A stretch of 64,000 bases of DNA, taken from positions 962,049 through 1,026,048 of the forward strand of contig NZ_BLJA01000001.1 of assembly GCF_019972295.1 (NCBI RefSeq). The letters are read 5' to 3'. This document shows positions 1 through 64,000 of the stretch, piece after piece (the stretch's first letter is position 1; each line of letters starts with the position of its first letter). Made by a program: the position numbers and the translations under genes. The DNA is from Geobacter sp. AOG2 (lineage in GTDB: Bacteria; Desulfobacterota; Desulfuromonadia; Geobacterales; Pseudopelobacteraceae). Under the pieces are notes generated by a model that saw only the letters and a program-made list of their open reading frames with translations, was not told the origin of the DNA and did no database searches.

Positions 1-554
1 TTGGTGTAGAGGTGGTAGGTCCCGCGGAAGCGCTTGCCCATCCCCACCGGCCAGGTGACCGGGGCGGTCTGCATGTGCAGGTTCTTCTCGATATCGTCCA
101 GCAGGTCCAGGGGGTCCTGTCCCTCCCGGTCCAGCTTGTTCATGAAGGTCATGATGGGGGTATGGCGCAGGCGGCAGACCTCCAGCAGCTTCTTGGTCTG
201 GCTCTCCACGCCCTTGACCGAATCGATGACCATCAGCACCGAGTCGACGGCGGTCAGGACCCGGTAGGTGTCCTCGGAAAAATCGTTGTGGCCGGGGGTA
301 TCCAGCAGGTTGATCTCGCAGCCGGAATAGGTGAATTTCATGACCGACGAGGTAACGGAGATGCCGCGCTGTTTTTCCAGCTCCATCCAGTCGGAGGTGG
401 CATGACGGGCGCTCTTCCGGGCGCGGACTTCCCCCGCCTGCTGGATGGCCCCGCCGAACAGCAGCAGCTTTTCGGTGATAGTGGTCTTGCCGGCGTCCGG
501 GTGGCTGATGATGGCAAAAGTGCGGCGCTTGTCGACTTCCTGCTGGTTGTGCAT
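1..554 (-). CDS. prfC: Peptide chain release factor 3 (N-terminal part; gene runs off the left edge)
   Basis: Translational GTPase that recycles RF1/RF2 from the ribosome after termination. The visible N-terminal 184 residues show the G1 loop SHPDAGKTT, the RF3-type segment [19 protein letters not shown]3 DTPGHNDF and G4 NKLDRE. This combination separates RF3 from EF-G and from other translation GTPases. The ATG at 554 reads [13 protein letters not shown]; an in-frame GTG at 560 sits 5 bases after a GGGAG Shine-Dalgarno and is an equally possible start. The rest of the gene lies left of the window. A small inverted-repeat element lies just upstream. Confidence 0.95.
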
Positions 555-584
555 TTCCACGTGTACTCCCTTATCAATCGAAAC

Positions 585-715
585 GGTTGTTGAAAAACGG
601 CCATCAGGCCTTCGTCCTCGAAAGCCACCTTGTGACTGAGGCCTCGGGCCTCACCCTTCGGGCGCCTTCGCAGGGCCTTCTGCGGGTGCGACGATCTGAC
701 CATTTTTGAACAACC
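585..715. repeat. MITE-like intergenic inverted-repeat element, copy 1
   Basis: A 131-base element bounded by imperfect terminal inverted repeats of 16 bases: GGTTGTTGAAAAACGG on the left, and CCATTTTTGAACAACC on the right, which reads GGTTGTTCAAAAATGG on the other strand. The same ends and much of the interior recur at 10871-10953, where about 48 internal bases are missing. Shared interior blocks include GCCATCAGGCCTT, GTCCTCGAAAGCC and GCGGGTGCGACGATCTGAC. It encodes nothing convincing. It is most simply a short non-autonomous dispersed repeat. Confidence 0.75.
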
Positions 716-801
716 TGAATTTTTCAGCAGTCTGAGGCAGGCCAGGCTCACCTCGGTTCACCTCGCTCCTCCCAGGAGAGCGGGCATACTCTCATCTGCT
801 C

Positions 802-1248
802 CTATGATCTGAATACCAGGCGGTCCAGGCACCAGCGGCCGCCGCCGGCGATCACCAGGTAGAGCGCCATGCCCAAGAGCGCGATGTTGAATTCGATACC
901 GTGGCCGCGGCCCGGTACGCAGTAGGTGTTCAGGAAAAAACCGTTCACCCAGCTGACCTTGTAGATGGCAACCAGCATGACCGCGGAAATGCCGGCCGCC
1001 GACAACCGGGTCAGGAACCCGGTCAGCACGCCGAAGCCGCCGCCGAATTCGGCAATGATCGCCAGCAGGGCGAAGATCGGCGGGACTCCCAGTTTCAGTT
1101 CGAAGGTTTTCAGGGTGGCGGTCAGCCCCTGTCCGCCGAACAGCCCCAGCAGCTTCTGCGAGCCATGGGCCATGAAGATCAGGCCGAGCGGTATCCGCAA
1201 CATGAGCGGAGCCAACAGGTCGGTTGCGTCAAAACTTCCTTTTGCCAT
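802..1248 (-). CDS. DoxX family membrane protein
   Basis: A 148-residue integral membrane protein with four hydrophobic segments (roughly residues 13-33, 55-78, 83-105 and 118-140). The pattern LLRxxLGxIFMAHGxQK near the N terminus and GGxGxLxGxxTR in the second half is typical of DoxX/DUF417-type quinone-associated membrane proteins. The start ATG at 1248 follows a GGAGGG Shine-Dalgarno with 5-base spacing. It appears monocistronic between prfC and a long gap. DoxX family members are linked to redox and sulfur chemistry in other organisms, but nothing here fixes the substrate. Confidence 0.85.
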   Translation of the reverse strand: MAKGSFDATDLLAPLMLRIPLGLIFMAHGSQKLLGLFGGQGLTATLKTFELKLGVPPIFALLAIIAEFGGGFGVLTGFLTRLSAAGISAVMLVAIYKVSWVNGFFLNTYCVPGRGHGIEFNIALLGMALYLVIAGGGRWCLDRLVFRS

Positions 1249-1925
1249 GAAGTCCCTCCGTGGGAAGCCGGATGTGCCGGTTATCCGGCCGCCGTGCGTG
1301 GTTTCAGGGCCGAGGCCGGAAGACGCATGATCGGCACAAGGATAAATGCGGCAAAAAATTCCAGTTGTGCAGCGATGAGCGGGAAAGCGGGGGTGGGAGG
1401 CCGGCCGGGAATGACCAACAGCACGCTGTTTGCGACGGAGATGGCGATGGGAGACGGGTGGAGCAAACCTTGGAGGTTGTCGGCGTGCCGTGCGTTGACA
1501 GGGGCTTCATGCGCGCCCTGGCTCCGTAAGCCGGCACTCTGTCCATCGGAGCTTGCCGGCCGTAATTTTTATACATTATCGCGCTGTTTCTCTTGGCTGC
1601 TCTCCGAATATCCCCTCTTGTCGCCTCGTTTTGTGTGTAAAAATATCGTCGAATATTAGCAGGCCGACGACGGGAAGTCCACAATTTTGAACCGGACGGG
1701 GCTGATGATCGTCCGGCGTTATGCCACCTTCCGGGCCTTCCCTGGCGCCCTTTGATTCCGTACCGTCCGCGCCCATGGAGGGCAGATTAATGTGAGGCCG
1801 GAATTATGTCAAAAACATGACAAAGCCATAAAGCCTATGCCAAATATTCATTGCAGTTAGTGAAAAACAATTGCATTAAATTCATAATTATCTGATATTG
1901 TGGCACATATCTATATTTGAAATTA
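1249..1925. other. Intergenic gap without a convincing gene
   Basis: About 680 bases between the divergent DoxX and diguanylate cyclase genes. Short open frames on both strands here lack Shine-Dalgarno sites and protein-like composition. From about 1800 the sequence becomes strongly AT-rich, as expected for a promoter region. I see no RNA gene or repeat in the 1249-1800 part. Confidence 0.5.
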
Positions 1926-1941
1926 TGGCACACAAGTTGCT
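1926..1941 (+). promoter_or_regulatory. Sigma-54 (-24/-12) promoter for the GGDEF gene
   Basis: The sequence TGGCAC-ACAAG-TTGCT matches the sigma-54 consensus TGGCAC-N5-TTGC exactly, including the invariant GG and GC ten bases apart. Transcription would begin near 1952, 68 bases before the ATG at 2020. A sigma-54 promoter implies activation by an NtrC-type enhancer-binding protein. Confidence 0.8.
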
Positions 1942-2019
1942 ATATAAAATTTTGTCAGTTTAATGACTCTGAGAGGGCGGATACCGCAAGGGACGGCAAC
2001 AGCGTTTTGGGAGACAGCC

Positions 2020-3099
2020 ATGATACCGGAAACCAACTACAAAGACATGAAGGCTGAACGTGAACCCCATATCCAGGGCGACGATGGCGGTTGCCAATCG
2101 GAAGCCTTCCGGGCTCAGCTCGAGGAGGCAAACTTCATCGGCAGTTTCATGGCGGCGGTCAGCACGTCCCTGGAGCTTGACGGCATCTGTTCCACCGCGG
2201 CTCGGGTACTATATACTCATGCCCCCTACGACAGGATTGCCTTTGTTTTTTCGACGGATCTCGAAGACAGGATCATTGCCTTTTCCCCGGCCGTCCGGAA
2301 AGGAATACTCGCTGCCAAGTCAAAAGTCGCCCTGGACACAGCGTACACCCCCTTCACCTTGTTCGAGAGTTCAGGCGCTTCCGTGCGTTTCGATCTCCAG
2401 GATGACCTCGGCACCATTTTAATCTACTACAAGCCCGGTCACGGCGCGACTTTTTCGGATTCTCTCCGGGCAAGCATCGTGGCCTGTTTCAGCCAGGCAA
2501 TCAGGAACGCCCTGCAACACGGCAGAATGAAAGACCTGGCCATGCGCGACGGTCTCACCGGGCTGTTCAACCGCTGGATTTTCGATGAAACCCTGGCCCA
2601 GCAGGTAGCCAGTCCGGACAAACACCCGGTTTCCCTGCTCCTTTTGGATCTCGACAATTTCAAACAGGTGAACGACACCTACGGGCATCAAGCCGGCGAC
2701 CAGGTTTTGAAGGCCTTCGCCAGAATTCTCAAGGAAAGCTGCCGTGGTCACGACGTGGTCGCCCGCTTTGGCGGAGAAGAATTCGCCATCATCCTCACCC
2801 GGACCAAAACCGTTACGGCCCATGCCATTGCCCAGCGGATAAGGGACAGGCTGGCGAAGCAGGTCTTTACCTTTGACGGCCGGCCGGTTCAGGCAACCGC
2901 AAGCATCGGCCTGACAACCTGCCGGGGCGGGGACGCCGTTGTGGCTTCCAACTTCGTCAAACAAGCCGACCAGGCTCTTTATCAAGCCAAGCTGACGGGT
3001 AAAAACAAGGTGTGCGTATTCCCGCACGATTTGCTCAAGGATGCGGCGCCTGCTCCGGTCGGAGAAGGTTACGGATCGCTGGCGACGGCAAGCTGCTGA
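2020..3099 (+). CDS. Diguanylate cyclase with N-terminal GAF-like sensor domain
   Basis: Makes cyclic di-GMP from two GTP. The 359-residue protein has no transmembrane segment. An N-terminal region of about 165 residues resembles a GAF sensor (FIGSFMAAVSTSLELDGI start, hydrophobic strand IAFVFST). A full GGDEF domain follows, with RDGLTGLFNRW, LLLDLDNFKQVNDTYGH, the active-site motif GGEEF at about residue 251, and an upstream RGHD matching the RxxD product-inhibition site. ATG 2020 is chosen over ATG 1963 because it has a GGGAG site and because transcription from the sigma-54 promoter would leave 1963 almost no leader. The signal sensed by the GAF-like part is unknown. Confidence 0.9.
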   Translation: MIPETNYKDMKAEREPHIQGDDGGCQSEAFRAQLEEANFIGSFMAAVSTSLELDGICSTAARVLYTHAPYDRIAFVFSTDLEDRIIAFSPAVRKGILAAKSKVALDTAYTPFTLFESSGASVRFDLQDDLGTILIYYKPGHGATFSDSLRASIVACFSQAIRNALQHGRMKDLAMRDGLTGLFNRWIFDETLAQQVASPDKHPVSLLLLDLDNFKQVNDTYGHQAGDQVLKAFARILKESCRGHDVVARFGGEEFAIILTRTKTVTAHAIAQRIRDRLAKQVFTFDGRPVQATASIGLTTCRGGDAVVASNFVKQADQALYQAKLTGKNKVCVFPHDLLKDAAPAPVGEGYGSLATASC

Positions 3100-3151
3100 C
3101 AGGCGGCTGTGGCCTGCCAAATTTGATGGCCGCCCGACTCTCCACGCAGTC

Positions 3152-3415
3152 TCATCTCTTCTGTTTCAGCTTTTTCTTTTCTTCGTGCGTCCACCAGGAT
3201 TTGTGCCCTTCGTCCGCCCCGGCGCAAAATTCCTCAAAATCCGCAGTTCCCGGTTTGTACGGGCAATTCAGATTTACCTTGATCCCGGTTGACCGATAGG
3301 CCAGGGCGGCCATGAGTCCCCGCTTGAACGCCTCGCTCCTGGAGCCGGTCTGCTGGTTCAGGGTGTGTTTGAATATCTTGTCCGTTATGTCGTTTCTTGG
3401 CCTTTTCGAGTCCAC
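3152..3415 (-). CDS. Small RMF-like protein
   Basis: An 87-residue basic protein with a GTG start at 3415, seven bases after GGAG. The core AFKRGLMAALAYRSTG, then NCPYKPGTADFEEFCAG, then DEGHKSWW, parallels ribosome modulation factor and its relatives (a helix with RGYxAG..GRS, then CPY, then a WLxGWxEA helix). Seen: the CPY motif and the two helices around it. Inferred: a ribosome- or nucleic-acid-associated small protein, possibly for stationary phase. It converges on the diguanylate cyclase gene. The family assignment is tentative; coding status is supported by the composition and the start signal. Confidence 0.55.
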   Translation of the reverse strand: MDSKRPRNDITDKIFKHTLNQQTGSRSEAFKRGLMAALAYRSTGIKVNLNCPYKPGTADFEEFCAGADEGHKSWWTHEEKKKLKQKR

Positions 3416-3664
3416 TGCCGGTCTCCGTTGAAAGAATTAAACCCCTTTATGCCATGGGAAGCCTGCGGAGAGCAATAGCAACAGGACTTAGGCCCCGGTT
3501 CGGGTGGGGCAGGAGGGGGATGCCCAAGGCAACTCAAGGGAGAGATCCCCAGGCCAAGGTCCGAACACCCCGGCGCAGGAGCCGGGCCATTCCAGCATTC
3601 GCTGGCTCCGCGGTTTGAAGAGGGTTTGCCGCGGTTGCAATGTTGCCGTAGAGAGGCAAAGGGG

Positions 3665-3844
3665 CTATTTTGACAGGAAGTCGTAGCGATCCGGGTGGAT
3701 GCAGAACCTATGGCTTTCATTGGAAATGGCAAAGATGCAGTTTACTCCCTGCTCCTGTAAAGCCACGCAGAAATAAGCCTGACTGGTCCCTTCCCGCCAT
3801 GTACGACACAATGCATGATTTGGGTTTTCATTGTAGGTGGACAT
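3665..3844 (-). CDS. Hypothetical 59-residue protein
   Basis: A short open frame from ATG 3844 to TAG 3665 encoding MSTYNENPNHALC and so on to HPDRYDFLSK. It contains a protein-like middle, YFCVALQEQGVNCIFAISN, four cysteines and a mixed hydrophobic/polar composition unlike random translation of the flanking GC-rich sequence. The start signal is weak (GATAAG six bases upstream). No family is recognised. It lies in tandem with the RMF-like gene downstream on the same strand, separated by about 250 bases that show no gene. Coding status needs homologues to confirm. Confidence 0.45.
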   Translation of the reverse strand: MSTYNENPNHALCRTWREGTSQAYFCVALQEQGVNCIFAISNESHRFCIHPDRYDFLSK

Positions 3845-4135
3845 TTAAAACTTATCTAATGATATTCAAGCGTTGTCAATCACTCAAGTGTGCAAAGATT
3901 GTGCACAAATATGCGATTACCGCGCCCGCAGGCTCGGAACCGGGAACAGGCGCACGTGTCCCGGTTCAGCGGGAGAAGGCCGTATAATCCAGCGTGCTTG
4001 CTGCCGCCGACAAATTTTCAGGTTTGTACTGTATATGACAGGACGGGGAAAATGATGTTGAAGGTCAGTGGGGATTCGACAAACAAACTGGTAGTGGCTA
4101 CCTCGTTTGATGATATGTTTCAGTCGCATAGCAGG
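3845..4135. other. Intergenic gap without a convincing gene
   Basis: About 290 bases between the small minus-strand gene and the inverted repeat beside tRNA-Arg. Part of it is AT-rich and could hold the promoter of the small gene. The open frames present overlap one another on both strands and lack ribosome-binding sites. Confidence 0.4.
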
Positions 4136-4179
4136 CTCCGAAAAAGTTTGCAATTTGTTTGCAAAGACATTTTTCGGAG
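4136..4179 (-). terminator. Inverted repeat downstream of tRNA-Arg, possible terminator
   Basis: Perfect 10-base arms CTCCGAAAAA and TTTTTCGGAG enclose a 24-base interior that holds two further TTGCAA palindromes. It lies 24 bases beyond the tRNA 3' end. The arms carry their own A/T run, so a transcript from the tRNA would form a stem with a U-rich 5' shoulder, not the usual trailing U tract. Termination is therefore only a likely role. Confidence 0.4.
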
Positions 4180-4203
4180 GTAACATGTCGAAACTAAAAG
4201 AAT

Positions 4204-4280
4204 TGGCGGGCGGCATGGGATTCGAACCCACGACCCCAGGCTTCGGAGGCCTGTACTCTATCCAACTGAGCTAACCGCCC
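4204..4280 (-). tRNA. tRNA-Arg (anticodon CCG)
   Basis: A complete cloverleaf on the minus strand. The acceptor stem is GGGCGGT/GCCGCCC, the D arm TAGCTCAGTTGGATAGAGTA, the anticodon stem CAGGC/GCCTG around loop CTCCGAA (anticodon CCG), and the T arm GTGGGTTCGAATCCCAT. The discriminator is G and the CCA end is encoded. It decodes CGG arginine codons. Confidence 0.97.
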
Positions 4281-4403
4281 GTACCATTCCTGTCCGGTCC
4301 CGGACATTATCGAACCAAACTACACTAATTATGCCGCCAACTCAAGCCAAAAATCTGTCATTTTACCGGATGCTCTGTTAGTATGTGGCTTCGGGAGAGC
4401 AAT

Positions 4404-5252
4404 ATGAAACGCCTGTCCTTAGCCATAGCCTTTTTTGCCGTGCTGGCCGTGCCGGTTTTGGCCTCTGCCGCCAACTTCAGGTTTCAGAAGGTCGGCGAAG
4501 GCGTCTATGCGGCCCTTGCGGAACCGGGGAGCAGGGCCGCCAGCAATTGCCTGATCGTGGTGGCCGATTACCAGGTCATCCTGGCCGGCGCCCACTTCAC
4601 CAAGGCTACCACCAGGGAGTTGATCGACTTTGTCAGGAGCATCACGCCGCTTCAGGTGCGCTATGTCGTCCTGACCCATCACCACGCCGGTTTTGACGCC
4701 CTGGATACGGACTTTCCCCTCAATGCCGACATCATCGTGTCGGAGCGGACCTGGCAGGTGCTCAGAAAAGAGCCGGGGCGGATCAAGAACCAGGTAATAT
4801 TCTTCGAAAAGGGCCTGACCATAAAACGCGGCACCCGGGAAATCGTCATGACCGCCACCGAACGCGGCCACAGCGAGGGCGATGTCTTCGTCACCCTGCC
4901 CGAAGACGGGGTTCTGTTCACCTCCGACCTCGTGTTCAATGATGTGGGCGGCTACATGGGGGACGGTTATTTTCGCGACTGGATCGCGGACCTGGATACC
5001 CTGGCCGCGCTGGACGTGCGCACGGTGGTTCCGGGGCTGGGCGCGGTGACCAACGGTGACGGCATCAAGCGGTTCCGGTCCTTCTTCCGCGATTTTGCCA
5101 CCGAGGCTTTACGCCTTGCCGCGAAAGGCCTCGACGTGGATGCGGCGAAACGGGAGTTCTCGCTGCCGCAATACCGGAACATGCCCGGATTCAAAACCTT
5201 TTTCGATGCCAATTTCCGCCGGGCCTACAACGAGTTGAAGGGGTTACAGTGA
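4404..5252 (+). CDS. Exported metallo-beta-lactamase-fold protein with eroded metal site
   Basis: A 282-residue protein with a signal peptide (about residues 1-23, ending ASA). The fold is recognisable from VRYVVLTHHHAGFD, ATERGHSEGDVF and LFTSDLVFND. Compared with the family HxHxDH motif, residues 92-97 read HHHAGF, so the usual Asp and following His are Gly and Phe. The terminal ligand motif PGHG reads PGLG (Leu 212). His 156 and Asp 175 remain. It may therefore bind one metal or none. ATG 4404 follows GGGAG at good spacing. It is first in an operon whose next gene, coaE, overlaps its stop by 4 bases. Confidence 0.8.
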   Translation: MKRLSLAIAFFAVLAVPVLASAANFRFQKVGEGVYAALAEPGSRAASNCLIVVADYQVILAGAHFTKATTRELIDFVRSITPLQVRYVVLTHHHAGFDALDTDFPLNADIIVSERTWQVLRKEPGRIKNQVIFFEKGLTIKRGTREIVMTATERGHSEGDVFVTLPEDGVLFTSDLVFNDVGGYMGDGYFRDWIADLDTLAALDVRTVVPGLGAVTNGDGIKRFRSFFRDFATEALRLAAKGLDVDAAKREFSLPQYRNMPGFKTFFDANFRRAYNELKGLQ

Positions 5253-5869
5253 GGCCGCCCGGTATCCGCGTTATCGGCCTGACCGGCGGGGTCGCCACCG
5301 GCAAGAGCAGCGTGGCCCGCTTTTTCCAGGAGCGCGGCGTTCCGGTCATCGATGCGGATCAACTGGCCAGGGAGGCGGTGAGGCCCGGAAGTCCCTGCCT
5401 GGCGCAGCTTGTCGCGTTGTTCGGCGCCGGGGTGCTGAACCCGGACGGGGGCCTGGACCGCAAGCGTGTGGGGAGCATCGTCTTCGGGGATGCGGAGAAA
5501 CGGCGGCTCCTTGAGGCGGTTCTGCACCCCGAGATCCGGCGCCTGGCCGAGGAACGCATTGCCCGCGCCGCCGAGGCTGGCCAGCGAACGCTGATCTACA
5601 TGGCCCCGCTTCTGATCGAGGCGGGCGTTACCGACCGGGTCGACGAGATCTGGGTGGTGACGGTGCGGCCCGAGATCCAGCTCGAACGGCTCATGGCGCG
5701 CGACGGTATCGACCGGGAAGCGGCCGGGCGGATCATCGCCAGCCAGATGCCCCTGGCCGAGAAAGAACGCCACGGCAGGGTCGTGATCGACAACAGCGGG
5801 ACCCCCGAGGAGACGCGCCTTCTTTTGGCGGCAATCTGGGAACAGGAGAGAGCGGCACATCATGAGTGA
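5249..5869 (+). CDS. coaE: Dephospho-CoA kinase
   Basis: Catalyses the last step of coenzyme A synthesis, the ATP-dependent phosphorylation of the dephospho-CoA ribose 3'-hydroxyl. The 206-residue length is standard. The P-loop GLTGGVATGKSS is at residues 10-21, followed by the family motifs VPVIDADQLAREAV, LHPEIRR and PLLIEAG. It starts with a GTG embedded in the GTGA overlap with the preceding gene, implying translational coupling. Its 3' end overlaps the next gene by 8 bases. Confidence 0.96.
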   Translation: MRPPGIRVIGLTGGVATGKSSVARFFQERGVPVIDADQLAREAVRPGSPCLAQLVALFGAGVLNPDGGLDRKRVGSIVFGDAEKRRLLEAVLHPEIRRLAEERIARAAEAGQRTLIYMAPLLIEAGVTDRVDEIWVVTVRPEIQLERLMARDGIDREAAGRIIASQMPLAEKERHGRVVIDNSGTPEETRLLLAAIWEQERAAHHE

Positions 5870-7043
5870 AAAGAAGCATATTCTGCGGCCCGGCCCGCGA
5901 CCGGCCCCGCGGCCCGATCCGAAGATGACCTGTTTTGCCGCCGTTCCCCGCGGCGCCGAGGAGATTGCGGCCCACGAGCTTGAACAACTGGGGGTGGGGG
6001 ATGTGGCCGCCGGCCGGGGCGGGGTTTCGTTTACCTGTAACCGGGAGGGCCTCTACCGGGCCAACCTGTGGCTGCGCACCGCCAGCCGGGTGATGGTGCG
6101 GCTCGCCGTGTTCCCCTGCGCGACCCCCGAGGAGTTGTATGCCGGGGTGCACGCCATCCCCTGGCCGGAACTGATTACCCCCGCCATGACCCTGGCGGTG
6201 GATTGCAGCCTGCGCGACTCCAACCTGACCCATTCGGGGTTCGTGGCTTTGAAGACCAAGGACGCCGTTGTGGACCGGATCCGGGAGGCCTGCGGCAGCC
6301 GTCCCAATGTGGATACGGCGTCGCCCGACGTGCGCATTAACGTTCATCTGTCCAAGAATGTCTGTACCGTCGGCCTGGACAGCTCGGGAGACGCCCTGGA
6401 CCGGCGCGGCTACCGCCTGGAACGCAACGAGGCCCCCCTGCGCGAGACCCTGGCGGCCGCCGTGGTCGCCCTGACCGGTTGGGACGGCTCCATTCCCCTG
6501 GCCGATCCCATGTGCGGCTCGGGCACGATCCCCATCGAGGCGGCCCTGCTGGCCGCCCATGTGGCGCCGGGGCTGAAGCGCTCCTTCGGCTTCCAGCGTT
6601 GGCAGGATTTCGACGGGAAGCTGTGGAGCAGGTTGGTAAGGGAGGCGGAGAGCGGCATCGAACGGCTTCCGGTCGGCCTGGTCACCGGGTATGACCTGGA
6701 CAGCCGGGCCTTGGTCCTGGCGGCACGCAACGCCGCCACCGCCGGGTTTGAAGGCCAGCTTCACTTCTTTCACGCGGCCCTGGAGGAGTTCAGGCCGGAG
6801 GGGGACAAGGGGGTTGTGATCATCAACCCGCCCTATGGCAAGCGTCTGGGGGATGAGGAAGAGCTGAAGGAGCTGTACTGCCGGATCGGGGATATCATGA
6901 AGCAACGCTGCCGGGGCTGGACCGGCTTCGTCCTGACCGGCAACCTGGAGCTGGCCAAATACATCGGGCTCAAGGCCGCGCGCCGGTATGTGCTCTTCAA
7001 CGGGCCGATCGAATGCCGGCTTCTGAAGTACGAGCTGTATTGA
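5862..7043 (+). CDS. THUMP-domain class I SAM-dependent RNA methyltransferase (RlmL N-terminal type)
   Basis: A 393-residue protein probably methylating a guanine N2 in rRNA. Residues about 25-185 look like a THUMP RNA-binding domain, with CFAAVPRGAEEIAAHEL at its start and VRINVHLSKNVCTVGLD at its end. The Rossmann methyltransferase part has LADPMCGSGTIPIEAAL for SAM binding, GYDLDSRALVLAARNA, and the base-flipping motif NPPYGKRLG. It corresponds to the RlmL half of the Escherichia coli RlmKL fusion. A proline- and arginine-rich stretch precedes the THUMP domain. It is the last gene of the operon starting at 4404. Confidence 0.88.
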   Translation: MSEKKHILRPGPRPAPRPDPKMTCFAAVPRGAEEIAAHELEQLGVGDVAAGRGGVSFTCNREGLYRANLWLRTASRVMVRLAVFPCATPEELYAGVHAIPWPELITPAMTLAVDCSLRDSNLTHSGFVALKTKDAVVDRIREACGSRPNVDTASPDVRINVHLSKNVCTVGLDSSGDALDRRGYRLERNEAPLRETLAAAVVALTGWDGSIPLADPMCGSGTIPIEAALLAAHVAPGLKRSFGFQRWQDFDGKLWSRLVREAESGIERLPVGLVTGYDLDSRALVLAARNAATAGFEGQLHFFHAALEEFRPEGDKGVVIINPPYGKRLGDEEELKELYCRIGDIMKQRCRGWTGFVLTGNLELAKYIGLKAARRYVLFNGPIECRLLKYELY

Positions 7044-7079
7044 CCCCGTGAGCGGGTTTACTCTAAAACAGGGCGGCCC

Positions 7080-8027
7080 TCAGCCTCCCTTGGTGCAGAT
7101 GCGCACCAGCAGGTCTCCCTCGAACAGCATGGGCTGGCGGCGGATGCCGGTCAACAGTCCTGCGGCCGGGGCGACTACCTTGGTACGGACGTTGCCGTTG
7201 AAGCTGTCGTAGATGTAGCCCAACTCCTGCCCTTTCGTTACCCATCCCCCCAGGTTCTTGTCCGAGACGAACATGCCGGCCCGGTCGGCATAGATGCGGA
7301 CCGAGCATTCCCTGGTGAAGTAAAGGGCCTCCTGGTCCGCTTCGGCCACCTCCACCCCTTCCAGCACGCCGATCCTCCCCAAAAACGAAACCAGCCCCCG
7401 AAAGACCTGTTGGCAGTGGGGCAACTGTATGGAGCCCGCCTGCCCCACCTGCAACAGGAAGTTCTGGCCGGGCCAGTATTTCCAGGAATACATGAGGGTG
7501 GTGGTGAATACCGGACTCACCGAGCGCTCCATGATGGCGGAGAGTCCGAACAGGCGCGCGTTCTCCTGTTCTTCCGGCGTGGGGTCGTAGATACGCACCT
7601 GGGGCAGCTCTTCGAAGTACAGGTTGGAGCTGTGCAGGTCCACGCGGTAGGTCGATTTCTTGGTCGCCTCCAGCACGGTGTAGGCGATGCGCTGGGTGGT
7701 TTCGCCCATCTGGTTGCCGGGGAACATGCGGTTCTGGTCGCTCTGGTCGAAAGGCCAGGCGCGTCGCAGGGTGTTGGCCCCCAGCACGTTGACCGCCGGG
7801 ATGATCAGGACCCGCTGCACAAGGCGCAGCTTCGGATAGGCGCCGCTTTCCACCGATTTGAGGAAATCGGCCAGGCGGGCCAGGATGTAGATGCCGTTGA
7901 TCTCGTCGCCGTGAAGGCCGGAAACGAACGATACGACGGGGGGCGCCATCGGGCCGATCTCATGGCAGGGGATGGTGAAGTCTTCCCGCAGCGGGGCGGT
8001 CATCAGTACCAGGTCGCGACTGCTCAC
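7080..8027 (-). CDS. AstE/AspA-family zinc metallohydrolase, copy 2
   Basis: A 315-residue member of the succinylglutamate desuccinylase/aspartoacylase group, related to M14 carboxypeptidases. The zinc motif SGLHGDEINGIY is at about residues 36-47, RMFPGN supplies the substrate-binding Arg/Asn region, and YRVDLHSSN gives the third zinc ligand. The C-terminal third is a beta-rich barrel-like domain. The GTG start at 8027 lies in a GTGA overlap with the upstream paralogue, after AAGGGAGG. Known members remove an acyl or amide group from an amino acid. The operon context suggests trimming of a peptide or amino-acid conjugate made by the ATP-grasp enzyme (inference). Confidence 0.85.
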   Translation of the reverse strand: MSSRDLVLMTAPLREDFTIPCHEIGPMAPPVVSFVSGLHGDEINGIYILARLADFLKSVESGAYPKLRLVQRVLIIPAVNVLGANTLRRAWPFDQSDQNRMFPGNQMGETTQRIAYTVLEATKKSTYRVDLHSSNLYFEELPQVRIYDPTPEEQENARLFGLSAIMERSVSPVFTTTLMYSWKYWPGQNFLLQVGQAGSIQLPHCQQVFRGLVSFLGRIGVLEGVEVAEADQEALYFTRECSVRIYADRAGMFVSDKNLGGWVTKGQELGYIYDSFNGNVRTKVVAPAAGLLTGIRRQPMLFEGDLLVRICTKGG

Positions 8028-9001
8028 GAGAGCCTCCCTTTTCTGGCCATGACCCGTGCCATGAGCGAGCCTTCGTACACGAGCGGATATTCCCGCAGGG
8101 TAAAGAGGATGCCGTCCACCGGAGAGCGCACCTCGGCCAGGACGCCGCCCTGAAGGGGAGAAACGATGTTGCCCAGCAACTGTCCCTTGCGTACGTCGGC
8201 CCAGTGTTCGATGACCGGGACGAAGAGCCCCGAGGTGGGGGCGTTCAGGTAGTGGACGTTGCTGTCGTCGGCGATCAGGGGGAGATGGTTGAGGGGCGGC
8301 AGCTCCACGTCGGGGGCCAGTACGCCAAGGTCCTTCCAGAGGGTCAGGATGCCGGACATCAGTTGGCGGCAGTAATCGGGGGTGATACGCATGCCGACCC
8401 CCATCTCCACCACCAGGCAGGGGGTGCCGATGCTGTTGAGGCTGTGGGCGATGGTGGCCTCCAGTACGGTCATGGCGCCGTGAAGCCAGATCAGGTCCAG
8501 GTTCAGGCGCTGGGCCATGGGGACAAGGCTGTCGGCGAAGTCGGTGTTGATCCGGACCTGGGGGATCTCCCGCAGGTAGATGTTGCTGGCGTGGATGTCG
8601 ATGACCAGGGCCGCGCCGGCCAGGTTCTCCATGGCGGCGTGGGCGATCCGCTTCGGCAGGTCCCCGCTGGAGCCCCCGGGAAAGTTGCGGTTCAGGTCGG
8701 TGTCGAAGACCGGGATGGCGCGGGTCAGGGTGTCCAGCCCCAGGGGGTTCATGGCCGGATAAAGCTCCACGGTGCCGGCCAGCCCCGCGGGATTATCCCG
8801 GCCCAGTTGTTCGAGCCAGTCTGCAAGCAGTTGGCAGACATAGAGCCCTTCCAACTCGTCGCCGTGGATACCGGCCACGATGGCGGCACGGGGACCGTCG
8901 CCGCCGCGATACACGGTGCGGCGGATGCAGAGTTGTTCACTGTAGGGCATCTCCAGGGAGAGGATGCATGAGGTGCTGATGGATAGGGATGATTCGGGCA
9001 T
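8024..9001 (-). CDS. AstE/AspA-family zinc metallohydrolase, copy 1
   Basis: A 325-residue paralogue of the next gene. It has zinc-site motif AGIHGDELEGLYV at about residues 42-54, RNFPGGSSG, and LVIDIHASNIY carrying the third ligand. It shares the layout of the downstream copy (catalytic domain then a C-terminal barrel), so the pair arose by tandem duplication. Sequence divergence is considerable, which suggests different substrates. It sits 20 bases after the transglutaminase-like gene and overlaps the next gene by 4 bases. Confidence 0.85.
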   Translation of the reverse strand: MPESSLSISTSCILSLEMPYSEQLCIRRTVYRGGDGPRAAIVAGIHGDELEGLYVCQLLADWLEQLGRDNPAGLAGTVELYPAMNPLGLDTLTRAIPVFDTDLNRNFPGGSSGDLPKRIAHAAMENLAGAALVIDIHASNIYLREIPQVRINTDFADSLVPMAQRLNLDLIWLHGAMTVLEATIAHSLNSIGTPCLVVEMGVGMRITPDYCRQLMSGILTLWKDLGVLAPDVELPPLNHLPLIADDSNVHYLNAPTSGLFVPVIEHWADVRKGQLLGNIVSPLQGGVLAEVRSPVDGILFTLREYPLVYEGSLMARVMARKGRLS

Positions 9002-9021
9002 GGCGCGTCGTTGCTCCAGGG

Positions 9022-9885
9022 TTATTGTTGAGAAATGGACAGCCGTATCACCGGTTCGTCGCCTGCGGCATCACCTTTGAAACTGCCCCGCTGGGGAGCG
9101 GCGTCCAGGTAATCGCGCCCCACGGCCACGGGGATGAACTGGTCGTTGGTAAGGATCCGCTGGGTGGCGTCGAAACCGGTCCAGCCCCGGCCGGGGATGA
9201 TCACCTCGGCCCAGGCGTGGGTGGCGGGTGAAAACGGTTCCCCCCCCTCATCCCGGGATGCCAGGTATCCCATAACATATCGGGCGGGAATTTTCCATGA
9301 CCGGACGATGGCGATCAACAGGTGGGCAAAATCCTGGCAGACACCGGCCCCGGCGTTGAGGGCCTGGGCCAGGGTGGAATGGACATTGGTCACGCCCGCT
9401 TGGTAGTGCAGTACCGTCCCGATCCACTCCATGGCCTGCTGCACCGATTCGATGATCTGGCAGCCGGGTTCGTGGCGGGGGAACGCCAGGTGCTGGTCCA
9501 GATGCCCCAGGTGCGGGGTGGCCGGGCTGCGGCTCAGGATATAATCGTACAGTGCGGGGGTGGTGCGCAACAAATCCCTCAGCCACTCCCGTTCGTCGCT
9601 TTGGGGCACCGGCAGGAAATCGAAGGGGTTTTCCAGTATGTTTTCGACCTGGGCGCGCATGCGGGTTACCAGGCGCCGGTGGGGCGGGATGACGTTGAAG
9701 GCGGTGACATGGTTGCCGAAATAGTCGCGGTAGTTGCGCAGCCCGGCAGCCGGTTCGGTCTCGATCTCCATGCCGATCAGCTTCTGGTGCGAATCCTCAC
9801 GCGGCGTGAGGCGCAGTTCGATGTGATGCTCGCGCACCGGTTCCGGGTACTCCAAAACGGTTTCGTGTTCTATGAGGTAGCGCAT
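9022..9885 (-). CDS. Transglutaminase-like cysteine peptidase
   Basis: A 287-residue protein. The N-terminal part (MRYLIEHETVLEYPEPV onward) matches the beta-strand domain found in bacterial transglutaminase-like proteins. The catalytic core has Cys 183 in GAGVCQDFAHL, His 223 in THAWAEV and Asp 239 in GFDAT. No signal peptide is visible, so it is probably cytoplasmic. ATG 9885 follows GGAAGAGCC and is separated from the alpha-E stop by a single base. In many bacteria this family travels with alpha-E and ATP-grasp genes, as it does here. The substrate is unknown. Confidence 0.88.
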   Translation of the reverse strand: MRYLIEHETVLEYPEPVREHHIELRLTPREDSHQKLIGMEIETEPAAGLRNYRDYFGNHVTAFNVIPPHRRLVTRMRAQVENILENPFDFLPVPQSDEREWLRDLLRTTPALYDYILSRSPATPHLGHLDQHLAFPRHEPGCQIIESVQQAMEWIGTVLHYQAGVTNVHSTLAQALNAGAGVCQDFAHLLIAIVRSWKIPARYVMGYLASRDEGGEPFSPATHAWAEVIIPGRGWTGFDATQRILTNDQFIPVAVGRDYLDAAPQRGSFKGDAAGDEPVIRLSISQQ

Positions 9886-9886
9886 A

Positions 9887-10846
9887 TTACGGCTCTTCCA
9901 TGTGGGTATCGAGGAAATCGGCCTGGGCCGCCTGGTTGAGGGCGGCGATGGCAACCAGGAACTTTTCCAGGAATTCATGCAGGCCGGTGGAAAAGATCCG
10001 TTCCGCCGAGTTGCCGGCCAACATGCTCTCAAGCTGCTCCATGGCCGCCGGAGAGCGTTGCTTGCCGGTGATGCCGGTATCGACCAGCGCCCGGCGCATG
10101 CGTTTGACCGTATAGGCCAGGGAGCGGGGGAACTCCTGCTCGAAGATGGTGAATTCAACGACGTCCATGGGACGGAACCCGGCGTGATACTTGCGGCGGA
10201 ACGCCTCGTACCCGGAGAGGGACTTGAGAAGGGCCGCCCACTGATAGTAATCCAGGGCCGACCCGACCAGATTCAGGTCCGGCAGCAGCAGGTGGTACTT
10301 CACGTCCAGGATGCGGGCGGTCATGTCGGCCTGCTCCAGGAAGGTGCCCAGGCGATAGAAGCCGAAGGCCTCGCCCCGCATCATGGTGGTGGTGGTCAGG
10401 CCGTGGAAACGGGCGACCTCGCTACGCACAATGGAGAAAAACTGGCCGGCCCGCAGGGGGTGCAGCGGCGTTTTCAACTGCTGGTCAACGTTCAGCCAGA
10501 GTTCGTTGATGGCTTCCCACATCTCCCGCGAGATGCGGTCGCGGGCAATGCGCGCGTTTTCCCGCGCCAGGCGCAGGCAGGTGCGGATGGAGTTGCCGTT
10601 ACTCTTCTCGGCGGTCATGAACTGCAACACCCGCCCCTGGGTGATCTGCCCCTCTCCGTACAGCCCGCTGAAAGCCGTCTCCGCCGAGGTTATGCTGAGC
10701 AAGGGCCGCCACTTGTCCCCTTCGGACATGTCCTCCTCGGCCTCCAGCAGATAGAGCAGGTTGATCTCCATCAGGCGGGCGGTATCGCCGGCCCGCTCAA
10801 GATAGCGGGACATCCAGTAGATAGAATCGGCTATGCGGCTCAGCAT
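9887..10846 (-). CDS. Alpha-E domain protein
   Basis: A 319-residue all-alpha protein beginning MLSRIADSIYWMSRYLERAG, the signature start of the alpha-E family (COG2307). Conserved family features seen include AENTARLMEINLL-like helix 1, FHGLTTTTMMRGEAFGFYRLG and the ALDYYQWAALLKSLSGYEAF helix. The biochemical function of the family is not established; its members accompany circularly permuted ATP-grasp ligases. ATG 10846 has GAGGA six bases upstream, so the 35-residue extension upstream, which overlaps a repeat, is not part of the protein. Confidence 0.9.
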   Translation of the reverse strand: MLSRIADSIYWMSRYLERAGDTARLMEINLLYLLEAEEDMSEGDKWRPLLSITSAETAFSGLYGEGQITQGRVLQFMTAEKSNGNSIRTCLRLARENARIARDRISREMWEAINELWLNVDQQLKTPLHPLRAGQFFSIVRSEVARFHGLTTTTMMRGEAFGFYRLGTFLEQADMTARILDVKYHLLLPDLNLVGSALDYYQWAALLKSLSGYEAFRRKYHAGFRPMDVVEFTIFEQEFPRSLAYTVKRMRRALVDTGITGKQRSPAAMEQLESMLAGNSAERIFSTGLHEFLEKFLVAIAALNQAAQADFLDTHMEEP

Positions 10847-10870
10847 GGTGTGTCCTCTGTGATTACGGGA

Positions 10871-10953
10871 GGTTGTTGAAAAACAGCCATCAGGCCTTTG
10901 TCCTCGAAAGCCCTTTCGTGCGGGTGCGACGATCTGACTATTTTTGAACAACC
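10871..10953. repeat. MITE-like intergenic inverted-repeat element, copy 2
   Basis: An 83-base shortened copy of the element at 585-715, with the same terminal inverted repeats (GGTTGTTGAAAAAC on the left, TTTTTGAACAACC on the right) and shared interior. It lies inside the operon between the ATP-grasp and alpha-E genes. Transcribed, its ends would pair, so it may act as an mRNA processing or stability element. Confidence 0.7.
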
Positions 10954-10987
10954 TTGATTTTTCGACAGCCTGTCAGTATGTGTTTCC

Positions 10988-12436
10988 TTATTCGGCCAGG
11001 ACCCAGGTGTCCTTGCTGCCGCCTCCCTGGGACGAGTTGACCACCAGCGATCCCTTGGTCAGGGCGACGCGCGTCAAGCCTCCGGGGACCACGTTGATAT
11101 CGTCGCCGTAAATGGTGAACGGCCGCAGGTCCAGGTGGCGCGCCTCCAGCTCGCCGTCCATGTAGCAGATGTGGCGCGAGAGCTGCACCACCGGTTGGGC
11201 GATGTAGTTGCGGGGGTCCTCCTGAATCTTGACGGCGAACTCCTTGCGCAGGGCCGCTGTTGAAGCCGGTCCCATCAACATGCCGTAGCCGCCCGACTCG
11301 CTGACCGCCTTGACCACCATGCGTTCCAGATTGTCCAGGACATAGGCCCGCTCCTCGGGGTTGGTCATCTGGTAGGTAGGGACGTTGTGCAGGATGGGGG
11401 CCTCCGACAGGTAATACCTGATGATGTCGGGGACATAGGGGTAGACCGCCTTGTCGTCGGCGATGCCGTTGCCGGGGGCATTGACGATGGCGATGTTGCC
11501 GGCCCGCCAGGCATTGATGATCCCGGCCACCCCCAGCGTGGAATCGGACCGGAATACGAGCGGGTCGAGAAAATCGTCGTCCACCCTGCGGTAGATGACA
11601 TCGACCCGTTGCAGGCCGGTGGTGGTTTTCAGGTAGACCACGTCGTCCTTGGCCACCAGATCGCGCCCCTCGGCCAACTCCACCCCCATCTCCTTGGCCA
11701 GGAAGGTGTGCTCGAAATAGGCCGAATTGTAGATGCCCGGCGTCAGCACGACGATCTCGGCCTGGCCTTTGCCGCGCGGCGATACGGCCCGTAGCGCCTC
11801 CAGCAGCAGGGCCGGGTAGTGCTCGACCCGGCGTACCCGGTATTTTGCAAAGAATTCCGGGAGGATGCGACGCTCGATGACCCGGTTCTCGATCATGTAG
11901 GATACACCTGAGGGCGTGCGCAGGTTGTCCTCCAGCACCAGGTACTTCCCGTCCTCGTCCCTGATGATGTCGATGCCGCTGATGTGCGTGTAGATGTCGT
12001 GGGGCGGGTCGATACCCATGATCTCCCGGCGGAAATCCTTGCCCTGGTAGATCAGTTCGGCCGGTACGACGCCGTCCTTGAGGATGCGCTGGTCATGGTA
12101 AATATCCTTGAGGAACAGGTTCAAGGCGCGGACCCGCTGCTTGAGGCCCGCCTCGATGATGCTCCACTCGCTGGCCGGGATGATGCGCGGGATCAGGTCG
12201 AAGGGCCAAATGCGCTCGATCCCCTCGTCCGAATCCCCGTAGACCGTAAAGGTGACCCCCTCGGCATGCAATGCCAGCTGCGATTCGTGGACCTTGGCCT
12301 CAAAGGCGTTCTGGCCGACCGACTGGATGTGCTCCCAGAGCGGCCGGTAGTGTTCACGGGGGGTGAAGCCATCGGTATAGAATTCGTGGTAGGAGATGCG
12401 GGGTTTATGGGATGTGTCGGAGGAGATGGCTGCCAT
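10988..12436 (-). CDS. Circularly permuted type 2 ATP-grasp protein
   Basis: A 482-residue member of COG2308. Family hallmarks seen are YHEFYTDGFTPREHYRPLW near the N terminus, FPFDLIPR-like WPFDLIPRIIPASEW, LVLEDNLRTPSGVSYM, the ATP-binding TPGIYNSAYFEH region, and PGNGIADDKAVYPYVP. Related enzymes are predicted carboxylate-amine ligases that join amino acids or peptides, but no member of this exact family has a firmly assigned reaction that I know of. It is the first gene of a five-gene operon (12436 to 7080) with a sigma-54-like promoter at 12487-12501. A small inverted-repeat element separates it from the alpha-E gene. Confidence 0.9.
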   Translation of the reverse strand: MAAISSDTSHKPRISYHEFYTDGFTPREHYRPLWEHIQSVGQNAFEAKVHESQLALHAEGVTFTVYGDSDEGIERIWPFDLIPRIIPASEWSIIEAGLKQRVRALNLFLKDIYHDQRILKDGVVPAELIYQGKDFRREIMGIDPPHDIYTHISGIDIIRDEDGKYLVLEDNLRTPSGVSYMIENRVIERRILPEFFAKYRVRRVEHYPALLLEALRAVSPRGKGQAEIVVLTPGIYNSAYFEHTFLAKEMGVELAEGRDLVAKDDVVYLKTTTGLQRVDVIYRRVDDDFLDPLVFRSDSTLGVAGIINAWRAGNIAIVNAPGNGIADDKAVYPYVPDIIRYYLSEAPILHNVPTYQMTNPEERAYVLDNLERMVVKAVSESGGYGMLMGPASTAALRKEFAVKIQEDPRNYIAQPVVQLSRHICYMDGELEARHLDLRPFTIYGDDINVVPGGLTRVALTKGSLVVNSSQGGGSKDTWVLAE

Positions 12437-12486
12437 AACGCACTCGTCTCTTTACAGGTGGTGTGTGCGGCTTGGTGAATATTGTA

Positions 12487-12501
12487 GCAAAATCAGGGCC
12501 A
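12487..12501 (-). promoter_or_regulatory. Putative sigma-54 promoter of the ATP-grasp operon
   Basis: On the minus strand the sequence reads TGGCCC-TGATT-TTGC followed by T, matching TGGCAC-N5-TTGC with one change and keeping GG and GC ten bases apart. Predicted transcription start is near 12475, about 38 bases before the ATG. An alternative is a sigma-70 -10 (TACAAT) just downstream, but it has no good -35. Confidence 0.55.
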
Positions 12502-12600
12502 AGAAGGAGGCTTTATTAAACTGGCTGATTATACGATATTTTATGGTTGCGCCAGCCGCCAGCGGGCCAGGGGGATGAAGAAAAAGAGTCGAGTGAGATT

Positions 12601-12636
12601 AAAAAACAGGCAGCATCCCGATAGGGAGGCTGCCTG
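12601..12636 (-). terminator. Rho-independent terminator of the small cytochrome gene
   Basis: On the minus strand CAGGCAGCCTCCC-TATC-GGGATGCTGCCTG forms a 13-base stem with one mismatch, followed by TTTTTTAA. It lies immediately after the cytochrome gene ending at 12642. Confidence 0.9.
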
Positions 12637-12641
12637 CCGGT

Positions 12642-12911
12642 CTATTTGCGCTGCAGTTTGTGGCAAAGCAGGCAGCGGTTTTTGGGGGGGTGATTGGGAG
12701 GAAAGGGCACCCCCTGTTCGTTGTGGCAGCTTTCGCACCCCTTTTCCGCTTCTTTTTTGCTGCCGGTCTTGGCGAAGGTTTCGTAAAACGGCTTATGCTT
12801 GTCGTCCAGAGGGACGAACTTGGTCTTCTCTTTGCCGGAGATGGCGAAAAATATGCCCAGAACCACAACGATGAGTCCGATGAACAGCCAGTCGCGCTTG
12901 TCGATTTTCAT
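12642..12911 (-). CDS. Small membrane-anchored dihaem c-type cytochrome
   Basis: An 89-residue protein with an N-terminal hydrophobic anchor (residues 8-25, not obviously cleaved) and two CxxCH haem sites: CESCH at 59-63 and CLLCH at 80-84. The haem region would face the periplasm. It resembles the small NapC/NirT-independent dihaem cytochromes common in Geobacter-type genomes. A membrane protein gene lies 25 bases upstream on the same strand, and a strong terminator follows. Redox partners cannot be deduced. Confidence 0.85.
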   Translation of the reverse strand: MKIDKRDWLFIGLIVVVLGIFFAISGKEKTKFVPLDDKHKPFYETFAKTGSKKEAEKGCESCHNEQGVPFPPNHPPKNRCLLCHKLQRK

Positions 12912-12935
12912 GAATAAACATTCCTTTTTCTGGAT

Positions 12936-13274
12936 TCAGTCCGATTTGATGAGCGAGAAGTAGATGATCACGCCGCCGATAACCAACCCGCCGCCTATGA
13001 ACGGCAGCATGGATTTCATGGATAATTCCTCGCCCGGCGCCGGCATGGCGAAACGCGCGATGACAATAAGGCCGAGCAGGGTGAACAGCGTCAGAAGCAC
13101 GGTCTTGGAGCGTTTGACGACCCCGAAGAAAAACACTGCCGTGACAATGATCAGAAACGCCGGGTGGGTGAATATCTGCTTCAGGGTGAGATTCTGAATC
13201 GTATTCATCAGGTTTGCGGTTTCAAAGGGACGCAGCGCCTCGGTCGCTTTTTCCGCAAGCTGCTCTTTATCCAT
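12936..13274 (-). CDS. Hypothetical membrane protein
   Basis: A 112-residue protein starting MDKEQLAEKATEAL at ATG 13274, with GGAG seven bases upstream. Three hydrophobic segments follow an N-terminal amphipathic region: about residues 37-53, 58-76 and 88-107. No family is recognised. It is probably cotranscribed with the small dihaem cytochrome downstream, which would fit a role in anchoring or assembling it (inference). Confidence 0.7.
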   Translation of the reverse strand: MDKEQLAEKATEALRPFETANLMNTIQNLTLKQIFTHPAFLIIVTAVFFFGVVKRSKTVLLTLFTLLGLIVIARFAMPAPGEELSMKSMLPFIGGGLVIGGVIIYFSLIKSD

Positions 13275-13326
13275 GAATGTGCTCCGCTTCCGACAGGTAT
13301 AGACTCGATTTTGTGGAATAGTAATG

Positions 13327-13370
13327 CAAAACGGGATGCCCGGCAAGTCAATTTGACGCAGGCATCCCGT
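13327..13370 (-). terminator. Terminator of the heat-shock operon
   Basis: On the minus strand a perfect 10-base stem, ACGGGATGCC with GGCATCCCGT, is followed by TTTTGC. It lies 28 bases past the dnaJ stop and ends the hrcA-grpE-dnaK-dnaJ transcript before the small membrane protein gene. Confidence 0.85.
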
Positions 13371-13397
13371 ATCCTTACATGGGTGGCGGAGCAGCCG

Positions 13398-14528
13398 TCA
13401 GCTCAGGATATCCATCACCTTGTCCAGGAACCCTTTTTTCAAGGGGTGAACTTCCTCGCCGCTGATCTTGGCGAACTCCTCCAACAGTTCCTTCTGTTTT
13501 TTGTTGAGATTGGTGGGGGTTTCCACCCTGATGATCACCAACTGGTCGCCCCGGCCATAGCCCTGCAGCGAAGGGATGCCCTTGCCCCGCAGGCGATAGA
13601 CCTTGCCCGACTGGGTACCGTCCGGGATCTTCATGGCCACCTTGCCGTCCAGGGTCGGCACTTCCAGCTCGCATCCCAGGGAGGCCTGGATGAAGCTGAT
13701 GGGGATCTCGCAGATGACGTTGTTGTCTTCACGTTGGAAGATGGCGTGTTCCGTGACGCTGATGGCCACATAGAGGTCACCGTTGGGACCCCCTTTGCCC
13801 TGTCCCCCTTCACCGGTCATTTTGAGGCGCGACCCGGTTTCCACGCCGCCGGGCACCTTGACCGAAAGGGTCTTGGTATCCTTGACGCTTCCCTTGCCGC
13901 GGCAGTCCGGGCAGGGGTTGTCCACCACCTTGCCCTCACCGTTGCACTGGCCGCAGGTCTTGCTGACACTGAAAAAACCCTGCTGATACCGGACCTGCCC
14001 CGCCCCGCGGCAGGTGGGACAAACCTTCGGCTCGGTACCCGGCTTCGAGCCGGAACCGTTGCAGGTCCCGCATCGTTTGGCAAAAGGCACCTCGATCTTC
14101 TTCTCGACGCCGAAGGCGGCTTCTTCGAAGCTGATCTCCATGTTGTAGAGCAGGTCGTCTCCGCGCCGGCCCTGGGCACGTCCGCGTCCACCCCCACCGC
14201 CGCCGAAGATATCGCCGAAGATGTCGCTGAAGATGTCGCCGAAGGGAGTCCCGGCCCCGAATCCACCGAAACCGCCCCCGCCGAAACCGGCCCCCGAGAC
14301 GCCGGCATGGCCGAACTGATCGTACTGGGCCCGCTTCTGCGCGTCGGAAAGCACTTCGTAGGCCTCGGTCACCTCTTTGAACTTCTCCTCGGCCGCCTTG
14401 TCATCCGGGTTCTTGTCGGGATGATACTGGATGGCCATCTTGCGGAAGGCCTTCTTGATCTCGGTCTCGGAGGCGTTGCGGTGGATCTCCAGTACCTCGT
14501 AGTAATCGCGTTTTTCGCCGTTTGCCAA
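13398..14528 (-). CDS. dnaJ: Chaperone protein DnaJ
   Basis: Hsp40 co-chaperone that delivers clients to DnaK and stimulates its ATPase. The 376-residue protein has a J domain with the HPD motif (YHPDKNPDD), a glycine/phenylalanine-rich linker containing repeated [11 protein letters not shown] blocks, four zinc-binding CxxCxGxG repeats ([32 protein letters not shown]) and the C-terminal client-binding region. The start is taken as TTG 14528, seven bases after AAGGA, giving the normal [13 protein letters not shown] terminus. The GTG at 14567 would lie inside a large palindrome. Last gene of the heat-shock operon. Confidence 0.95.
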
Positions 14529-14562
14529 AATAGTGTCCTTATGTATCCCGGAAAAAGCATTT

Positions 14563-14634
14563 GCCACAGAGCCACAGAGTCACAGAGGTAGGTAAAATCA
14601 TGTGGTATCCTCTGCGTCTCCGTGGCTCTGTGGC
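14563..14634. repeat. Large palindrome between dnaK and dnaJ
   Basis: Arms of 26 bases (14563-14588 and 14609-14634; GCCACAGAGCCACAGAG on the left) match with three mismatches around a 20-base loop. The CCACAGAG tandem pattern resembles dispersed palindromic repeats found in many bacterial genomes. In the transcript it would form a long stem between the dnaK stop and dnaJ start and may tune relative expression or mRNA stability. Confidence 0.75.
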
Positions 14635-14653
14635 CTGACTGCCGTTTTCAGGT

Positions 14654-16573
<1,920 letters not shown>

Positions 16574-16730
16574 GATGGATAATCCTCCTTTGCATATCTT
16601 CTGTATTGATCAAGCTAGTCATTGCTTTGGAAAAAAACAAGGGTGCGGCAAAAATAAAGTGGACGGCGACGTATGGAGCGCAACGGGCCAGGCATTGCCG
16701 GAGACGTTATCCCGTTTTGCCCTCTTCGCT

Positions 16731-17309
16731 TCAGGCCTCTCCGTTCTTCGGGGAGGTCGAAACCGACACCATGGCCGGGCGCAGCAGGCGGTCCTTCAGC
16801 AGGTAGCCCTTCTGGTATTCCTCCACAACCGTGTTGGGAGGATGCTCGTCGGTCGGCACCTGGGCCATGGCCTGGTGAAAGGCCGGGTCAAAGGGGGCGC
16901 CGACAGCTTCGACCGGGGTCACGTTGAATTTTCGAAGCGACGTGAGCAGCATGACGTGGGTCATGCGTATCCCCTCCACCAAGGCGGGCAGCCCGTCATC
17001 GGAGGCGTGTTTCAGCGCCCGCTCCAGGTTGTCCAGCACCGGCAGAATCTCTTCGATCAGCGACTTGTAGCCGTAATTGAGCAACTCCTCTTTTTCCCGG
17101 TTGGCGCGTTTGCGGAAGTTTTCCAGGTCGGCGCGTTCCCGCAGAAAGCGGTCCCAGTTTTCCCGCGCCTCTTTTTCCTTGGCGGCAAGTTGCTCCTCGA
17201 TCGTCAGGGGCTCGACTTCAAGCGCCCCGGCAGCGGCCTGGTCGGCAGTGCCGCCATCGCGGGAAGTTTGTTCGGCATTCTTCGGCTCAACAGTATCGTG
17301 CGCTTTCAT
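16731..17309 (-). CDS. grpE: Nucleotide exchange factor GrpE
   Basis: Releases ADP from DnaK. The 192-residue protein has a variable acidic N terminus, a long coiled coil (about residues 35-90 with [19 protein letters not shown]) and the C-terminal beta domain with [10 protein letters not shown] and [23 protein letters not shown], all typical of GrpE. It sits between hrcA and dnaK, with 35 bases to hrcA and 157 bases to dnaK. Confidence 0.97.
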
Positions 17310-17344
17310 GGTAGCTTGTAATCCTTTTCCCTATAAGTTTCCGC

Positions 17345-18376
17345 TCAAGTCTCCGTGAGCAACCGGCTCACCAGGCGTGCGGTGTAATCCACGATGGGGA
17401 TGACGCTGGAGTAACCCATGCGGGTGGGGCCGATCACCCCCAGCAGCCCGACCGTATTGCTGCTGGTGACAAAACGGGAGGTGATCAGGCTGACGCCGGC
17501 CGACTGGCTCAAGGGCGATTCGGAACCGATATAGATCTGTACCCCGTCAGCCGACATGCAGCGTTCCAGCAGCTTCAACAGCAGCCCCTTCTGTTCGAAG
17601 GCGCGGAAGATATCCTTCATGCGCCCCACATCATTGAACTCGGGCTGGTCGAGGATCCGGGCCTGCCCCTCGACGAATACCTCGTCCCCCTCGACGGAAA
17701 CCGCCTGTTCACTCAGGCGCAGGGCGCGCAGCATGAGGCTGTCGTACCGTACCTTTTCGGTGCTCATCTCTTCCAGGATGCGGTGACGCGCCTGGGAGAT
17801 GGTGAGCCCCTGCATAAGCTCATTCAGATAATTGCCCATGGTGACCAGGTCGGCCTGGGGGAGTTCCGTGTCGGTCTCCACCAGGCGGTTCTGCACCGTT
17901 CCATTGCTGGAGACCAGGATCGCCAGCACCTTGTGGCTGCCGATACGGATGAATTCGATGTGGCGGAACACATCCGCGGTAAAGCTGGGCGCCACCACGA
18001 GACCCATATAATTGGAAAGCGACGACAGGGTCCGGCTGGTTTCCTTGAGGATTCCCAACAGCCCCGATCCGGCCTCGCGACAACGGCGTATGATCAGTTT
18101 TTTTTCATCGCGGCTTACCTGCCGCAACGCCACGAGGGAATCGACGTAGAGCCGGTAGGCCTTTTCGGTAGGTACCCGGCCGGCCGAGGTATGGGGTGAG
18201 GTCAAAAGCCCCATTTCCTCCAGATTGGCCATGACGTTCCTGATGGTGGCCGGCGAGAGGGGCAGGGCGTGCCGGCGCGCCACGGAACCGCTCCCGACCG
18301 GCTCGGCGGTGGCGATGTAATCCTCGACGATCGCTTCGAGTATCTGTCTGCTTCTTATCGACAGTTCCACATCCAT
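17345..18376 (-). CDS. hrcA: Heat-inducible transcription repressor HrcA
   Basis: Binds CIRCE operators and represses class I heat-shock genes. The 343-residue protein has an N-terminal winged helix (RSRQILEAIVEDYIATAEPVG, then PLSPATIRNVMANLEEMG) and the motif SPHTSAGRVPTEKAYRLYVD that marks HrcA. The C-terminal dimerisation and inserted domains end GVIGPTRMGYSSVIPIVDYTA. It is the first gene of the operon and is autoregulated through the CIRCE element 18 bases upstream of its ATG. Confidence 0.97.
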   Translation of the reverse strand: MDVELSIRSRQILEAIVEDYIATAEPVGSGSVARRHALPLSPATIRNVMANLEEMGLLTSPHTSAGRVPTEKAYRLYVDSLVALRQVSRDEKKLIIRRCREAGSGLLGILKETSRTLSSLSNYMGLVVAPSFTADVFRHIEFIRIGSHKVLAILVSSNGTVQNRLVETDTELPQADLVTMGNYLNELMQGLTISQARHRILEEMSTEKVRYDSLMLRALRLSEQAVSVEGDEVFVEGQARILDQPEFNDVGRMKDIFRAFEQKGLLLKLLERCMSADGVQIYIGSESPLSQSAGVSLITSRFVTSSNTVGLLGVIGPTRMGYSSVIPIVDYTARLVSRLLTET

Positions 18377-18393
18377 GGCAAAACCTCAAAAAA

Positions 18394-18420
18394 ATAGCAC
18401 TCAACATCCTGGAGTGCTAA
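18394..18420 (-). promoter_or_regulatory. CIRCE operator (HrcA binding site)
   Basis: TAGCACTC-N9-GAGTGCTAA matches the CIRCE consensus TTAGCACTC-N9-GAGTGCTAA with one end base missing. It lies between the predicted promoter and the hrcA start, the normal repressing position. Confidence 0.95.
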
Positions 18421-18431
18421 TTCTTGATTTC

Positions 18432-18460
18432 AAGGTAATAAGTGGTTCCTGATTTGTCAA
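18432..18460 (-). promoter_or_regulatory. Sigma-70-type promoter of hrcA-grpE-dnaK-dnaJ
   Basis: On the minus strand TTGACA (18460-18455), a 17-base spacer and TACCTT (18437-18432) precede the CIRCE operator. The -35 is perfect and the -10 is moderate. Confidence 0.6.
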
Positions 18461-18469
18461 GGACAATGA

Positions 18470-18653
18470 GGAACTTGTTCGCAAATAAGGCTTTGCGGCA
18501 TCGCATCCCGTCTTCGGGGCGTCCGTCCCTGCCCCTCAAGCGCACACTCCTCGACGCAGCCCTGCTACGCCTGTGGTTCTGCTCAATCAGACCAGGAAAA
18601 TCCGGCCTGGGTCCGGGCGCGATACCTGGCCAAAGTTATGTGCGAACAAGCTC
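18470..18653. repeat. Intergenic element bounded by terminal inverted repeats
   Basis: The ends GAACTTGTTCGCAAATAA (left) and GTTATGTGCGAACAAGCTC (right) are inverted copies of each other with few mismatches, about 184 bases apart. The GC-rich interior shows no convincing protein. Its build, short with inverted ends and no transposase, is that of a non-autonomous mobile or dispersed repeat. It occupies most of the gap between the divergent hrcA and murI genes. No second copy is seen in this window. Confidence 0.6.
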
Positions 18654-18780
18654 CGGAAGATATTCCGGCGTTTGCGCTTCTCCGTCAAATGGCTTGCCTC
18701 TGTAGATCAAAGGAGTATATAATTCCAAATTCTCCAGAGTTTAGGAGAATTCCAGGAGAGCACCGGGAGGGATAAGAGGC

Positions 18781-19599
18781 GTGTCTTGGCAGGCCATCGG
18801 CATATTTGATTCGGGGGTGGGAGGGTTGACGGTGCTGCGGGAGATCACCCGGACCCTTCCCCAGGAAGATACCATCTACTTCGGCGACACGGCTCGGGTG
18901 CCTTATGGCACCAAGTCGCCCGAAACCGTGTCCCGCTACGCCCACGAGATTACCTCGTTTCTCATGCGGCGGGACATCAAGCTCTTGGTCGTTGCCTGCA
19001 ACACCGTCTCGGCCGTGGCGCTTCCCGGGCTGAAGCGGCAATTTCCCCTCCCGGTCGTCGGGGTGATCGAGCCGGGGGCGCGCCGCGCGGTTGAAGTGAC
19101 CCGCAGCGGGCGCGTGGGGGTGATCGGCACGTCCGGCACCATCAGGAGCAGCGCCTATACCCGTGCCATCAAACGGCTCAAACCGGATGCGGAGGTGTTG
19201 ACCCGCGCCTGCCCGTTGTTCGTCCCCCTGGCGGAGGAGGGGTGGGTCGACAACCAGGTGGCGCGCCTCACGGCGGAGAGCTACCTGCTGGAACTGAAAG
19301 AGGCCGGAATCGATACCCTGGTGTTGGGCTGCACCCACTATCCCCTCCTCAAACCGCTCATCGCCGAGATCATGGGGCCGGACGTAACCCTGGTGGATTC
19401 GGCTGAAGAAACGGCCCGGACCGTGGCCGCCATTCTGGCCGACAAGCATCTCCTGCGCCCGGCGACGGAGAAGGGGAACCATCACTACTACGTCAGCGAC
19501 ATCCCGGCCGGTTTTATCCGGGTGGGGAACCGTTTCCTGGGGGGGCGACTGGGGGATGTGTATCAGGTTGACCTTGACAAAGACGGGGAGGAGTGCTGA
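18781..19599 (+). CDS. murI: Glutamate racemase
   Basis: Interconverts L- and D-glutamate for peptidoglycan. The 272-residue protein has the N-terminal motif GIFDSGVGGLTVLRE and two catalytic cysteines, Cys 73 in VACNTVSA and Cys 184 in GCTHYPLL. The GTG start lies nine bases after GGAGGG. A GerMN-domain gene and metH follow closely on the same strand. Confidence 0.96.
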   Translation: MSWQAIGIFDSGVGGLTVLREITRTLPQEDTIYFGDTARVPYGTKSPETVSRYAHEITSFLMRRDIKLLVVACNTVSAVALPGLKRQFPLPVVGVIEPGARRAVEVTRSGRVGVIGTSGTIRSSAYTRAIKRLKPDAEVLTRACPLFVPLAEEGWVDNQVARLTAESYLLELKEAGIDTLVLGCTHYPLLKPLIAEIMGPDVTLVDSAEETARTVAAILADKHLLRPATEKGNHHYYVSDIPAGFIRVGNRFLGGRLGDVYQVDLDKDGEEC

Positions 19600-19602
19600 A
19601 AA

Positions 19603-20214
19603 ATGCCACCGATTCGGCGCAAACGCATCAATATAGGTCTGGTTCTGCCGTTTCTGGTAATTGCCCTGGTGTTCGGCGGGATGCTCTGGCAAAAATATCA
19701 AGCCAGCCACAAGATTCCACCGGCCCCGCAGATCAGTCAGCCTTCGGGAACCCGTACGGCGGTGCTGTTTTTTGTGGCCGACGGTAGCCGGTTGGCGCGC
19801 GAGGCCCGCGAACTGGAACCGTGCAATGAAACCGGGGCGTGCATCAGGAATACGCTGGACGCGCTTTTGAGCGGCCCGCTGGGAGACTATGACGAAGCCC
19901 TGCCGGAAAGCACGGTGCTGAACAGTGTCCGCCTGGAAGGGGCCACGGCCGTCGTCGATCTGAACCGGAGTTTTGCGGCGGACCTGCCGTCGGGCAGCTC
20001 GGCTGAAATGTTGGCGGTGTATTCCCTCGTCGATACGATTTGCGTCAATTACCCCCAGGTCCGCCGGGTGAAGCTCACGATCGAGGGAAATGGTTCCGCC
20101 GTGCTGGGCCATCTGGACCTGTCCGAACCCCTGGAGCCCGATTATTCCCTGGAACAAGCCGCCGGACAAACTCCGGCCGCCGCGCCATCCCTACCGAAAA
20201 AGGAAACGCCATGA
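19603..20214 (+). CDS. GerMN-domain membrane-anchored protein
   Basis: A 203-residue protein with a basic N terminus and one transmembrane anchor (about residues 10-28), then an extracytoplasmic GerMN domain (about 50-175). Family features include AVLFFVADGSRLAREARELE, IRNTLDALLSGP and VNYPQVRRVKLTIEG. GerMN domains occur in spore germination GerM and in envelope proteins of non-sporulating bacteria, probably binding peptidoglycan. Position directly after murI fits a cell-envelope role. It overlaps the metH start by 4 bases (ATGA). Confidence 0.85.
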   Translation: MPPIRRKRINIGLVLPFLVIALVFGGMLWQKYQASHKIPPAPQISQPSGTRTAVLFFVADGSRLAREARELEPCNETGACIRNTLDALLSGPLGDYDEALPESTVLNSVRLEGATAVVDLNRSFAADLPSGSSAEMLAVYSLVDTICVNYPQVRRVKLTIEGNGSAVLGHLDLSEPLEPDYSLEQAAGQTPAAAPSLPKKETP

Positions 20215-22631
20215 AGCCATTTCTCGAAGCGATACAGGAAAAGGTGCTTATTCTCGACGGAGCCATGGGCACCATGCTCCAGGAACGGGGGTTGAAGCCG
20301 GGGCAGTCTCCGGAGGAACTCAACCTGACCATGCCGGAGGTGGTGGCATCGGTGCACCGCGATTATGTTGCGGCCGGAGCCGACATCATCGTCACCAACA
20401 CCTTCGGCGGCAGCCGTTTCAAACTGGCCCATTACGGCCTTGAGGGACGGCTGGCCGAGATCAACGCCCGCGCCGTGGAGATCGCGCGCAAGGAGGCCAA
20501 AGGCCTGGCGTATGTGGGTGCTTCCATCGGTCCCACCGGCCAGTTCGTGGAGCCTGTGGGCGAGATCCCCTTCGACGGGATGAAGGACGCTTTCCGCGAA
20601 CAGGCGGCGGCGTTGATCGATGCCGGAGCCGACCTGATCACTCTGGAGACGTTTCTGGATATCAAGGAGTGCCGCGCGGCCCTGATCGCCATCCGCGAGG
20701 TTTCCGCGACCATCCCGGTCATCGCCATGCTGACCTTTGACGATAACGGCCGTTCGGTGCTGGGTACGCCGCCCGAGTCGGCCGCCATCACCCTGGCCGC
20801 CGCCGGGGCCGACATCATCGGTTCCAACTGCGGGCTGGGGGTGGACGGCATCTACGATATCCTCTGCAAGATGCGCACGGCGACCCGCCTGCCGCTGATC
20901 TCCCAGGCAAACGCCGGCTTGCCGCAACTCATCGACGGGGCAACCGTCTTTCCCGGTACGCCGGAGGAGATGACCGCCTATCACGAACGGATGATCGGGC
21001 TGGGAGTGCGGGTGATCGGCGGCTGCTGCGGCACCACCCCTGCCCATATCCGCGCCATGAAGGCGGCGCTCGGTACGATGCAGGAGCCCTGGAGGCCCCA
21101 CCCGGAAACGACCGGCGCCACGCTCCTCTCCAGCCGTTCAGGCTGGACGGTGGTGGGGGGAGGCACCAAGACCGCCATCATCGGCGAGCGCATCAATCCC
21201 ACCGGGAAAAAGCTCTACTCCCAGGAACTCCAGGAAGGCAAGGTGGCCTATATCCGCCGGGAGGCCATGGAGCAGGTTGCGGCCGGAGCGACCCTTTTGG
21301 ACGTGAATGTGGGAGCGCCGGGTATCGACGAACCGGCCGCCATGGAACGGGCCGTGTTCTGCGCCGCAGCGGCGGCCGCCGTACCCCTGGTGCTGGATTC
21401 CTCCAGCCCGGCCGCTCTGGAGCGGGGGCTCAAGGCCGCCGACGGCAAGGTCCTGATCAACTCGGTTTCCGGCGAGGCCAAGAGTCTGCGTCGCGTGCTG
21501 CCCCTGGCCAAAAAATACGGAGCCGCCGTGATCGGCCTGGCCCTGGACAAGAAGGGCATCCCCGATACCGCCGAGGGACGGCTGGCCATCGCCCGCCGTA
21601 TCCGCAACGCCGCCCGGCGGCACGGTATCCCTGACGCCGACATCATCATCGACTGTCTGACCCTGACGGTCAGTGCCGAGCAGAAACGGGCCGCCGAGAC
21701 CTTGCGGGCCATCCGGCTGGTCAAACAGAAATTGGGGCTTTCCACGGTACTGGGGGTCAGCAACATCTCTTTCGGACTGCCCCAGCGTCCGCTGATTTCG
21801 TCGGCATTCTTCGCCATGGCCATGGAGGCCGGGCTGGATGCCGCCATCATCAATCCCAAGGACCGGGCCATGATGGATGCCTGGCGCTCGGCCATGGTGC
21901 TTCTGAACCGCGATCACCAGGCGGCGGCCTACATCGAGGCTTATCGCGGCGAACAGGTCCCCGCGGCGGCTCAGGCCGTTGCGTCCGATATCCCGCTTTC
22001 CATTCGCGAACGGCTTGCGCGGGCGGTCATCGATGGCGACCGGGACGGCATCGTCCCGCTGGTGGAAGAGGCCTTGCGTGAGGGGTTGGCCCCGATGCAG
22101 GTCAGCAACGAGGGGTTTTTGCCCGGCCTGGAGGAGGTGGGACGGCGTTTTGAGAAGAATATCTTCTTTCTGCCCCAGGTCATGCAGTCCGCCGACACCA
22201 TGCAGGCCGGTTTCGCCCGCCTGAAAGAGGAGATGAAAGGGCAGGCGTTCGAGAGTCGCGGCCGCATCCTCATGGCCACCGTCGAGGGGGACATCCACGA
22301 CATCGGTAAAAACATCGTCTGCACCTTGCTGGAAAATCACGGCTTCGAGGTCTTCGACATCGGCAAGAACGTCTCTGCCGCCACCATTATCGCCAAGGCA
22401 AAGGAACATGCCGTCGACGCAGTGGGGCTCTCGGCCCTGATGACCACCACCATGTCCGAAATGGGCAATGTGATTAAACGGCTCAAGACCGCCGGGATAA
22501 AAACCTTCACCATGGTGGGGGGGGCGGTGGTCACCCAGGAATACGCCGACCGGATCGGTGCCGACCTTTATGCCCGCGACGCCATGGAGGCGGTCGCCAG
22601 GATCAAGCAACTGCTGGGGGCGGAGGGGTGA
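20211..22631 (+). CDS. metH: Cobalamin-dependent methionine synthase lacking the reactivation domain
   Basis: Transfers a methyl group from methyltetrahydrofolate to homocysteine through cobalamin. The 806-residue protein contains the homocysteine/zinc domain (1 to about 290; zinc cysteines in VIGGCCGTTP), the pterin-binding barrel (about 310-570; VGGGTKTAIIGERINPTGKK), the cobalamin cap helices and the B12 domain with EGDIHDIGKN, whose His is the cobalt ligand motif DxHxxG. It ends right after the B12 domain, so the C-terminal AdoMet reactivation domain of long MetH is absent. Such short enzymes need another way to repair oxidised cobalamin. ATG 20211 follows AAGGA and overlaps the preceding stop. 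Confidence 0.93.
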   Translation: MKPFLEAIQEKVLILDGAMGTMLQERGLKPGQSPEELNLTMPEVVASVHRDYVAAGADIIVTNTFGGSRFKLAHYGLEGRLAEINARAVEIARKEAKGLAYVGASIGPTGQFVEPVGEIPFDGMKDAFREQAAALIDAGADLITLETFLDIKECRAALIAIREVSATIPVIAMLTFDDNGRSVLGTPPESAAITLAAAGADIIGSNCGLGVDGIYDILCKMRTATRLPLISQANAGLPQLIDGATVFPGTPEEMTAYHERMIGLGVRVIGGCCGTTPAHIRAMKAALGTMQEPWRPHPETTGATLLSSRSGWTVVGGGTKTAIIGERINPTGKKLYSQELQEGKVAYIRREAMEQVAAGATLLDVNVGAPGIDEPAAMERAVFCAAAAAAVPLVLDSSSPAALERGLKAADGKVLINSVSGEAKSLRRVLPLAKKYGAAVIGLALDKKGIPDTAEGRLAIARRIRNAARRHGIPDADIIIDCLTLTVSAEQKRAAETLRAIRLVKQKLGLSTVLGVSNISFGLPQRPLISSAFFAMAMEAGLDAAIINPKDRAMMDAWRSAMVLLNRDHQAAAYIEAYRGEQVPAAAQAVASDIPLSIRERLARAVIDGDRDGIVPLVEEALREGLAPMQVSNEGFLPGLEEVGRRFEKNIFFLPQVMQSADTMQAGFARLKEEMKGQAFESRGRILMATVEGDIHDIGKNIVCTLLENHGFEVFDIGKNVSAATIIAKAKEHAVDAVGLSALMTTTMSEMGNVIKRLKTAGIKTFTMVGGAVVTQEYADRIGADLYARDAMEAVARIKQLLGAEG

Positions 22632-22750
22632 TCCGTTCCGGCGGTTTAGCGGCGAGACCTCATTTAAATCGAGTATTTAACATATTGCAGTCATTTGGGG
22701 TTTTGTGTTAACGTCGCTTTTGCTACGTTATTTCGCGTACGGATTTGCTC

Positions 22751-23275
22751 ATGGTCTTGGGATTCAATCATAACGTCATGTACAAGGGAGAGGTGTTCCA
22801 CGTTCAAACCGAGGACAGTGGTGTCGCCAACCCCCACATAATTACCCTGCTCTACCGGGGAGGGGTCATTCTCGCCTCCAAAAAGACCAGTTATGCCGAC
22901 ATCCTCAAGATCGAGAACCTTGAATCCGTGGTGGAAGAGCTGATGAAGGACCAGCACAAGCAGATGATGCGGCGCCTCAAGTCGGGAGAGTTCGATCAGC
23001 GCGCTTTTCAAGCGCCGTCCGTGCCGACGGAGTCCGGCGGGGTGAAGCCTTCGATTCCCGCGGCGGAGCGCGGCGCCGGAATTTCTCCAACGCCGCCTGC
23101 TTCCCAACCCCGGTCATCCGCCACCGCTGATACCTCGCTCCTGTTTGCGCCACCGGCGCAGCAGCGGCAGGACACCACCGCCGGGCAGCAGCCGGCCGGT
23201 CGCGACAACCCGGCAAAAGAGGCGGTCAACCTTGATGATGTCATCCTGTCTTTTTTCGGTGCAAATGAAAAATAG
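22751..23275 (+). CDS. Conserved-looking hypothetical protein (FHVQTEDSG family)
   Basis: A 174-residue protein with no signal peptide. The first 80 residues look like a compact domain, with FNHNVMYKGEVFHVQTEDSG, NPHIITLLYRGGVILASKK and a helix VVEELMKDQHKQMMRRLKSG. A proline-, serine- and alanine-rich linker follows, then a short C-terminal motif, VNLDDVILSFFG. I have seen the N-terminal pattern in deltaproteobacterial genomes but know no function. ATG 22751 is preferred over TTG 22745; the Shine-Dalgarno is weak. Confidence 0.7.
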   Translation: MVLGFNHNVMYKGEVFHVQTEDSGVANPHIITLLYRGGVILASKKTSYADILKIENLESVVEELMKDQHKQMMRRLKSGEFDQRAFQAPSVPTESGGVKPSIPAAERGAGISPTPPASQPRSSATADTSLLFAPPAQQRQDTTAGQQPAGRDNPAKEAVNLDDVILSFFGANEK

Positions 23276-23382
23276 TCCTGGTTCCTGGGGCTTACCTCGA
23301 ATATGAGTTCAAGTACGGTCCTCCGGCATCGGCAGGAACGACTGCAACTAGGGCGCGCTAAGAGCGCACAGGGATATCATTA

Positions 23383-24882
23383 GTGTTCAAGAGCCTGACA
23401 ACCCGCATTATCGCCACAACGATCGTCCTGCTCGTGGGTGGCATCTTTATCTATACCTTCTTCAACGTCCGGCAGCAGCAGTCCCAGTTGATCGAGACGG
23501 CCCGCGAGAGCACCGAACTGCTGCTCCATACCGTTGAAAACAGTATTTACAACACCATGCACCTGGGAAATGTTCAGGACGTGAGTTCCATCCTGGCCAT
23601 GGTCGGGCAACACAACCAACTGGTCGGCGTGCGCATCTTCCATCCCCATGGCGTGATCCTGCGCTCATCCAACCCGGCCGAGGTCGGCAAGGTGGTCGGC
23701 ACGGATGACTACCGGCTGTACCTTAATCCCAAGCATTACGGCATCTTCGACCTTCCCCCCTACGGGGAGGTGCTGTCGATGGTCAAGCCGATTTACAATG
23801 AAGCGGCCTGCCATGCCTGCCACGGCAGCAAGGCCAAGGTCATCGGCATCCTCAATGTCGACTATTCGCTCTACCGGACCAAGATGCAGATGCTGGAGGC
23901 GTCGCGCATCTTTATCGCCTCATCGGTCGCCATCACCTTTTTCCTGTCGGTCACTATCTCTCTGATACTTTTCAAATTCGTCAAAAAGCCTCTGGACAGC
24001 ATGACCGCCAACATGTCGCGTGTTGAAAACGGCGACCTGAGTGTGCGCATCGATTATCGCGGCACCGATGAGATCGGCAAGCTGGTCGATAGTTTCAATT
24101 CCATGGTGGACCGGCTCGACGTCGCCAAAAAAGAGTTGGAGCAGTATCATTTTCAGCAATTGGAGCGTGCGGACCGCTTGGCTTCCATAGGTGAAATGGC
24201 GGCGGGCATCGCTCACGAGATCAAGAATCCGTTGGCGGGCATCTCCGCCGCAGTGAGCATCATCAAGGACGACCTCGATGCCGACGACCCGCGCAGCGGC
24301 ATTCTCAAGGAGGTGCTGCAACAGGTGCAGCGTCTGGACAAGACGGTCAACGATCTGCTCTTTTTCGGCAAACCGTCGGTCCCTGAACTGGCCTGCATCG
24401 ACATCGGGGATGTTATCGAGAAGACCCTCAAGTTCGCTTCCCAGCATCGCGGGGTGATGCATATCGAGCGAAAGCTGGAGTTCGCCCCGAACCTTCCCAC
24501 CGTGTATGCCGACGGCAAGCAGATGCAGCAGGTCTTCCTCAACCTCATCCTGAACGCCTTCCAGGCCATGAGCGACGGAGGCACGCTGACCATCAGCACC
24601 GGCCTGACCACGCGCCAGGGACGAGATCATGTGCGGATAGACGTGGCCGACACCGGCCCCGGCATCCCTTCCCAGATACAGGAAAAGATCTTCACGCCCT
24701 TTTTTACCACCAAGGCACAGGGCACCGGCCTGGGGTTGCCGATCTGCTACAAGCTGATCAATCTTCACAACGGTTTTTTTACCGTTTCGAACAATACCCC
24801 GCGGGGTACCGTATTCACCATAGAGCTGCCGGCCTGCAGCGTTCATGACATCGATGAGTCAAGGAGTGAGCATGAAGCGTAA
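23383..24882 (+). CDS. Sensor histidine kinase with c-type haem in the periplasmic sensor domain
   Basis: A 499-residue membrane kinase. Transmembrane segments at about 8-27 and 176-198 bracket a periplasmic domain that contains CHACH at 143-147, a covalent haem c attachment site. The surrounding text ([17 protein letters not shown], then GILNVDYS) is the layout of double-Cache/PAS-like haem sensors. A HAMP domain (about 199-251), the phospho-acceptor His 278 in [13 protein letters not shown] and an HATPase domain ([25 protein letters not shown]) follow. It starts with GTG. The next gene, its NtrC-type regulator, overlaps by 11 bases. Inferred role: sensing redox state or a haem ligand and passing it to sigma-54 transcription. 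Confidence 0.9.
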
Positions 24883-26245
24883 CAAGATTCTGGTCGTTGA
24901 CGACGAACACCTGATCCGCTGGTCGCTGGAACAAAATCTTAAGAAACAGGGCTATGAGGTCGTTACCGCCGGCGACGGCGAGGATGCGTTGCGCCTGGCC
25001 CGTGAGGAACAGCCCGATCTGGTGCTGCTCGACATCCAGATGCCGGGCATCAACGGCATCGAGGTGCTGGAAAAGATCAAGGAATACGATGAAGAGATCG
25101 TGGTCATCATGGTGACCGCCCACGGCGGGCTCGAAACGGCGGTCAACGCCATGCGCCTGGGAGCCCATGACTACATCAGCAAACCGTTCAATCTCGACGA
25201 ACTCTCCATAATCATCAAAAAGGCGCTGGAAACCACCGATCTCAAACGCGAGGTGGCCCGTCTCCGCTCCGAAACGAAGAAATCGGTCCCGCCCAACATC
25301 ATCGGCGATAGCAGGCAGATAAAGCTCCTGATGGAGGTGCTGGACAAGGTCGCCAAGAGCGAGGCCTCTACGGTGCTGGTGCAGGGCGAATCAGGGACCG
25401 GCAAGGAACTGGTGGCCAAATGGATCCACTACAGCTCCAACCGCGCCGAAAAACCGTTCATCGCCATCAACTGCGCCGCGGTACCGGCAACGCTTCTGGA
25501 AAGCGAACTGTTCGGCCATGAAAAAGGGGCCTTCACCGACGCCAAGAACACCAAGAAAGGCCTGTTCGAGCTGGCCGACGGCGGCACCGTGTTCCTGGAC
25601 GAGATCGGCGACATGGAGATGGGGATGCAGGCCAAGTTGCTCCGTTTCCTGGAAGACCGCTCGTTCCGCCGCATCGGCGGCGGCAGGGTCTTCACCGTCG
25701 ATGTGCGCATCATCTCCGCCACCAACAAGGACCTGCAAAAGTCCATCGAGGAAAAATCCTTTCGCAACGACCTCTATTACCGGTTGCAGGTCATCCCCAT
25801 CCATCTGTCCCCCCTGCGGGAGCGGAAGGAAGACATCATCCCCCTGGCCAACCATTTCATCGACGTCTACAACAAGGACTTCAACAAGAAGGTCCAGGGC
25901 ATAGCCGGCATGGCCGAGCGCATCCTGGCCGATTACGGTTGGCCGGGCAATGTGCGTGAATTGAAAAACGTCATCGAACGGGCCATTATCCTGGGTAACG
26001 AAGATACCCTCATGCTGGAACACCTGCCGCTGGAGATCGTGGCGAAGACCTCTCCCCAGAGCGGCCCCCCGCTGGCCACGTTCCGGCTCCCGGCCGAGGG
26101 GATCGATATCGAGGAGGTGGAAAAGGAACTCATCCGCCAGGCCCTCGACAGCACGGAGTGGAACCAGTCCAAGGCTGCCAAGAAGCTCAGCCTGGGCATC
26201 GACGCCTTCCGTTACCGGATGAAGAAGTTTGGATATCTGAAATAA
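24872..26245 (+). CDS. Sigma-54-dependent response regulator (NtrC family)
   Basis: A 457-residue activator. The receiver domain has phospho-acceptor Asp 54 in LVLLDIQMPG and Lys in SKPF. The AAA+ domain has Walker A GESGTGKE at 172-179, the sigma-54 contact motif GAFTDA, DEIGDMEMGMQAKLLRFLE and GWPGNVRELKNVIERA. A Fis-type helix-turn-helix (WNQSKAAKKLSLGIDAFRYR) ends the protein. ATG 24872 has AAGGAG at ideal spacing. It is paired with the haem sensor kinase upstream. Targets are unknown; two sigma-54-like promoters occur elsewhere in this window (1926, 12487). Confidence 0.95.
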   Translation: MKRNKILVVDDEHLIRWSLEQNLKKQGYEVVTAGDGEDALRLAREEQPDLVLLDIQMPGINGIEVLEKIKEYDEEIVVIMVTAHGGLETAVNAMRLGAHDYISKPFNLDELSIIIKKALETTDLKREVARLRSETKKSVPPNIIGDSRQIKLLMEVLDKVAKSEASTVLVQGESGTGKELVAKWIHYSSNRAEKPFIAINCAAVPATLLESELFGHEKGAFTDAKNTKKGLFELADGGTVFLDEIGDMEMGMQAKLLRFLEDRSFRRIGGGRVFTVDVRIISATNKDLQKSIEEKSFRNDLYYRLQVIPIHLSPLRERKEDIIPLANHFIDVYNKDFNKKVQGIAGMAERILADYGWPGNVRELKNVIERAIILGNEDTLMLEHLPLEIVAKTSPQSGPPLATFRLPAEGIDIEEVEKELIRQALDSTEWNQSKAAKKLSLGIDAFRYRMKKFGYLK

Positions 26246-26261
26246 CCAGGAGCAGTGCCGA

Positions 26262-27242
26262 ATGAACCAGCAGGACAAGATATATGTGGCCGGGCACGGC
26301 GGCATGGTCGGCTCGGCCATCGTGCGCGGCCTGCGCGGCGCAGGTTATGACAATCTGGTGCTCCGTTCCCGGGAGGAACTGGATCTGTGCAATCAGGCCG
26401 CGGTTCATGCCTTCTTTCGTGAGGAACGCCCGGAGTACGTGGTCCTGGCCGCCGCCAAGGTGGGCGGGATCGTTGCCAACAGCACCCTGCCGGCTCAGTT
26501 CATCTACGACAACCTGATGATCCAGAACAACATCGTGCATGCCTCGTGGAATGTCGGCGTAAAGCGCCTGCTGTTCCTGGGCAGCACCTGCATCTATCCC
26601 AAGCTGGCCCCCCAGCCGCTGAAGGAGGAATACCTCCTGACCGGCCCCCTGGAGCCGACCAACGACGCCTACGCCGTGGCCAAGATCGCCGGCATTACCC
26701 TGTGCCGCTCCTTCAACCGCCAGTACGGCACCCGCTACCTGGCGGCCATGCCGACCAACCTCTACGGCCCCAACGACAACTTCGACCTGACCTCGTCCCA
26801 CGTCCTGCCGGCCCTGATCCGCAAATTCCACGATGCCCGGCAAAGCGCCGCCGCCACCGTCACGGTCTGGGGCAGCGGCACGCCCCTGCGGGAATTCCTC
26901 CATGTGGACGACCTGGCGGACGGCTGCCTGCACCTGATCAACCTGCCGGACGCGGAGTATGGCAGGCTGCTGGAGGACCCGGCGGCCCCGGCGCTGATCA
27001 ATATCGGCAGCGGCGAGGAGTTGACCATCCGCGACCTGGCCCTGCTGGTGAAAAAGGTGGTCGGGTTCGAGGGGGAACTCGTTTTCGATGCCGGCAAGCC
27101 CGACGGCACGCCGCGCAAGCTCTGCGACGTGTCCCGGCTCCATTCGTTTGGCTGGCGGCACCGCACCGCGCTTGAGGACGGTTTGCGGGAGACCTACTCC
27201 TGGTTTCTGGGTGCCCTGGCCTCCGGTGCGATTCGGGGCTGA
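26262..27242 (+). CDS. fcl: GDP-L-fucose synthase
   Basis: NADPH-dependent epimerase/reductase that turns GDP-4-keto-6-deoxymannose into GDP-L-fucose. The 326-residue protein has the nucleotide-binding GHGGMVGSAIVRGL, the family motif LAAAKVGGIVANSTLPAQFI, the catalytic Ser in FLGSTCIYP and the Tyr/Lys pair in YAVAKIAG, plus MPTNLYGPNDNFD. It opens the polysaccharide locus. A GDP-mannose 4,6-dehydratase that would supply its substrate lies at 30682. Confidence 0.92.
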   Translation: MNQQDKIYVAGHGGMVGSAIVRGLRGAGYDNLVLRSREELDLCNQAAVHAFFREERPEYVVLAAAKVGGIVANSTLPAQFIYDNLMIQNNIVHASWNVGVKRLLFLGSTCIYPKLAPQPLKEEYLLTGPLEPTNDAYAVAKIAGITLCRSFNRQYGTRYLAAMPTNLYGPNDNFDLTSSHVLPALIRKFHDARQSAAATVTVWGSGTPLREFLHVDDLADGCLHLINLPDAEYGRLLEDPAAPALINIGSGEELTIRDLALLVKKVVGFEGELVFDAGKPDGTPRKLCDVSRLHSFGWRHRTALEDGLRETYSWFLGALASGAIRG

Positions 27243-27261
27243 TGCGTTTTTCCTGAAAAGC

Positions 27262-27276
27262 GTTCACAAAATGAAC
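27262..27276. promoter_or_regulatory. Operator-like palindrome, remnant copy
   Basis: GTTCA-CAAAA-TGAAC is an inverted repeat of the same form as two sites flanking the promoter of the winged-helix regulator at 30027 (GTTCA-N5-TGAAC). It is followed, as there, by TTTTGCTTGCCA and a C tract, then a degenerate copy of the regulator start. It may still place the downstream glycosyltransferase gene under that regulator. Confidence 0.6.
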
Positions 27277-27322
27277 GCTTTTTGCTTGCCAGACCCCCCC
27301 TTTTTTCGCTACTGTCCCTTCC

Positions 27323-27440
27323 ATGAACCGTAGCGAAAAATCACCTGAATCCCGCCGCTCTCTCCCGCTCCTCTCCGAAATAACCGGCGTGTCCCGGCGG
27401 GAAATCTGCCCTTGGCCCGGCATCGCCGCCGGCCCGGTAC
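27323..27440 (+). pseudogene. Degenerate N-terminal fragment of a winged-helix regulator
   Basis: The frame starting at ATG 27323 reads MNRSEKSPESRRSLPLLSE and ITGVSRREI, clearly a diverged copy of the start of the regulator at 30027 (MNVNNEKSLESYRSLLLLSE, ITGEEPLSQREL). Similarity fades by about 27440, after a helix-turn-helix remnant with several changes. The DNA upstream is also alike, including the operator and C tract, so a promoter-plus-gene segment was duplicated and has decayed. The rest of the regulator is absent. Confidence 0.65.
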
Positions 27441-27597
27441 TACCATGTCCAGATCACGCATCTTTTCCGAATACCGCTCTCAGACGGGATGGCGCACTGA
27501 TGCCGGGTCGTCCGGGAATAAGCGTGCAGTACGGAATTACGCAACATAGGGTAATGTACGGGTGGGGTGCAAAGGCCCGCGGTACGGTGCGAGGGGA

Positions 27598-29214
27598 ATG
27601 ACCGATATCCTGAAAAACAGATATGTGCCGCTCGTTGCGCTGGCGGTCTTCCTGGGCGTTTTTTTCTTCATGGCCACGGCGCAGCTCGATATGCCGGGGC
27701 TCTACTATGACGAGTGCATTTTTGTCAATGCCGCCACCGGAGGCACCAGCGGCACCTTCATCCATAAAGTCGTCCTTGGCGTCCCGGTGATGATCATGGG
27801 GTACATCGGCGCTTTAAAGTCCTTCTTCTACTATCCGGTATTCCACTATTTCGGGGTTTCGCCGCAGACCATCCGCCTCCCCGTCATCATGCTTTCCTCG
27901 GCGACGATCGTCTTCTGCTTCCTCTTGGGAAAACGTCTCTTCGGCGGGCTTGGGGCGCTTCTGCTGGCAGGGCTGGTCGCGACGGACCCCGCCTTCATCT
28001 ACAACGTCAGGCTCGATTTCGGCCCGGTCGCCCTCATGCTCCTGTTCAAGATGGCGGCACTCTACTTTTTTTTCGAATTCCTGGCGACACGCCGCACCCT
28101 GTTTGCCGGTCTCCTGGTCCTTGCCCTGCTACTAGGCTTCTACGACAAGCTGAACTTCATCTGGTTCACAAGCGCTTTTCTCGTAGCGGCGGGCTTGTTG
28201 TACGGCAAGGAACTGCTCGCCGCTTTCCCCGGCAACCGTAAGGCCCACGTTGCCCTGCTGGCCCTGTTCCTGGCATGCATGACCTTCGGGGTCTTCGCCC
28301 TGGTCGTCCCGACCCTCTCCACCCCAAGCGGGATACCGCCCCAAAGCATCGGCTCCAAGATACGGTACGTCGCGAAAATATTCTTATCCACCATGAACGG
28401 CAGTTGGCCTTTCACGGCAGTCCTGGACCGCGCTGAAATCCCGCGCACCTTTGCGAATTTTCTCGTTTTCCCCGTCGCGGCCGCATTGCTCGCCTCCCTA
28501 TGGTCCGGGTTCGGCCCGTCCGCGCGGGGGGAGAACAGGGCCGAAGACAAGGCCATGTGGTTCTTTGCCCTTGTGTTCGCCATCATTTTTGCCGAAATAG
28601 TCATTACGAAACAGGGGGGCGGACCTCACCACGTGATGATGCTCTACCCGCTTCACTACCTCGTCCTTTTTGCCGGGGTGCGCCCGCTGCGGCGGCTCTT
28701 GCCCGCAAGATACCTTGCCCTTGGCGGTATGGGATGCCTGTTGGCGTATCTGGCGGGGGTTGGGGCCCAACTCTATGCCGATACCGAATATAGTGCCGCA
28801 TTCCGTGAAAAGAGGCATTTTACCGCTGCATGGGACCCGGCGATTTACCGGCTTTCGGATTTGCTGGAACAGGCCGGGCCCGATCTCGTGGTCTGCGCCG
28901 ACTGGGGGGTGCAGACCCAGCTATTCTCCCTGGCGCCTCCGGCGGGCAGGGGCAAATACGTGGAAGGATCGGGCATCCTGAAGAGGGTGGACCCGGATGA
29001 CCCGTCAGGCGCCGAGTTTCTTTATCAGAGGATGTTCAAAGGGGTAAACACCTGCGTGGTGCTGTTGGGCAAGGATGCCGGCATGGACCGGGCGGGTGGG
29101 CGAAACTTCGAAAAATTGTACCGGAACAGGTTACCGTCGGCAGCGTTCCACGAGAAAGTCGTCTCTGCCGACGGAAAAGAACTGTACGAGGTCTATGGCC
29201 TGTCCGGGCATTGA
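27598..29214 (+). CDS. GT39-like membrane glycosyltransferase (ArnT/PMT type)
   Basis: A 538-residue protein with about ten transmembrane segments spread over residues 8-400 and a soluble C-terminal domain of about 140 residues. The first periplasmic loop has DMPGLYYDECIFVN; an Asp/Glu in this place is the catalytic hallmark of polyprenyl-phosphate-sugar-dependent glycosyltransferases of the GT-C fold. ATP-independent transfer from an undecaprenyl-phosphate sugar on the periplasmic face is expected. The next gene is a GT2 enzyme of the type that makes such lipid-linked donors. ATG 27598 follows GAGGGG closely; GTG codons upstream are possible. Confidence 0.8.
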   Translation: MTDILKNRYVPLVALAVFLGVFFFMATAQLDMPGLYYDECIFVNAATGGTSGTFIHKVVLGVPVMIMGYIGALKSFFYYPVFHYFGVSPQTIRLPVIMLSSATIVFCFLLGKRLFGGLGALLLAGLVATDPAFIYNVRLDFGPVALMLLFKMAALYFFFEFLATRRTLFAGLLVLALLLGFYDKLNFIWFTSAFLVAAGLLYGKELLAAFPGNRKAHVALLALFLACMTFGVFALVVPTLSTPSGIPPQSIGSKIRYVAKIFLSTMNGSWPFTAVLDRAEIPRTFANFLVFPVAAALLASLWSGFGPSARGENRAEDKAMWFFALVFAIIFAEIVITKQGGGPHHVMMLYPLHYLVLFAGVRPLRRLLPARYLALGGMGCLLAYLAGVGAQLYADTEYSAAFREKRHFTAAWDPAIYRLSDLLEQAGPDLVVCADWGVQTQLFSLAPPAGRGKYVEGSGILKRVDPDDPSGAEFLYQRMFKGVNTCVVLLGKDAGMDRAGGRNFEKLYRNRLPSAAFHEKVVSADGKELYEVYGLSGH

Positions 29215-29252
29215 TTGAAATTTAAAATCAGCACGTATCAGGAGGGTGTTGC

Positions 29253-29942
29253 ATGCTTCTTTCCGTCGTTATCCCTTGTTATAACGAATCCGCCACGATA
29301 AAAGACGTGATCCGGGCCGTATTGCAGTCCCCGATCGACGAAAAAGAGATCATCGTCGTCGATGACTGTTCCACCGACGGGACGGCCGAAATCCTGCGGG
29401 ACGAGATAGCGCCCCTGGTGGCAAAGGTCATCACCCACTCGCGGAATATGGGGAAAGGCGCCGCGCTCCGCACCGGCATTGCCGCTGCAACCGGGGATTT
29501 CGTCATTATCCAGGATGCCGACCTGGAGTACGACCCGCAGGAGTATTCCATGCTCCTGGAACCGCTTCTCGCCAACAAGGCCGATGCCGTGTTCGGTTCG
29601 CGATTCATGGGCAACCGCCCGCACAGGGTCCTGTACTACTGGCACAGCATAGGGAACTGGGTCCTTACTTCGGTCTCCAACATGTTCACCAACCTGAACC
29701 TCACCGACATGGAGACGTGTTACAAGGTCTTTCGCCGGGAACTTATTCAAGCGGTGAACATAGAAGAAAACAGGTTCGGCTTCGAACCGGAAATCACCGC
29801 AAAGATCGCCAAACAAGGCTGTAGAATATACGAAGTCGGCATCTCGTACTACGGGCGGACTTACGAAGAAGGGAAAAAAATCGGATGGAAAGACGGCTTC
29901 CGGGCAATATACTGCATCGTCAAATACAACCTTTTCCGATGA
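29253..29942 (+). CDS. GT2 glycosyltransferase, polyprenyl-phosphate sugar synthase type
   Basis: A 229-residue soluble enzyme of the dolichol-phosphate mannosyltransferase-like group. It begins [16 protein letters not shown], has the donor-binding [12 protein letters not shown], the metal-binding [11 protein letters not shown] and the acceptor motif [22 protein letters not shown] and [15 protein letters not shown] are typical of the undecaprenyl-phosphate-sugar branch. AGGAGG precedes the ATG at good spacing. It probably provides the lipid-linked sugar for the GT39-like protein encoded just upstream. Confidence 0.88.
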
Positions 29943-29968
29943 AGCCGGGTCGCTGCCGGGCAAAGAAC

Positions 29969-30032
29969 GTTCACGATATGAACATTTTGCTTGCCATTTT
30001 CACCCCCCTTCACTACGGTTCATACTATGAAC
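29969..30032 (+). promoter_or_regulatory. Two operator palindromes around the regulator promoter
   Basis: GTTCA-CGATA-TGAAC at 29969-29983 and GTTCA-TACTA-TGAAC at 30018-30032 have identical half-sites and spacing. Between them lies a weak promoter-like stretch, TTGCCA-N17-TACGGT. The second site covers the start codon at 30027. The pair looks like an autoregulatory repressor target. Confidence 0.65.
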
Positions 30033-30635
30033 GTTAACAACGAAAAATCGCTTGAATCCTACCGCTCCCTCCTGCTCCTCTCCGAAATAACCGGCGAAGA
30101 GCCCCTGTCCCAGCGGGAACTCTCCCGCCGGCTCGGCATCGCCGTGGGGCTGGTCAACTCGTATCTGAAGAACCTGGTCGCCAAGGGGTATGTGCGGGTC
30201 AAGAACTTCCCCAGCAACCGCTACGCCTATCTCCTCACCCCCCAGGGCCTGGCCGAGAAAAGCCGCCTCGCCTACCAGCATTTAAGCTATTTCACCAGCC
30301 TCTATACCGTGGCCCGACAGGACTATCTGGACCTGTTCCGCCGCCTCGAAGCATCCGGCGTGCGGGAGGTGGCCTTCTGCGGGGTGGACGAGGTGGCCGA
30401 GGTGGCCTACCTGTCGCTGCGGGAGACCGGGTTGAAACTGGTGGCGGTCATGGACGACGGTCGCGCCGGCGAGGTGTTCTTCGGGGTTCCGGTTGTGTCA
30501 TTGGCAAACGGCGTGCGGGAACATCGTGGCCCGGTGATTATCTCCTCGCTGAAGCAGAGAGATGGACTTACCCAAGCACTTCGCGGCTTGAGCGTAACGG
30601 CATCCCAGATCTTTATCGCCGGAGTTGCAGAGTAG
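30027..30635 (+). CDS. Winged-helix transcriptional regulator of the polysaccharide locus
   Basis: A 202-residue regulator. Residues about 10-85 form a winged helix-turn-helix of MarR/ArsR-like type (LLLSEITGEEPLSQREL, RRLGIAVGLVNSYLKNLVAKG, then the wing FPSNRYAYLLTP). The C-terminal half, FCGVDEVAEVAYLSLRETG to VAVMDDGRAGEVFFGVPVV, resembles a small nucleotide-binding Rossmann-like domain, possibly sensing a nucleotide sugar. Position within the locus, two palindromes around its own promoter and a decayed paralogue upstream support local control. ATG 30027 gives MNVNNEKS. Confidence 0.8.
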   Translation: MNVNNEKSLESYRSLLLLSEITGEEPLSQRELSRRLGIAVGLVNSYLKNLVAKGYVRVKNFPSNRYAYLLTPQGLAEKSRLAYQHLSYFTSLYTVARQDYLDLFRRLEASGVREVAFCGVDEVAEVAYLSLRETGLKLVAVMDDGRAGEVFFGVPVVSLANGVREHRGPVIISSLKQRDGLTQALRGLSVTASQIFIAGVAE

Positions 30636-30681
30636 ACATTTGGGTTCAGGTATGCCGTTTGTCTGAAAGGAGAGAAGAGGT

Positions 30682-31638
30682 ATGGCTAAAAAAGCACTTA
30701 TCTGCGGCGTGTCCGGTCAGGATGGCGCGTATCTGTCCCTGTTTCTGCTGGGTAAGGGGTATGAGGTCCATGGGACCGCCAGGGACGCCCAGATGTCTTC
30801 CTTCGCGAATCTCGGCAAACTGGGTATTCGCGACCGCATCGCCTTTCACTCCATGGCGCTGAATGATTTTCGGAGCGTTCTCCAGGTGTTGTCGAGCGTT
30901 CGCCCCGACGAGATCTACAATCTGGCAGGGCAGAGTTCGGTCGGGCTTTCTTTTGAACAACCCGTGGAAACGCTGGAAAGCATCAGTGTCGGAACCCTGA
31001 ATCTCCTGGAGGCGATCCGTTTCTTGAAGTGCCCCGCCAGGCTGTATAATGCCGGTTCAAGCGAGTGTTTCGGCAATACGGGGGGAGAGGCCGCGGACGA
31101 GACGACCCCCTTTCGCCCGCGAAGCCCCTATGCCGTAGCCAAGGCGACGGCCTTCTGGGAAATCGCCAACTATAGAGAAGCATACAACCTGTACGCCAGC
31201 ACCGGGATCCTCTTCAATCATGAATCGCCGTTGCGCCCCGAACGGTTCGTTACCCAGAAGATTGTGCGGAGCGCCTGCCGGATTGCGCAAGGGGCCGTTG
31301 AAAAACTGAAGCTCGGCAATATGGACATAGCCAGGGACTGGGGGTGGGCGCCCGAGTATGTCGAGGCCATGTGGCTGATTCTCCAGCAGGAACGCCCCGA
31401 TGATTTCGTGATCGCGACCGGTGAGACCAGCAGGCTGGAGGATTTTGTGGCCGAGGTTTTCAAGGCCGTGGGGCTTGATTGGCGCGACCATGTGGAAAGC
31501 GATGCATCGCTGCTTCGGCCATCCGAAATTATGGTCAGCAGGGCTAACCCGGAAAAATCGGCCAGGACGTTCGGCTGGCGGGCCACCTACAAAATGCGCG
31601 ATGTCGCTCGAATGATGGTGGAAGAGTATTTGCAATAA
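30682..31638 (+). CDS. gmd: GDP-mannose 4,6-dehydratase
   Basis: Short-chain dehydrogenase that makes GDP-4-keto-6-deoxymannose. The 318-residue protein has the NAD(P) site ICGVSGQDGAYLSLFLL, the typical DEIYNLAGQSSVGLSFEQP, the catalytic triad region NAGSSECFG with YAVAK, and GILFNHESPLRPERFVTQKI plus NMDIARDWGWAPEYVEAMW. It is somewhat shorter and more divergent than enterobacterial Gmd (about 370), but the family is clear. AGAGG precedes the ATG. Together with fcl at 26262 it could make GDP-L-fucose, although the two genes are separated by four others. Confidence 0.88.
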   Translation: MAKKALICGVSGQDGAYLSLFLLGKGYEVHGTARDAQMSSFANLGKLGIRDRIAFHSMALNDFRSVLQVLSSVRPDEIYNLAGQSSVGLSFEQPVETLESISVGTLNLLEAIRFLKCPARLYNAGSSECFGNTGGEAADETTPFRPRSPYAVAKATAFWEIANYREAYNLYASTGILFNHESPLRPERFVTQKIVRSACRIAQGAVEKLKLGNMDIARDWGWAPEYVEAMWLILQQERPDDFVIATGETSRLEDFVAEVFKAVGLDWRDHVESDASLLRPSEIMVSRANPEKSARTFGWRATYKMRDVARMMVEEYLQ

Positions 31639-31710
31639 TACTGTGGATGCGTCGCTGGCGTACCGCGTGGCTGGCGCCGTTTGCGCCGCTGGCGGCAATC
31701 AGGATACCGA

Positions 31711-33195
31711 ATGACTGAAGATGCACCCCATAACTCGCAGCAGGATTTTCAGGACCTCAAGAAGAAGTCCCTGAAAGGCATGTCGGCGCTGTTCGTCCGG
31801 CAAGTCCTCGTAAAGGTGATCTTCTTTGTCGGCAACATCATCCTGGCCCGGCTGCTGGCGCCGCAGATATTCGGGATTTACGCCATAGTGCAGTTCGTGG
31901 TGCAGTTTTTCTCCACGTTCGGCGATGTGGGTATCGGCGCGGCGCTGATCCAGAAAAAGGGGGACCTGAGCCGGGAAGAGCTTTCCACCACCTTCTGGCT
32001 GCAGCAAATGCTGGTGGTGTCGGTGGTCGCCGTGGTTGTCCTGGCGGCGCCGCTGGCGTTGAAGGTCTACCCGACCCTGCCGCCGGTCGGGGTCTGGCTG
32101 ATCCGGGCCATGGCGGTCAGCTTCCTGTTTTCATCGCTCAAGACGATCCCCGCCATTCTCATGGAGCGGAATATCGACTTCAATCGGATCGCCTGGGTGG
32201 ATATCACCGAAAACCTGGCATATCAGGGGGTGGCGGTTGTCTGTGCCTACCTGGGGTACGGGGTATGGAGTTTCGTGGCGGCGGCCATCACCAGGGCATT
32301 CCTGGGGGCTGTGCTCATTTATGCGCTGTCGTCGTGGCGGCCGAGTTTTCATTACCGGTTCGAATCGGTCAAGGGTTTGGTGCGGTTTGGCTTGCCGTAT
32401 CAGGGGAACCAGATCCTCAATTTTATCAAGGATTCCGTCACGCCGCTGTTCGTTGGGGTGTATGCAGGGGCCGCTGCGGTAGGGTATCTGAGATGGGCAT
32501 GTAACTTTGCTTTTGTCCCGCTTGTGCTGTCGGAAACGTTTGGACGAGTGGCATTTCCGGCATTCTCAAAGTTGCAGGATGATGCAGCACTTCTTGGGAG
32601 GACGGTAGAAAAGTCAATTCGGATGATGACATTTGTAATGCTGCCGGTGACAGCTATTTTGGTGGCATTGGCTCCCGAGATTACCCATGTTTTTTATACC
32701 GATAAATGGCTCCCCGGCCTCAATGCATTTTACCTGTATTCTTTTACGCCGTTGCTGATGGGGATTGCACTACCAATGTTCAGTGGCATTTTGTGCCTTG
32801 GAAAATCAAATATAATTCTGGCGATGACAGTGGTTTTGGTTGCCATTGAATGGGGGATTGGAGCCCCGCTTGTGCTGAAATTCGGGTTTGTGGGGATTGC
32901 TGTTACACAACCAATTACCTACATTCTTTTTGTGTTGGTCTATAAATGGCTGCTCAGCCGGAATAGTGTTGAAATTCGTGTTATTCCGAATGTAGCTTCG
33001 AATTTATTAGTTACATTAACCATGGTGGCCGTAATTGAATTAATAAAGGGATTGTTCGTGCCAAATTTGATTTTCGTAATATTGGTCTCGGCTGCAAGCG
33101 CAACCCTTTATTGGGGACTTTCGTACATTCTGAACAGACAAAATATGACAGAGGCGATATCATATTTTCGTCAGGTCAAAGGATCAAAATGCTGA
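31711..33195 (+). CDS. Wzx-type oligosaccharide flippase
   Basis: A 494-residue membrane protein with about 12-14 transmembrane helices, of the MOP/polysaccharide synthase family that flips lipid-linked repeat units across the inner membrane. It opens LKKKSLKGMSALFVRQVLVK and continues ILARLLAPQIFGIYAIVQF, GDVGIGAALIQK, as in WzxC/RfbX-like proteins. ATG 31711 has AGGA six bases upstream. From about 32480 the DNA becomes much richer in A and T, so the last half of this gene differs in base use from the first half. The methyltransferase gene that follows overlaps its end by 7 bases. Confidence 0.88.
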   Translation: MTEDAPHNSQQDFQDLKKKSLKGMSALFVRQVLVKVIFFVGNIILARLLAPQIFGIYAIVQFVVQFFSTFGDVGIGAALIQKKGDLSREELSTTFWLQQMLVVSVVAVVVLAAPLALKVYPTLPPVGVWLIRAMAVSFLFSSLKTIPAILMERNIDFNRIAWVDITENLAYQGVAVVCAYLGYGVWSFVAAAITRAFLGAVLIYALSSWRPSFHYRFESVKGLVRFGLPYQGNQILNFIKDSVTPLFVGVYAGAAAVGYLRWACNFAFVPLVLSETFGRVAFPAFSKLQDDAALLGRTVEKSIRMMTFVMLPVTAILVALAPEITHVFYTDKWLPGLNAFYLYSFTPLLMGIALPMFSGILCLGKSNIILAMTVVLVAIEWGIGAPLVLKFGFVGIAVTQPITYILFVLVYKWLLSRNSVEIRVIPNVASNLLVTLTMVAVIELIKGLFVPNLIFVILVSAASATLYWGLSYILNRQNMTEAISYFRQVKGSKC

Positions 33196-33908
33196 AGACG
33201 GCAATAAAAAACTGGTTACTCGTTCGGACTGATCCGGAGCTGCGAGATATCGCCAAGATATTTAAAGAAACGGCTGAACATAAGGGGCCGCGAGACCCCT
33301 TTTCACTTGAATGCGATAAAGTATTCCTCGATAGACTTCAGTTTAATCCGTGCGCCTTAAAGATGGATTTTTGGGAAAAACATTTTGAGTTGGACTCGAT
33401 CACTCACTTTGAGGAAATATCCGGCAGAATTCTTGATTTTGGATGCGGTTCAGGGCATTTGGATGTGCTTTTAGCCCGAAGGGGAATGACTGTTCATGGC
33501 ATCGACCTCAGTCCGATTGGGATAATGATAGCAAACCGTTTGCGTGAGAGAGAACCACATGATGTTAAAAAACTAGTAACATTTTCAGTTGTAGATGTGA
33601 TCTCCCAAAAGCCTGACGGAGAATTATTTGATTCCGCATGGTCGGCCCATGTTTTTGAACATATTGCAGACCCTGCCCCTGTTCTGGCTGGATTACATAA
33701 TTGGGTCAAGCCTGGCGGCCACCTTCTCATCTCGGTTCCACTTGGAACGGCTTATGATGATCCGGGGCATGTTAATCACTTTTTTTCCGCTCACGAGTTG
33801 TCCCAATTTCTTAGCCCACATATAAAAATTAAGAGAATCGAGGAAAATAACGAATTCAATGTAATTAGAGCGCTGTGTGTTTTTGGGGGAAACCATGAGC
33901 AGCCATAA
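33189..33908 (+). CDS. Class I SAM-dependent methyltransferase
   Basis: A 239-residue protein with SAM-binding motif I ILDFGCGSGHLDVLLARRG at about residues 78-96, motif post-I HGIDLSPIG and the motif IV region DSAWSAHVFEHIADP. The N-terminal 70 residues are helical and unassigned. It lies in the AT-rich part of the polysaccharide locus and overlaps genes on both sides. It probably O- or N-methylates a sugar or a chain end (inference); the substrate cannot be read from sequence. Confidence 0.85.
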   Translation: MLKTAIKNWLLVRTDPELRDIAKIFKETAEHKGPRDPFSLECDKVFLDRLQFNPCALKMDFWEKHFELDSITHFEEISGRILDFGCGSGHLDVLLARRGMTVHGIDLSPIGIMIANRLREREPHDVKKLVTFSVVDVISQKPDGELFDSAWSAHVFEHIADPAPVLAGLHNWVKPGGHLLISVPLGTAYDDPGHVNHFFSAHELSQFLSPHIKIKRIEENNEFNVIRALCVFGGNHEQP

Positions 33909-34719
33909 TATATCCGCAGTCCTCCTGGTAAGAAACGAGGAGCCGAACATCCGGCTGTGCCTTGAAGGCCTGAAATGGTGTGATGAAATAGTCGTTGTGG
34001 ATATGGAGAGTGAAGATGATACGGTTGCAATAGCCAGGGAGTTTACGGACAATATTTACTCGCATGAACGAGTTATTGCCTTCGACATTGCAAAGAATTA
34101 TGCCGTTGAAAAGGCGAGCAACGAATGGGTGTTGCTGATTGATGCCGACGAAATGGTCCCGGCATGTTTGGCAGCAGAACTGAGGCTCATTGCCGAAAAA
34201 GATGAGGTAGACGCGGTCTATATAGCATTTAAGAATTTTATCCTGGGAGAATGGAATCGAGCAAAGGCGTGGTGGCCGAATTATCATTGCCGTTTTTTTA
34301 AAAAGCAATCGATGATGATTTCGGAAAGAATTCATGCATACATGTCCGTTTCCAATACTGCGCGTACCTTGTATCTGCCGCCCGAGGAAAAATTCGCGAT
34401 TCATCATTTTGCGTATAGGGATGCTGAACAATTCATTTCCAAGCTCAATAGATATACAACAATTGAGGCTAAACACTTATATGATGATGGGAAGAAGTTT
34501 ACCTACTACCTGTTTTTTAAGTCTACGATAAAGGAATTCATTGATAGATATATTAGATTAGGTGGGTATAAAGACGGATTAAGAGGCTTTTTTGTTTGTA
34601 TTATGATGGTTATGTACCGTGCCGTTGCATGCATAAAGTTGTGGGAGTTGCATGAAAATAAAGATGATATAAAACATAAATATGATAAATTAAAGAATAA
34701 TATCATTGGCGGTTATTGA
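33895..34719 (+). CDS. GT2 glycosyltransferase, WaaE/KdtX-like
   Basis: A 274-residue glycosyltransferase beginning ISAVLLVRNEEPNIRLCLEG, with CDEIVVVDMESEDDTVAIA and the DxD-type LLIDADEMVP. The arrangement matches the lipopolysaccharide core beta-1,4-glucosyltransferase subgroup. ATG 33895 lies after GGGGGA. It belongs to the AT-rich gene block and overlaps the preceding methyltransferase by 14 bases. Confidence 0.85.
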   Translation: MSSHNISAVLLVRNEEPNIRLCLEGLKWCDEIVVVDMESEDDTVAIAREFTDNIYSHERVIAFDIAKNYAVEKASNEWVLLIDADEMVPACLAAELRLIAEKDEVDAVYIAFKNFILGEWNRAKAWWPNYHCRFFKKQSMMISERIHAYMSVSNTARTLYLPPEEKFAIHHFAYRDAEQFISKLNRYTTIEAKHLYDDGKKFTYYLFFKSTIKEFIDRYIRLGGYKDGLRGFFVCIMMVMYRAVACIKLWELHENKDDIKHKYDKLKNNIIGGY

Positions 34720-34732
34720 GGATAATATACAA

Positions 34733-35320
34733 ATGATAACTGACATAATAAGAAAAATTAAGAAACGGCTGATTACTTATTACAATAGGACCATATTTAA
34801 AAAATATGGGGCTAATGTAACCATTCTAAAACCAAGTATGATAACTAATCCAAAATATATTGAAATAGGAAGTAATGTACTCATACGTGAGTATTCAAGA
34901 ATAGAGGCTGTAGATACTTACGGTAATGCAAAATATACCCCCGAACTCAAGATCGGTGACGGTACGCATATCGAACAATTTTTTCATGTAGGTTCGTGTG
35001 AATGTGTTGAAATAGGTAAAAATGTACTTATTGCCGGAAGAGTGTATATATCTGACCACAATCACAATTTTAAAAATATCGAAGAGCCTATTGTCAATCA
35101 GGGTATCGAGGCAGGTGGAAAGGTAGTTATAGGCGATAATTCCTGGCTGGGCGAAGGCTGCGTAATACTGCCGGGGGTTTCTATTGGCAAAGGGGCAGTG
35201 ATAGGCTCGAATGCCGTAGTAACAAAAAGTATCCCGCCATTTTCCGTGGCAGTCGGCATTCCTGCTAAAGTCATACGTCAATATAATAATGAGACCAAAG
35301 CATGGGAACTACTGAAGTGA
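34733..35320 (+). CDS. Left-handed beta-helix acyltransferase (WcaF/LacA type)
   Basis: A 195-residue protein with hexapeptide repeats (such as IEIGSNVLIREYSRIEA, IGKNVLIAGRVYISDHNH, IGDNSWLGEGCVILPGVSIG, GKGAVIGSNAVVTKSIP) ending in the family motif GIPAKVIRQY. These enzymes transfer acetyl or related groups to sugars. DNA here is very AT-rich (16 G or C in 34801-34860). ATG 34733 is chosen; TTG 34706 is an alternative. It overlaps the next gene by 19 bases. Confidence 0.85.
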   Translation: MITDIIRKIKKRLITYYNRTIFKKYGANVTILKPSMITNPKYIEIGSNVLIREYSRIEAVDTYGNAKYTPELKIGDGTHIEQFFHVGSCECVEIGKNVLIAGRVYISDHNHNFKNIEEPIVNQGIEAGGKVVIGDNSWLGEGCVILPGVSIGKGAVIGSNAVVTKSIPPFSVAVGIPAKVIRQYNNETKAWELLK

Positions 35321-36129
35321 CGGGCTCTGCAATCAACTGTTTGTGCGGGAACCAAAGTGCCGATTTCCTGTTTTCCGTACACAAATATACTGTTCATCAA
35401 TGCGTTGCATGCGGTCAGGTCTATATCTCCGGCATTAGTCTCGACAGCAGTTCTTCTGAATACGATGAAAGCGATTATTTTACCGAGCGCAACAATTACC
35501 TGGAAAAATGGGGGGAACTCTCTACTCATTTTCAAGGCATATTGAATAAGATAAAGACATACAAGTCAAACGGTGCTTTTCTTGATGTCGGCTGTAGTGT
35601 GGGGGTGCTTCTCGACGTTGCCCGGCAAAACGGTTTTGAGGTCAAGGGCGTGGAGTTTTCCACATGGGCTTCGGAGTTTGCCAGGCAAAAAGGGTTTGAT
35701 GTCGTGACAGGGGGGTTGATTGAAGCCGCCTATCCTGAGAAGAGCTTTGATGTCATCGTTATGAATCATGTCCTCGAACATATTCCCGACCCGGTTGAAA
35801 TCATGATGGAATTGGGGCGGATATTGAAAGACGACGGGCTGCTGGTTATTGGTGTGCCCAACTTCGGTTCCTATATGGCAAAACTGATGAAGGGGAAATG
35901 GTTTTCGCTCATGCCGGACCAGCATATCTGGCAGTTCACGCGCGAATCTCTCGGCAAGCTGCTCCAGAAGGGCGGTTTTGTGGAGGTATATTTCGAAGCA
36001 AAGGATAATCATGCAATAGTCGGGTGGCGACCGATCAAAATAGTGCAACGGCTCGTGAACAAAATTGCATTATTGACAAACAATGCCGAAGCAATGCTCG
36101 TTTTTGCCCGAAAAACAGGGAATGAATGA
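35302..36129 (+). CDS. Class I SAM-dependent methyltransferase with N-terminal zinc-finger-like region
   Basis: A 275-residue protein. The first 45 residues carry two cysteine pairs (CLCGN and CVACGQVY) resembling a zinc ribbon. SAM motif I is FLDVGCSVGVLLDVARQNG, followed by VKGVEFSTWA and FDVIVMNHVLEHIPDPVE. This arrangement is common among methyltransferases of surface-polysaccharide loci that act on nucleotide sugars or chain ends. The start is the ATG inside the preceding gene; a GTG at 35317 is possible. Confidence 0.85.
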   Translation: MGTTEVTGSAINCLCGNQSADFLFSVHKYTVHQCVACGQVYISGISLDSSSSEYDESDYFTERNNYLEKWGELSTHFQGILNKIKTYKSNGAFLDVGCSVGVLLDVARQNGFEVKGVEFSTWASEFARQKGFDVVTGGLIEAAYPEKSFDVIVMNHVLEHIPDPVEIMMELGRILKDDGLLVIGVPNFGSYMAKLMKGKWFSLMPDQHIWQFTRESLGKLLQKGGFVEVYFEAKDNHAIVGWRPIKIVQRLVNKIALLTNNAEAMLVFARKTGNE

Positions 36130-37018
36130 GCCTTTGGTTTACATAGTTCTCCTCAACTGGAACGGCTGGCGCGACACGTCGGAGTGTGTCGAGTCATGCA
36201 AAAAGCTGACGTACCCCGATTTTCGCATCATCATCGTCGATAACGGCTCCACCGACGGTTCCGAGGCGATCCTGCGGGAACGCTTCCCCGATATGGAAGT
36301 GGTGCAGACTGGTTCGAATCTGGGTTTTGCCGGCGGTAACAATGCGGGTATCCGGCGGGCGCTTGAGCACGGGGCCGATTATGTCTGGCTCCTCAACAAC
36401 GATACGGTGGTTTCCCCCGATACGCTCGCGTCATTGGTGCGCGTTGCGGAGGGCGACGACAGAATCGGCATGGTGGGGAGCAAGATCGTTTATTACGATA
36501 ACCCGGCGCTTTTGTGGTATGCCGGGGCCGTGCTCGACCCGGCGCGCCCCCAGCGTCCCGCACATCGGGGGCTTCGCGAGCACGACCGGGGGCAGTACGA
36601 TACGGCGGGGGAAACCGGGTATGTCACCGGGTGCAGTCTGCTCGCCCGTCGTGCGTTGCTGGAGGCTGTCGGCCTGCTGGACGATGATTTTTTCCTCTAT
36701 TTCGAGGATGTGGATTGGTGTGCGCGGGCAAGACGGGGGGGGTGGCGTCTTATGTATGCCCCTTCCTCCGTGGTGCGGCATAAGGAGTCGATGAGCGCCG
36801 GAGGGGCGGCATCGCCTGCGCTGATGTACTACACGGCGCGGAACCGGCTCTATTTCGTGCGGCGGAATTTTTCCGCAAAACTTGCCCGGGCCCTGTGGTA
36901 CGACCTGTACGAGCATGTGTTGGTGAATATCAAGAAGAGGCGGTTTTCGGCGGCGCGTTCGGCCGCGCGCGGGGTGTGGGATTTTTTTCGCGGCAGGACG
37001 GGCCGTTACCGGGGATAG
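36122..37018 (+). CDS. GT2 glycosyltransferase, rhamnosyltransferase-like
   Basis: A 298-residue enzyme with VYIVLLNWNGWRDTSECVES, IIVDNGSTDGSEAIL, NLGFAGGNNAGIRRA and WLLNNDTVVSPDTL, the signature of the WbbL-type rhamnosyltransferase branch. FFLYFEDVDWCARARRGGW supplies the catalytic-base region ED. ATG 36122 overlaps the preceding stop by 8 bases. Base use returns to the GC-rich chromosomal norm within this gene. Confidence 0.88.
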   Translation: MNEPLVYIVLLNWNGWRDTSECVESCKKLTYPDFRIIIVDNGSTDGSEAILRERFPDMEVVQTGSNLGFAGGNNAGIRRALEHGADYVWLLNNDTVVSPDTLASLVRVAEGDDRIGMVGSKIVYYDNPALLWYAGAVLDPARPQRPAHRGLREHDRGQYDTAGETGYVTGCSLLARRALLEAVGLLDDDFFLYFEDVDWCARARRGGWRLMYAPSSVVRHKESMSAGGAASPALMYYTARNRLYFVRRNFSAKLARALWYDLYEHVLVNIKKRRFSAARSAARGVWDFFRGRTGRYRG

Positions 37019-37051
37019 GGCAAGCATGCCGGGATTGGGTGGGAAAAACGC

Positions 37052-38275
37052 ATGAAGATTCTTATGGTCACTCCCTATCCGGCTTGTCCCGGCGCGGACG
37101 GCGGCGGTACGGTGATGTTCAACCTGATCCGGCATCTCGCCGCGCGGCACGAGATCGTCTATCTCTCGTTCGCCCGGCAAGAGGATCTGGAGCGCCTGGC
37201 GCAGGTGGCGCCGTATTGCGCCGAGGTGGTTACGGTGCCGCTTCCCGGCGGGGCCGGGATGTCCGCCCTGGCCAAAGGGCTCAATCTGGCGCGGCGGGTC
37301 GTGCATAATGTGCTCTCGTATGCGACCCTGACGCCCGTGGTGGTCCGCAAGTGCCAAAGCCGGGCCATGGATGAGGCGATCCGCCGGGCGGTCGAGCGGC
37401 ATAAGCCGGATGCGGCGCACCTCTGCTTTCCCCAGATGGCCCATTATATCGAGGCCTGCGCCGGTACGCCGGCAGTGATGGATACGCTGGATGTGGCCCT
37501 GGTGGGGGTGTTTCGCAGGGCCATGAACGCCCGGCGCGTCTGGGAGAAGTTGTATTATCTGATGCAGTGGCTGTTCTGGGTGCGCTACGAATCCCGTTAT
37601 TTTCCGCGTTTTGGAAAGGTTTTGACGGTCACCCGTCAGGACGCGGCGGCTCTGACCATGGCCATGCCCGATCTGGATGTTTACGCGGAGGCCATCGCCG
37701 TCGATGCCGGTTCGCAGCCCGCGCCGGAGCGGGACAGGGGCGTCAGGATCGGTTTTCTCGCCAGTTTCGGCCATCCGCCCAATACGGATGCGGCCCTCTA
37801 TTTTGCGGAATCCGTCCTGCCCCTTGTCAGGGAGCGGATGCCGGATGCCTTGTTTGTCGTGGCGGGGAGGAACCCGCCGCGTTTGCTGCTCGATCTGAAA
37901 GACAAGGGAGTGACCTGCCTGGGGTTCGTCGATGATGTGTCCGAATTCTACGGCTCGGTCGATGTGGTGGTGGCGCCGATCCGTTACGGCGGCGGGATCA
38001 AGATCAAAGTGCTGGAGGCAATGGCCTGCGGCAAGCCGTTGGTCGCCACCTCGGTCGGCGCCGAAGGGATCACGGAGGCGGGCGAGGGGGCCTTTCTGGT
38101 CGCGGATGACCCGGCCGCCTTTGCCGGGGCGGTGATTGCGCTGTTGTCCGACAAGGAACGGCGGGCCGTGCTGGGGGAGCGGGCGCGGCAGGTTATTGAG
38201 CGGCGTTTTTCATGGCACCGGCTCTGCGACGATCTGGACACTATCTACCGGGCGCTCGACGCGGTGAAGAGGTGA
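37052..38275 (+). CDS. GT4-type glycosyltransferase (group 1)
   Basis: A 407-residue GT-B fold enzyme beginning MKILMVTPYPACPGADGGGT, with the C-terminal donor-site motifs GFLASFGHPPNTDAALYF, FVVAGRNPP and VVVAPIRYGGGIKIKVLEAM. The E-x7-E-like part reads KVLEAMACGKPLVATSVGAEG. A weak Shine-Dalgarno (GGTGGG) precedes the ATG. The following GT2 gene starts in its stop codon. Donor and acceptor are unknown. Confidence 0.87.
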   Translation: MKILMVTPYPACPGADGGGTVMFNLIRHLAARHEIVYLSFARQEDLERLAQVAPYCAEVVTVPLPGGAGMSALAKGLNLARRVVHNVLSYATLTPVVVRKCQSRAMDEAIRRAVERHKPDAAHLCFPQMAHYIEACAGTPAVMDTLDVALVGVFRRAMNARRVWEKLYYLMQWLFWVRYESRYFPRFGKVLTVTRQDAAALTMAMPDLDVYAEAIAVDAGSQPAPERDRGVRIGFLASFGHPPNTDAALYFAESVLPLVRERMPDALFVVAGRNPPRLLLDLKDKGVTCLGFVDDVSEFYGSVDVVVAPIRYGGGIKIKVLEAMACGKPLVATSVGAEGITEAGEGAFLVADDPAAFAGAVIALLSDKERRAVLGERARQVIERRFSWHRLCDDLDTIYRALDAVKR

Positions 38276-39264
38276 AGGTATCGGTCATCATCCTCACCTG
38301 GAACGGCCGGGCGTATCTCAAGGAGTGTCTGGATTCGCTGGAGGCACAGTCCTTCCGCGATTTTGAGACGATCCTCGTGGACAACGGTTCAACCGACGGG
38401 TCGGCCGACCATGTGCGAAGCGAGTATCCCTGGGTTCGCTTGCTGGAACTGCCGGAGAACGCCGGTTTTGCCGAAGGGAATAACCGCGGCCTGGCGTTGG
38501 CGCGGGGCGATTATATCGTTACCCTCAACAACGACACCAAGGTCGATCCCGGCTTTCTGGCCGAGTTGGTCCGGGCCGTGGAGGGCGATGGTCGCGTCGG
38601 CATGGTGGCGGCCAGGATGCGCAATTTCTACCGGCCGGAACGGATCGACGCCGCCGGCCTGAAGATCGGCACCAATGGCCTGGGGTACAACATAGGCTAC
38701 GGCGAGATCGACGACGGCCGCTACGACGGCGTGCCGCTGTTCGGCCCCTGCGGCGGGGCGGCGCTCTACCGCCGGGAGTTGCTGGACGAGGTCGGCTTCT
38801 TCGATGCGGATTTCTTCGCGTATTACGAGGATTTCGACCTGGCCTGGCGTGCGCGTTTGGCCGGTTGGAAGGCGCTTGCCGCGCCGCGGGCGCTCGTGTA
38901 TCATGTGCACTCGGCCACGGGCGGGGAGATGAGCCGTTTCAAGGTGTACCACACGCACCGGAACAAGTGGTTCGTGATCGTCAAGAACTGGCCTGCCGCG
39001 TTGCTCCGGCGGCATTTCGTCTCCATCGTCTGCGCCGATTGCGCCGCTTTCTGCCTGGCTGTGTTGCGGGGGAGGGGACTGGCGGCCCTGCGGGCAAGGC
39101 TGGATGTCCTGGGCGGTCTCGCCCGGCTCTTGCATAAGCGGCGCGAGGTGCAGGGCGGGAGCAAGCTGTCGGACCTTCAGGCGGCATCGCTTTATTCACC
39201 TCATGAGCATCCATTTCGGACTTTTTGGCGAAAAACGGGCATAAAACGTAATGTCGGACCGTAA
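38272..39264 (+). CDS. GT2 glycosyltransferase, rhamnosyltransferase-like
   Basis: A 330-residue enzyme, KVSVIILTWNGRAYLKECL, LVDNGSTDGSADHV, NAGFAEGNNRGLALARG, TLNNDTKVDPGFLAELV and FFAYYEDFDLAWRARLAGW. It is a clear paralogue of the enzyme at 36122. The GTG start at 38272 forms a GTGA overlap with the preceding stop. The C-terminal 80 residues include a hydrophobic stretch that may associate with the membrane. Confidence 0.88.
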   Translation: MKVSVIILTWNGRAYLKECLDSLEAQSFRDFETILVDNGSTDGSADHVRSEYPWVRLLELPENAGFAEGNNRGLALARGDYIVTLNNDTKVDPGFLAELVRAVEGDGRVGMVAARMRNFYRPERIDAAGLKIGTNGLGYNIGYGEIDDGRYDGVPLFGPCGGAALYRRELLDEVGFFDADFFAYYEDFDLAWRARLAGWKALAAPRALVYHVHSATGGEMSRFKVYHTHRNKWFVIVKNWPAALLRRHFVSIVCADCAAFCLAVLRGRGLAALRARLDVLGGLARLLHKRREVQGGSKLSDLQAASLYSPHEHPFRTFWRKTGIKRNVGP

Positions 39265-39273
39265 GGTACAATT

Positions 39274-40281
39274 GTGAAAATTTTGATCCTGGCACGCAAG
39301 GGCGAATCCCTGACCGGCGGCGGCACCTACCAGACCAACGTCCTGCGGGAACTCGCCAAGCGGCATACCGTAAGGGTTTATGAGTCCGACGCGGACCTGA
39401 ACGAGGAGTGGGATATCGCCCACTGTCTCAACCTGAAACACCTTTCGCCGGAGCTGGCGCGGAAGTTACGCTGCCCTCTGGTAGTCGATAGCCACGATTA
39501 TTACTGGATACGTTATTACCATTTTTTCTGTCTCGATTTTCCGGTCCGGTTCCTGTTGCAGCAATACCGGAAGATCAGGTATCGGCGACTCTTTCCGCTC
39601 ATCGACGGGATTATCCTGCACGGCAGGTATGTGTATGACCTGTACGACCATCCCCACAAATACCTGAACTTCTATTATGGCCTTGACTATAGCGAGATCG
39701 AGTCGCGGCCGTGGGAGGAGAAGGAAAACCTGATCCTGTTCGTGGGTGGTGATTATTTCCGCAAGGGGATTCACCGCCTGCTGAGAGCTTTGCCGCTGGT
39801 GCTCAAACAGGTACCCAATGCCCGCTTGATGGTGATCGGCAACGACTATGGCTACGTCAAGGCGTTTGCGCGTTTCCTGGCCCGTGGGTTGCCGGTGGAG
39901 TTCGTCTACGGTATGCCCCGCGCCGAGCTGTACAAGACCTACGGCAAGGCCAAGGCTTTTGTCATGCCGTCAGAGATCGAAGCGATCCCGCTGGTGTCGT
40001 CCGAGGCCACCATGGCCGGGGTGCCGCCCATACTCTCCGACGCGGGGGGCAATCCCGAGATCGTGCTGGATGGTAAGACCGGTTTTATCGTGCCGCTCGA
40101 TGACTTTCATTTGCTGGCCGAGCGGATCGTCAGCTGCCTTGCCGACCGGGAGTTGGCGGAACGTCTCGTACAGTTGGGCAGGGCGTTTCTCGGCCAATTC
40201 ACCACGGAGCGGATGATCGTCCGACTTGAAGAGATTTATGCGGCTGTGGCGAAAACGGAACGCGTGAAAGGCAAAAGGTGA
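39274..40281 (+). CDS. GT4-type glycosyltransferase (group 1)
   Basis: A 335-residue GT-B enzyme beginning MKILILARKGESLTGGGTYQ. The C-terminal half has LILFVGGDYFRKGIHRLLRA, LMVIGND, FVYGMPRAELYKTYGKAKAF and MPSEIEAIPLVSSEATMAG, the EAIPLVSSEA segment holding the conserved glutamates. The start is GTG. It overlaps the epimerase gene by 4 bases, so the two are probably coupled. Confidence 0.87.
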   Translation: MKILILARKGESLTGGGTYQTNVLRELAKRHTVRVYESDADLNEEWDIAHCLNLKHLSPELARKLRCPLVVDSHDYYWIRYYHFFCLDFPVRFLLQQYRKIRYRRLFPLIDGIILHGRYVYDLYDHPHKYLNFYYGLDYSEIESRPWEEKENLILFVGGDYFRKGIHRLLRALPLVLKQVPNARLMVIGNDYGYVKAFARFLARGLPVEFVYGMPRAELYKTYGKAKAFVMPSEIEAIPLVSSEATMAGVPPILSDAGGNPEIVLDGKTGFIVPLDDFHLLAERIVSCLADRELAERLVQLGRAFLGQFTTERMIVRLEEIYAAVAKTERVKGKR

Positions 40282-41249
40282 ATAATCACAGAAACTTTTA
40301 TAGCGGAAAGCGGGTGTTGGTCACCGGAGGTCTCGGATTTATCGGGCTCAATACCTGCGCTCGGCTGCTGGACTTGGGGGCGGAGGTAACGGCGTTGGAT
40401 AACTTCGTTCCACCCCGGATCACCCCCGACTTCGATGCGATCCGCTTACGCCTGCGTCTGGCGGTTGCTGATATCCGCGACGAAGAGAAGGTGGAGCGGG
40501 TGGTTCGGGATCAGGAGGTTGTCTTTAACCTAGCCGGCAAGTCGGGTGCGGCAGACAGCAACAAAACCCCGCTCAACGATCTGGATATCAATTGCCGTGG
40601 GCACCTGACCATACTGGAGGCCTGCCGCACCTTTAATCCCGGAGTGACGATCGTTTTTCCCAGCAGCCGCCTGGTGTATGGGAAGCCCCTCTATCTGCCA
40701 GTCGACGAGAAACATCCACTGGCGCCGGAATCCATCTACGCCGCCCACAAGCTGGCGGTTGAAAACTATCACCTCATATATGGCAAGCTGTATGGGCTCA
40801 AAACTACGGTCTTGCGCATCTCCAACCCCTATGGTCCCTTCCAGGCCGGGGAGGGGAGGGCCTATGGCATCGCAAACAGCTTCATTCAGGCAGCGGTAGC
40901 CGGAAGGCCGATCACATTGTTTGGCGATGGCCGTCAGCGCCGCGATTATCTCTATATTGACGACTTGGTCGAAGCCCTCCTGCTGGCTGCAGCCGCGCCG
41001 GAATCCCGCGGCAGGGTCTACAACATTGGCGACGGTCAGGGGACGAGTCTGCTGGAGTTGGCGGAACTGGCGGTGGCGGCGGCCGGGCAGGGAAAAATTG
41101 TCCACGTGCCCTGGCCGGAGGAGTACCGAGCCATTGAAACCGGAGACTACCTGTCCGATATCGGCTTGGCCCAGCATGATCTTGATTGGAGCCCGGGCAC
41201 GGATATCCGTGAAGGCGTCGCCCGCACCGTGGAATTTTATAAACTGTAA
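40278..41249 (+). CDS. NAD-dependent sugar epimerase/dehydratase
   Basis: A 323-residue extended short-chain dehydrogenase. The nucleotide site is RVLVTGGLGFIGLNTCARLL, the catalytic Ser region FPSSRLVYG and the Tyr/Lys pair YAAHK; RISNPYGPFQAGEGRAYG and DGRQRRDYLYIDDLVEALLL follow. It resembles UDP-glucose 4-epimerases and UDP-sugar dehydratases, and sequence alone does not separate these. The GTG start overlaps the preceding gene. Confidence 0.82.
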   Translation: MNNHRNFYSGKRVLVTGGLGFIGLNTCARLLDLGAEVTALDNFVPPRITPDFDAIRLRLRLAVADIRDEEKVERVVRDQEVVFNLAGKSGAADSNKTPLNDLDINCRGHLTILEACRTFNPGVTIVFPSSRLVYGKPLYLPVDEKHPLAPESIYAAHKLAVENYHLIYGKLYGLKTTVLRISNPYGPFQAGEGRAYGIANSFIQAAVAGRPITLFGDGRQRRDYLYIDDLVEALLLAAAAPESRGRVYNIGDGQGTSLLELAELAVAAAGQGKIVHVPWPEEYRAIETGDYLSDIGLAQHDLDWSPGTDIREGVARTVEFYKL

Positions 41250-41308
41250 AAAACAGTGAAAAAGGAAATGGTGAAAGGTTAATCTTGCACAGATCTCAAG
41301 GAGATGTC

Positions 41309-43783
41309 ATGGCAGAAAAGAAAACCGATATTCTGGAGCGGGATTCCTTCTACATCGTACTGATGGTGGTCATCATCATCGGTTTTTTTCAGAGAATTCT
41401 CTTTACCAACCAGATTATCCGGGCTTCCGACGTTGTCACCCAGTTCTTCTGGGGCGCGAAGGCGATAAAGGAACAGTCGCTGCTACAGTTCATTCAGGGG
41501 ATTCCTGCAATTTTTCAGGCTAGCTGGGATCCCTTGAGCGATGGTGGTCGGACCCTAGAGGGTGGGTGGAACGCCATAGCTCTCCTCTTTCATCGCTATC
41601 TCATTCAGCACTTTTTTCCCTTCCCTGCAAGTATCGCCTGGTTGGCCGTCCTAGCCATGTGTTGGGGATCCATCGGCACCTTCCTTTATTGCCGCCTGAT
41701 CGGCGTCGGCCGCTTGGGGGCTTTCGCAGCAGGGCTTCTGTATGTGGTCTGCACAGAGAATTCTTCACTTATCAACGCCGGCCACATCCAGAAGCTCGAG
41801 GCGATCTGCTGGTTCCCCTGGACATTTCTCCTCTTGGAAAAATCGTTGCGAAGCAGACGGTTTCTCCACTATGCCCTGACGGCGCTGATGTTGGCCATCC
41901 AGTTTTTTCACATGCATTGGCAGATATCGTTCTATTCGTGTCTAGCTGTCGGCGCTTACTGGTTCTGGTATGAAGTGGGAAAATTCCGGGAACTGAAGGG
42001 AGAGTACGGCCGGCAATTCTCGAAGGATACCTTGCTTGCGGTAGCCCTTGTGGTGCTCTTTTTCAGTACCATAGCCATGTCGTTTGCCCCGCTCTATAGT
42101 TGGTCGCAACAGTCCGAACGGGGGGAAGCCGTCAGTAGCGGCACTGGGTCGAGCGCCACGAAAGCAGCGGAAAAAGGTATCGGTTATGAGGAGGGGATGA
42201 GTTGGTCCATGCCCCCTGAAGAGATATTAAGCTTCTTCGTTCCGGGCCTCTTCGGATATTCCCGCCAGGAGGGGGGCGATGTACCTGCCCCAGGACAGGT
42301 ATATTACTGGGGCAGGATGCGTTTTACCCAGACCAGTGACTATCTGGGGCTCTTGCCCTGGTTTCTCATACCGCTTCCATTGTTTTTCAGGCGCGATCGC
42401 TATACCTGCTTCCTAACCTTCCTGATGGCGGCGACCCTGATCATGGCTTTGGGCAAATATACTTTCGTGTATCGTTTCATGTTCGAGTACCTCCCTGCCT
42501 TCTCCAAGTTTCGCGTGCCGAAGATGATCCTCTTTTTGTTCGCCTTTGGCGCCGCAGTATTGGCTGGCCGAGGTCTGGACGTGCTGGCCGACGAAACGAT
42601 TGAAAGGAAACGGCTTGGCCGGTGGGTCTGGTGGTGTGGTGGGGTTGCCGCATTTATCGGCTTGATCTGTCTCGTAATTTTGGTGGCAGGTCAGTCGATC
42701 ATCTCGGCCATGTCGGAGTACATTACCGCACCCACGCGCTACCAGAGCGGTTCACAACTGGTTGAGGAACGCTTCGGCCACATGTTCAGGGACGGAATTA
42801 TTTCCTTCGGGATGGCAGCAATCTATCTTGCGGCAATCATTGTCTGGTTCAAACGGTTGCTGCCGGTACGGCTGTTGCTGCCGCTCCTGATACTCCTGAT
42901 GTTGTGCGATCTGTGGCGCGTTAATAACCGTTTTCTGGTGGTGGCTCCGCCACCTGAGGCCAAGCGCGGCGTTACGACGAACGATATCGTCACTTTCCTC
43001 AAACCACGCATCGATCATTACCGCATGCAACCCTTGAATGACGAGAATGCTCATTTCTATGCCGACAACGGCTTTGCCAACGTGTCGGCCTATGTGACCA
43101 TTAGTGAGCGGCGCTACAAACAATTTTTAGATGCTATGTCGCTTATGAGCACCATGCCGGACATCATGAACCTGAAATACCTGGTGATGCCCTCAAGGGA
43201 TTTTGAAGCACAGAAGGCGCTTCTTTTAACGAAATACCAGCCGGTTTTCAACTCATCCAACGGTTCGATAGTGCTCGAAAACAAGACCGTCATGCCCAAG
43301 GCTTGGCTGGTACCGTCGGTTGTGGTAATTGCCGACCCTCATCAGCGTATCGGGATACTGGCCAGCGCCCCGGATTTCAAACCGGACCAGATTGCCCTAG
43401 TTGAATCGCCACCTCGTTTACAGCTTGCGCCATACCCATCCCAAGTCCCCTCGCTCGCTGGAAGGGCCGAGGTGCGTGTCTATGAGCCCAACCGGATTGT
43501 AGTGGAGGCTCAAGCGCTCAAAAACAGCCTGCTGGTCATCGGCGAAAAGTACTATCGCTGGTGGTACGCCTCCGTGGATGGGAAAAAAACCGAGATCGTG
43601 CCGGTGGATCACATCCTGCGCGGAGTGTATCTCACTCCCGGCACCCATCGGGTAGAATTTATCTTTGACCCGTTGCCATTCAAGATCGGCAAATGGCTGA
43701 CATTGGGATCGTTGGCATTTTTTGTCGTCATGCTTGGGCGGGAGTGGTGGAGGAGAAAACTGCAGCAGGTCGCAAGGCCCTGA
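41309..43783 (+). CDS. YfhO-like large membrane protein
   Basis: An 824-residue protein with about 12-14 transmembrane segments and a periplasmic C-terminal domain of about 220 residues closed by a final transmembrane helix (about 795-815). The N-terminal part has QIIRASDVVTQFFWGAKAIK and the central loop SFAPLYSWSQQSERGE, as in YfhO/DUF6044-type proteins, a GT-C-like group implicated in glycosylating lipoteichoic acid in Firmicutes. A role in decorating the surface polysaccharide is likely but not shown. ATG 41309 follows AAGGAG. It closes the polysaccharide locus. Confidence 0.8.
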   Translation: MAEKKTDILERDSFYIVLMVVIIIGFFQRILFTNQIIRASDVVTQFFWGAKAIKEQSLLQFIQGIPAIFQASWDPLSDGGRTLEGGWNAIALLFHRYLIQHFFPFPASIAWLAVLAMCWGSIGTFLYCRLIGVGRLGAFAAGLLYVVCTENSSLINAGHIQKLEAICWFPWTFLLLEKSLRSRRFLHYALTALMLAIQFFHMHWQISFYSCLAVGAYWFWYEVGKFRELKGEYGRQFSKDTLLAVALVVLFFSTIAMSFAPLYSWSQQSERGEAVSSGTGSSATKAAEKGIGYEEGMSWSMPPEEILSFFVPGLFGYSRQEGGDVPAPGQVYYWGRMRFTQTSDYLGLLPWFLIPLPLFFRRDRYTCFLTFLMAATLIMALGKYTFVYRFMFEYLPAFSKFRVPKMILFLFAFGAAVLAGRGLDVLADETIERKRLGRWVWWCGGVAAFIGLICLVILVAGQSIISAMSEYITAPTRYQSGSQLVEERFGHMFRDGIISFGMAAIYLAAIIVWFKRLLPVRLLLPLLILLMLCDLWRVNNRFLVVAPPPEAKRGVTTNDIVTFLKPRIDHYRMQPLNDENAHFYADNGFANVSAYVTISERRYKQFLDAMSLMSTMPDIMNLKYLVMPSRDFEAQKALLLTKYQPVFNSSNGSIVLENKTVMPKAWLVPSVVVIADPHQRIGILASAPDFKPDQIALVESPPRLQLAPYPSQVPSLAGRAEVRVYEPNRIVVEAQALKNSLLVIGEKYYRWWYASVDGKKTEIVPVDHILRGVYLTPGTHRVEFIFDPLPFKIGKWLTLGSLAFFVVMLGREWWRRKLQQVARP

Positions 43784-43797
43784 CTGTTGACGTGACC

Positions 43798-44520
43798 ATG
43801 ACCGCCGAAACCATCGACGAACTCCGTGTCTACGATCTGCGGATCTGCCAGCCGAAAGAGGGCTACCGTTTTTCTCTCGATCCCTTGCTGCTGTGCGGTT
43901 TTGCCGAAGACGCTTCCGCTGGCCGGGTAGTCGATCTCGGCACCGGCTGCGGGATTATTCCCCTTATTCTTGCTCGGAAAACTGTCGGCGCATCTCTGGT
44001 CGGTGTGGAATTTCAGGAGGAAATGGCCGAAATGGCCGTCCGCAACGTTAGTCTGAACGGGCTTGACGAGAGGATCGGGATTGTCAGCGATGATATCCTT
44101 TCCCTGCGTGGGAGGTTTCCTGTTTCGTCGTTTGATCTGGTGACAGCGAACCCTCCCTACCGCAAACCGGGTAGCGGCCGTGTCAGCCCCAAGGTCGGAC
44201 GCGATCTCGCTCGCCATGAATCGAGTGCCGGGCTGGCGGACTTCCTGTCAACCGCCAAATATCTGGTCAAACCGTCGGGGTCTATTTGCTTCATCAGTCA
44301 TCCTTCGCGGCTGGCTGAATTTGTCCATTGTGCCGGCGAACTCAGGCTGTCATTGCTCAGGCTGCGCATGGTGCATGGTTCCGCCGTTACTCCGGCAACG
44401 ATGTTTTTGGCGCAATTGGCCAAGGGAAAGAAAGGTGGGACATTGGTGCTGCCACCCCTGCTTGTCCACAATGAGCAGGGCGACTATTCGCAAGAGGTCC
44501 GCAGCATTCTGGGAGAGTAA
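43798..44520 (+). CDS. tRNA1(Val) adenine-37 N6-methyltransferase-like protein
   Basis: A 240-residue class I methyltransferase. It has LRVYDLRICQPKEGYRFSLD, the start seen in TrmN6 proteins, the SAM motif RVVDLGTGCGIIPLILA and the amino-methylating motif NPPYRKPGSG. The tail is typical of the family. ATG 43798 is chosen; an in-frame GTG six bases upstream is possible and no strong Shine-Dalgarno is visible. A bidirectional terminator follows. It is unrelated in function to the polysaccharide genes before it. Confidence 0.85.
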   Translation: MTAETIDELRVYDLRICQPKEGYRFSLDPLLLCGFAEDASAGRVVDLGTGCGIIPLILARKTVGASLVGVEFQEEMAEMAVRNVSLNGLDERIGIVSDDILSLRGRFPVSSFDLVTANPPYRKPGSGRVSPKVGRDLARHESSAGLADFLSTAKYLVKPSGSICFISHPSRLAEFVHCAGELRLSLLRLRMVHGSAVTPATMFLAQLAKGKKGGTLVLPPLLVHNEQGDYSQEVRSILGE

Positions 44521-44542
44521 TCGGTCCGCTTGGCAAGCGAAA

Positions 44543-44568
44543 GGGCGCTCCTAACGAAGCGCCCTTTT
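44543..44568. terminator. Bidirectional terminator between convergent genes
   Basis: GGGCGCT-N8-AGCGCCC is followed by TTTTCATTTC on the plus strand and, read the other way, by TTTCGC. It separates the tRNA methyltransferase gene from the convergent CheX fusion gene. Confidence 0.85.
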
Positions 44569-44591
44569 CATTTCAAGCTATTTTGTCGCCT

Positions 44592-45458
44592 TTAGTTCTT
44601 GATAAAGAGCACCAACTGCATGGTCTCGCCCTCACCGACCAGGATCGGAAAGCAGAGACCGGTATATCCGGCAGGCACGGCCAAGCCGGCTGCATCCGGC
44701 CGGATGGTGACCGGGGGATTGATATTGACGATCTTGCCGGCTTGCGATGCCTTGGCGGCGATGTTGCCACAGACCACGTTGATGAATTCCATGACGGTAT
44801 CTTCAAGGACTTCCGGCGGCTCATTGTCCACCGATGCCTCACGCAGAATTGCCTTGGCCACGGATTTTTGAAGCTCTTGCGAAACCGAGATGATAAAGCG
44901 GGCATCCACATCGCCGGACAGGTCCATTGCCGCCATGATGTGGTTGGCATCCACCATGGTGATGGTTTGGCACTTACCGGCTCTAAAGGGGAGTCCGAGG
45001 ATTCGGGTAATCATCTTGTAGGTAAGGTCTGCGGACATCTCCCATAGTTCTGGATTGGCGATACTCCCGGGAAGCTCGACCCTTTCCGAGATGTACGGCG
45101 CTTGGTCGGCTTTGAACTCATTCAAATGCTGTTGCAGTTGTTCGTTGGTGATGGCTCCAACAAGTACCAATGCCTCACCGATGTAGAGGTGGTTGTTTTT
45201 TTGGCGGGTAATAATTTCATTGAGTTGGGTAAGGGTCAGGATGCCGATTTCCAGCAGCAGGTCCCCTACTTTTATGTCACGCGAAAGTTGCGCACGGTGG
45301 GCGCGTGCGATATCGTCCTGGGTTACGTAACCCATCGCCACTGCCATCTCGCCAAATTTGAGGTTTTTCTGTTCCTGTAGCTCAATCGCCTTGAGCAGGA
45401 TCTCTCGTGAAACGATCCCTTTTTCCACCAAAAACTGCCCGAAAAATTTGACGGCCAT
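44592..45458 (-). CDS. CheX-like phosphatase fused to MshEN-like repeats
   Basis: A 288-residue protein. Residues about 8-112 hold three diverged repeats of the form FGxxAVxxGxVTxxDIxxAxxxQ (KFGEMAVAMGYVTQDDI, KVGDLLLEIGILTLTQL, YIGEALVLVGAITNEQL), like the 24-residue units of MshEN/T2SSE N-terminal domains, some of which bind cyclic di-GMP. Residues about 135-288 match the CheX/CheC family, with EDTVMEFINVVCGN carrying the E-x-x-N phosphatase signature. ATG 45458 has GGGGA eight bases upstream; the ATG two codons earlier is too close. A CheY-type receiver is encoded upstream on the same strand and is the likely partner. Confidence 0.8.
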   Translation of the reverse strand: MAVKFFGQFLVEKGIVSREILLKAIELQEQKNLKFGEMAVAMGYVTQDDIARAHRAQLSRDIKVGDLLLEIGILTLTQLNEIITRQKNNHLYIGEALVLVGAITNEQLQQHLNEFKADQAPYISERVELPGSIANPELWEMSADLTYKMITRILGLPFRAGKCQTITMVDANHIMAAMDLSGDVDARFIISVSQELQKSVAKAILREASVDNEPPEVLEDTVMEFINVVCGNIAAKASQAGKIVNINPPVTIRPDAAGLAVPAGYTGLCFPILVGEGETMQLVLFIKN

Positions 45459-45498
45459 GCACATATCCCCTTGTATCGTGAGTTATTGGTGCTGAAAA

Positions 45499-45858
45499 TC
45501 AGAGATCCCGAAGTATCTTCAGGACATCGTCGGCCTCGAACGGTTTTGAGATGACATTCTTGGCACCCAGTTTGAGCGCTTCTGTAAATTTGTCACCTAC
45601 GCCGCCCAGGGAGGTGACCATGACCACTTTAACTTCTTTATCCAGCATGGACAGGCTGCGCAAGGCGGTCAGGCCGTCCATCCCGGGCATATTCATGTCC
45701 ATGCAGATGATGTCCGGGTCCTCGGCATGATTCATCTTGATGGCTTCCGCGCCGTTTTTGGCATGCCCGACACATGTAAATTCCCCTGATTCGGAAATGA
45801 TCTTCTCAAGCTGGCGGGCTACGGAAAGGCTGTCGTCAACGACAAGAACCTTTTTCAT
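45499..45858 (-). CDS. CheY-like single-domain response regulator
   Basis: A 119-residue receiver domain: acidic pocket VLVVDDS, phospho-acceptor Asp in IICMDMNMPGMDG, Thr in VMVTSLGG and Lys in VISKPFEADD. No output domain. AGGAGG lies ten bases before ATG 45858. It is cotranscribed with the CheX fusion gene, which could dephosphorylate it. No kinase gene is adjacent. Confidence 0.92.
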   Translation of the reverse strand: MKKVLVVDDSLSVARQLEKIISESGEFTCVGHAKNGAEAIKMNHAEDPDIICMDMNMPGMDGLTALRSLSMLDKEVKVVMVTSLGGVGDKFTEALKLGAKNVISKPFEADDVLKILRDL

Positions 45859-45971
45859 ATGATGGTATCCTCCTGGTGAGCGTCGCGATCGCTTTTGTCG
45901 GGTTGTTCGAAATTTAATGAGCGGAGTGAATGTACTCGAAAAGGGGTAAAAAGTCAAAAATATGTTTGTCT

Positions 45972-45999
45972 TTGATTGGCTGGTAAAGCGTGTTATACA
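45972..45999 (+). promoter_or_regulatory. Sigma-70-type promoter of the parvulin gene
   Basis: TTGATT, a 16-base spacer and TATACA precede the ATG at 46037 by about 40 bases. Confidence 0.5.
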
Positions 46000-46036
46000 T
46001 ATAAATATCCTGCACTAAGATAAGGAGATTCGTCTC

Positions 46037-47056
46037 ATGAGCCCCCTCCGCCATATACTTTGCAGATCGCTGACTCTGATTGCGGTGCCCAGCCTGTTCG
46101 TTATTTCTGCTTCGGCGGCGGAGACTGAACCTAACACATTACATCCCGCCGCCGAGAAGGTCGAGACCGCGATTCAAGGGCCGGTTGCCCGGGTTAACGG
46201 CAGCGACATCTCCGCAGCTGAACTGAAGCGGGCTCGCAAAGTGCTGCAGGCCAGCCAGCCGGGTGCGCAGATCTCCGCTGATGAACAGAAGGAACTTGAC
46301 AGACGGGTGGTAGACCAACTCATTTCCGCTGAACTACTCTACCAATCGGGGCAGAAACTGGGTATTAAGGACCTTGACAAACAAGTTGATGACAAGATAG
46401 CCCAGGCAAAGGGCCGTTTTGCCAGTGAGGCGGATTTCGCCAAGGCGATCCACGATCTTGATATGAGTGAGAAGGATCTTCGGGAGTATACCCGGAGGGA
46501 CTTTATTATTACTAATTTCGTCACTGCGACGATTATTCCCAAGGTTACGGTCAGCGAAGAGGAAAGCAAAAAGTTTTACGACCAGAATCTTGATAAGTTC
46601 CACCAGGATGAAAAGGTTAGGGCCAGCCATATCCTGTGCGGCATAGACACCAAGGCGAGTGCCGAGGAGAAGAAAAAGGCCCGCGAAAAAGCCGAAAAAC
46701 TTCGTAAGGAATTGGCCAATGGAGCTGACTTCGCCACGTTGGCCAAGGAAAACTCCTCCTGTCCCAGCAGCAAACAGGGGGGGGATCTGGGGTTCTTCGG
46801 CAAGGGGCAGATGGTACCGCCGTTCGAGCAGGCGGCTTTTGCCCTCAAGCCGGGTGAGATAAGCGATGTGGTTGAGACCCAGTTCGGCTATCATATCATC
46901 AAACAGACAGAGCGGACAAAAGCTGAAACCGTACCTTTCAGCGCCGTCCGTTCCAAGATAGAGGATTATTTGAAAAACCAGAAAGTCAATGCCGCGGTGG
47001 GCGATTTTTTGGCAGATGCCCGTAAGACCGCCAAGATCGAAATATTGCTGAAGTGA
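46037..47056 (+). CDS. Periplasmic peptidyl-prolyl cis-trans isomerase, SurA/PrsA type
   Basis: A 339-residue exported chaperone. A signal peptide (about residues 1-28, ending ASA) is followed by a SurA-like N-terminal helical region (VARVNGSDISAAELKRA to about 175) and one parvulin domain (about 205-300) with VRASHILCGID, DFATLAKENSSCPSSKQGGD, LGFFGKGQMVPPFEQAAFAL and VVETQFGYHIIKQ. It catalyses proline isomerisation and helps outer-membrane proteins fold. AAGGAG lies upstream of the ATG. It appears monocistronic and is followed by a GC-rich hairpin. Confidence 0.92.
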   Translation: MSPLRHILCRSLTLIAVPSLFVISASAAETEPNTLHPAAEKVETAIQGPVARVNGSDISAAELKRARKVLQASQPGAQISADEQKELDRRVVDQLISAELLYQSGQKLGIKDLDKQVDDKIAQAKGRFASEADFAKAIHDLDMSEKDLREYTRRDFIITNFVTATIIPKVTVSEEESKKFYDQNLDKFHQDEKVRASHILCGIDTKASAEEKKKAREKAEKLRKELANGADFATLAKENSSCPSSKQGGDLGFFGKGQMVPPFEQAAFALKPGEISDVVETQFGYHIIKQTERTKAETVPFSAVRSKIEDYLKNQKVNAAVGDFLADARKTAKIEILLK

Positions 47057-47087
47057 CCGGTGACTGTACGTAGTAAAAGCCCAAACG

Positions 47088-47124
47088 GGGCCGGCCAATT
47101 GTGAGAATGGGCCGGCCCTTCTCA
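47088..47124 (+). terminator. GC-rich hairpin with two competing pairings
   Basis: GGGCCGGCC (47088-47096) can pair with GGCCGGCCC (47110-47118). The sequence TGAGAATGGGCCGGCCCTTC with the next bases TCA (47102-47124) is itself almost a perfect palindrome and would exclude the first pairing. There is only a short U run. It follows the parvulin gene by 31 bases and may terminate it. Confidence 0.55.
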
Positions 47125-47125
47125 T

Positions 47126-47274
47126 GCCCTGTGTGGTTAGTCACGGAGATCGTGACTGGATATTTTGGCTGGAGCCAAGATGGACGCAGGTGTAGCAAGG
47201 GCTACATCAAGGGAGCGTAACGATAGCAGCGGTCCCAAAACCGAGACTGCGACCATGAGCTAACCGCACGGGGT
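47126..47274 (+). ncRNA. Candidate structured RNA, about 149 nt, family unknown
   Basis: Arms 47126-47140 and 47260-47274 pair over 15 bases (GCCCTGTGTGGTTAG with CTAACCGCACGGGGT). The interior contains four hairpins: TCACG/CGTGA; TTTTGGC/GCCAAGA with loop TGGA; GGTGTAGC/GCTACATC with loop AAGG, itself enclosed by ACGC/GCGT; and GCAG-CGGT/ACCG-CTGC. Five G-U type pairs (126/274, 130/270, 134/266, 64/79 and 90/207 in the last digits of 47xxx) are valid only if the plus strand is transcribed. I do not recognise it as any riboswitch, 6S, tmRNA, SRP, RNase P or intron domain. It ends five bases before the stop of a convergent gene. Confidence 0.55.
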
Positions 47275-47279
47275 GCAAA

Positions 47280-48272
47280 TTATCGTGCCGCTCCTGTTGA
47301 AATCCTTATGCTTCGTCCTGATGATAGCCCTGCGAATCTGATGGCCCCCCGATATTCCCCCTCCCGGTAGCAGGCCGCTTCTCCCGCCGGCAGATAGTCG
47401 CCGGTCGAATTCTTCAGAAGAAAAACAAATGATGGGAGCGGCCCGTTTTCGAAGTCCTCCTCCCCGATAGGCATCCGGTATTCCGCCAAGCGGGTGCGTT
47501 GCCCTCCAGCCAGCAATGGCGCGCCAGTTGGTTTCGTCGCCGTTCCGGCCAAGGATGTGCGGGATACGCGGGTCTGGTAGCCGGCCAAAGGAGCCGGTAC
47601 GTGGCCGTAGAGCGTGACCAGAGCGCTCCCCCTCCGGTCAACGCGGATATCGTACCCAGGTATCCAACCCGGCCCCCCAACGGCGAAACGGGCCGTGACC
47701 CGCCCGTTTCCGGGAGAAACGACTACCCGTGTCATGCTCGTAGCGTCTTTTCCTTCCTTTCGCACCGATGCAATACGGGCATCGATGCGGCGAATCTCCC
47801 GTTCCGCACGGCGTCGTGCCGTATAGACCGTTTCTAATTGGGCAATGGCAAAGTCGGTCCCTTGGCGGATTGTCAGCAGTGGATCCGGGTTTGATTTTGT
47901 TTTGCGGGGAGCTTTGCCGCTCTGGGACTTTGCGGCGGATTTGAAAATATTTTCACGCGTCGCCAGCGCCCTCAATCGGTCCTCCATGCGGCTCCTTTGC
48001 TCGATCAGGGCGTTAAGTTCCTTTTCTAACTTGGTATTCCGGCTTAACGGCTGCGTATCGACACGCAGAATGCTGGTCCCCCTCTCGGGACTGATTCGCA
48101 AGCTGCCGGCCAACATGCCTCCCGGCAGAGGGATTTCGGCGATACCCCGGACAGCAGCGGCTCTAAGTTCTACGACAGCGCCGTCTGAAAAGAAGGTGAT
48201 GCTTCTACCGTCGGCGCAGGCCTCGGCGACGGTTGTGAGTAGCAAGATGATAACTGGCAGGACGGTTCTCAT
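47280..48272 (-). CDS. Exported MuiA-like protein (DUF4140/DUF4139), apparently short
   Basis: A 330-residue protein with a signal peptide (about 1-20). Residues about 22-80 resemble the N-terminal beta domain of mucoidy inhibitor MuiA-like proteins; a coiled coil follows (about 80-165 with KLEKELNALIEQRSRMEDRL); then the DUF4139 start GWIPGYDIRVD. The family usually continues for well over 100 residues after the LPAGxxxxY block, but here the protein stops about 30 residues later (SSGRSIRISTGAAR). It may be truncated. The structured element at 47126-47274 abuts this 3' end. The gene is divergent from the one at 48394. Confidence 0.7.
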   Translation of the reverse strand: MRTVLPVIILLLTTVAEACADGRSITFFSDGAVVELRAAAVRGIAEIPLPGGMLAGSLRISPERGTSILRVDTQPLSRNTKLEKELNALIEQRSRMEDRLRALATRENIFKSAAKSQSGKAPRKTKSNPDPLLTIRQGTDFAIAQLETVYTARRRAEREIRRIDARIASVRKEGKDATSMTRVVVSPGNGRVTARFAVGGPGWIPGYDIRVDRRGSALVTLYGHVPAPLAGYQTRVSRTSLAGTATKPTGAPLLAGGQRTRLAEYRMPIGEEDFENGPLPSFVFLLKNSTGDYLPAGEAACYREGEYRGAIRFAGLSSGRSIRISTGAAR

Positions 48273-48294
48273 TCAGGCTCCTTTCGGCAGTCAT

Positions 48295-48323
48295 GCAAAT
48301 CTCTGAACGTTCAGCAGATTTGC
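48295..48323. promoter_or_regulatory. Palindrome between divergent genes
   Basis: GCAAATCTCTGAAC and GTTCAGCAGATTTGC are inverted copies with one extra base, centred on the perfect 12-base CTGAACGTTCAG. It lies upstream of a strong promoter for the 48394 gene and 23 bases before the start of the divergent MuiA-like gene, a place suited to an operator for both. Confidence 0.5.
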
Positions 48324-48334
48324 CAATCTGGTAG

Positions 48335-48363
48335 TTGCACTCAGATGAGGATAAGTTTATAAT
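48335..48363 (+). promoter_or_regulatory. Sigma-70 promoter of the helical-repeat gene
   Basis: TTGCAC, a 17-base spacer and a perfect TATAAT place the transcript start near 48370, 24 bases before the ATG at 48394. Confidence 0.75.
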
Positions 48364-48393
48364 TCTTCCACTCTTTTTGGAAGGTGATCTATC

Positions 48394-49950
48394 ATGGCCT
48401 TTGAAGCGGAAGTGTCGGTTAAAGACATAGTCAGTTTTTACATTAAAATCAATGATGCCGCCAAGGCCAAAAAGGATATAGCCAAACTTTCCGCCAAGGA
48501 CAAGGCGATAGCTTTCGATATAATTGCCGCTTCGTCCGGCAATCATGACTTCAAAATCGAGATCGCCAAATATTTCGTCTACGACCTTGACGCCCGTGTC
48601 CGGAGAAAAGCCGAGATAATGTTGGAGGATTTACTCCCCGGTTGGGTTTCCGATCCGGCCGAAAGCATCCTCAAACTGCTCAAAACGGTGGACACTAAGG
48701 GGGGGACCCATCGCAACGCTGCCATAAGATTCCTATTTGGCATTATTGATTCCGGCAGCCTTCGGGACACCTTCATGACCCTGCTCAACAGCAGGAACCG
48801 GGCTCATATGGCAGAGATCATTGCCATTCTTGAAGGCTACATCGACTCCTCCCAAGACGAGCGTGAGCAGGTCAAAATCTTCGATGCCTGTCTGGATATC
48901 GTCCTATCCGACGATGCCGATTATAACATCAAACATCATGCATCCAACCTGTTGAGCGTCTTTTTCAAGAAGGTACAGGCAACAAACCTCGGCGAGGCCT
49001 TGCGGCAAAAGTATATCGAAAAACAGATTGAGAAGGCCGAAGGGGTATACCGTTACCTGTGCAGCGGTGCATCGGGGCTGAGCGCCACCTTTCTCGAAGA
49101 CCTGCTACGCCCTCTGAACGACGGCGGCAAAACGTTTCAGCTCAAGATGCTCAACTATTTTAAATTTGTACTGGAAAAAGCGCAGAATCCTGAAGAAGTC
49201 GACACGGTCATGGATATCTACCCGGATTATTGGAACAACGATGAACTGCCCAGGGAAGAGAAGCTTGTAAAGATCTGTCGCCGTATCATCGTAGCGGTTG
49301 AAGAGTTGTGGGATGTGAGCGATGATGCCGAGGTCCGCAGCCTCATTATCAAGATAATATATGGTCAATATGCCGACAAACGAGAAATGCTGGAACAGAT
49401 CCGGGCAAAGCTGGATACCGAAACGCTCAGTGAGGCTGCACGGGACAAGATTGCCCTTATGCTGCACTGTTTTTTTCTTCCAGGAGAAAATGACGCGCTC
49501 AAGCTGCTGGCGGCGAATATATTGATCTTCAAGCTGGGTGATGCCCGGAACCGGTCCGTAGCCCTCGATTATCTCATCTCCTATGTTGAAAACAAGAACC
49601 TCAACTATGCCGAAAGAGGCAGCATAGCTACGGCGATGGAATCATTACTCAACGAAAAGCGGCTGGCGGAAGAAGTGCGAAAAACGGCGCGGTACCTCCT
49701 TTTCATAACTGGTCCCGAGAGGTTTGATACGGCAGAGGAGCAAAAAGCCGTTCTCGGTCATATTCGGAGCATGGTCGAAGGGAGAGGCCTCTCCAGCCAG
49801 CATGCTGCGCAGCGAGTCCTGGAGTCCCTGGAGATTTTTTCAAAGACGACGGCCTCCACCGACAAACTCAAGATGGCGGCACACTACCTGGAGTTTAAGA
49901 TTCGCCAGCCCAACGAGAGTCTAACCTGGGGCAAACTTGACTTACCCTAG
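48394..49950 (+). CDS. Hypothetical alpha-helical repeat protein
   Basis: A 518-residue cytoplasmic protein, almost entirely predicted helix, with HEAT/ARM-like helical pairs such as RVRRKAEIMLEDLLPGW, THRNAAIRFLFGIID, ARNRSVALDYLISYVENK and EVRKTARYLLFITG. No enzymatic motif, signal peptide or membrane segment is seen. I do not recognise a characterised family. Such scaffolds usually bind proteins or nucleic acids. It is monocistronic with a strong promoter and a palindrome upstream; GGAAGG precedes the ATG by 9 bases. Confidence 0.75.
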   Translation: MAFEAEVSVKDIVSFYIKINDAAKAKKDIAKLSAKDKAIAFDIIAASSGNHDFKIEIAKYFVYDLDARVRRKAEIMLEDLLPGWVSDPAESILKLLKTVDTKGGTHRNAAIRFLFGIIDSGSLRDTFMTLLNSRNRAHMAEIIAILEGYIDSSQDEREQVKIFDACLDIVLSDDADYNIKHHASNLLSVFFKKVQATNLGEALRQKYIEKQIEKAEGVYRYLCSGASGLSATFLEDLLRPLNDGGKTFQLKMLNYFKFVLEKAQNPEEVDTVMDIYPDYWNNDELPREEKLVKICRRIIVAVEELWDVSDDAEVRSLIIKIIYGQYADKREMLEQIRAKLDTETLSEAARDKIALMLHCFFLPGENDALKLLAANILIFKLGDARNRSVALDYLISYVENKNLNYAERGSIATAMESLLNEKRLAEEVRKTARYLLFITGPERFDTAEEQKAVLGHIRSMVEGRGLSSQHAAQRVLESLEIFSKTTASTDKLKMAAHYLEFKIRQPNESLTWGKLDLP

Positions 49951-49992
49951 CGTTGATGCGACCCGGTAGCCGGTCCTGCTTTCCGAAAAGGC

Positions 49993-51069
49993 TTACGAGA
50001 CGTTTGGCCGAACAATTTTTCCTCCCCCCAGAACCTCATCATCCCGGTAAAAAACCACGGATTGCCCTGGAGTGACCGCTTTCTGCGGTTCATCGAAGCG
50101 TACCGCACACCCGCCTTCCGGCAGCAGTTTGACATGGCATTGGACCGGCTGATGCCGGTAGCGGATTTTACACGTCGCCTCGAACTCCTCGGCGTCCGGG
50201 GGTACTATCCATCCGATTTCTGCGGCAAGCAGGCCATCAACGGCCAGATACTGCTCTTCCCCCACCACCACGAGATTATGTTCGGAATCGATGGCTGTCA
50301 CGTACAAAGGCTTGCTCCAGGCGATCCCCAACCCCTTGCGTTGGCCGATGGTATAGCGGTGCGTCCCGCGATGATGGCCGATAACCCGACCGTCCACATG
50401 GATTATGTCCCCTGGTATTCCCTTCAGAACACCGCCCCCCTCGAGGAATAACACGTAATCGTCGTTGGGGATGAAGCAAACCTCCTGGCTGTCCCCCTTC
50501 TCGGCCACCGGCAGGTGGAACCCGCGCGCCAGCCGACGGACCTCTTCCTTATTCTCCATTTCACCCAATGGGAAGATCACTCTCGCCAATTGTTCCTGGG
50601 AGAGCATGCAAAGGAAGTAGGATTGGTCCTTGCCGATGCAGCGCGCCTGGCGCAAGTGGCAGACCCCAGCGCCATCGACGGTTTTTCTTACGTAGTGGCC
50701 GGTGGCCAGCATGTCGGCACCCAGTTCCCGCGCCTGGTCCAGCAACAGGCCGAATTTGACGTAGCGGTTGCAACGCACGCAAGGATTGGGGGTGCAACCG
50801 CAGCGATATTCGTCGATGAAGTCCTTGATTATCAGCTCGTGGAAATTCGCTACGAGGTCGATCACATGGTGAGGGATTCCCAAGTGCTTGGCCACGGTTG
50901 CGGCATCATGGGCGGCTGAGCCGCTACCGGCGCTGCGCGGTGCGAAGAGCTGCATGGTAATGCCGATCACCTCATGGCCTTGGCTTTTCAATAGAGCGGC
51001 GGTCACCGATGAATCCACCCCACCGCTCATGGCAACGGCGATAACCGGTCCTTTCTTGTCAACCATCAT
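49993..51069 (-). CDS. mnmA: tRNA-specific 2-thiouridylase MnmA
   Basis: Puts sulfur on U34 of tRNA Glu, Gln and Lys. The 358-residue protein has the PP-loop AVAMSGGVDSSV at 11-22, catalytic Cys 97 in PNPCVRC, the second active Cys 198 in SQEVCFIP, and YTIGQRKGLGI. It is the last gene of the SAM-riboswitch operon, and its ATG overlaps the stop of the ThiF-like gene (ATGATG). That placement puts tRNA thiolation under the same control as methionine/cysteine synthesis. Confidence 0.95.
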   Translation of the reverse strand: MMVDKKGPVIAVAMSGGVDSSVTAALLKSQGHEVIGITMQLFAPRSAGSGSAAHDAATVAKHLGIPHHVIDLVANFHELIIKDFIDEYRCGCTPNPCVRCNRYVKFGLLLDQARELGADMLATGHYVRKTVDGAGVCHLRQARCIGKDQSYFLCMLSQEQLARVIFPLGEMENKEEVRRLARGFHLPVAEKGDSQEVCFIPNDDYVLFLEGGGVLKGIPGDIIHVDGRVIGHHRGTHRYTIGQRKGLGIAWSKPLYVTAIDSEHNLVVVGEEQYLAVDGLLAAEIGWIVPPDAEEFEATCKIRYRHQPVQCHVKLLPEGGCAVRFDEPQKAVTPGQSVVFYRDDEVLGGGKIVRPNVS

Positions 51070-51872
51070 ATCCCTTTCTCACCGAGAATGATTCGGACCA
51101 CCTGGTTGGCTTGGTGCCCGGCTGCAATAGCCACCCGCGGCGCCATCAGTCCGCAACCCGGCTTGGCTTCCGATTCGCCGTCGCCCACGAGGTAGAGCCT
51201 GGACGTGGCCCGTTGCGTAACGATGGCATTGCTGGTGCCATACCCCGCCAATCCTGATGCGGCAACGACGGTGACCGACGGCAGCCGACCGAGGAGTGTA
51301 TCCACCAACATGGCCTTCATGTCGGCCCGGTCAAAGGCTTCGACCACGACGGTGCAGGCGGCAAAGACAGCGGGAATGTTTTCGGGGCACAACATGGCCT
51401 GATGGGATTCCACCTCGATATACGGGTTGATCCGGGCGATGTTTTCGGCTAAGGCGTCCACCTTGGGCTGGCCCAGTTGGTCGATGAAATACTGCTGCCG
51501 GTTGAGATTCGACGGCTCAACCACGTCGAAATCGGCGATCACGAGTCTGCCGACGCCTACTCGTGCCAGGGCCACGGCTACCGCCGAGCCAAGCCCGCCG
51601 GCACCGGCGACACCCACCGTGGCCGCCTTCAGCAATGCATGTACGCCGGGAGTGTGACGGGCCGCCAAAAGTCGTTGTAGTTCCTCTTCCGGCGGCTGTT
51701 CTCCCCGTTTGATCAGATAGACTTCGTCCCCTTCCCGTAGCTCTGTTTCGGCCGGAGCCGGAAACCCATTGAGGATAAGTACGTCCGCGCCCGGCTTGTG
51801 TCGTTCTGCCAGGCTTGCCAGAGTCGTCTCTTGGCTGATTACAGCCCCTATCTCGTTTATCCGTATGCGCAT
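51066..51872 (-). CDS. ThiS-ThiF fusion-like adenylyltransferase
   Basis: A 268-residue E1-like protein. Residues 1-55 (MRIRINEIGAVISQETTLAS, ILNGFPAPAETELREGDEVY) have the beta-grasp layout of ThiS but no C-terminal Gly-Gly, so this part cannot serve as a free carrier. Residues 85-268 form a ThiF/MoeB-type adenylating domain with GVAGAGGLGS and DFDVVEPSNLNRQQY. The CxxC zinc pairs of MoeB-type enzymes are absent. ATG 51872 gives the natural ThiS start; a GTG at 51950 overlapping the upstream stop is also open. It lies between trans-sulfuration genes and mnmA. Inferred: activation of a sulfur carrier. Confidence 0.78.
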   Translation of the reverse strand: MRIRINEIGAVISQETTLASLAERHKPGADVLILNGFPAPAETELREGDEVYLIKRGEQPPEEELQRLLAARHTPGVHALLKAATVGVAGAGGLGSAVAVALARVGVGRLVIADFDVVEPSNLNRQQYFIDQLGQPKVDALAENIARINPYIEVESHQAMLCPENIPAVFAACTVVVEAFDRADMKAMLVDTLLGRLPSVTVVAASGLAGYGTSNAIVTQRATSRLYLVGDGESEAKPGCGLMAPRVAIAAGHQANQVVRIILGEKGI

Positions 51873-51949
51873 AGGCTCACTATTTTTGTCTGCAATGTAT
51901 AAACTGTATTCCCCTACAGTCGACTGTGTAGTCACAGCCGTACTGAACA

Positions 51950-53086
51950 CTAATGACTGATAACCTGCTGGAGGTCTGCAATCAGGTCATCGACATCCTC
52001 CAACCCGACCGAGAGGCGCACCAAGGTATCCTTGATCCCCTTCTTTTCCCGTTCTTCCTTGGGAATTGCTGCATGGGACATCTTGGCCGGGTAGGAGATG
52101 ATGCTTTCCACGCCTCCCAGGCTGACAGCAAAGGCGGCAAACTGCGTTTTCTCCAGTAGTTGCTTGGTCAACTCGTAGGATTCGAGTTCGAAGGAGAGGA
52201 CGGCACCAGGGCCATCTGCCTGGGCAGCATTGACGGCATGACCGGGATGGCTGGCGAGGCCGGGGTAATGCACCTTGAGTACACTTTTCCTGGTCTGGAG
52301 CCAAGCCGCGATGTTTTCGGCACTCTGTTGGCTCTGGTCCATCCTTATTTTGAGCGTCTTGAGCCCTCGCAGAGTCAGAAACGAATCCTGGGGCCCCAGG
52401 ATGGCGCCGAATGCATTCTGGATGAAGCGGATACGATTACCCAGTTCCAGATCATTGACAACGGCAAAGCCACAGATAACATCGCTGTGCCCGTTCAGGA
52501 ATTTGGTTCCACTGTGCAGGACGATGTCACAGCCAAGCTCCAGTGGGCGCTGCAGATAGGGGGTCATAAAGGTGTTATCCACAAGGGTTATGATACCTCG
52601 CGGCTGGGCCAGTTCTACGACCCCACGCAGGTCGGTGATCTTGAGCAGCGGGTTGGAGGGGCTTTCCAGGTAGATTCCCTTGGTTTCCGGCCGGATAGCG
52701 GACTCGATGGCCTTAAGGCTGGTGGCATCCACAAAGGTGGAACCTATGCCGAGACGCTGGAATATGCTGGTCAGCACCCGGTAGGCGCCGCCGTAGACAT
52801 CCTCGCACACCACCAAGTGATCGCCGGGAGAGAAGATTAGTAAGGTGGAGGAGATGGCTGCCATGCCGGAGGCAAAGGCAAAGGCCCGGCTCCCTTTTTC
52901 CAGCCCGGCGATGGCTGCCTCCAGCGCCTCTCGGGTAGGGTTGTCGGAGCGGGCGTAGTCATATTTACCGAAATGGTCTACCGACTGTTGACGATAGGTG
53001 GATGTCTGGTAGATGGGCACGCCCAGCGCGCCGGTCAGGGGATCGGCGGTCTGTCCGCCGTGGATGAGTTGGGTTGCAAACTTCAT
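51950..53086 (-). CDS. Trans-sulfuration PLP enzyme (cystathionine gamma-lyase/beta-lyase type)
   Basis: A 378-residue member of the Cys/Met metabolism PLP family. PLP-Lys lies in LHSGTKFLNGHSD; other conserved features are YDYARSDNPTREALE, FASGMAAISS, VDNTFMTPYLQRP and the C-terminal LVRLSVGLEDVDDL. Members include cystathionine synthase, beta-lyase and gamma-lyase, which sequence inspection does not separate. AAGGAG lies five bases before the ATG. It is second in the SAM-controlled operon, nine bases after its paralogue, suggesting one acts as synthase and the other as lyase. Confidence 0.85.
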   Translation of the reverse strand: MKFATQLIHGGQTADPLTGALGVPIYQTSTYRQQSVDHFGKYDYARSDNPTREALEAAIAGLEKGSRAFAFASGMAAISSTLLIFSPGDHLVVCEDVYGGAYRVLTSIFQRLGIGSTFVDATSLKAIESAIRPETKGIYLESPSNPLLKITDLRGVVELAQPRGIITLVDNTFMTPYLQRPLELGCDIVLHSGTKFLNGHSDVICGFAVVNDLELGNRIRFIQNAFGAILGPQDSFLTLRGLKTLKIRMDQSQQSAENIAAWLQTRKSVLKVHYPGLASHPGHAVNAAQADGPGAVLSFELESYELTKQLLEKTQFAAFAVSLGGVESIISYPAKMSHAAIPKEEREKKGIKDTLVRLSVGLEDVDDLIADLQQVISH

Positions 53087-53095
53087 GTCGTCTCC

Positions 53096-54232
53096 TTATG
53101 CTTCCAATGCCTGACGCAAATCCTCAATCAGGTCGCAGCTGTCCTCAATGCCTACCGACAGGCGTAGCAGGGTATCGTTGATGCCCAGCCGCGCCCGTAG
53201 TTCCGGCGGTATGTCGGCGTGGGTCTGTACCTCGGGAAAGGTGATCAGACTTTCGACGCCGCCCAGACTCTCCGCGAAGGAGATCAAGCGTGTTTTCATC
53301 AGCACCTGCTCTACCAATGCGTGGGTAGCGACCTCAAAGGCAATCATGCCGCCAAAACCGCGGGAGTCGCGTTTGATCAAGGCGTGACCGGGATGGTCTT
53401 CGAGGCCCGGGTAGTAAACCTTGGTGATAGCCGGGTGATTTTTCAGCCATCCGGCAAGTTTGCCCGCATTCTCCTGTTGGCGGTCCAGGCGGACCCCCAA
53501 GGTCTTTATACCGCGCATCACCAGCCAGGAGTCCTGCGGTCCCAGTATCGCTCCGGCAGCATTCTGGTGGTAGTAGACCCGTTCGGCAAGATCGGAATCC
53601 TTCACCACCACCAGTCCAGCAATCGTATCGTTATGGCCCGCCAGATATTTGGAGGCGCTGTAGACGGCGATATCGGCCCCCAGATCCAGAGGGCGCAGGA
53701 GGTACGGGGTCAGAAAGGTATTGTCCACGATCAGATACAGGGTGTGATTACGGCAGAGCGTGGACAGGGCGGGGATGTCGGCAAATTTCAAAAGGGGATT
53801 AGTGAGCGATTCGACGAAGACCGCCTTAGTCTGGGGTGTGAGCGCTGCACGCACTGCTTCGATATCGCTCGTGTCCACATAGCTGAAGGTGAGCCCGAAC
53901 TGGTCGAATACCTTGTCGAACAGGCGACAGGTGCCGCCGTACAGGTCCTCAGTGACGATGAGGTGGTCTCCCGAGCGGAACAGCAGCAGCAGGTTGGCGA
54001 TAGCGGCCATGCCGGACGCATAGGCGCATGCGCGTACTCCATTGTCAAGGCGGGCTATGCCATCTTCCAGAGACTGGCGGGTAGGGTTGCCCGAGCGTGT
54101 GTAGTCATAGCCGGTGCTCTGGCCGAGTCCTGGATGCCTGAAGGTGGCGGTCTGGTAAATAGGCACAGAAACTGCGCCGGTCCTGGTGTCCCATTCCAGG
54201 CCGATCTGAACCGCCTGTGTACTGATGTTCAT
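53096..54232 (-). CDS. Trans-sulfuration PLP enzyme (cystathionine gamma-synthase type)
   Basis: A 378-residue paralogue of the next gene. PLP-Lys is in VYSASKYLAGHND, with YDYTRSGNPTRQSLE, YASGMAAIAN, VDNTFLTPYLLRP and LLRLSVGIEDSCDL. It is the first gene behind a SAM-I riboswitch, which fits a methionine-pathway enzyme such as cystathionine gamma-synthase. ATG 54232 follows GGGAGG at six bases; longer frames run into the riboswitch and are not translated. Confidence 0.87.
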   Translation of the reverse strand: MNISTQAVQIGLEWDTRTGAVSVPIYQTATFRHPGLGQSTGYDYTRSGNPTRQSLEDGIARLDNGVRACAYASGMAAIANLLLLFRSGDHLIVTEDLYGGTCRLFDKVFDQFGLTFSYVDTSDIEAVRAALTPQTKAVFVESLTNPLLKFADIPALSTLCRNHTLYLIVDNTFLTPYLLRPLDLGADIAVYSASKYLAGHNDTIAGLVVVKDSDLAERVYYHQNAAGAILGPQDSWLVMRGIKTLGVRLDRQQENAGKLAGWLKNHPAITKVYYPGLEDHPGHALIKRDSRGFGGMIAFEVATHALVEQVLMKTRLISFAESLGGVESLITFPEVQTHADIPPELRARLGINDTLLRLSVGIEDSCDLIEDLRQALEA

Positions 54233-54243
54233 CTGCTGCCTCC

Positions 54244-54405
54244 CAAAAATAAAATCCCCTTCCGGGGTGTGGAAGAGGGTTCCTTGAGGGCATCTCTTCC
54301 TTATCTCCCGAAACCGCATGGTTTCGCTGGAATTGGCACCTTACCCTTGCAGGTTGGTTGCCGCGACGTCCTTGGGCCAGTCCCTCGGTCGCTCTCGATA
54401 AGAAA
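54244..54405 (-). promoter_or_regulatory. SAM-I (S-box) riboswitch with transcription terminator
   Basis: On the minus strand the aptamer runs from CTTATC to GATAAG (P1) and contains the S-box core GAGGGACTGGCCC, CGGCAACC and AAGGTGCCAATTCC. Downstream, GGAAGAG next to P1 can pair with CCTCTTCC to form an antiterminator. When SAM stabilises P1, CCTCTTCC instead pairs with GGAAGGGG (8 bp, one G-U) and is followed by ATTTTATTTTT, a rho-independent terminator. So high SAM should switch off the operon of two trans-sulfuration genes, thiF-like and mnmA. Confidence 0.95.
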
Positions 54406-54439
54406 CTTATGTATTTTCTGCGAGAATTACTATGAATAA

Positions 54440-54468
54440 AACCTACGATATGCCACCAATCTTGTCAA
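54440..54468 (-). promoter_or_regulatory. Sigma-70 promoter of the SAM-regulated operon
   Basis: On the minus strand TTGACA (54468-54463), a 17-base spacer and TAGGTT (54445-54440) lie about 35 bases before the riboswitch aptamer. Confidence 0.65.
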
Positions 54469-54535
54469 TAATTATTTTATGGAGACGAACCCCTGCCATT
54501 ACTGGGGCGGATGCCTGCGGTGGCATATGTTTTAC

Positions 54536-55042
54536 CTATGCTTTTTCGAGTACGATTGCTACGATAAACCATTCCTTATCCGTTGCGAATCGGAGGGTAA
54601 GGGTGTCATGGTTGTTGCCGGCGTTGACAAAGTAGTCATCGCCACTGACAATGGAAGGCGTCGACAACTTGATATCGGCGCCACCCCGTGAAATATGCTG
54701 CTTGAAGGAACCGGCGATCATATTGGCGATTTCGCCCAGAGCATCGCGAACATCGTCGTTCAGGTTGGAAATTTCCATGCCGAGCATACTCGATGTGAAG
54801 GCAAGCGCCAGTTGCTGGGGGGCGTGGAGGCTCACCAAGCCGTTATACACCCCGGCAAATCCGACCATCGCCGTAATGCAATCCTTGAAATGTGTTTCCG
54901 GGGCAACCTGAAGGGGGAGATGCAACAGGTCCTCCATGCCCACCATAGTGCAGAATACCTCCTCCACATCACGGGTGAGCTGTTTGAGCAATTTGTCTTC
55001 ACTCGTATGAAGGATGTCCAGAAGGTCTTTTGTCAGTGACAT
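54536..55042 (-). CDS. CheX-like chemotaxis phosphatase
   Basis: A 168-residue single-domain CheX/CheC-family protein. It has DALGEIANMIAGSFK, the E-x-x-N signature whose residues act on the CheY phosphate, and ITAMVGFAGVYNGLVSLHAP before it. AAGGGG precedes the ATG by six bases. No kinase or receptor gene is adjacent. A second CheX domain, fused to repeats, is encoded at 44592. It may dephosphorylate a CheY elsewhere in the genome. Confidence 0.85.
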   Translation of the reverse strand: MSLTKDLLDILHTSEDKLLKQLTRDVEEVFCTMVGMEDLLHLPLQVAPETHFKDCITAMVGFAGVYNGLVSLHAPQQLALAFTSSMLGMEISNLNDDVRDALGEIANMIAGSFKQHISRGGADIKLSTPSIVSGDDYFVNAGNNHDTLTLRFATDKEWFIVAIVLEKA

Positions 55043-55219
55043 TTTGTGCCCCTTTGTTCATGGATTTCGATGGAAAATAAGGGAAGCGGCACCTCAACGC
55101 ATCTTTTGTCAAACCGGTATTGCTCCGCACTTGGGAACAACTTCTCTGCATAGGTTTGTCGGACTCTACTCTGCATAATTGAAAGGAAATTTTCAAGATG
55201 AAATGAGATGATTATAATA

Positions 55220-55252
55220 TAAAACAGCCTCGCTCCGAGATGGGGGAGGCTG
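55220..55252 (-). terminator. Terminator after the monohaem cytochrome gene
   Basis: On the minus strand CAGCCTC and GAGGCTG form a 7-base stem followed by TTTTATATT, about 80 bases past the cytochrome stop. The rest of 55043-55332 holds no gene. Confidence 0.65.
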
Positions 55253-55332
55253 CTGATGAATGTTCAACGATCTGAAGGGCGCCATCGAGAAGATTCAGAG
55301 GCGGCGCGGTTCGGCAGTCCGGGGGGCAGTCT

Positions 55333-55695
55333 CTACCGTGTGTTTTCGTCAAGCAGGTAATTCAACAGTACGACAACATCCCTGATTTCCTGTTTATTCA
55401 TATCGGAATTCGGTTTCCGCAGCATCTTGATGCCATAGGCTTTTACCGCCTGCCTGTCGAATGGCTGGCCGGTGATGGGAGCCCTTCCGGTCTGTACCGC
55501 GATGACGGTTCGTTCCATGGTGTGGCACTTGACACATTTTCGCGTCATAAGGTCAAATGATGCTCTTAAATGGGCAGGAATGCTGTCGGGATCGAAATTC
55601 ATTCTGTCCCCGCGGCCCTTTACCCTGATGCGTGCGTCGGCAACCGAGGAAATTACGAGTGTGATGAGCGCAACCAGTAGGATGAGCTTCCGCAT
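55333..55695 (-). CDS. Exported monohaem c-type cytochrome
   Basis: A 120-residue protein with a signal peptide (about 1-21, ending ADA) and one haem site, CVKCH at 54-58. A later Met in IKMLRKPNSDM could be the axial ligand. The fold is of the small periplasmic class I type. AAGGAG precedes the ATG. It is the last gene of the cytochrome/porin cluster and could shuttle electrons in the periplasm. Confidence 0.88.
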   Translation of the reverse strand: MRKLILLVALITLVISSVADARIRVKGRGDRMNFDPDSIPAHLRASFDLMTRKCVKCHTMERTVIAVQTGRAPITGQPFDRQAVKAYGIKMLRKPNSDMNKQEIRDVVVLLNYLLDENTR

Positions 55696-55777
55696 ATGAG
55701 ACTCCTTAAGACGGGATTATCTCGCTTAGTATAACAAAGAAAACAGTGTAAAGTAACCTCTGTCGTGCCATAAACAA

Positions 55778-57259
55778 TCAGAAACTGAAAGTTACGCCGA
55801 GCGTACCAATTTTATTGGTGAAATCCTGAGCGCTTGAACCCTCGGTAGCTTTATATGCGGTAGCGAGCTCATGTTTGTATTCCAGAGCGACCTTTAGGTT
55901 TTCAAGGGGGGCGTATGCAAGCGTCGGGATAAAACGACGCACCAGGCCGCGCCCGTCATCCTGATATTCGAACCGCATGGCGCCGATGAGATTCTGGAGA
56001 AAGGTGTACTCACCCTCGATTGCGGCCACGTATGACTTCACCTCGGTCGGGGTATTCGAAAGGTAGGCGTTGTCGTCCCTGCCCAAGACGCCGGCCATCC
56101 TGAGCCTGAAGAGTTTGTAGAGTATGTCCAGATCCATGCCGGTGCGGTAATAGCTGTTCTGGATGGGGGGTACGCCTGCTGTGGTGTTCGGGGTGCCGTT
56201 CTTGCCGTAGTAACCATATGCTCCCAAAGTGACGGTCAGGAAGTCGAGGATGCTCTCCTCCTTGTCGAGATCTACTTCCGGTTCGTTTGCAAGGTAATCC
56301 GCCCCACCGAATTTGTATGAGATATGGCCATAACCCTCTTTGGTATTTTGATCCTTGCGGTTAACTACTCCGCCGGCGATGAAGAAGCGGTTTGCAAAGA
56401 CGGCATTGGCCTCCAGTGCGTCCTGTGGCTGTTCGGTCCTGAATTCCGAAACGCCGACTGTGTAAGCATAGGGTGCAAAAGAGTTTGTTGTGGAGAGTTT
56501 GTTGTTAGACTTCCAAAGTCCAAGCTTTGGCTGCATACGCCCCACCTTGAAATTTATGGGGGTGCCGAGCGCATGGCGCCAGATGAAGAATAGTTCGTTG
56601 ATGTTGGTGCTGTTGTTGGCCGGGGTTGTGCTTGTCGTACTTGTAATATTGCTGGTGTTCTCGCTGTAGGCCACATATGTGGCAAAAAATGCGGCTTTTT
56701 CCCGAAAGTTGCCGCCTGCGTTCAGCTTGAGAACGCGCGTCGAGAGGTCGAGTTCATTTACGGCACTATGGTCGTAGGTGGCATGTATCGAAGCGGTGAA
56801 TGATATGGGCAACAGCTCGGGGATGGCGGCCAGGAGGAGTCCTTCGGGTTTGGCCTCGCCCCCGGGAACGGCGGCAGGCGCAGCAACTTCCTGAGCCGAT
56901 TCAGGCGTGGTTGTATCGGAGGAACCCATGGCACCGGCCTTTAATTTGCTCAGTTTGTCGGCGTCGCCTTCCCCCTTCACATCCATGGTTCCGCCGGTTG
57001 GCTTGGCGGTAGCTTTGAGAACGGGGAGGGGGAGGGCTCCCTTGGCCTTGGCCGCCTTCTGTCCCTTGCCGAAGTAAACATAGGCGTTTTTGAGGAATGC
57101 CTCACCGTATTCGTTCAGTTCGGGATAGATGGTATGGCAGGTGCTGCATTCAACCTTGTAGGCGCGGGTGAATGCCGGGATGGCGTGAGAGTTTTTAGGG
57201 GCCATCAACTGTAGGGCAAGCATGGCCATAAGAACTATCAGAATATTTTTCTGTTGCAT
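55778..57259 (-). CDS. Outer-membrane beta-barrel protein with N-terminal haem site
   Basis: A 493-residue protein. Signal peptide (1-26, ending SHA), then CSTCH at 38-42 within AFTRAYKVECSTCHTIYPEL, then an alanine/proline/lysine-rich linker (about 60-140), then a porin-like barrel of alternating strands (about 150-493) ending in Phe (GTLGVTFSF), the usual outer-membrane signature. One c-type haem fused to a barrel suggests an electron-passing porin. ATG 57259 has GGAGGG seven bases upstream. It follows the ten-haem lipoprotein gene by about 55 bases. Confidence 0.8.
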   Translation of the reverse strand: MQQKNILIVLMAMLALQLMAPKNSHAIPAFTRAYKVECSTCHTIYPELNEYGEAFLKNAYVYFGKGQKAAKAKGALPLPVLKATAKPTGGTMDVKGEGDADKLSKLKAGAMGSSDTTTPESAQEVAAPAAVPGGEAKPEGLLLAAIPELLPISFTASIHATYDHSAVNELDLSTRVLKLNAGGNFREKAAFFATYVAYSENTSNITSTTSTTPANNSTNINELFFIWRHALGTPINFKVGRMQPKLGLWKSNNKLSTTNSFAPYAYTVGVSEFRTEQPQDALEANAVFANRFFIAGGVVNRKDQNTKEGYGHISYKFGGADYLANEPEVDLDKEESILDFLTVTLGAYGYYGKNGTPNTTAGVPPIQNSYYRTGMDLDILYKLFRLRMAGVLGRDDNAYLSNTPTEVKSYVAAIEGEYTFLQNLIGAMRFEYQDDGRGLVRRFIPTLAYAPLENLKVALEYKHELATAYKATEGSSAQDFTNKIGTLGVTFSF

Positions 57260-57314
57260 GAAGTCACCCTCCGAGATTGGCATTCATGAGGTATTGGATA
57301 ATAAGCTCCCGCTT

Positions 57315-59243
57315 CTACGGCCGTCGTCCCAGGCTTCCGGATGGATCGCTTTTGGTTCCGCAAAGATATGATAACGCCATCTCGTACTGACTTTCGGCTG
57401 TCCCAGATGTGAGAACACCTTGAGTGACAAGATAATCAAGAGCCGTTTTGGCGTCATTATCCATTATTCCATTATTCAACCAGTCCAGGGAATCGTAGAT
57501 CAGGCGCTTCGCGTACAGGGAGTTGTGGGCGTAAGCCCCGGAATCCGCCATTAACATTTCGTAGTTGAACGCAGCGCCAAAGGTATAGGCCGCTTGGGTG
57601 ATAATGTCGCTGGAGGCGGATAAACCGCTTCGTGGATCTCCTGAACCCGGGACAACGGCATTGCCAAAGGCTAGCGTCCAGTCGGTTTTGTAAGCGCCGG
57701 TAGCTGTTGGTTTCAGTTTGTTGGCGGGGTTCTGACCCGGACTGAGCAGCATTTGGTTCAATGCTTCCATGGCCGCCGCAAAGCCATTCTTGATCGCCTG
57801 AAGATTACCGTTGGCTCCTGCAACCCAGAGTGCGCTATTAACATTGGTGCTGCTGTGACAGGCTGCATTGGAACAGACTTGAGCGTTGCTGACGATGTCT
57901 AATATGGTTCCATTGACGTCGCGAGTTACCGGCAGGAAATAGTGGGAAAGGCTGTTTTTAAGGTGGCAACCTATGCAGGGGCCGTTACTGCCTCCGATGT
58001 TGCCGGAATCCGCCGTGCCGATAAGGTCGTGTTTAAAATAGCTTTGAATGGCGTATTTAGATGCGCTCGAATAAAATTGGAAACCACCGATACCGGCAAG
58101 GGTCACTGCCGCAACACCATCATGGGAGAACAGGCTCCGGTATGAGACGTTGGTGAAGTCAAGGCCGTTGGCATTGGCTATTTTGGCAATTAGGCCGAGT
58201 TCTCTGCCACTGTGGCAAACGACGCAGATATTTGAAGCCCCATAGTCATTGTTTTTGTGATTGAGCAATGTTTTTGAGTACTTGACATCCCAAGCCCTGT
58301 CGTGAATGCCTGCAAGATTTTTTGTCGCAGAAAAATTGTAATAGACGGTCACGGTGGGTACAACGCGCAATTTGCCGCTGTAGGCACTTCCATCGTTAGG
58401 GCGCCCGTCGTCATGACACGCATTGCAATTAGTAAGCTCCCGACTTTTGTCCATATATGATGTTGACCCGGAAGATGCCGCGGGATAATTGCTTCTGGTG
58501 CCGTCAAAATCTGGAAGTGCGTTGACGTCACTGAAGCCCGAAGACACGTAGGTTATGTAGCCGGTCGTAGTGTGGCAACGGACGCAGAAATTGCCAAAAT
58601 TATCCTTGGCGACAATCGAGCTGCCACGGGTTTTGAAATCGTAAGTTGTCCTGGCACCTGACTCCGTGTCGCCATGTCCAGAGCGGGACCATTGTTGCCT
58701 TTCATCCCTTCCGCTGGTGGTGTCGTGAGGATTGTGGCACTTACGGCAATATCCGACATAATTCGTTGCGACATAGTTCGCGCGTTTGCCGGAACTAAAG
58801 TGATAAAACTTCACATCCATAATGACGCCATCTCTGGTAGAGCTATTGAACGTTCCACCGTCGGTATAGGTGGAACCGTGACACTTGGAACATTTCTTGT
58901 CGGTATCGGGATTTTTGCTGACGTGATTTGTGCTGTCCGGGGTGCCGCTCGGCGTACCGCCGTGACAGCGGTTGCAACTGTCGGGGTGCCCCGGTTCGGG
59001 CTCGTGACAGTCGGCACAGCCTGCGGCGTTGGAAGTATTGTGAACCGAAAGTTTCCATTCCTCGGCGATATTCTTGCCAGTTCCAGGGCTGATGGCGTTT
59101 TGATGGCAGTTGTTGTTGAAACAGGTTTCTGATTGGGCCAGCTTTGTGGTCCCGGCGGCCGTAACCGTTTTCTCGCCACAACCGGCCAAGGCAAGCAGTA
59201 GCGTTGCCAGAAGCAATGATGCAGCGATAAATCTTGAGACCAT
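57315..59243 (-). CDS. Ten-haem c-type cytochrome lipoprotein
   Basis: A 642-residue lipoprotein with signal peptide and lipobox LALAGC (Cys at about 23). Eight CxxCH sites (CADCH, CNRCH, CSKCH, CRKCH, CVRCH, CNACH, CVVCH, CIGCH) and two CX4CH sites (CFNNNCH, CSNAACH) give ten predicted haems in the first 450 residues. The C-terminal 190 residues have no haem. AGGAGG lies seven bases before ATG 59243. Multihaem lipoproteins of this kind sit at the outer membrane in Geobacter and act in extracellular electron transfer. The adjacent haem-tagged barrel gene supports that role here. Confidence 0.9.
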   Translation of the reverse strand: MVSRFIAASLLLATLLLALAGCGEKTVTAAGTTKLAQSETCFNNNCHQNAISPGTGKNIAEEWKLSVHNTSNAAGCADCHEPEPGHPDSCNRCHGGTPSGTPDSTNHVSKNPDTDKKCSKCHGSTYTDGGTFNSSTRDGVIMDVKFYHFSSGKRANYVATNYVGYCRKCHNPHDTTSGRDERQQWSRSGHGDTESGARTTYDFKTRGSSIVAKDNFGNFCVRCHTTTGYITYVSSGFSDVNALPDFDGTRSNYPAASSGSTSYMDKSRELTNCNACHDDGRPNDGSAYSGKLRVVPTVTVYYNFSATKNLAGIHDRAWDVKYSKTLLNHKNNDYGASNICVVCHSGRELGLIAKIANANGLDFTNVSYRSLFSHDGVAAVTLAGIGGFQFYSSASKYAIQSYFKHDLIGTADSGNIGGSNGPCIGCHLKNSLSHYFLPVTRDVNGTILDIVSNAQVCSNAACHSSTNVNSALWVAGANGNLQAIKNGFAAAMEALNQMLLSPGQNPANKLKPTATGAYKTDWTLAFGNAVVPGSGDPRSGLSASSDIITQAAYTFGAAFNYEMLMADSGAYAHNSLYAKRLIYDSLDWLNNGIMDNDAKTALDYLVTQGVLTSGTAESQYEMALSYLCGTKSDPSGSLGRRP

Positions 59244-59293
59244 GTCCGATCCTCCTGAAAAAGTACGCAGCATGTGTTTCAGCGGCAGCTTGT

Positions 59294-60043
59294 TTACTTG
59301 AGCAAACGGTAGATGTAGATGAACGTCCCTCCGACCGAAAGGCTGGACAGGAAGCCTGCATACTTGTCGACAAGCGTCGAGATTTGGACCCTGCCGGCAA
59401 AGTTGTCGATATCCGATACCTCGTCGGTCATGACGGCGATAATGTCCTGCCAGTCGCGATCCCATTGAAAAATCTGCAGATAGAGTTCCGATCCCTTCCA
59501 GAGGAAGATCAGGAAAAATACAATGCCAAAGGCGATGAACCCTTTTGAGATAGGCGAATCTTTAATGGTGACATAAATTTTGCGAATGAGTTCCAGATTC
59601 ATGATCGAGAGAAACACCCAGATGGCATTCTCGACAATTTTGAAATTTCTGATGGTGTTGGGGCTGGGGGTCGGATTGATGTACAGGAAGATTCCGCCTG
59701 CGGCGAGGATCAGTAGCGAGAAAAGATAGACGGTGACTTTTTTTCCTGAAATTTCAAAGGTGCGGCAAAAAACATAATATTCCAGAAAACCGTGGGTGAT
59801 TACCACGATCGCCACCGTCCCGACAATATTGTGGAACGCGGAAAGTTTGTAATAGTGGACCCAGGGGTTTATGGCATATGCCTGGCCGAGAAAAATAAGA
59901 AAGAAACCTATGGAAATACTCGTCCATACACGGGCGTTTCCGATGCTGAAGTAAAAACTTATTGCGCCGGCCAAGCCCCAGGAGATAACCCTGATGAGCT
60001 CGAAGCTATTGATCTGGGAGAGCAACTCCACGAATTGTTCCAT
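59294..60043 (-). CDS. Hypothetical polytopic membrane protein
   Basis: A 249-residue protein with about seven transmembrane segments between residues 18 and 235. Several histidines fall in or near membrane segments (WVHYYKLSAFHNIVG, VVITHGFLEYY) and could bind haem b or metal, but no family is recognised. Good Shine-Dalgarno (GGAGG). It is 50 bases upstream of the ten-haem lipoprotein gene and may form the inner-membrane side of the same pathway (inference). Confidence 0.75.
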   Translation of the reverse strand: MEQFVELLSQINSFELIRVISWGLAGAISFYFSIGNARVWTSISIGFFLIFLGQAYAINPWVHYYKLSAFHNIVGTVAIVVITHGFLEYYVFCRTFEISGKKVTVYLFSLLILAAGGIFLYINPTPSPNTIRNFKIVENAIWVFLSIMNLELIRKIYVTIKDSPISKGFIAFGIVFFLIFLWKGSELYLQIFQWDRDWQDIIAVMTDEVSDIDNFAGRVQISTLVDKYAGFLSSLSVGGTFIYIYRLLK

Positions 60044-60077
60044 TCTTCGCCTCCGATTACGCTGTTACATAAGTTGT

Positions 60078-61043
60078 TCAAAGTTCCGATTTGGCCGCTG
60101 TGATAGTCTTGGCAAGCTGCTCCATCAACACCTTCAGGCTGGTCGTGCTGATGAGAAGCTTTGCCGAACGCTCGATGGCGGCGAGGAATTTTACAACATT
60201 TGTTTCATCGAGCAGACAGCTATTACCGCCCTGTTCTGTTAACTCTTTATCAACAATGCCGCGTCCTACCTTGCCCACCGATCCGATAACAATGGTTTTT
60301 ACCTGTTCCTCCAGTTTTGCAAGTTTGTCGGCGATGTTCTTTTTTTCACGTTCCTCGCGTACCGAGTTGATTTTGTTGGTTTCTGCCTGTTGGTGTGCGA
60401 CGGCGGCTTCCCAGATGTTCTGGATATTGACGACTTCCAGCAGATCCAGGCTCATCAGATGTTCAACCCCCTGCGTCGAAAAAAGGTCAATCTTGGCACC
60501 GGGTAGCCCGGCGATCTTCTGGGATTCGGTAGATGATGTTTCGATATCCTGAGAGCCGTCATGGAAAAAGCCCAAGGGGGTGCCATCCTTGTAGAAGATC
60601 ATGGCCGAACGTTCATCGGTGTAAATCCGCAGGCAGCCATTCATCCGCTCGGAACCGATCCGCTCCAGGAGGGCTTTGATGTCTATCAGTTTGAGTTCCT
60701 GGGCTTTGTAGAGGATTTCGCCCTGGAGCAGGGCATGGATACACATGGTGAGGTCTTTTGAGAGTTTGTAGACGTTGAGGACTCCGCCGTTGGTGCCGGC
60801 CATATGATAGCTTAGGGTCGACAGAGCCTCAAAGCCGGTTTGCCGAGCGCCGTCCTTTCCTTCGTGCAACGCGCTAACCAGTTTTCCGGCTTCAAACACC
60901 AATATAATCGTAGATGCCTGAAAAACAAAGCTGGCATAACCGGTAAAGCTGCCCGTACCGAGCTTCGACATGACCTCCGGCAACTTCAGCACTCCGACTG
61001 CCAGATTCTCAAAAAGAGGGCTGCCTTTCGGAAGAAGGAACAT
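60078..61043 (-). CDS. Hypothetical cytoplasmic protein, possible regulatory adaptor
   Basis: A 321-residue soluble protein. Residues about 28-110 and 125-215 appear to be two related alpha/beta modules with SFTGYASFVFQASTIILVFE and MNGCLRIYTDERSAMIFYKD, a pattern resembling DUF4388/PATAN-type adaptor domains (domain start, strand, GxLxG, then EAL-like helix). A helical region rich in charged residues follows (about 225-250, SVREEREKKNIADKLAKLEE). It is first in the gene order before the cytochrome cluster and has a strong promoter. The function is unknown. Confidence 0.65.
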   Translation of the reverse strand: MFLLPKGSPLFENLAVGVLKLPEVMSKLGTGSFTGYASFVFQASTIILVFEAGKLVSALHEGKDGARQTGFEALSTLSYHMAGTNGGVLNVYKLSKDLTMCIHALLQGEILYKAQELKLIDIKALLERIGSERMNGCLRIYTDERSAMIFYKDGTPLGFFHDGSQDIETSSTESQKIAGLPGAKIDLFSTQGVEHLMSLDLLEVVNIQNIWEAAVAHQQAETNKINSVREEREKKNIADKLAKLEEQVKTIVIGSVGKVGRGIVDKELTEQGGNSCLLDETNVVKFLAAIERSAKLLISTTSLKVLMEQLAKTITAAKSEL

Positions 61044-61096
61044 GACTATCTCCTGAGGTAAAAATCATCATAACAGTAGCAGTTTATCGGCTCTTA

Positions 61097-61125
61097 TTTA
61101 TATGCTTATTCGGGTATCGTGTCAA
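61097..61125 (-). promoter_or_regulatory. Sigma-70 promoter of the cytochrome/porin cluster
   Basis: On the minus strand TTGACA (61125-61120), a 17-base spacer and TATAAA (61102-61097) lie about 50 bases before the ATG at 61043. Both hexamers are near consensus. Confidence 0.7.
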
Positions 61126-61190
61126 ATAATTATACTTATTTATATATAATTTATCTTGAGGCGCATGTGGCTGGCATTGTTCGAGAAATT

Positions 61191-61222
61191 AAAGCGGCCT
61201 CCCCTTGGAGGAGACCGCTTTT
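61191..61222. terminator. Hairpin in the 61.0-61.6 kb gap
   Basis: AAAGCGG-CCTCC-CCTT-GGAGG-AGA-CCGCTTTT forms a two-part stem with a U run on the plus strand and TTTAATTT on the other. The whole gap 61044-61582 (about 540 bases) holds otherwise only short overlapping open frames without start signals, two hairpins and the promoter at 61097. Confidence 0.55.
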
Positions 61223-61526
61223 CGTCGCATCATGCGCGGCTTATTTACGTCATATCGGGCTGTGGTCTTGTCTACGGCTTACGTATGTCCAGCGCCAGAT
61301 TCAGTATGAGCACATTTCCTTACAATTTTTCCTAGAAGCTTAGCTGCACTCTTCGGCAGTTTGGGAAAGGAGTTTGGTCACAGCCACATCGGCTTGACCA
61401 GAGCCGGGAAGCCGTCCTTGCGGTATAGTTTCGGTGTTAATGCTGGGGAGTCTGAGTCGGCGTTTGACGTTATAACCTCTGCACCGTCCGGGAATGTATC
61501 TTTGGTGAGGGGGAAAAACGAAATGA

Positions 61527-61550
61527 GGGTCGGCACAAACGTGCCGACCC
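61527..61550 (-). terminator. Hairpin terminator after larE
   Basis: GGGTCGGCAC-AAAC-GTGCCGACCC is a perfect 10-base stem with a tetraloop, 33 bases past the larE stop. The U run is interrupted (TCATTTCGTTTTT). Confidence 0.7.
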
Positions 61551-61582
61551 TCCCCCAAAGTCGGGATTGGATGCTCAGGCCA

Positions 61583-62404
61583 TCACTGTTTCCTCGCGGC
61601 AATGCCCTCGTTCATTGAGCCACTGCGGTACCCCTGGAGATCAATTGCAACGTAGGTGAATCCAGCAGCCTTGACGCGACAGCTGACCTCGTCTCGTAAA
61701 GGGCCGGCAGCCTGAGAAAATTCCTCTGACCCCAATTCTACCCGCGCCACGCTGTCGTGGTAGCGGACGCGCAGAACGCGAAAGCCTAGTTCACGGAGCG
61801 ATTCCTCCGCTTGTCCCACACGGCGGACTCGCTCTGAGGTAATGGCGGTGCCGTAGGGAAAACGGCTTGAGAGGCAGGCAAAGGCCGGTTTGTCCCAAGT
61901 GGGGAGGTCCATGGTCCGGGAGAGTTGACGGATGTCCTCCTTGGTGAAGCCCGCCTCCTCCAGTGGGCTGCGCACCCCGATCTCAGCTGCGGCTTGGCGG
62001 CCGGGACGGTGATCGCCTCGGTCGTCTACGTTGGTGCCGTCCAGCACATGGGGCAGCCCTTCCTGGTCGGCAATGGCGCGTAGCTTGCCGAACAGCTCGT
62101 GTTTGCAGTAATAACAACGGTTGGGCGGGTTGTCCTGAAACTCGGGAATGTCCAGTTCCTCGGATACAATCACCCGGTGACGGCCGCCGATACGCTTGGC
62201 CAGCGCCTCGGCTTCCCGCCGCTCCCGTTCGGGATAGGTCTCGGAGGTGGCGGTCACTGCCAGGGCGCGCGGGCCAAGCACTTCCGCCGCTACCGCGAAG
62301 AGGAGGGTCGAATCCACGCCTCCGGAGAAGCCGATCACGCAGCCTCCTATCCCGGCGAGGAGTACTTTGAGTTCAGTGGTTTTGTTCAGTAGTACCTGAT
62401 CCAT
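61583..62404 (-). CDS. larE: LarE-type ATP-dependent sulfur transferase
   Basis: A 273-residue PP-loop protein (SGGVDS at 27-32) with the LarE signature segments ETYPERERREAEALAKRIG and PAFACLSSRFPYGT. Cysteines 97 and 100 (RCYYC) and 177 (ACLSSR) are present. LarE supplies sulfur to the nickel-pincer cofactor; forms with one active Cys sacrifice their own sulfur, while three-cysteine forms are reported to hold an iron-sulfur cluster. This protein looks like the three-cysteine type (inference). No larB or larC is in the window; the neighbour cysN suggests a wider sulfur role. Confidence 0.85.
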   Translation of the reverse strand: MDQVLLNKTTELKVLLAGIGGCVIGFSGGVDSTLLFAVAAEVLGPRALAVTATSETYPERERREAEALAKRIGGRHRVIVSEELDIPEFQDNPPNRCYYCKHELFGKLRAIADQEGLPHVLDGTNVDDRGDHRPGRQAAAEIGVRSPLEEAGFTKEDIRQLSRTMDLPTWDKPAFACLSSRFPYGTAITSERVRRVGQAEESLRELGFRVLRVRYHDSVARVELGSEEFSQAAGPLRDEVSCRVKAAGFTYVAIDLQGYRSGSMNEGIAARKQ

Positions 62405-62485
62405 AGGTTGGTGCGAATCCTTTCAGACAAGCTCAATACATCTCTATAAACCTTACAGGAATCCGGCCGATATCGACAGTGTAAA

Positions 62486-64000
62486 TTAGATGTTTGTATC
62501 GTCTCCATCTTCCAGCAGTACCGTGATTGCCTGGCCATTGAAGAGTACCAGGTCTATCCGGTCGCCTGCCCGGCTGAAGGTGCACTGCAGGTTATGCTCG
62601 TAGGCTAAAAGGGCTACCGCCGGGAGTTGGTCGGGATTTCGCAGGCGGAAGAGCACCCGGTTTCCCTTCGCCAGGGCGTTGAGAAAGGCCGGGGTAATGT
62701 TGAACTCGATCTGCCCCTGCTCTTCCGTGAGGTCCACCAGATTCCCCTCGTCGCCATTTATGAAGTAGGTCCCCAGGTTGATCCGTCTGAGAGCGGTGTT
62801 ACCTTCGGCAGCCGGTTTCGGGGTAGCCCCCGACACCAACTCCTGGGGTTGCAGAATGTCCGGCGCCGCTGTGATAACCATGCCTGCCGCCACGGTGGCG
62901 TTGGTGTAGCGGTCGATGACAATGAAGTTGCCGGTGGCCCGGTTCAGCCGGTAGGGATCGAAGGCCGCCGGACGGTCCAGTTCCAGGAGCCCGACGCCGA
63001 TCTCGTTGAGCTTCAGGGTGGATGCCTGCTTCTGTTCCAGGGTATTGACATCCACGACATGCCGCAGGCTGGTGATACGACCGGGGATCACAGCGGTGGC
63101 GGTTTTGACCAGGTAGCTCTGCCCCGGATGCAACGGCTCGTCATGGAGCCAGACCAAGTGCGCCTCCAAAAAACGGGTTTGGAGCGGCGGGGCATCGGGA
63201 ACCGATAACATATCGCCCCGGCTGATATCGATCTCATCAGCCAGGGTCAGGGTCACCGCCTGCCCGGCGGTTGCCTCCGGCAGATCGCCACCCATGGTGA
63301 CGATGCGGGCCACCCGGCTGGTGCGACCCGACGAGGCGACCCGCACCTCGTCACCCGGACGAACGATGCCAGCGGCAATGGTGCCGCAGAAACCGCGAAA
63401 ATCCAGGTGGGGCCGGTTCACCCACTGGACCGGCATCCGGAACGGCTTTTCCCTGTTCTCTCCTTCAATCCGGACGGTCTCCAGATAGTTCATCAGGGTC
63501 GGCCCCTGATACCAGGAGGTGTTGGCGCTCGGTTCGATGATATTGTCGCCGTTTAAGGCGGAGATGGGAATCGCCGTTATGGAGTCAAAGCCGAGCGGGG
63601 CGGCAAACTGCTGGTAGTCGCCTAGGATGGCGTCGAAACGCTGCTGGTCGAAATCGATCAGGTCCATCTTGTTGACCGCCAGCACAATGTGGCGGATGCC
63701 CACCAGGGATACCAGGTAGCTGTGGCGCCTGGTCTGGGTCAGGAGCCCCTTGCGGGCATCCACCAGGATTACCGCCACCTGGGCGGTGGAGGCGCCGGTG
63801 ACCATGTTGCGGGTATACTGCTCGTGGCCGGGGGTATCGGCGACGATGAACTTGCGCCGGTCGGTGGAGAAGTAACGGTAGGCCACGTCGATGGTGATCC
63901 CCTGTTCGCGCTCCGCCTGCAGGCCGTCCAGAAGGAGGGCATAATCGATGGCCCCTCCCTGGGTGCCGACCTTCTTGCTGTCCGCTTCCAGGGCCGTCAA
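62486..64000 (-). CDS. cysN: Sulfate adenylyltransferase subunit 1 CysN (3' part; runs off the right edge)
   Basis: GTPase subunit that drives APS formation from sulfate and ATP. The visible 504 residues lack only the N-terminal P-loop. Seen: DYALLLDGLQAEREQGITID, G3 DTPGHEQYTRNM, G4 NKMDLID, then domains II and III with HLDFRGFCGTIAAG and FIVIDRYTNATVAAGM. After that block come 130 further residues, where Escherichia coli CysN has about 50 and CysNC fusions have an APS kinase. The extension has no kinase P-loop; part of it (GNRVLFRLRNPDQLP) looks like a small beta-rich domain. Confidence 0.93.
   Translation of the reverse strand: MTALEADSKKVGTQGGAIDYALLLDGLQAEREQGITIDVAYRYFSTDRRKFIVADTPGHEQYTRNMVTGASTAQVAVILVDARKGLLTQTRRHSYLVSLVGIRHIVLAVNKMDLIDFDQQRFDAILGDYQQFAAPLGFDSITAIPISALNGDNIIEPSANTSWYQGPTLMNYLETVRIEGENREKPFRMPVQWVNRPHLDFRGFCGTIAAGIVRPGDEVRVASSGRTSRVARIVTMGGDLPEATAGQAVTLTLADEIDISRGDMLSVPDAPPLQTRFLEAHLVWLHDEPLHPGQSYLVKTATAVIPGRITSLRHVVDVNTLEQKQASTLKLNEIGVGLLELDRPAAFDPYRLNRATGNFIVIDRYTNATVAAGMVITAAPDILQPQELVSGATPKPAAEGNTALRRINLGTYFINGDEGNLVDLTEEQGQIEFNITPAFLNALAKGNRVLFRLRNPDQLPAVALLAYEHNLQCTFSRAGDRIDLVLFNGQAITVLLEDGDDTNI

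What the first reader, a model, noticed from the sequence alone, without database searches (positions are those of the whole stretch)
47088..47274. Compact multi-hairpin RNA candidate with strand-specific wobble pairs
A 15-base closing stem encloses four hairpins, and all five non-Watson-Crick pairs are G-U only on the plus strand, as expected of a selected RNA. I cannot match it to a known class. A hairpin region with two exclusive pairings lies directly upstream. It could be a free small RNA, the end of a mobile element, or a bridge-type RNA remnant.
Basis: partly seen in the sequence, partly recalled or inferred. Interest (0 to 1): 0.65.

Follow-up and report, generated by a model that had tools for sequence, protein, structure and literature searches.

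The report
Decayed hairpin mobile element, ERIC-like
The odd hairpin RNA is an old, decayed copy of a small parasitic DNA element that is scattered over this bacterium and its relatives, is probably cut and pasted by a borrowed IS630-type enzyme, and carries a conserved hairpin core resembling that of the classic E. coli repeat ERIC.

Summary
The structure is real (fold z -7.8) but is not a stand-alone RNA gene. The stretch 47121-47278 is a diverged copy of an apparently undescribed ~164-bp dispersed repeat: at least 20 copies in this genome, and matches in 59 of 141 genomes of the order. The repeat ends in inverted repeats TAGTGTCCCGTGCGGTTAG. Intact 1162-bp IS630-family transposons in related genera carry the same ends and sit at CTAG with TA at both junctions. 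Two same-genus genomes have the empty site. So it is an IS630-type MITE.

The family folds as one long rod with strong compensatory change. G-U pairs exceed A-C pairs on the plus strand family-wide, which supports the strand argument modestly. Host read-through as the cause is not supported. The upstream two-way hairpin is a conserved inverted repeat behind ppiC, probably its terminator.

New point: two internal loops are nearly invariant. An ERIC model from enterobacteria finds related elements in 11 of 39 relatives of the order, and this family's model recognises the same elements on the same strand (best E 8e-7). This suggests a wider ERIC-like superfamily with different ends; convergence is not excluded.

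The parts
47121..47278 (+). diverged copy of a ~164-bp IS630-type MITE (full length against the family model)
   Evidence: R1 hit 47121-47278, 95.5 bits, E 4.7e-24, model 1-164; 12 blastn matches in own genome
47121..47140 (+). left terminal inverted repeat, decayed (CTCATGCCCTGTGTGGTTAG; family CTAGTGTCCCGTGCGGTTAG)
   Evidence: alignment A1; TIR pattern search
47260..47278 (+). right terminal inverted repeat, outer bases decayed (CTAACCGCACGGGGTGCAA; family CTAACCGCACGGGACACTA)
   Evidence: alignment A1
47183..47188 (+). 5' side of conserved internal loop 2 (GACGCA)
   Evidence: segment mean conservation 0.92 over 100 copies; kept in distant relatives
47189..47208 (+). apical hairpin P4 (GGTGTAGC / GCTACATC)
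   Evidence: covarying helix, 4 of 7 pairs with changes on both sides
47209..47222 (+). 3' side of conserved loops 2 and 1 (AAGGGAG, AACG); helix P3 between them is lost in this copy
   Evidence: alignment A1, row L001
   Evidence: same GGCCGGCC..GGCCGGCC inverted repeat downstream of ppiC orthologues in G002, G005, G004
46037..47056 (+). flanking gene: PpiC/SurA-type peptidyl-prolyl isomerase, convergent with the next
   Evidence: Pfam Rotamase_3, 3.8e-32
47280..48272 (-). flanking gene: DUF4140-containing protein; its TAA stop lies 1 base beyond the element's right end
   Evidence: Pfam DUF4140, 4e-6; same stop directly behind the hairpin in the empty-site genomes

Best explanation
It is a fixed, decayed copy of a miniature inverted-repeat transposable element (MITE). 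The element has no gene. An IS630-family DDE transposase made elsewhere recognises its ends (GTGTCCCGTGCGGTTAG), cuts it out and pastes it at TA in CTAG, duplicating the TA. Shown here: the shared ends, the TA junctions at CTAG of intact IS630 elements, the multi-copy dispersed distribution, and the empty site. Inferred: mobilisation in trans, and origin in a past visit of such a transposon, since the window's complete genome no longer has an intact IS630 transposase with these ends. Between the ends lies a conserved rod-like hairpin with two nearly invariant internal loops, maintained by compensatory changes. Most likely (inferred) this core is selected while the element is active, as a folded transcript of the plus strand or as a folded single strand, for example to insulate neighbouring transcripts or to recruit a host protein. 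Copies then decay after insertion, as this one has.
For: 12 matches in own genome, strong ones in the genus and one further genus. TIR with up to 3 mismatches 31 times in own genome against 5 for the reversed control. Internal-deletion relics down to ~35-55 bp. 1162-1163 bp elements with the same TIRs in four genomes, all flanked c-TA...TA-g; the ORFs hit NCBIfam IS630 (3e-46) and Pfam DDE_3. Empty orthologous site in two same-genus genomes. Covariation: 90.8% of cells paired against 84.6% in shuffles, 119 double-change cells against 31.7, none of 500 shuffles as high; slid structures 34-44% paired. Fold and loop letters kept in a distant genome although helices and inner TIR changed.
Against: No transposition or transcript was observed. 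The autonomous element and the MITE were not found in number in the same genome. The outermost bases of this copy are decayed, so its own TA duplication cannot be read. The role of the conserved core is inferred; the strand bias on terminal branches is partly matched by unpaired columns (119:68 against 130:90).
Confidence: 0.92

Rival explanations
1. The core fold is kept only at DNA level (hairpin or cruciform needed for transposition), with no RNA role. This is a rival for the function of the core, not for the MITE identity.
For: Structure decays after insertion: double compensations are 28 of 115 changes from paired states on internal branches but 31 of 358 on terminal ones. Copies in sense and antisense position occur about equally at stop codons (29:23), and the G-U excess is not higher in sense copies (31:25 sense, 34:11 antisense).
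Against: Plus strand folds better than minus in 93 of 100 copies, mean 10.4 kcal/mol. G-U exceeds A-C on internal branches 39:18 while unpaired columns show 41:40. Characterised IS630/Tc1 transposition is double-strand cut and paste (PMC2170065).
Confidence: 0.35
2. A free-standing small RNA or cis-regulator of ppiC or the DUF4140 gene.
For: Stable fold, intergenic, strand-specific wobbles.
Against: Absent at the orthologous site, present at many unrelated loci, no Rfam match, no promoter-like site inside the element.
Confidence: 0.03
3. Remnant of an IS110 bridge RNA or other guide-RNA element.
Against: TIRs of ~20 bp, TA junctions and an IS630 DDE transposase with the same ends. The whole unit is conserved end to end as a separate 164-bp mobile piece.
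Confidence: 0.01
4. The likeness of the core to ERIC is convergence or chance, not common descent. This is a rival for the superfamily reading only.
For: R1 scores on ERIC copies are weak (best 15.1 bits, E 0.0012). TIRs differ. Any long hairpin gains some score in such models, and E-values from the short calibration are rough.
Against: Elements found by the ERIC model (best E 1.7e-6 in a 3.5-Mb genome) are hit by this family's model at the same place and strand in most of 19 loci, best E 7.6e-7, with loop letters in register. The own genome, with its many hairpins, gives no ERIC-model hit at E 0.01.
Confidence: 0.4

Closest known systems
RUP (repeat unit of pneumococcus, proposed to be mobilised by IS630-Spn1)
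   Same: Small gene-less element whose TIRs match an IS630-family transposon; TA target; intergenic; folded rod (PMC2229807, PMC3049150).
   Different: 107 bp, 9-bp TIR by the literature; not compared by sequence here. No conserved internal loops are reported for it in the passages read.
ERIC / IRU / RU-1 of enterobacteria
   Same: Long imperfect palindrome with TA ends; internal loop AAGGCG..GGC / GCC..AACGCA in the same register and strand. ERIC RNA orientation matters for mRNA stability in Yersinia (De Gregorio 2005, as cited in PMC2229807).
   Different: 127 bp against 164 bp; different TIR (TATACTC); middle of ERIC differs; R1 on ERIC scores only E 0.001-0.05 at best; mobilising transposase of ERIC unknown in the sources read.
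Correia / NEMIS of Neisseria
   Same: ~107-155 bp MITE, TA ends, 24-bp TIRs, transcript folds (PMC2229807).
   Different: No sequence relation known to me, not tested; carries promoters and an IHF site by the literature, no promoter-like site seen inside this element.
Chunjie MITE of Geobacter uraniireducens
   Same: MITE of a related genus, dozens of copies (PMC10969869).
   Different: 178-235 bp; sequence not available here. The 5.1-Mb single-contig genome in the Geotalea-like genus (G082, identity guessed from size) gives only 2 weak R1 matches, so probably a different family.
Short RNA elements with centre GRCGTAGCGCTGCTACGCC in G. metallireducens (Aklujkar 2009, PMC2700814)
   Same: Dispersed intergenic hairpin elements; the centre resembles the apical hairpin of the ERIC-like elements found here.
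   Different: The alignment is in a supplement that could not be read; relation untested.

Membership tests
IS630-type MITE | short, no transposase gene, terminal inverted repeats | tested here: met
   164 bp; TIR helix 18 pairs, 93.5% of cells paired
IS630-type MITE | TIRs match those of an autonomous IS630-family element | tested here: met
   TAGTGTCCCGTTTGGTTAGT..ACTAACCGCACGAGACACTA in L191 and similar in three others; NF033545 hit
IS630-type MITE | TA duplication, CTAG target | tested here: met
   met for the IS copies (all c-TA..TA-g) and for many MITE copies (63 of 111 left and 63 right ends with intact TAG); unreadable in the window copy because its ends are decayed
IS630-type MITE | filled and empty sites in relatives | tested here: met
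   G002 and G005 lack the element between ppiC and the DUF4140 gene
IS630-type MITE | moved by the transposase | not testable with these tools
   needs an in vitro or in vivo transposition assay
ERIC | 127-bp length and TATACTC-type ends | tested here: not met
   164 bp, GTGTCCCG ends
ERIC | internal core with loop AAGGCG / AACGCA | tested here: inconclusive
   in register in the three best of 8 ERIC copies (E 0.0012-0.05); indirect link through intermediate elements much stronger
IS110 bridge RNA | lies in the non-coding end of an IS110 element | tested here: not met
   stand-alone 164-bp unit with IS630-type ends
Rfam family | reaches a curated score | tested here: not met
   none for the window copy, other copies or ERIC-like elements

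The most novel reading that the evidence does not exclude
ERIC, this family and the intermediate elements found here belong to one old superfamily: a conserved hairpin core with fixed internal loops that is spread over distant bacterial groups and is mounted on different transposon ends. One branch, this one, has IS630 ends, which points to IS630/Tc1-type transposases as the unidentified mover of ERIC.
Probability: 0.4. Interest if true: 0.68.

Novelty: new member of a known kind. Interest (0 to 1): 0.45.

Why it matters
The copy in the window is ordinary. The family matters because its internal loops stay constant while its helices change over deep divergence, which is unusual for a gene-less parasite and points to a recognised structure. 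Its link to ERIC would give that classic typing repeat relatives outside the gammaproteobacteria and, through the IS630 ends, a concrete transposase to test.

Tried and rejected
Rfam on the window, on other copies and on ERIC-like elements: nothing above gathering for this element. A resident autonomous partner in the complete own genome: no intact IS630 transposase, only a below-cut-off partial match. Selection through host read-through transcripts: sense-context copies do not show more G-U than antisense ones (31:25 against 34:11), so this was dropped. Element ends acting as stop codons (29 left, 23 right) looked striking, but the TAG lies in the CTAG target and insertions inside genes are purged, so no function is claimed. 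The first test of R1 on ERIC with default filters gave nothing; only the unfiltered search did. The Chunjie paper is not held.

Full report
1. What is at the coordinates. The stretch 47088-47274 folds far better than shuffles (z -7.8) and matches no Rfam family. It is two things. At 47088-47118 lies an inverted repeat GGGCCGGCC..GGGCCGGCC behind a ppiC gene; the same repeat lies behind the ppiC orthologue in three same-genus genomes, so it is most likely the ppiC terminator (inference), and its two exclusive pairings follow from GGCCGGCC being self-complementary. The second thing, 47121-47278, is the element.

2. It is a dispersed repeat. A DNA search found 12 matches in the own genome and strong matches in the genus and one further genus. 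The family consensus is about 164 bp: CTAGTGTCCCGTGCGGTTAGT...ACTAACCGCACGGGACACTAG. The end sequence occurs 31 times in the own genome (up to 3 mismatches) against 5 for the reversed control, with relics shortened to 35-55 bp. A covariance model (R1) gives a hit in 59 of 141 genomes of the order, with 17-20 scored copies (capped at 20) in several, and at a stricter limit in 13 of 395 genomes drawn from the phylum. An exact-pattern scan of public genomes names Oryzomonas, Geotalea, Geobacter, Desulfuromonas, Pelovirga and Desulfobulbus records. One contig length there (543,828) equals a contig of G002, so the window's genus is Oryzomonas by inference.

3. It is an IS630-type MITE. In G007, G009, G016 and G024 there are 1162-1163 bp elements with the same ends, each flanked c-TA ... 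TA-g. The ORFs of the G007 copy match the NCBIfam IS630 transposase and Pfam DDE_3; that copy is split in two frames, while the other three have a 375-aa open frame. Preference of IS630 for TA in CTAG is in the literature (Tenzen and Ohtsubo 1991, cited in PMC2170065), and IS630-family transposition is cut and paste with TA duplication (PMC2170065). RUP of pneumococcus is the recognised precedent (PMC2229807). The orthologous locus in G002 and G005 runs from ppiC through the hairpin directly to the stop of the DUF4140 gene without the element: an empty site. The own genome, a single contig, has no intact IS630 transposase of this kind, so the copies here are probably stranded.

4. The fold. 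The family folds as one rod: TIR helix, helix P1b, helix P2, loop 1 (AAGGCG / CAACGCAG), helix P3, loop 2 (GACGCA / GAGGAG), apical hairpin P4. On 45 copies 90.8% of cells pair against 84.6% in shuffles, with 119 double-change cells against 31.7; structures slid by 1-3 columns pair in 34-44%. This copy has lost helix P3 and its outermost bases.

5. Strand. G-U cells exceed A-C cells 189 to 62, and independent changes 93 to 47. Split by branch, internal branches give 39:18 while unpaired columns give 41:40; terminal branches give 119:68 while unpaired columns give 130:90, so the terminal excess is partly a matter of composition or mutation. The plus strand folds better in 93 of 100 copies. Copies transcribed in sense by the neighbour do not show more G-U than antisense ones, so selection by host read-through is not supported. 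I read this as selection on the element's own plus strand while it is active, followed by decay. Whether as RNA or as single-stranded DNA is open.

6. Context. Of 111 copies, 29 left ends and 23 right ends supply the TAG stop of an open frame of at least 80 codons, against 75 of 443 background CTAG reads. This can follow from the CTAG target and purging of insertions inside genes.

7. The wider relation. In a distant genome of the phylum (G230) helices and even the inner TIR have changed with compensation while both loops keep most of their letters. Loop 1 looked like the internal loop of ERIC, so I tested it. R1 on eight ERIC copies, unfiltered, gives E 0.0012, 0.0032 and 0.049 for three copies, same strand, loops in register. 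A model of ERIC (R2, eight enterobacterial copies) then found elements in 11 of 39 relatives at E<=0.01, best 1.7e-6, and none in the own genome. These elements have other ends (ATTCC.., TTCGCG..) but the same loops. R1 hits most of the same 19 places on the same strand, best 7.6e-7 over 59 kb, with loop 2 letters ACGCAG / CAAGGAG identical. One such element sits inside a relic of the present family (L336). I take a common superfamily as somewhat more likely than convergence. Caveats: calibration is rough, hairpins gain score in any such model, and I noticed the ERIC likeness before testing it.

8. Verdict. The finding is a decayed copy of a new family of a known kind. The family's constant loops and the ERIC link are the interesting part.

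Noticed in passing
L336 (G004:C91:27696-27820): An ERIC-like element with TAATTCC ends is inserted inside a relic of the present MITE family: a nested insertion of two element families.
   Followed up: partly
L330-L348, e.g. L337 1501-1625, L342, L347: Dispersed 125-bp hairpin elements (TAATTCCGGTTTCAAATC..GATTTGGAATTGGAATTA) with core AAGGCGGC..GCCAACG in several genomes of the order, found by an ERIC model; no Rfam family.
   Followed up: partly
L162, L164, L169, L172, L173 (contig ends): Five contigs of one Candidatus Eisenbacteria MAG end inside the same terminal repeat, as if a multi-copy element with these ends broke the assembly there.
   Followed up: no
L048, L052, L165 (Geobacter sp. 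palsa_1151 MAG): Copies with NN in the middle and, in two, a shortened interior; probably mis-scaffolding at the palindrome rather than real deletions.
   Followed up: no
window 54298-54404 (-): SAM riboswitch (Rfam RF00162, 92.9 bits), on the same strand as, and upstream of, a trans-sulfuration-type gene at 51950-53086.
   Followed up: no
window 4204-4280 (-): tRNA-Arg (CCG), the only tRNA in the window.
   Followed up: no
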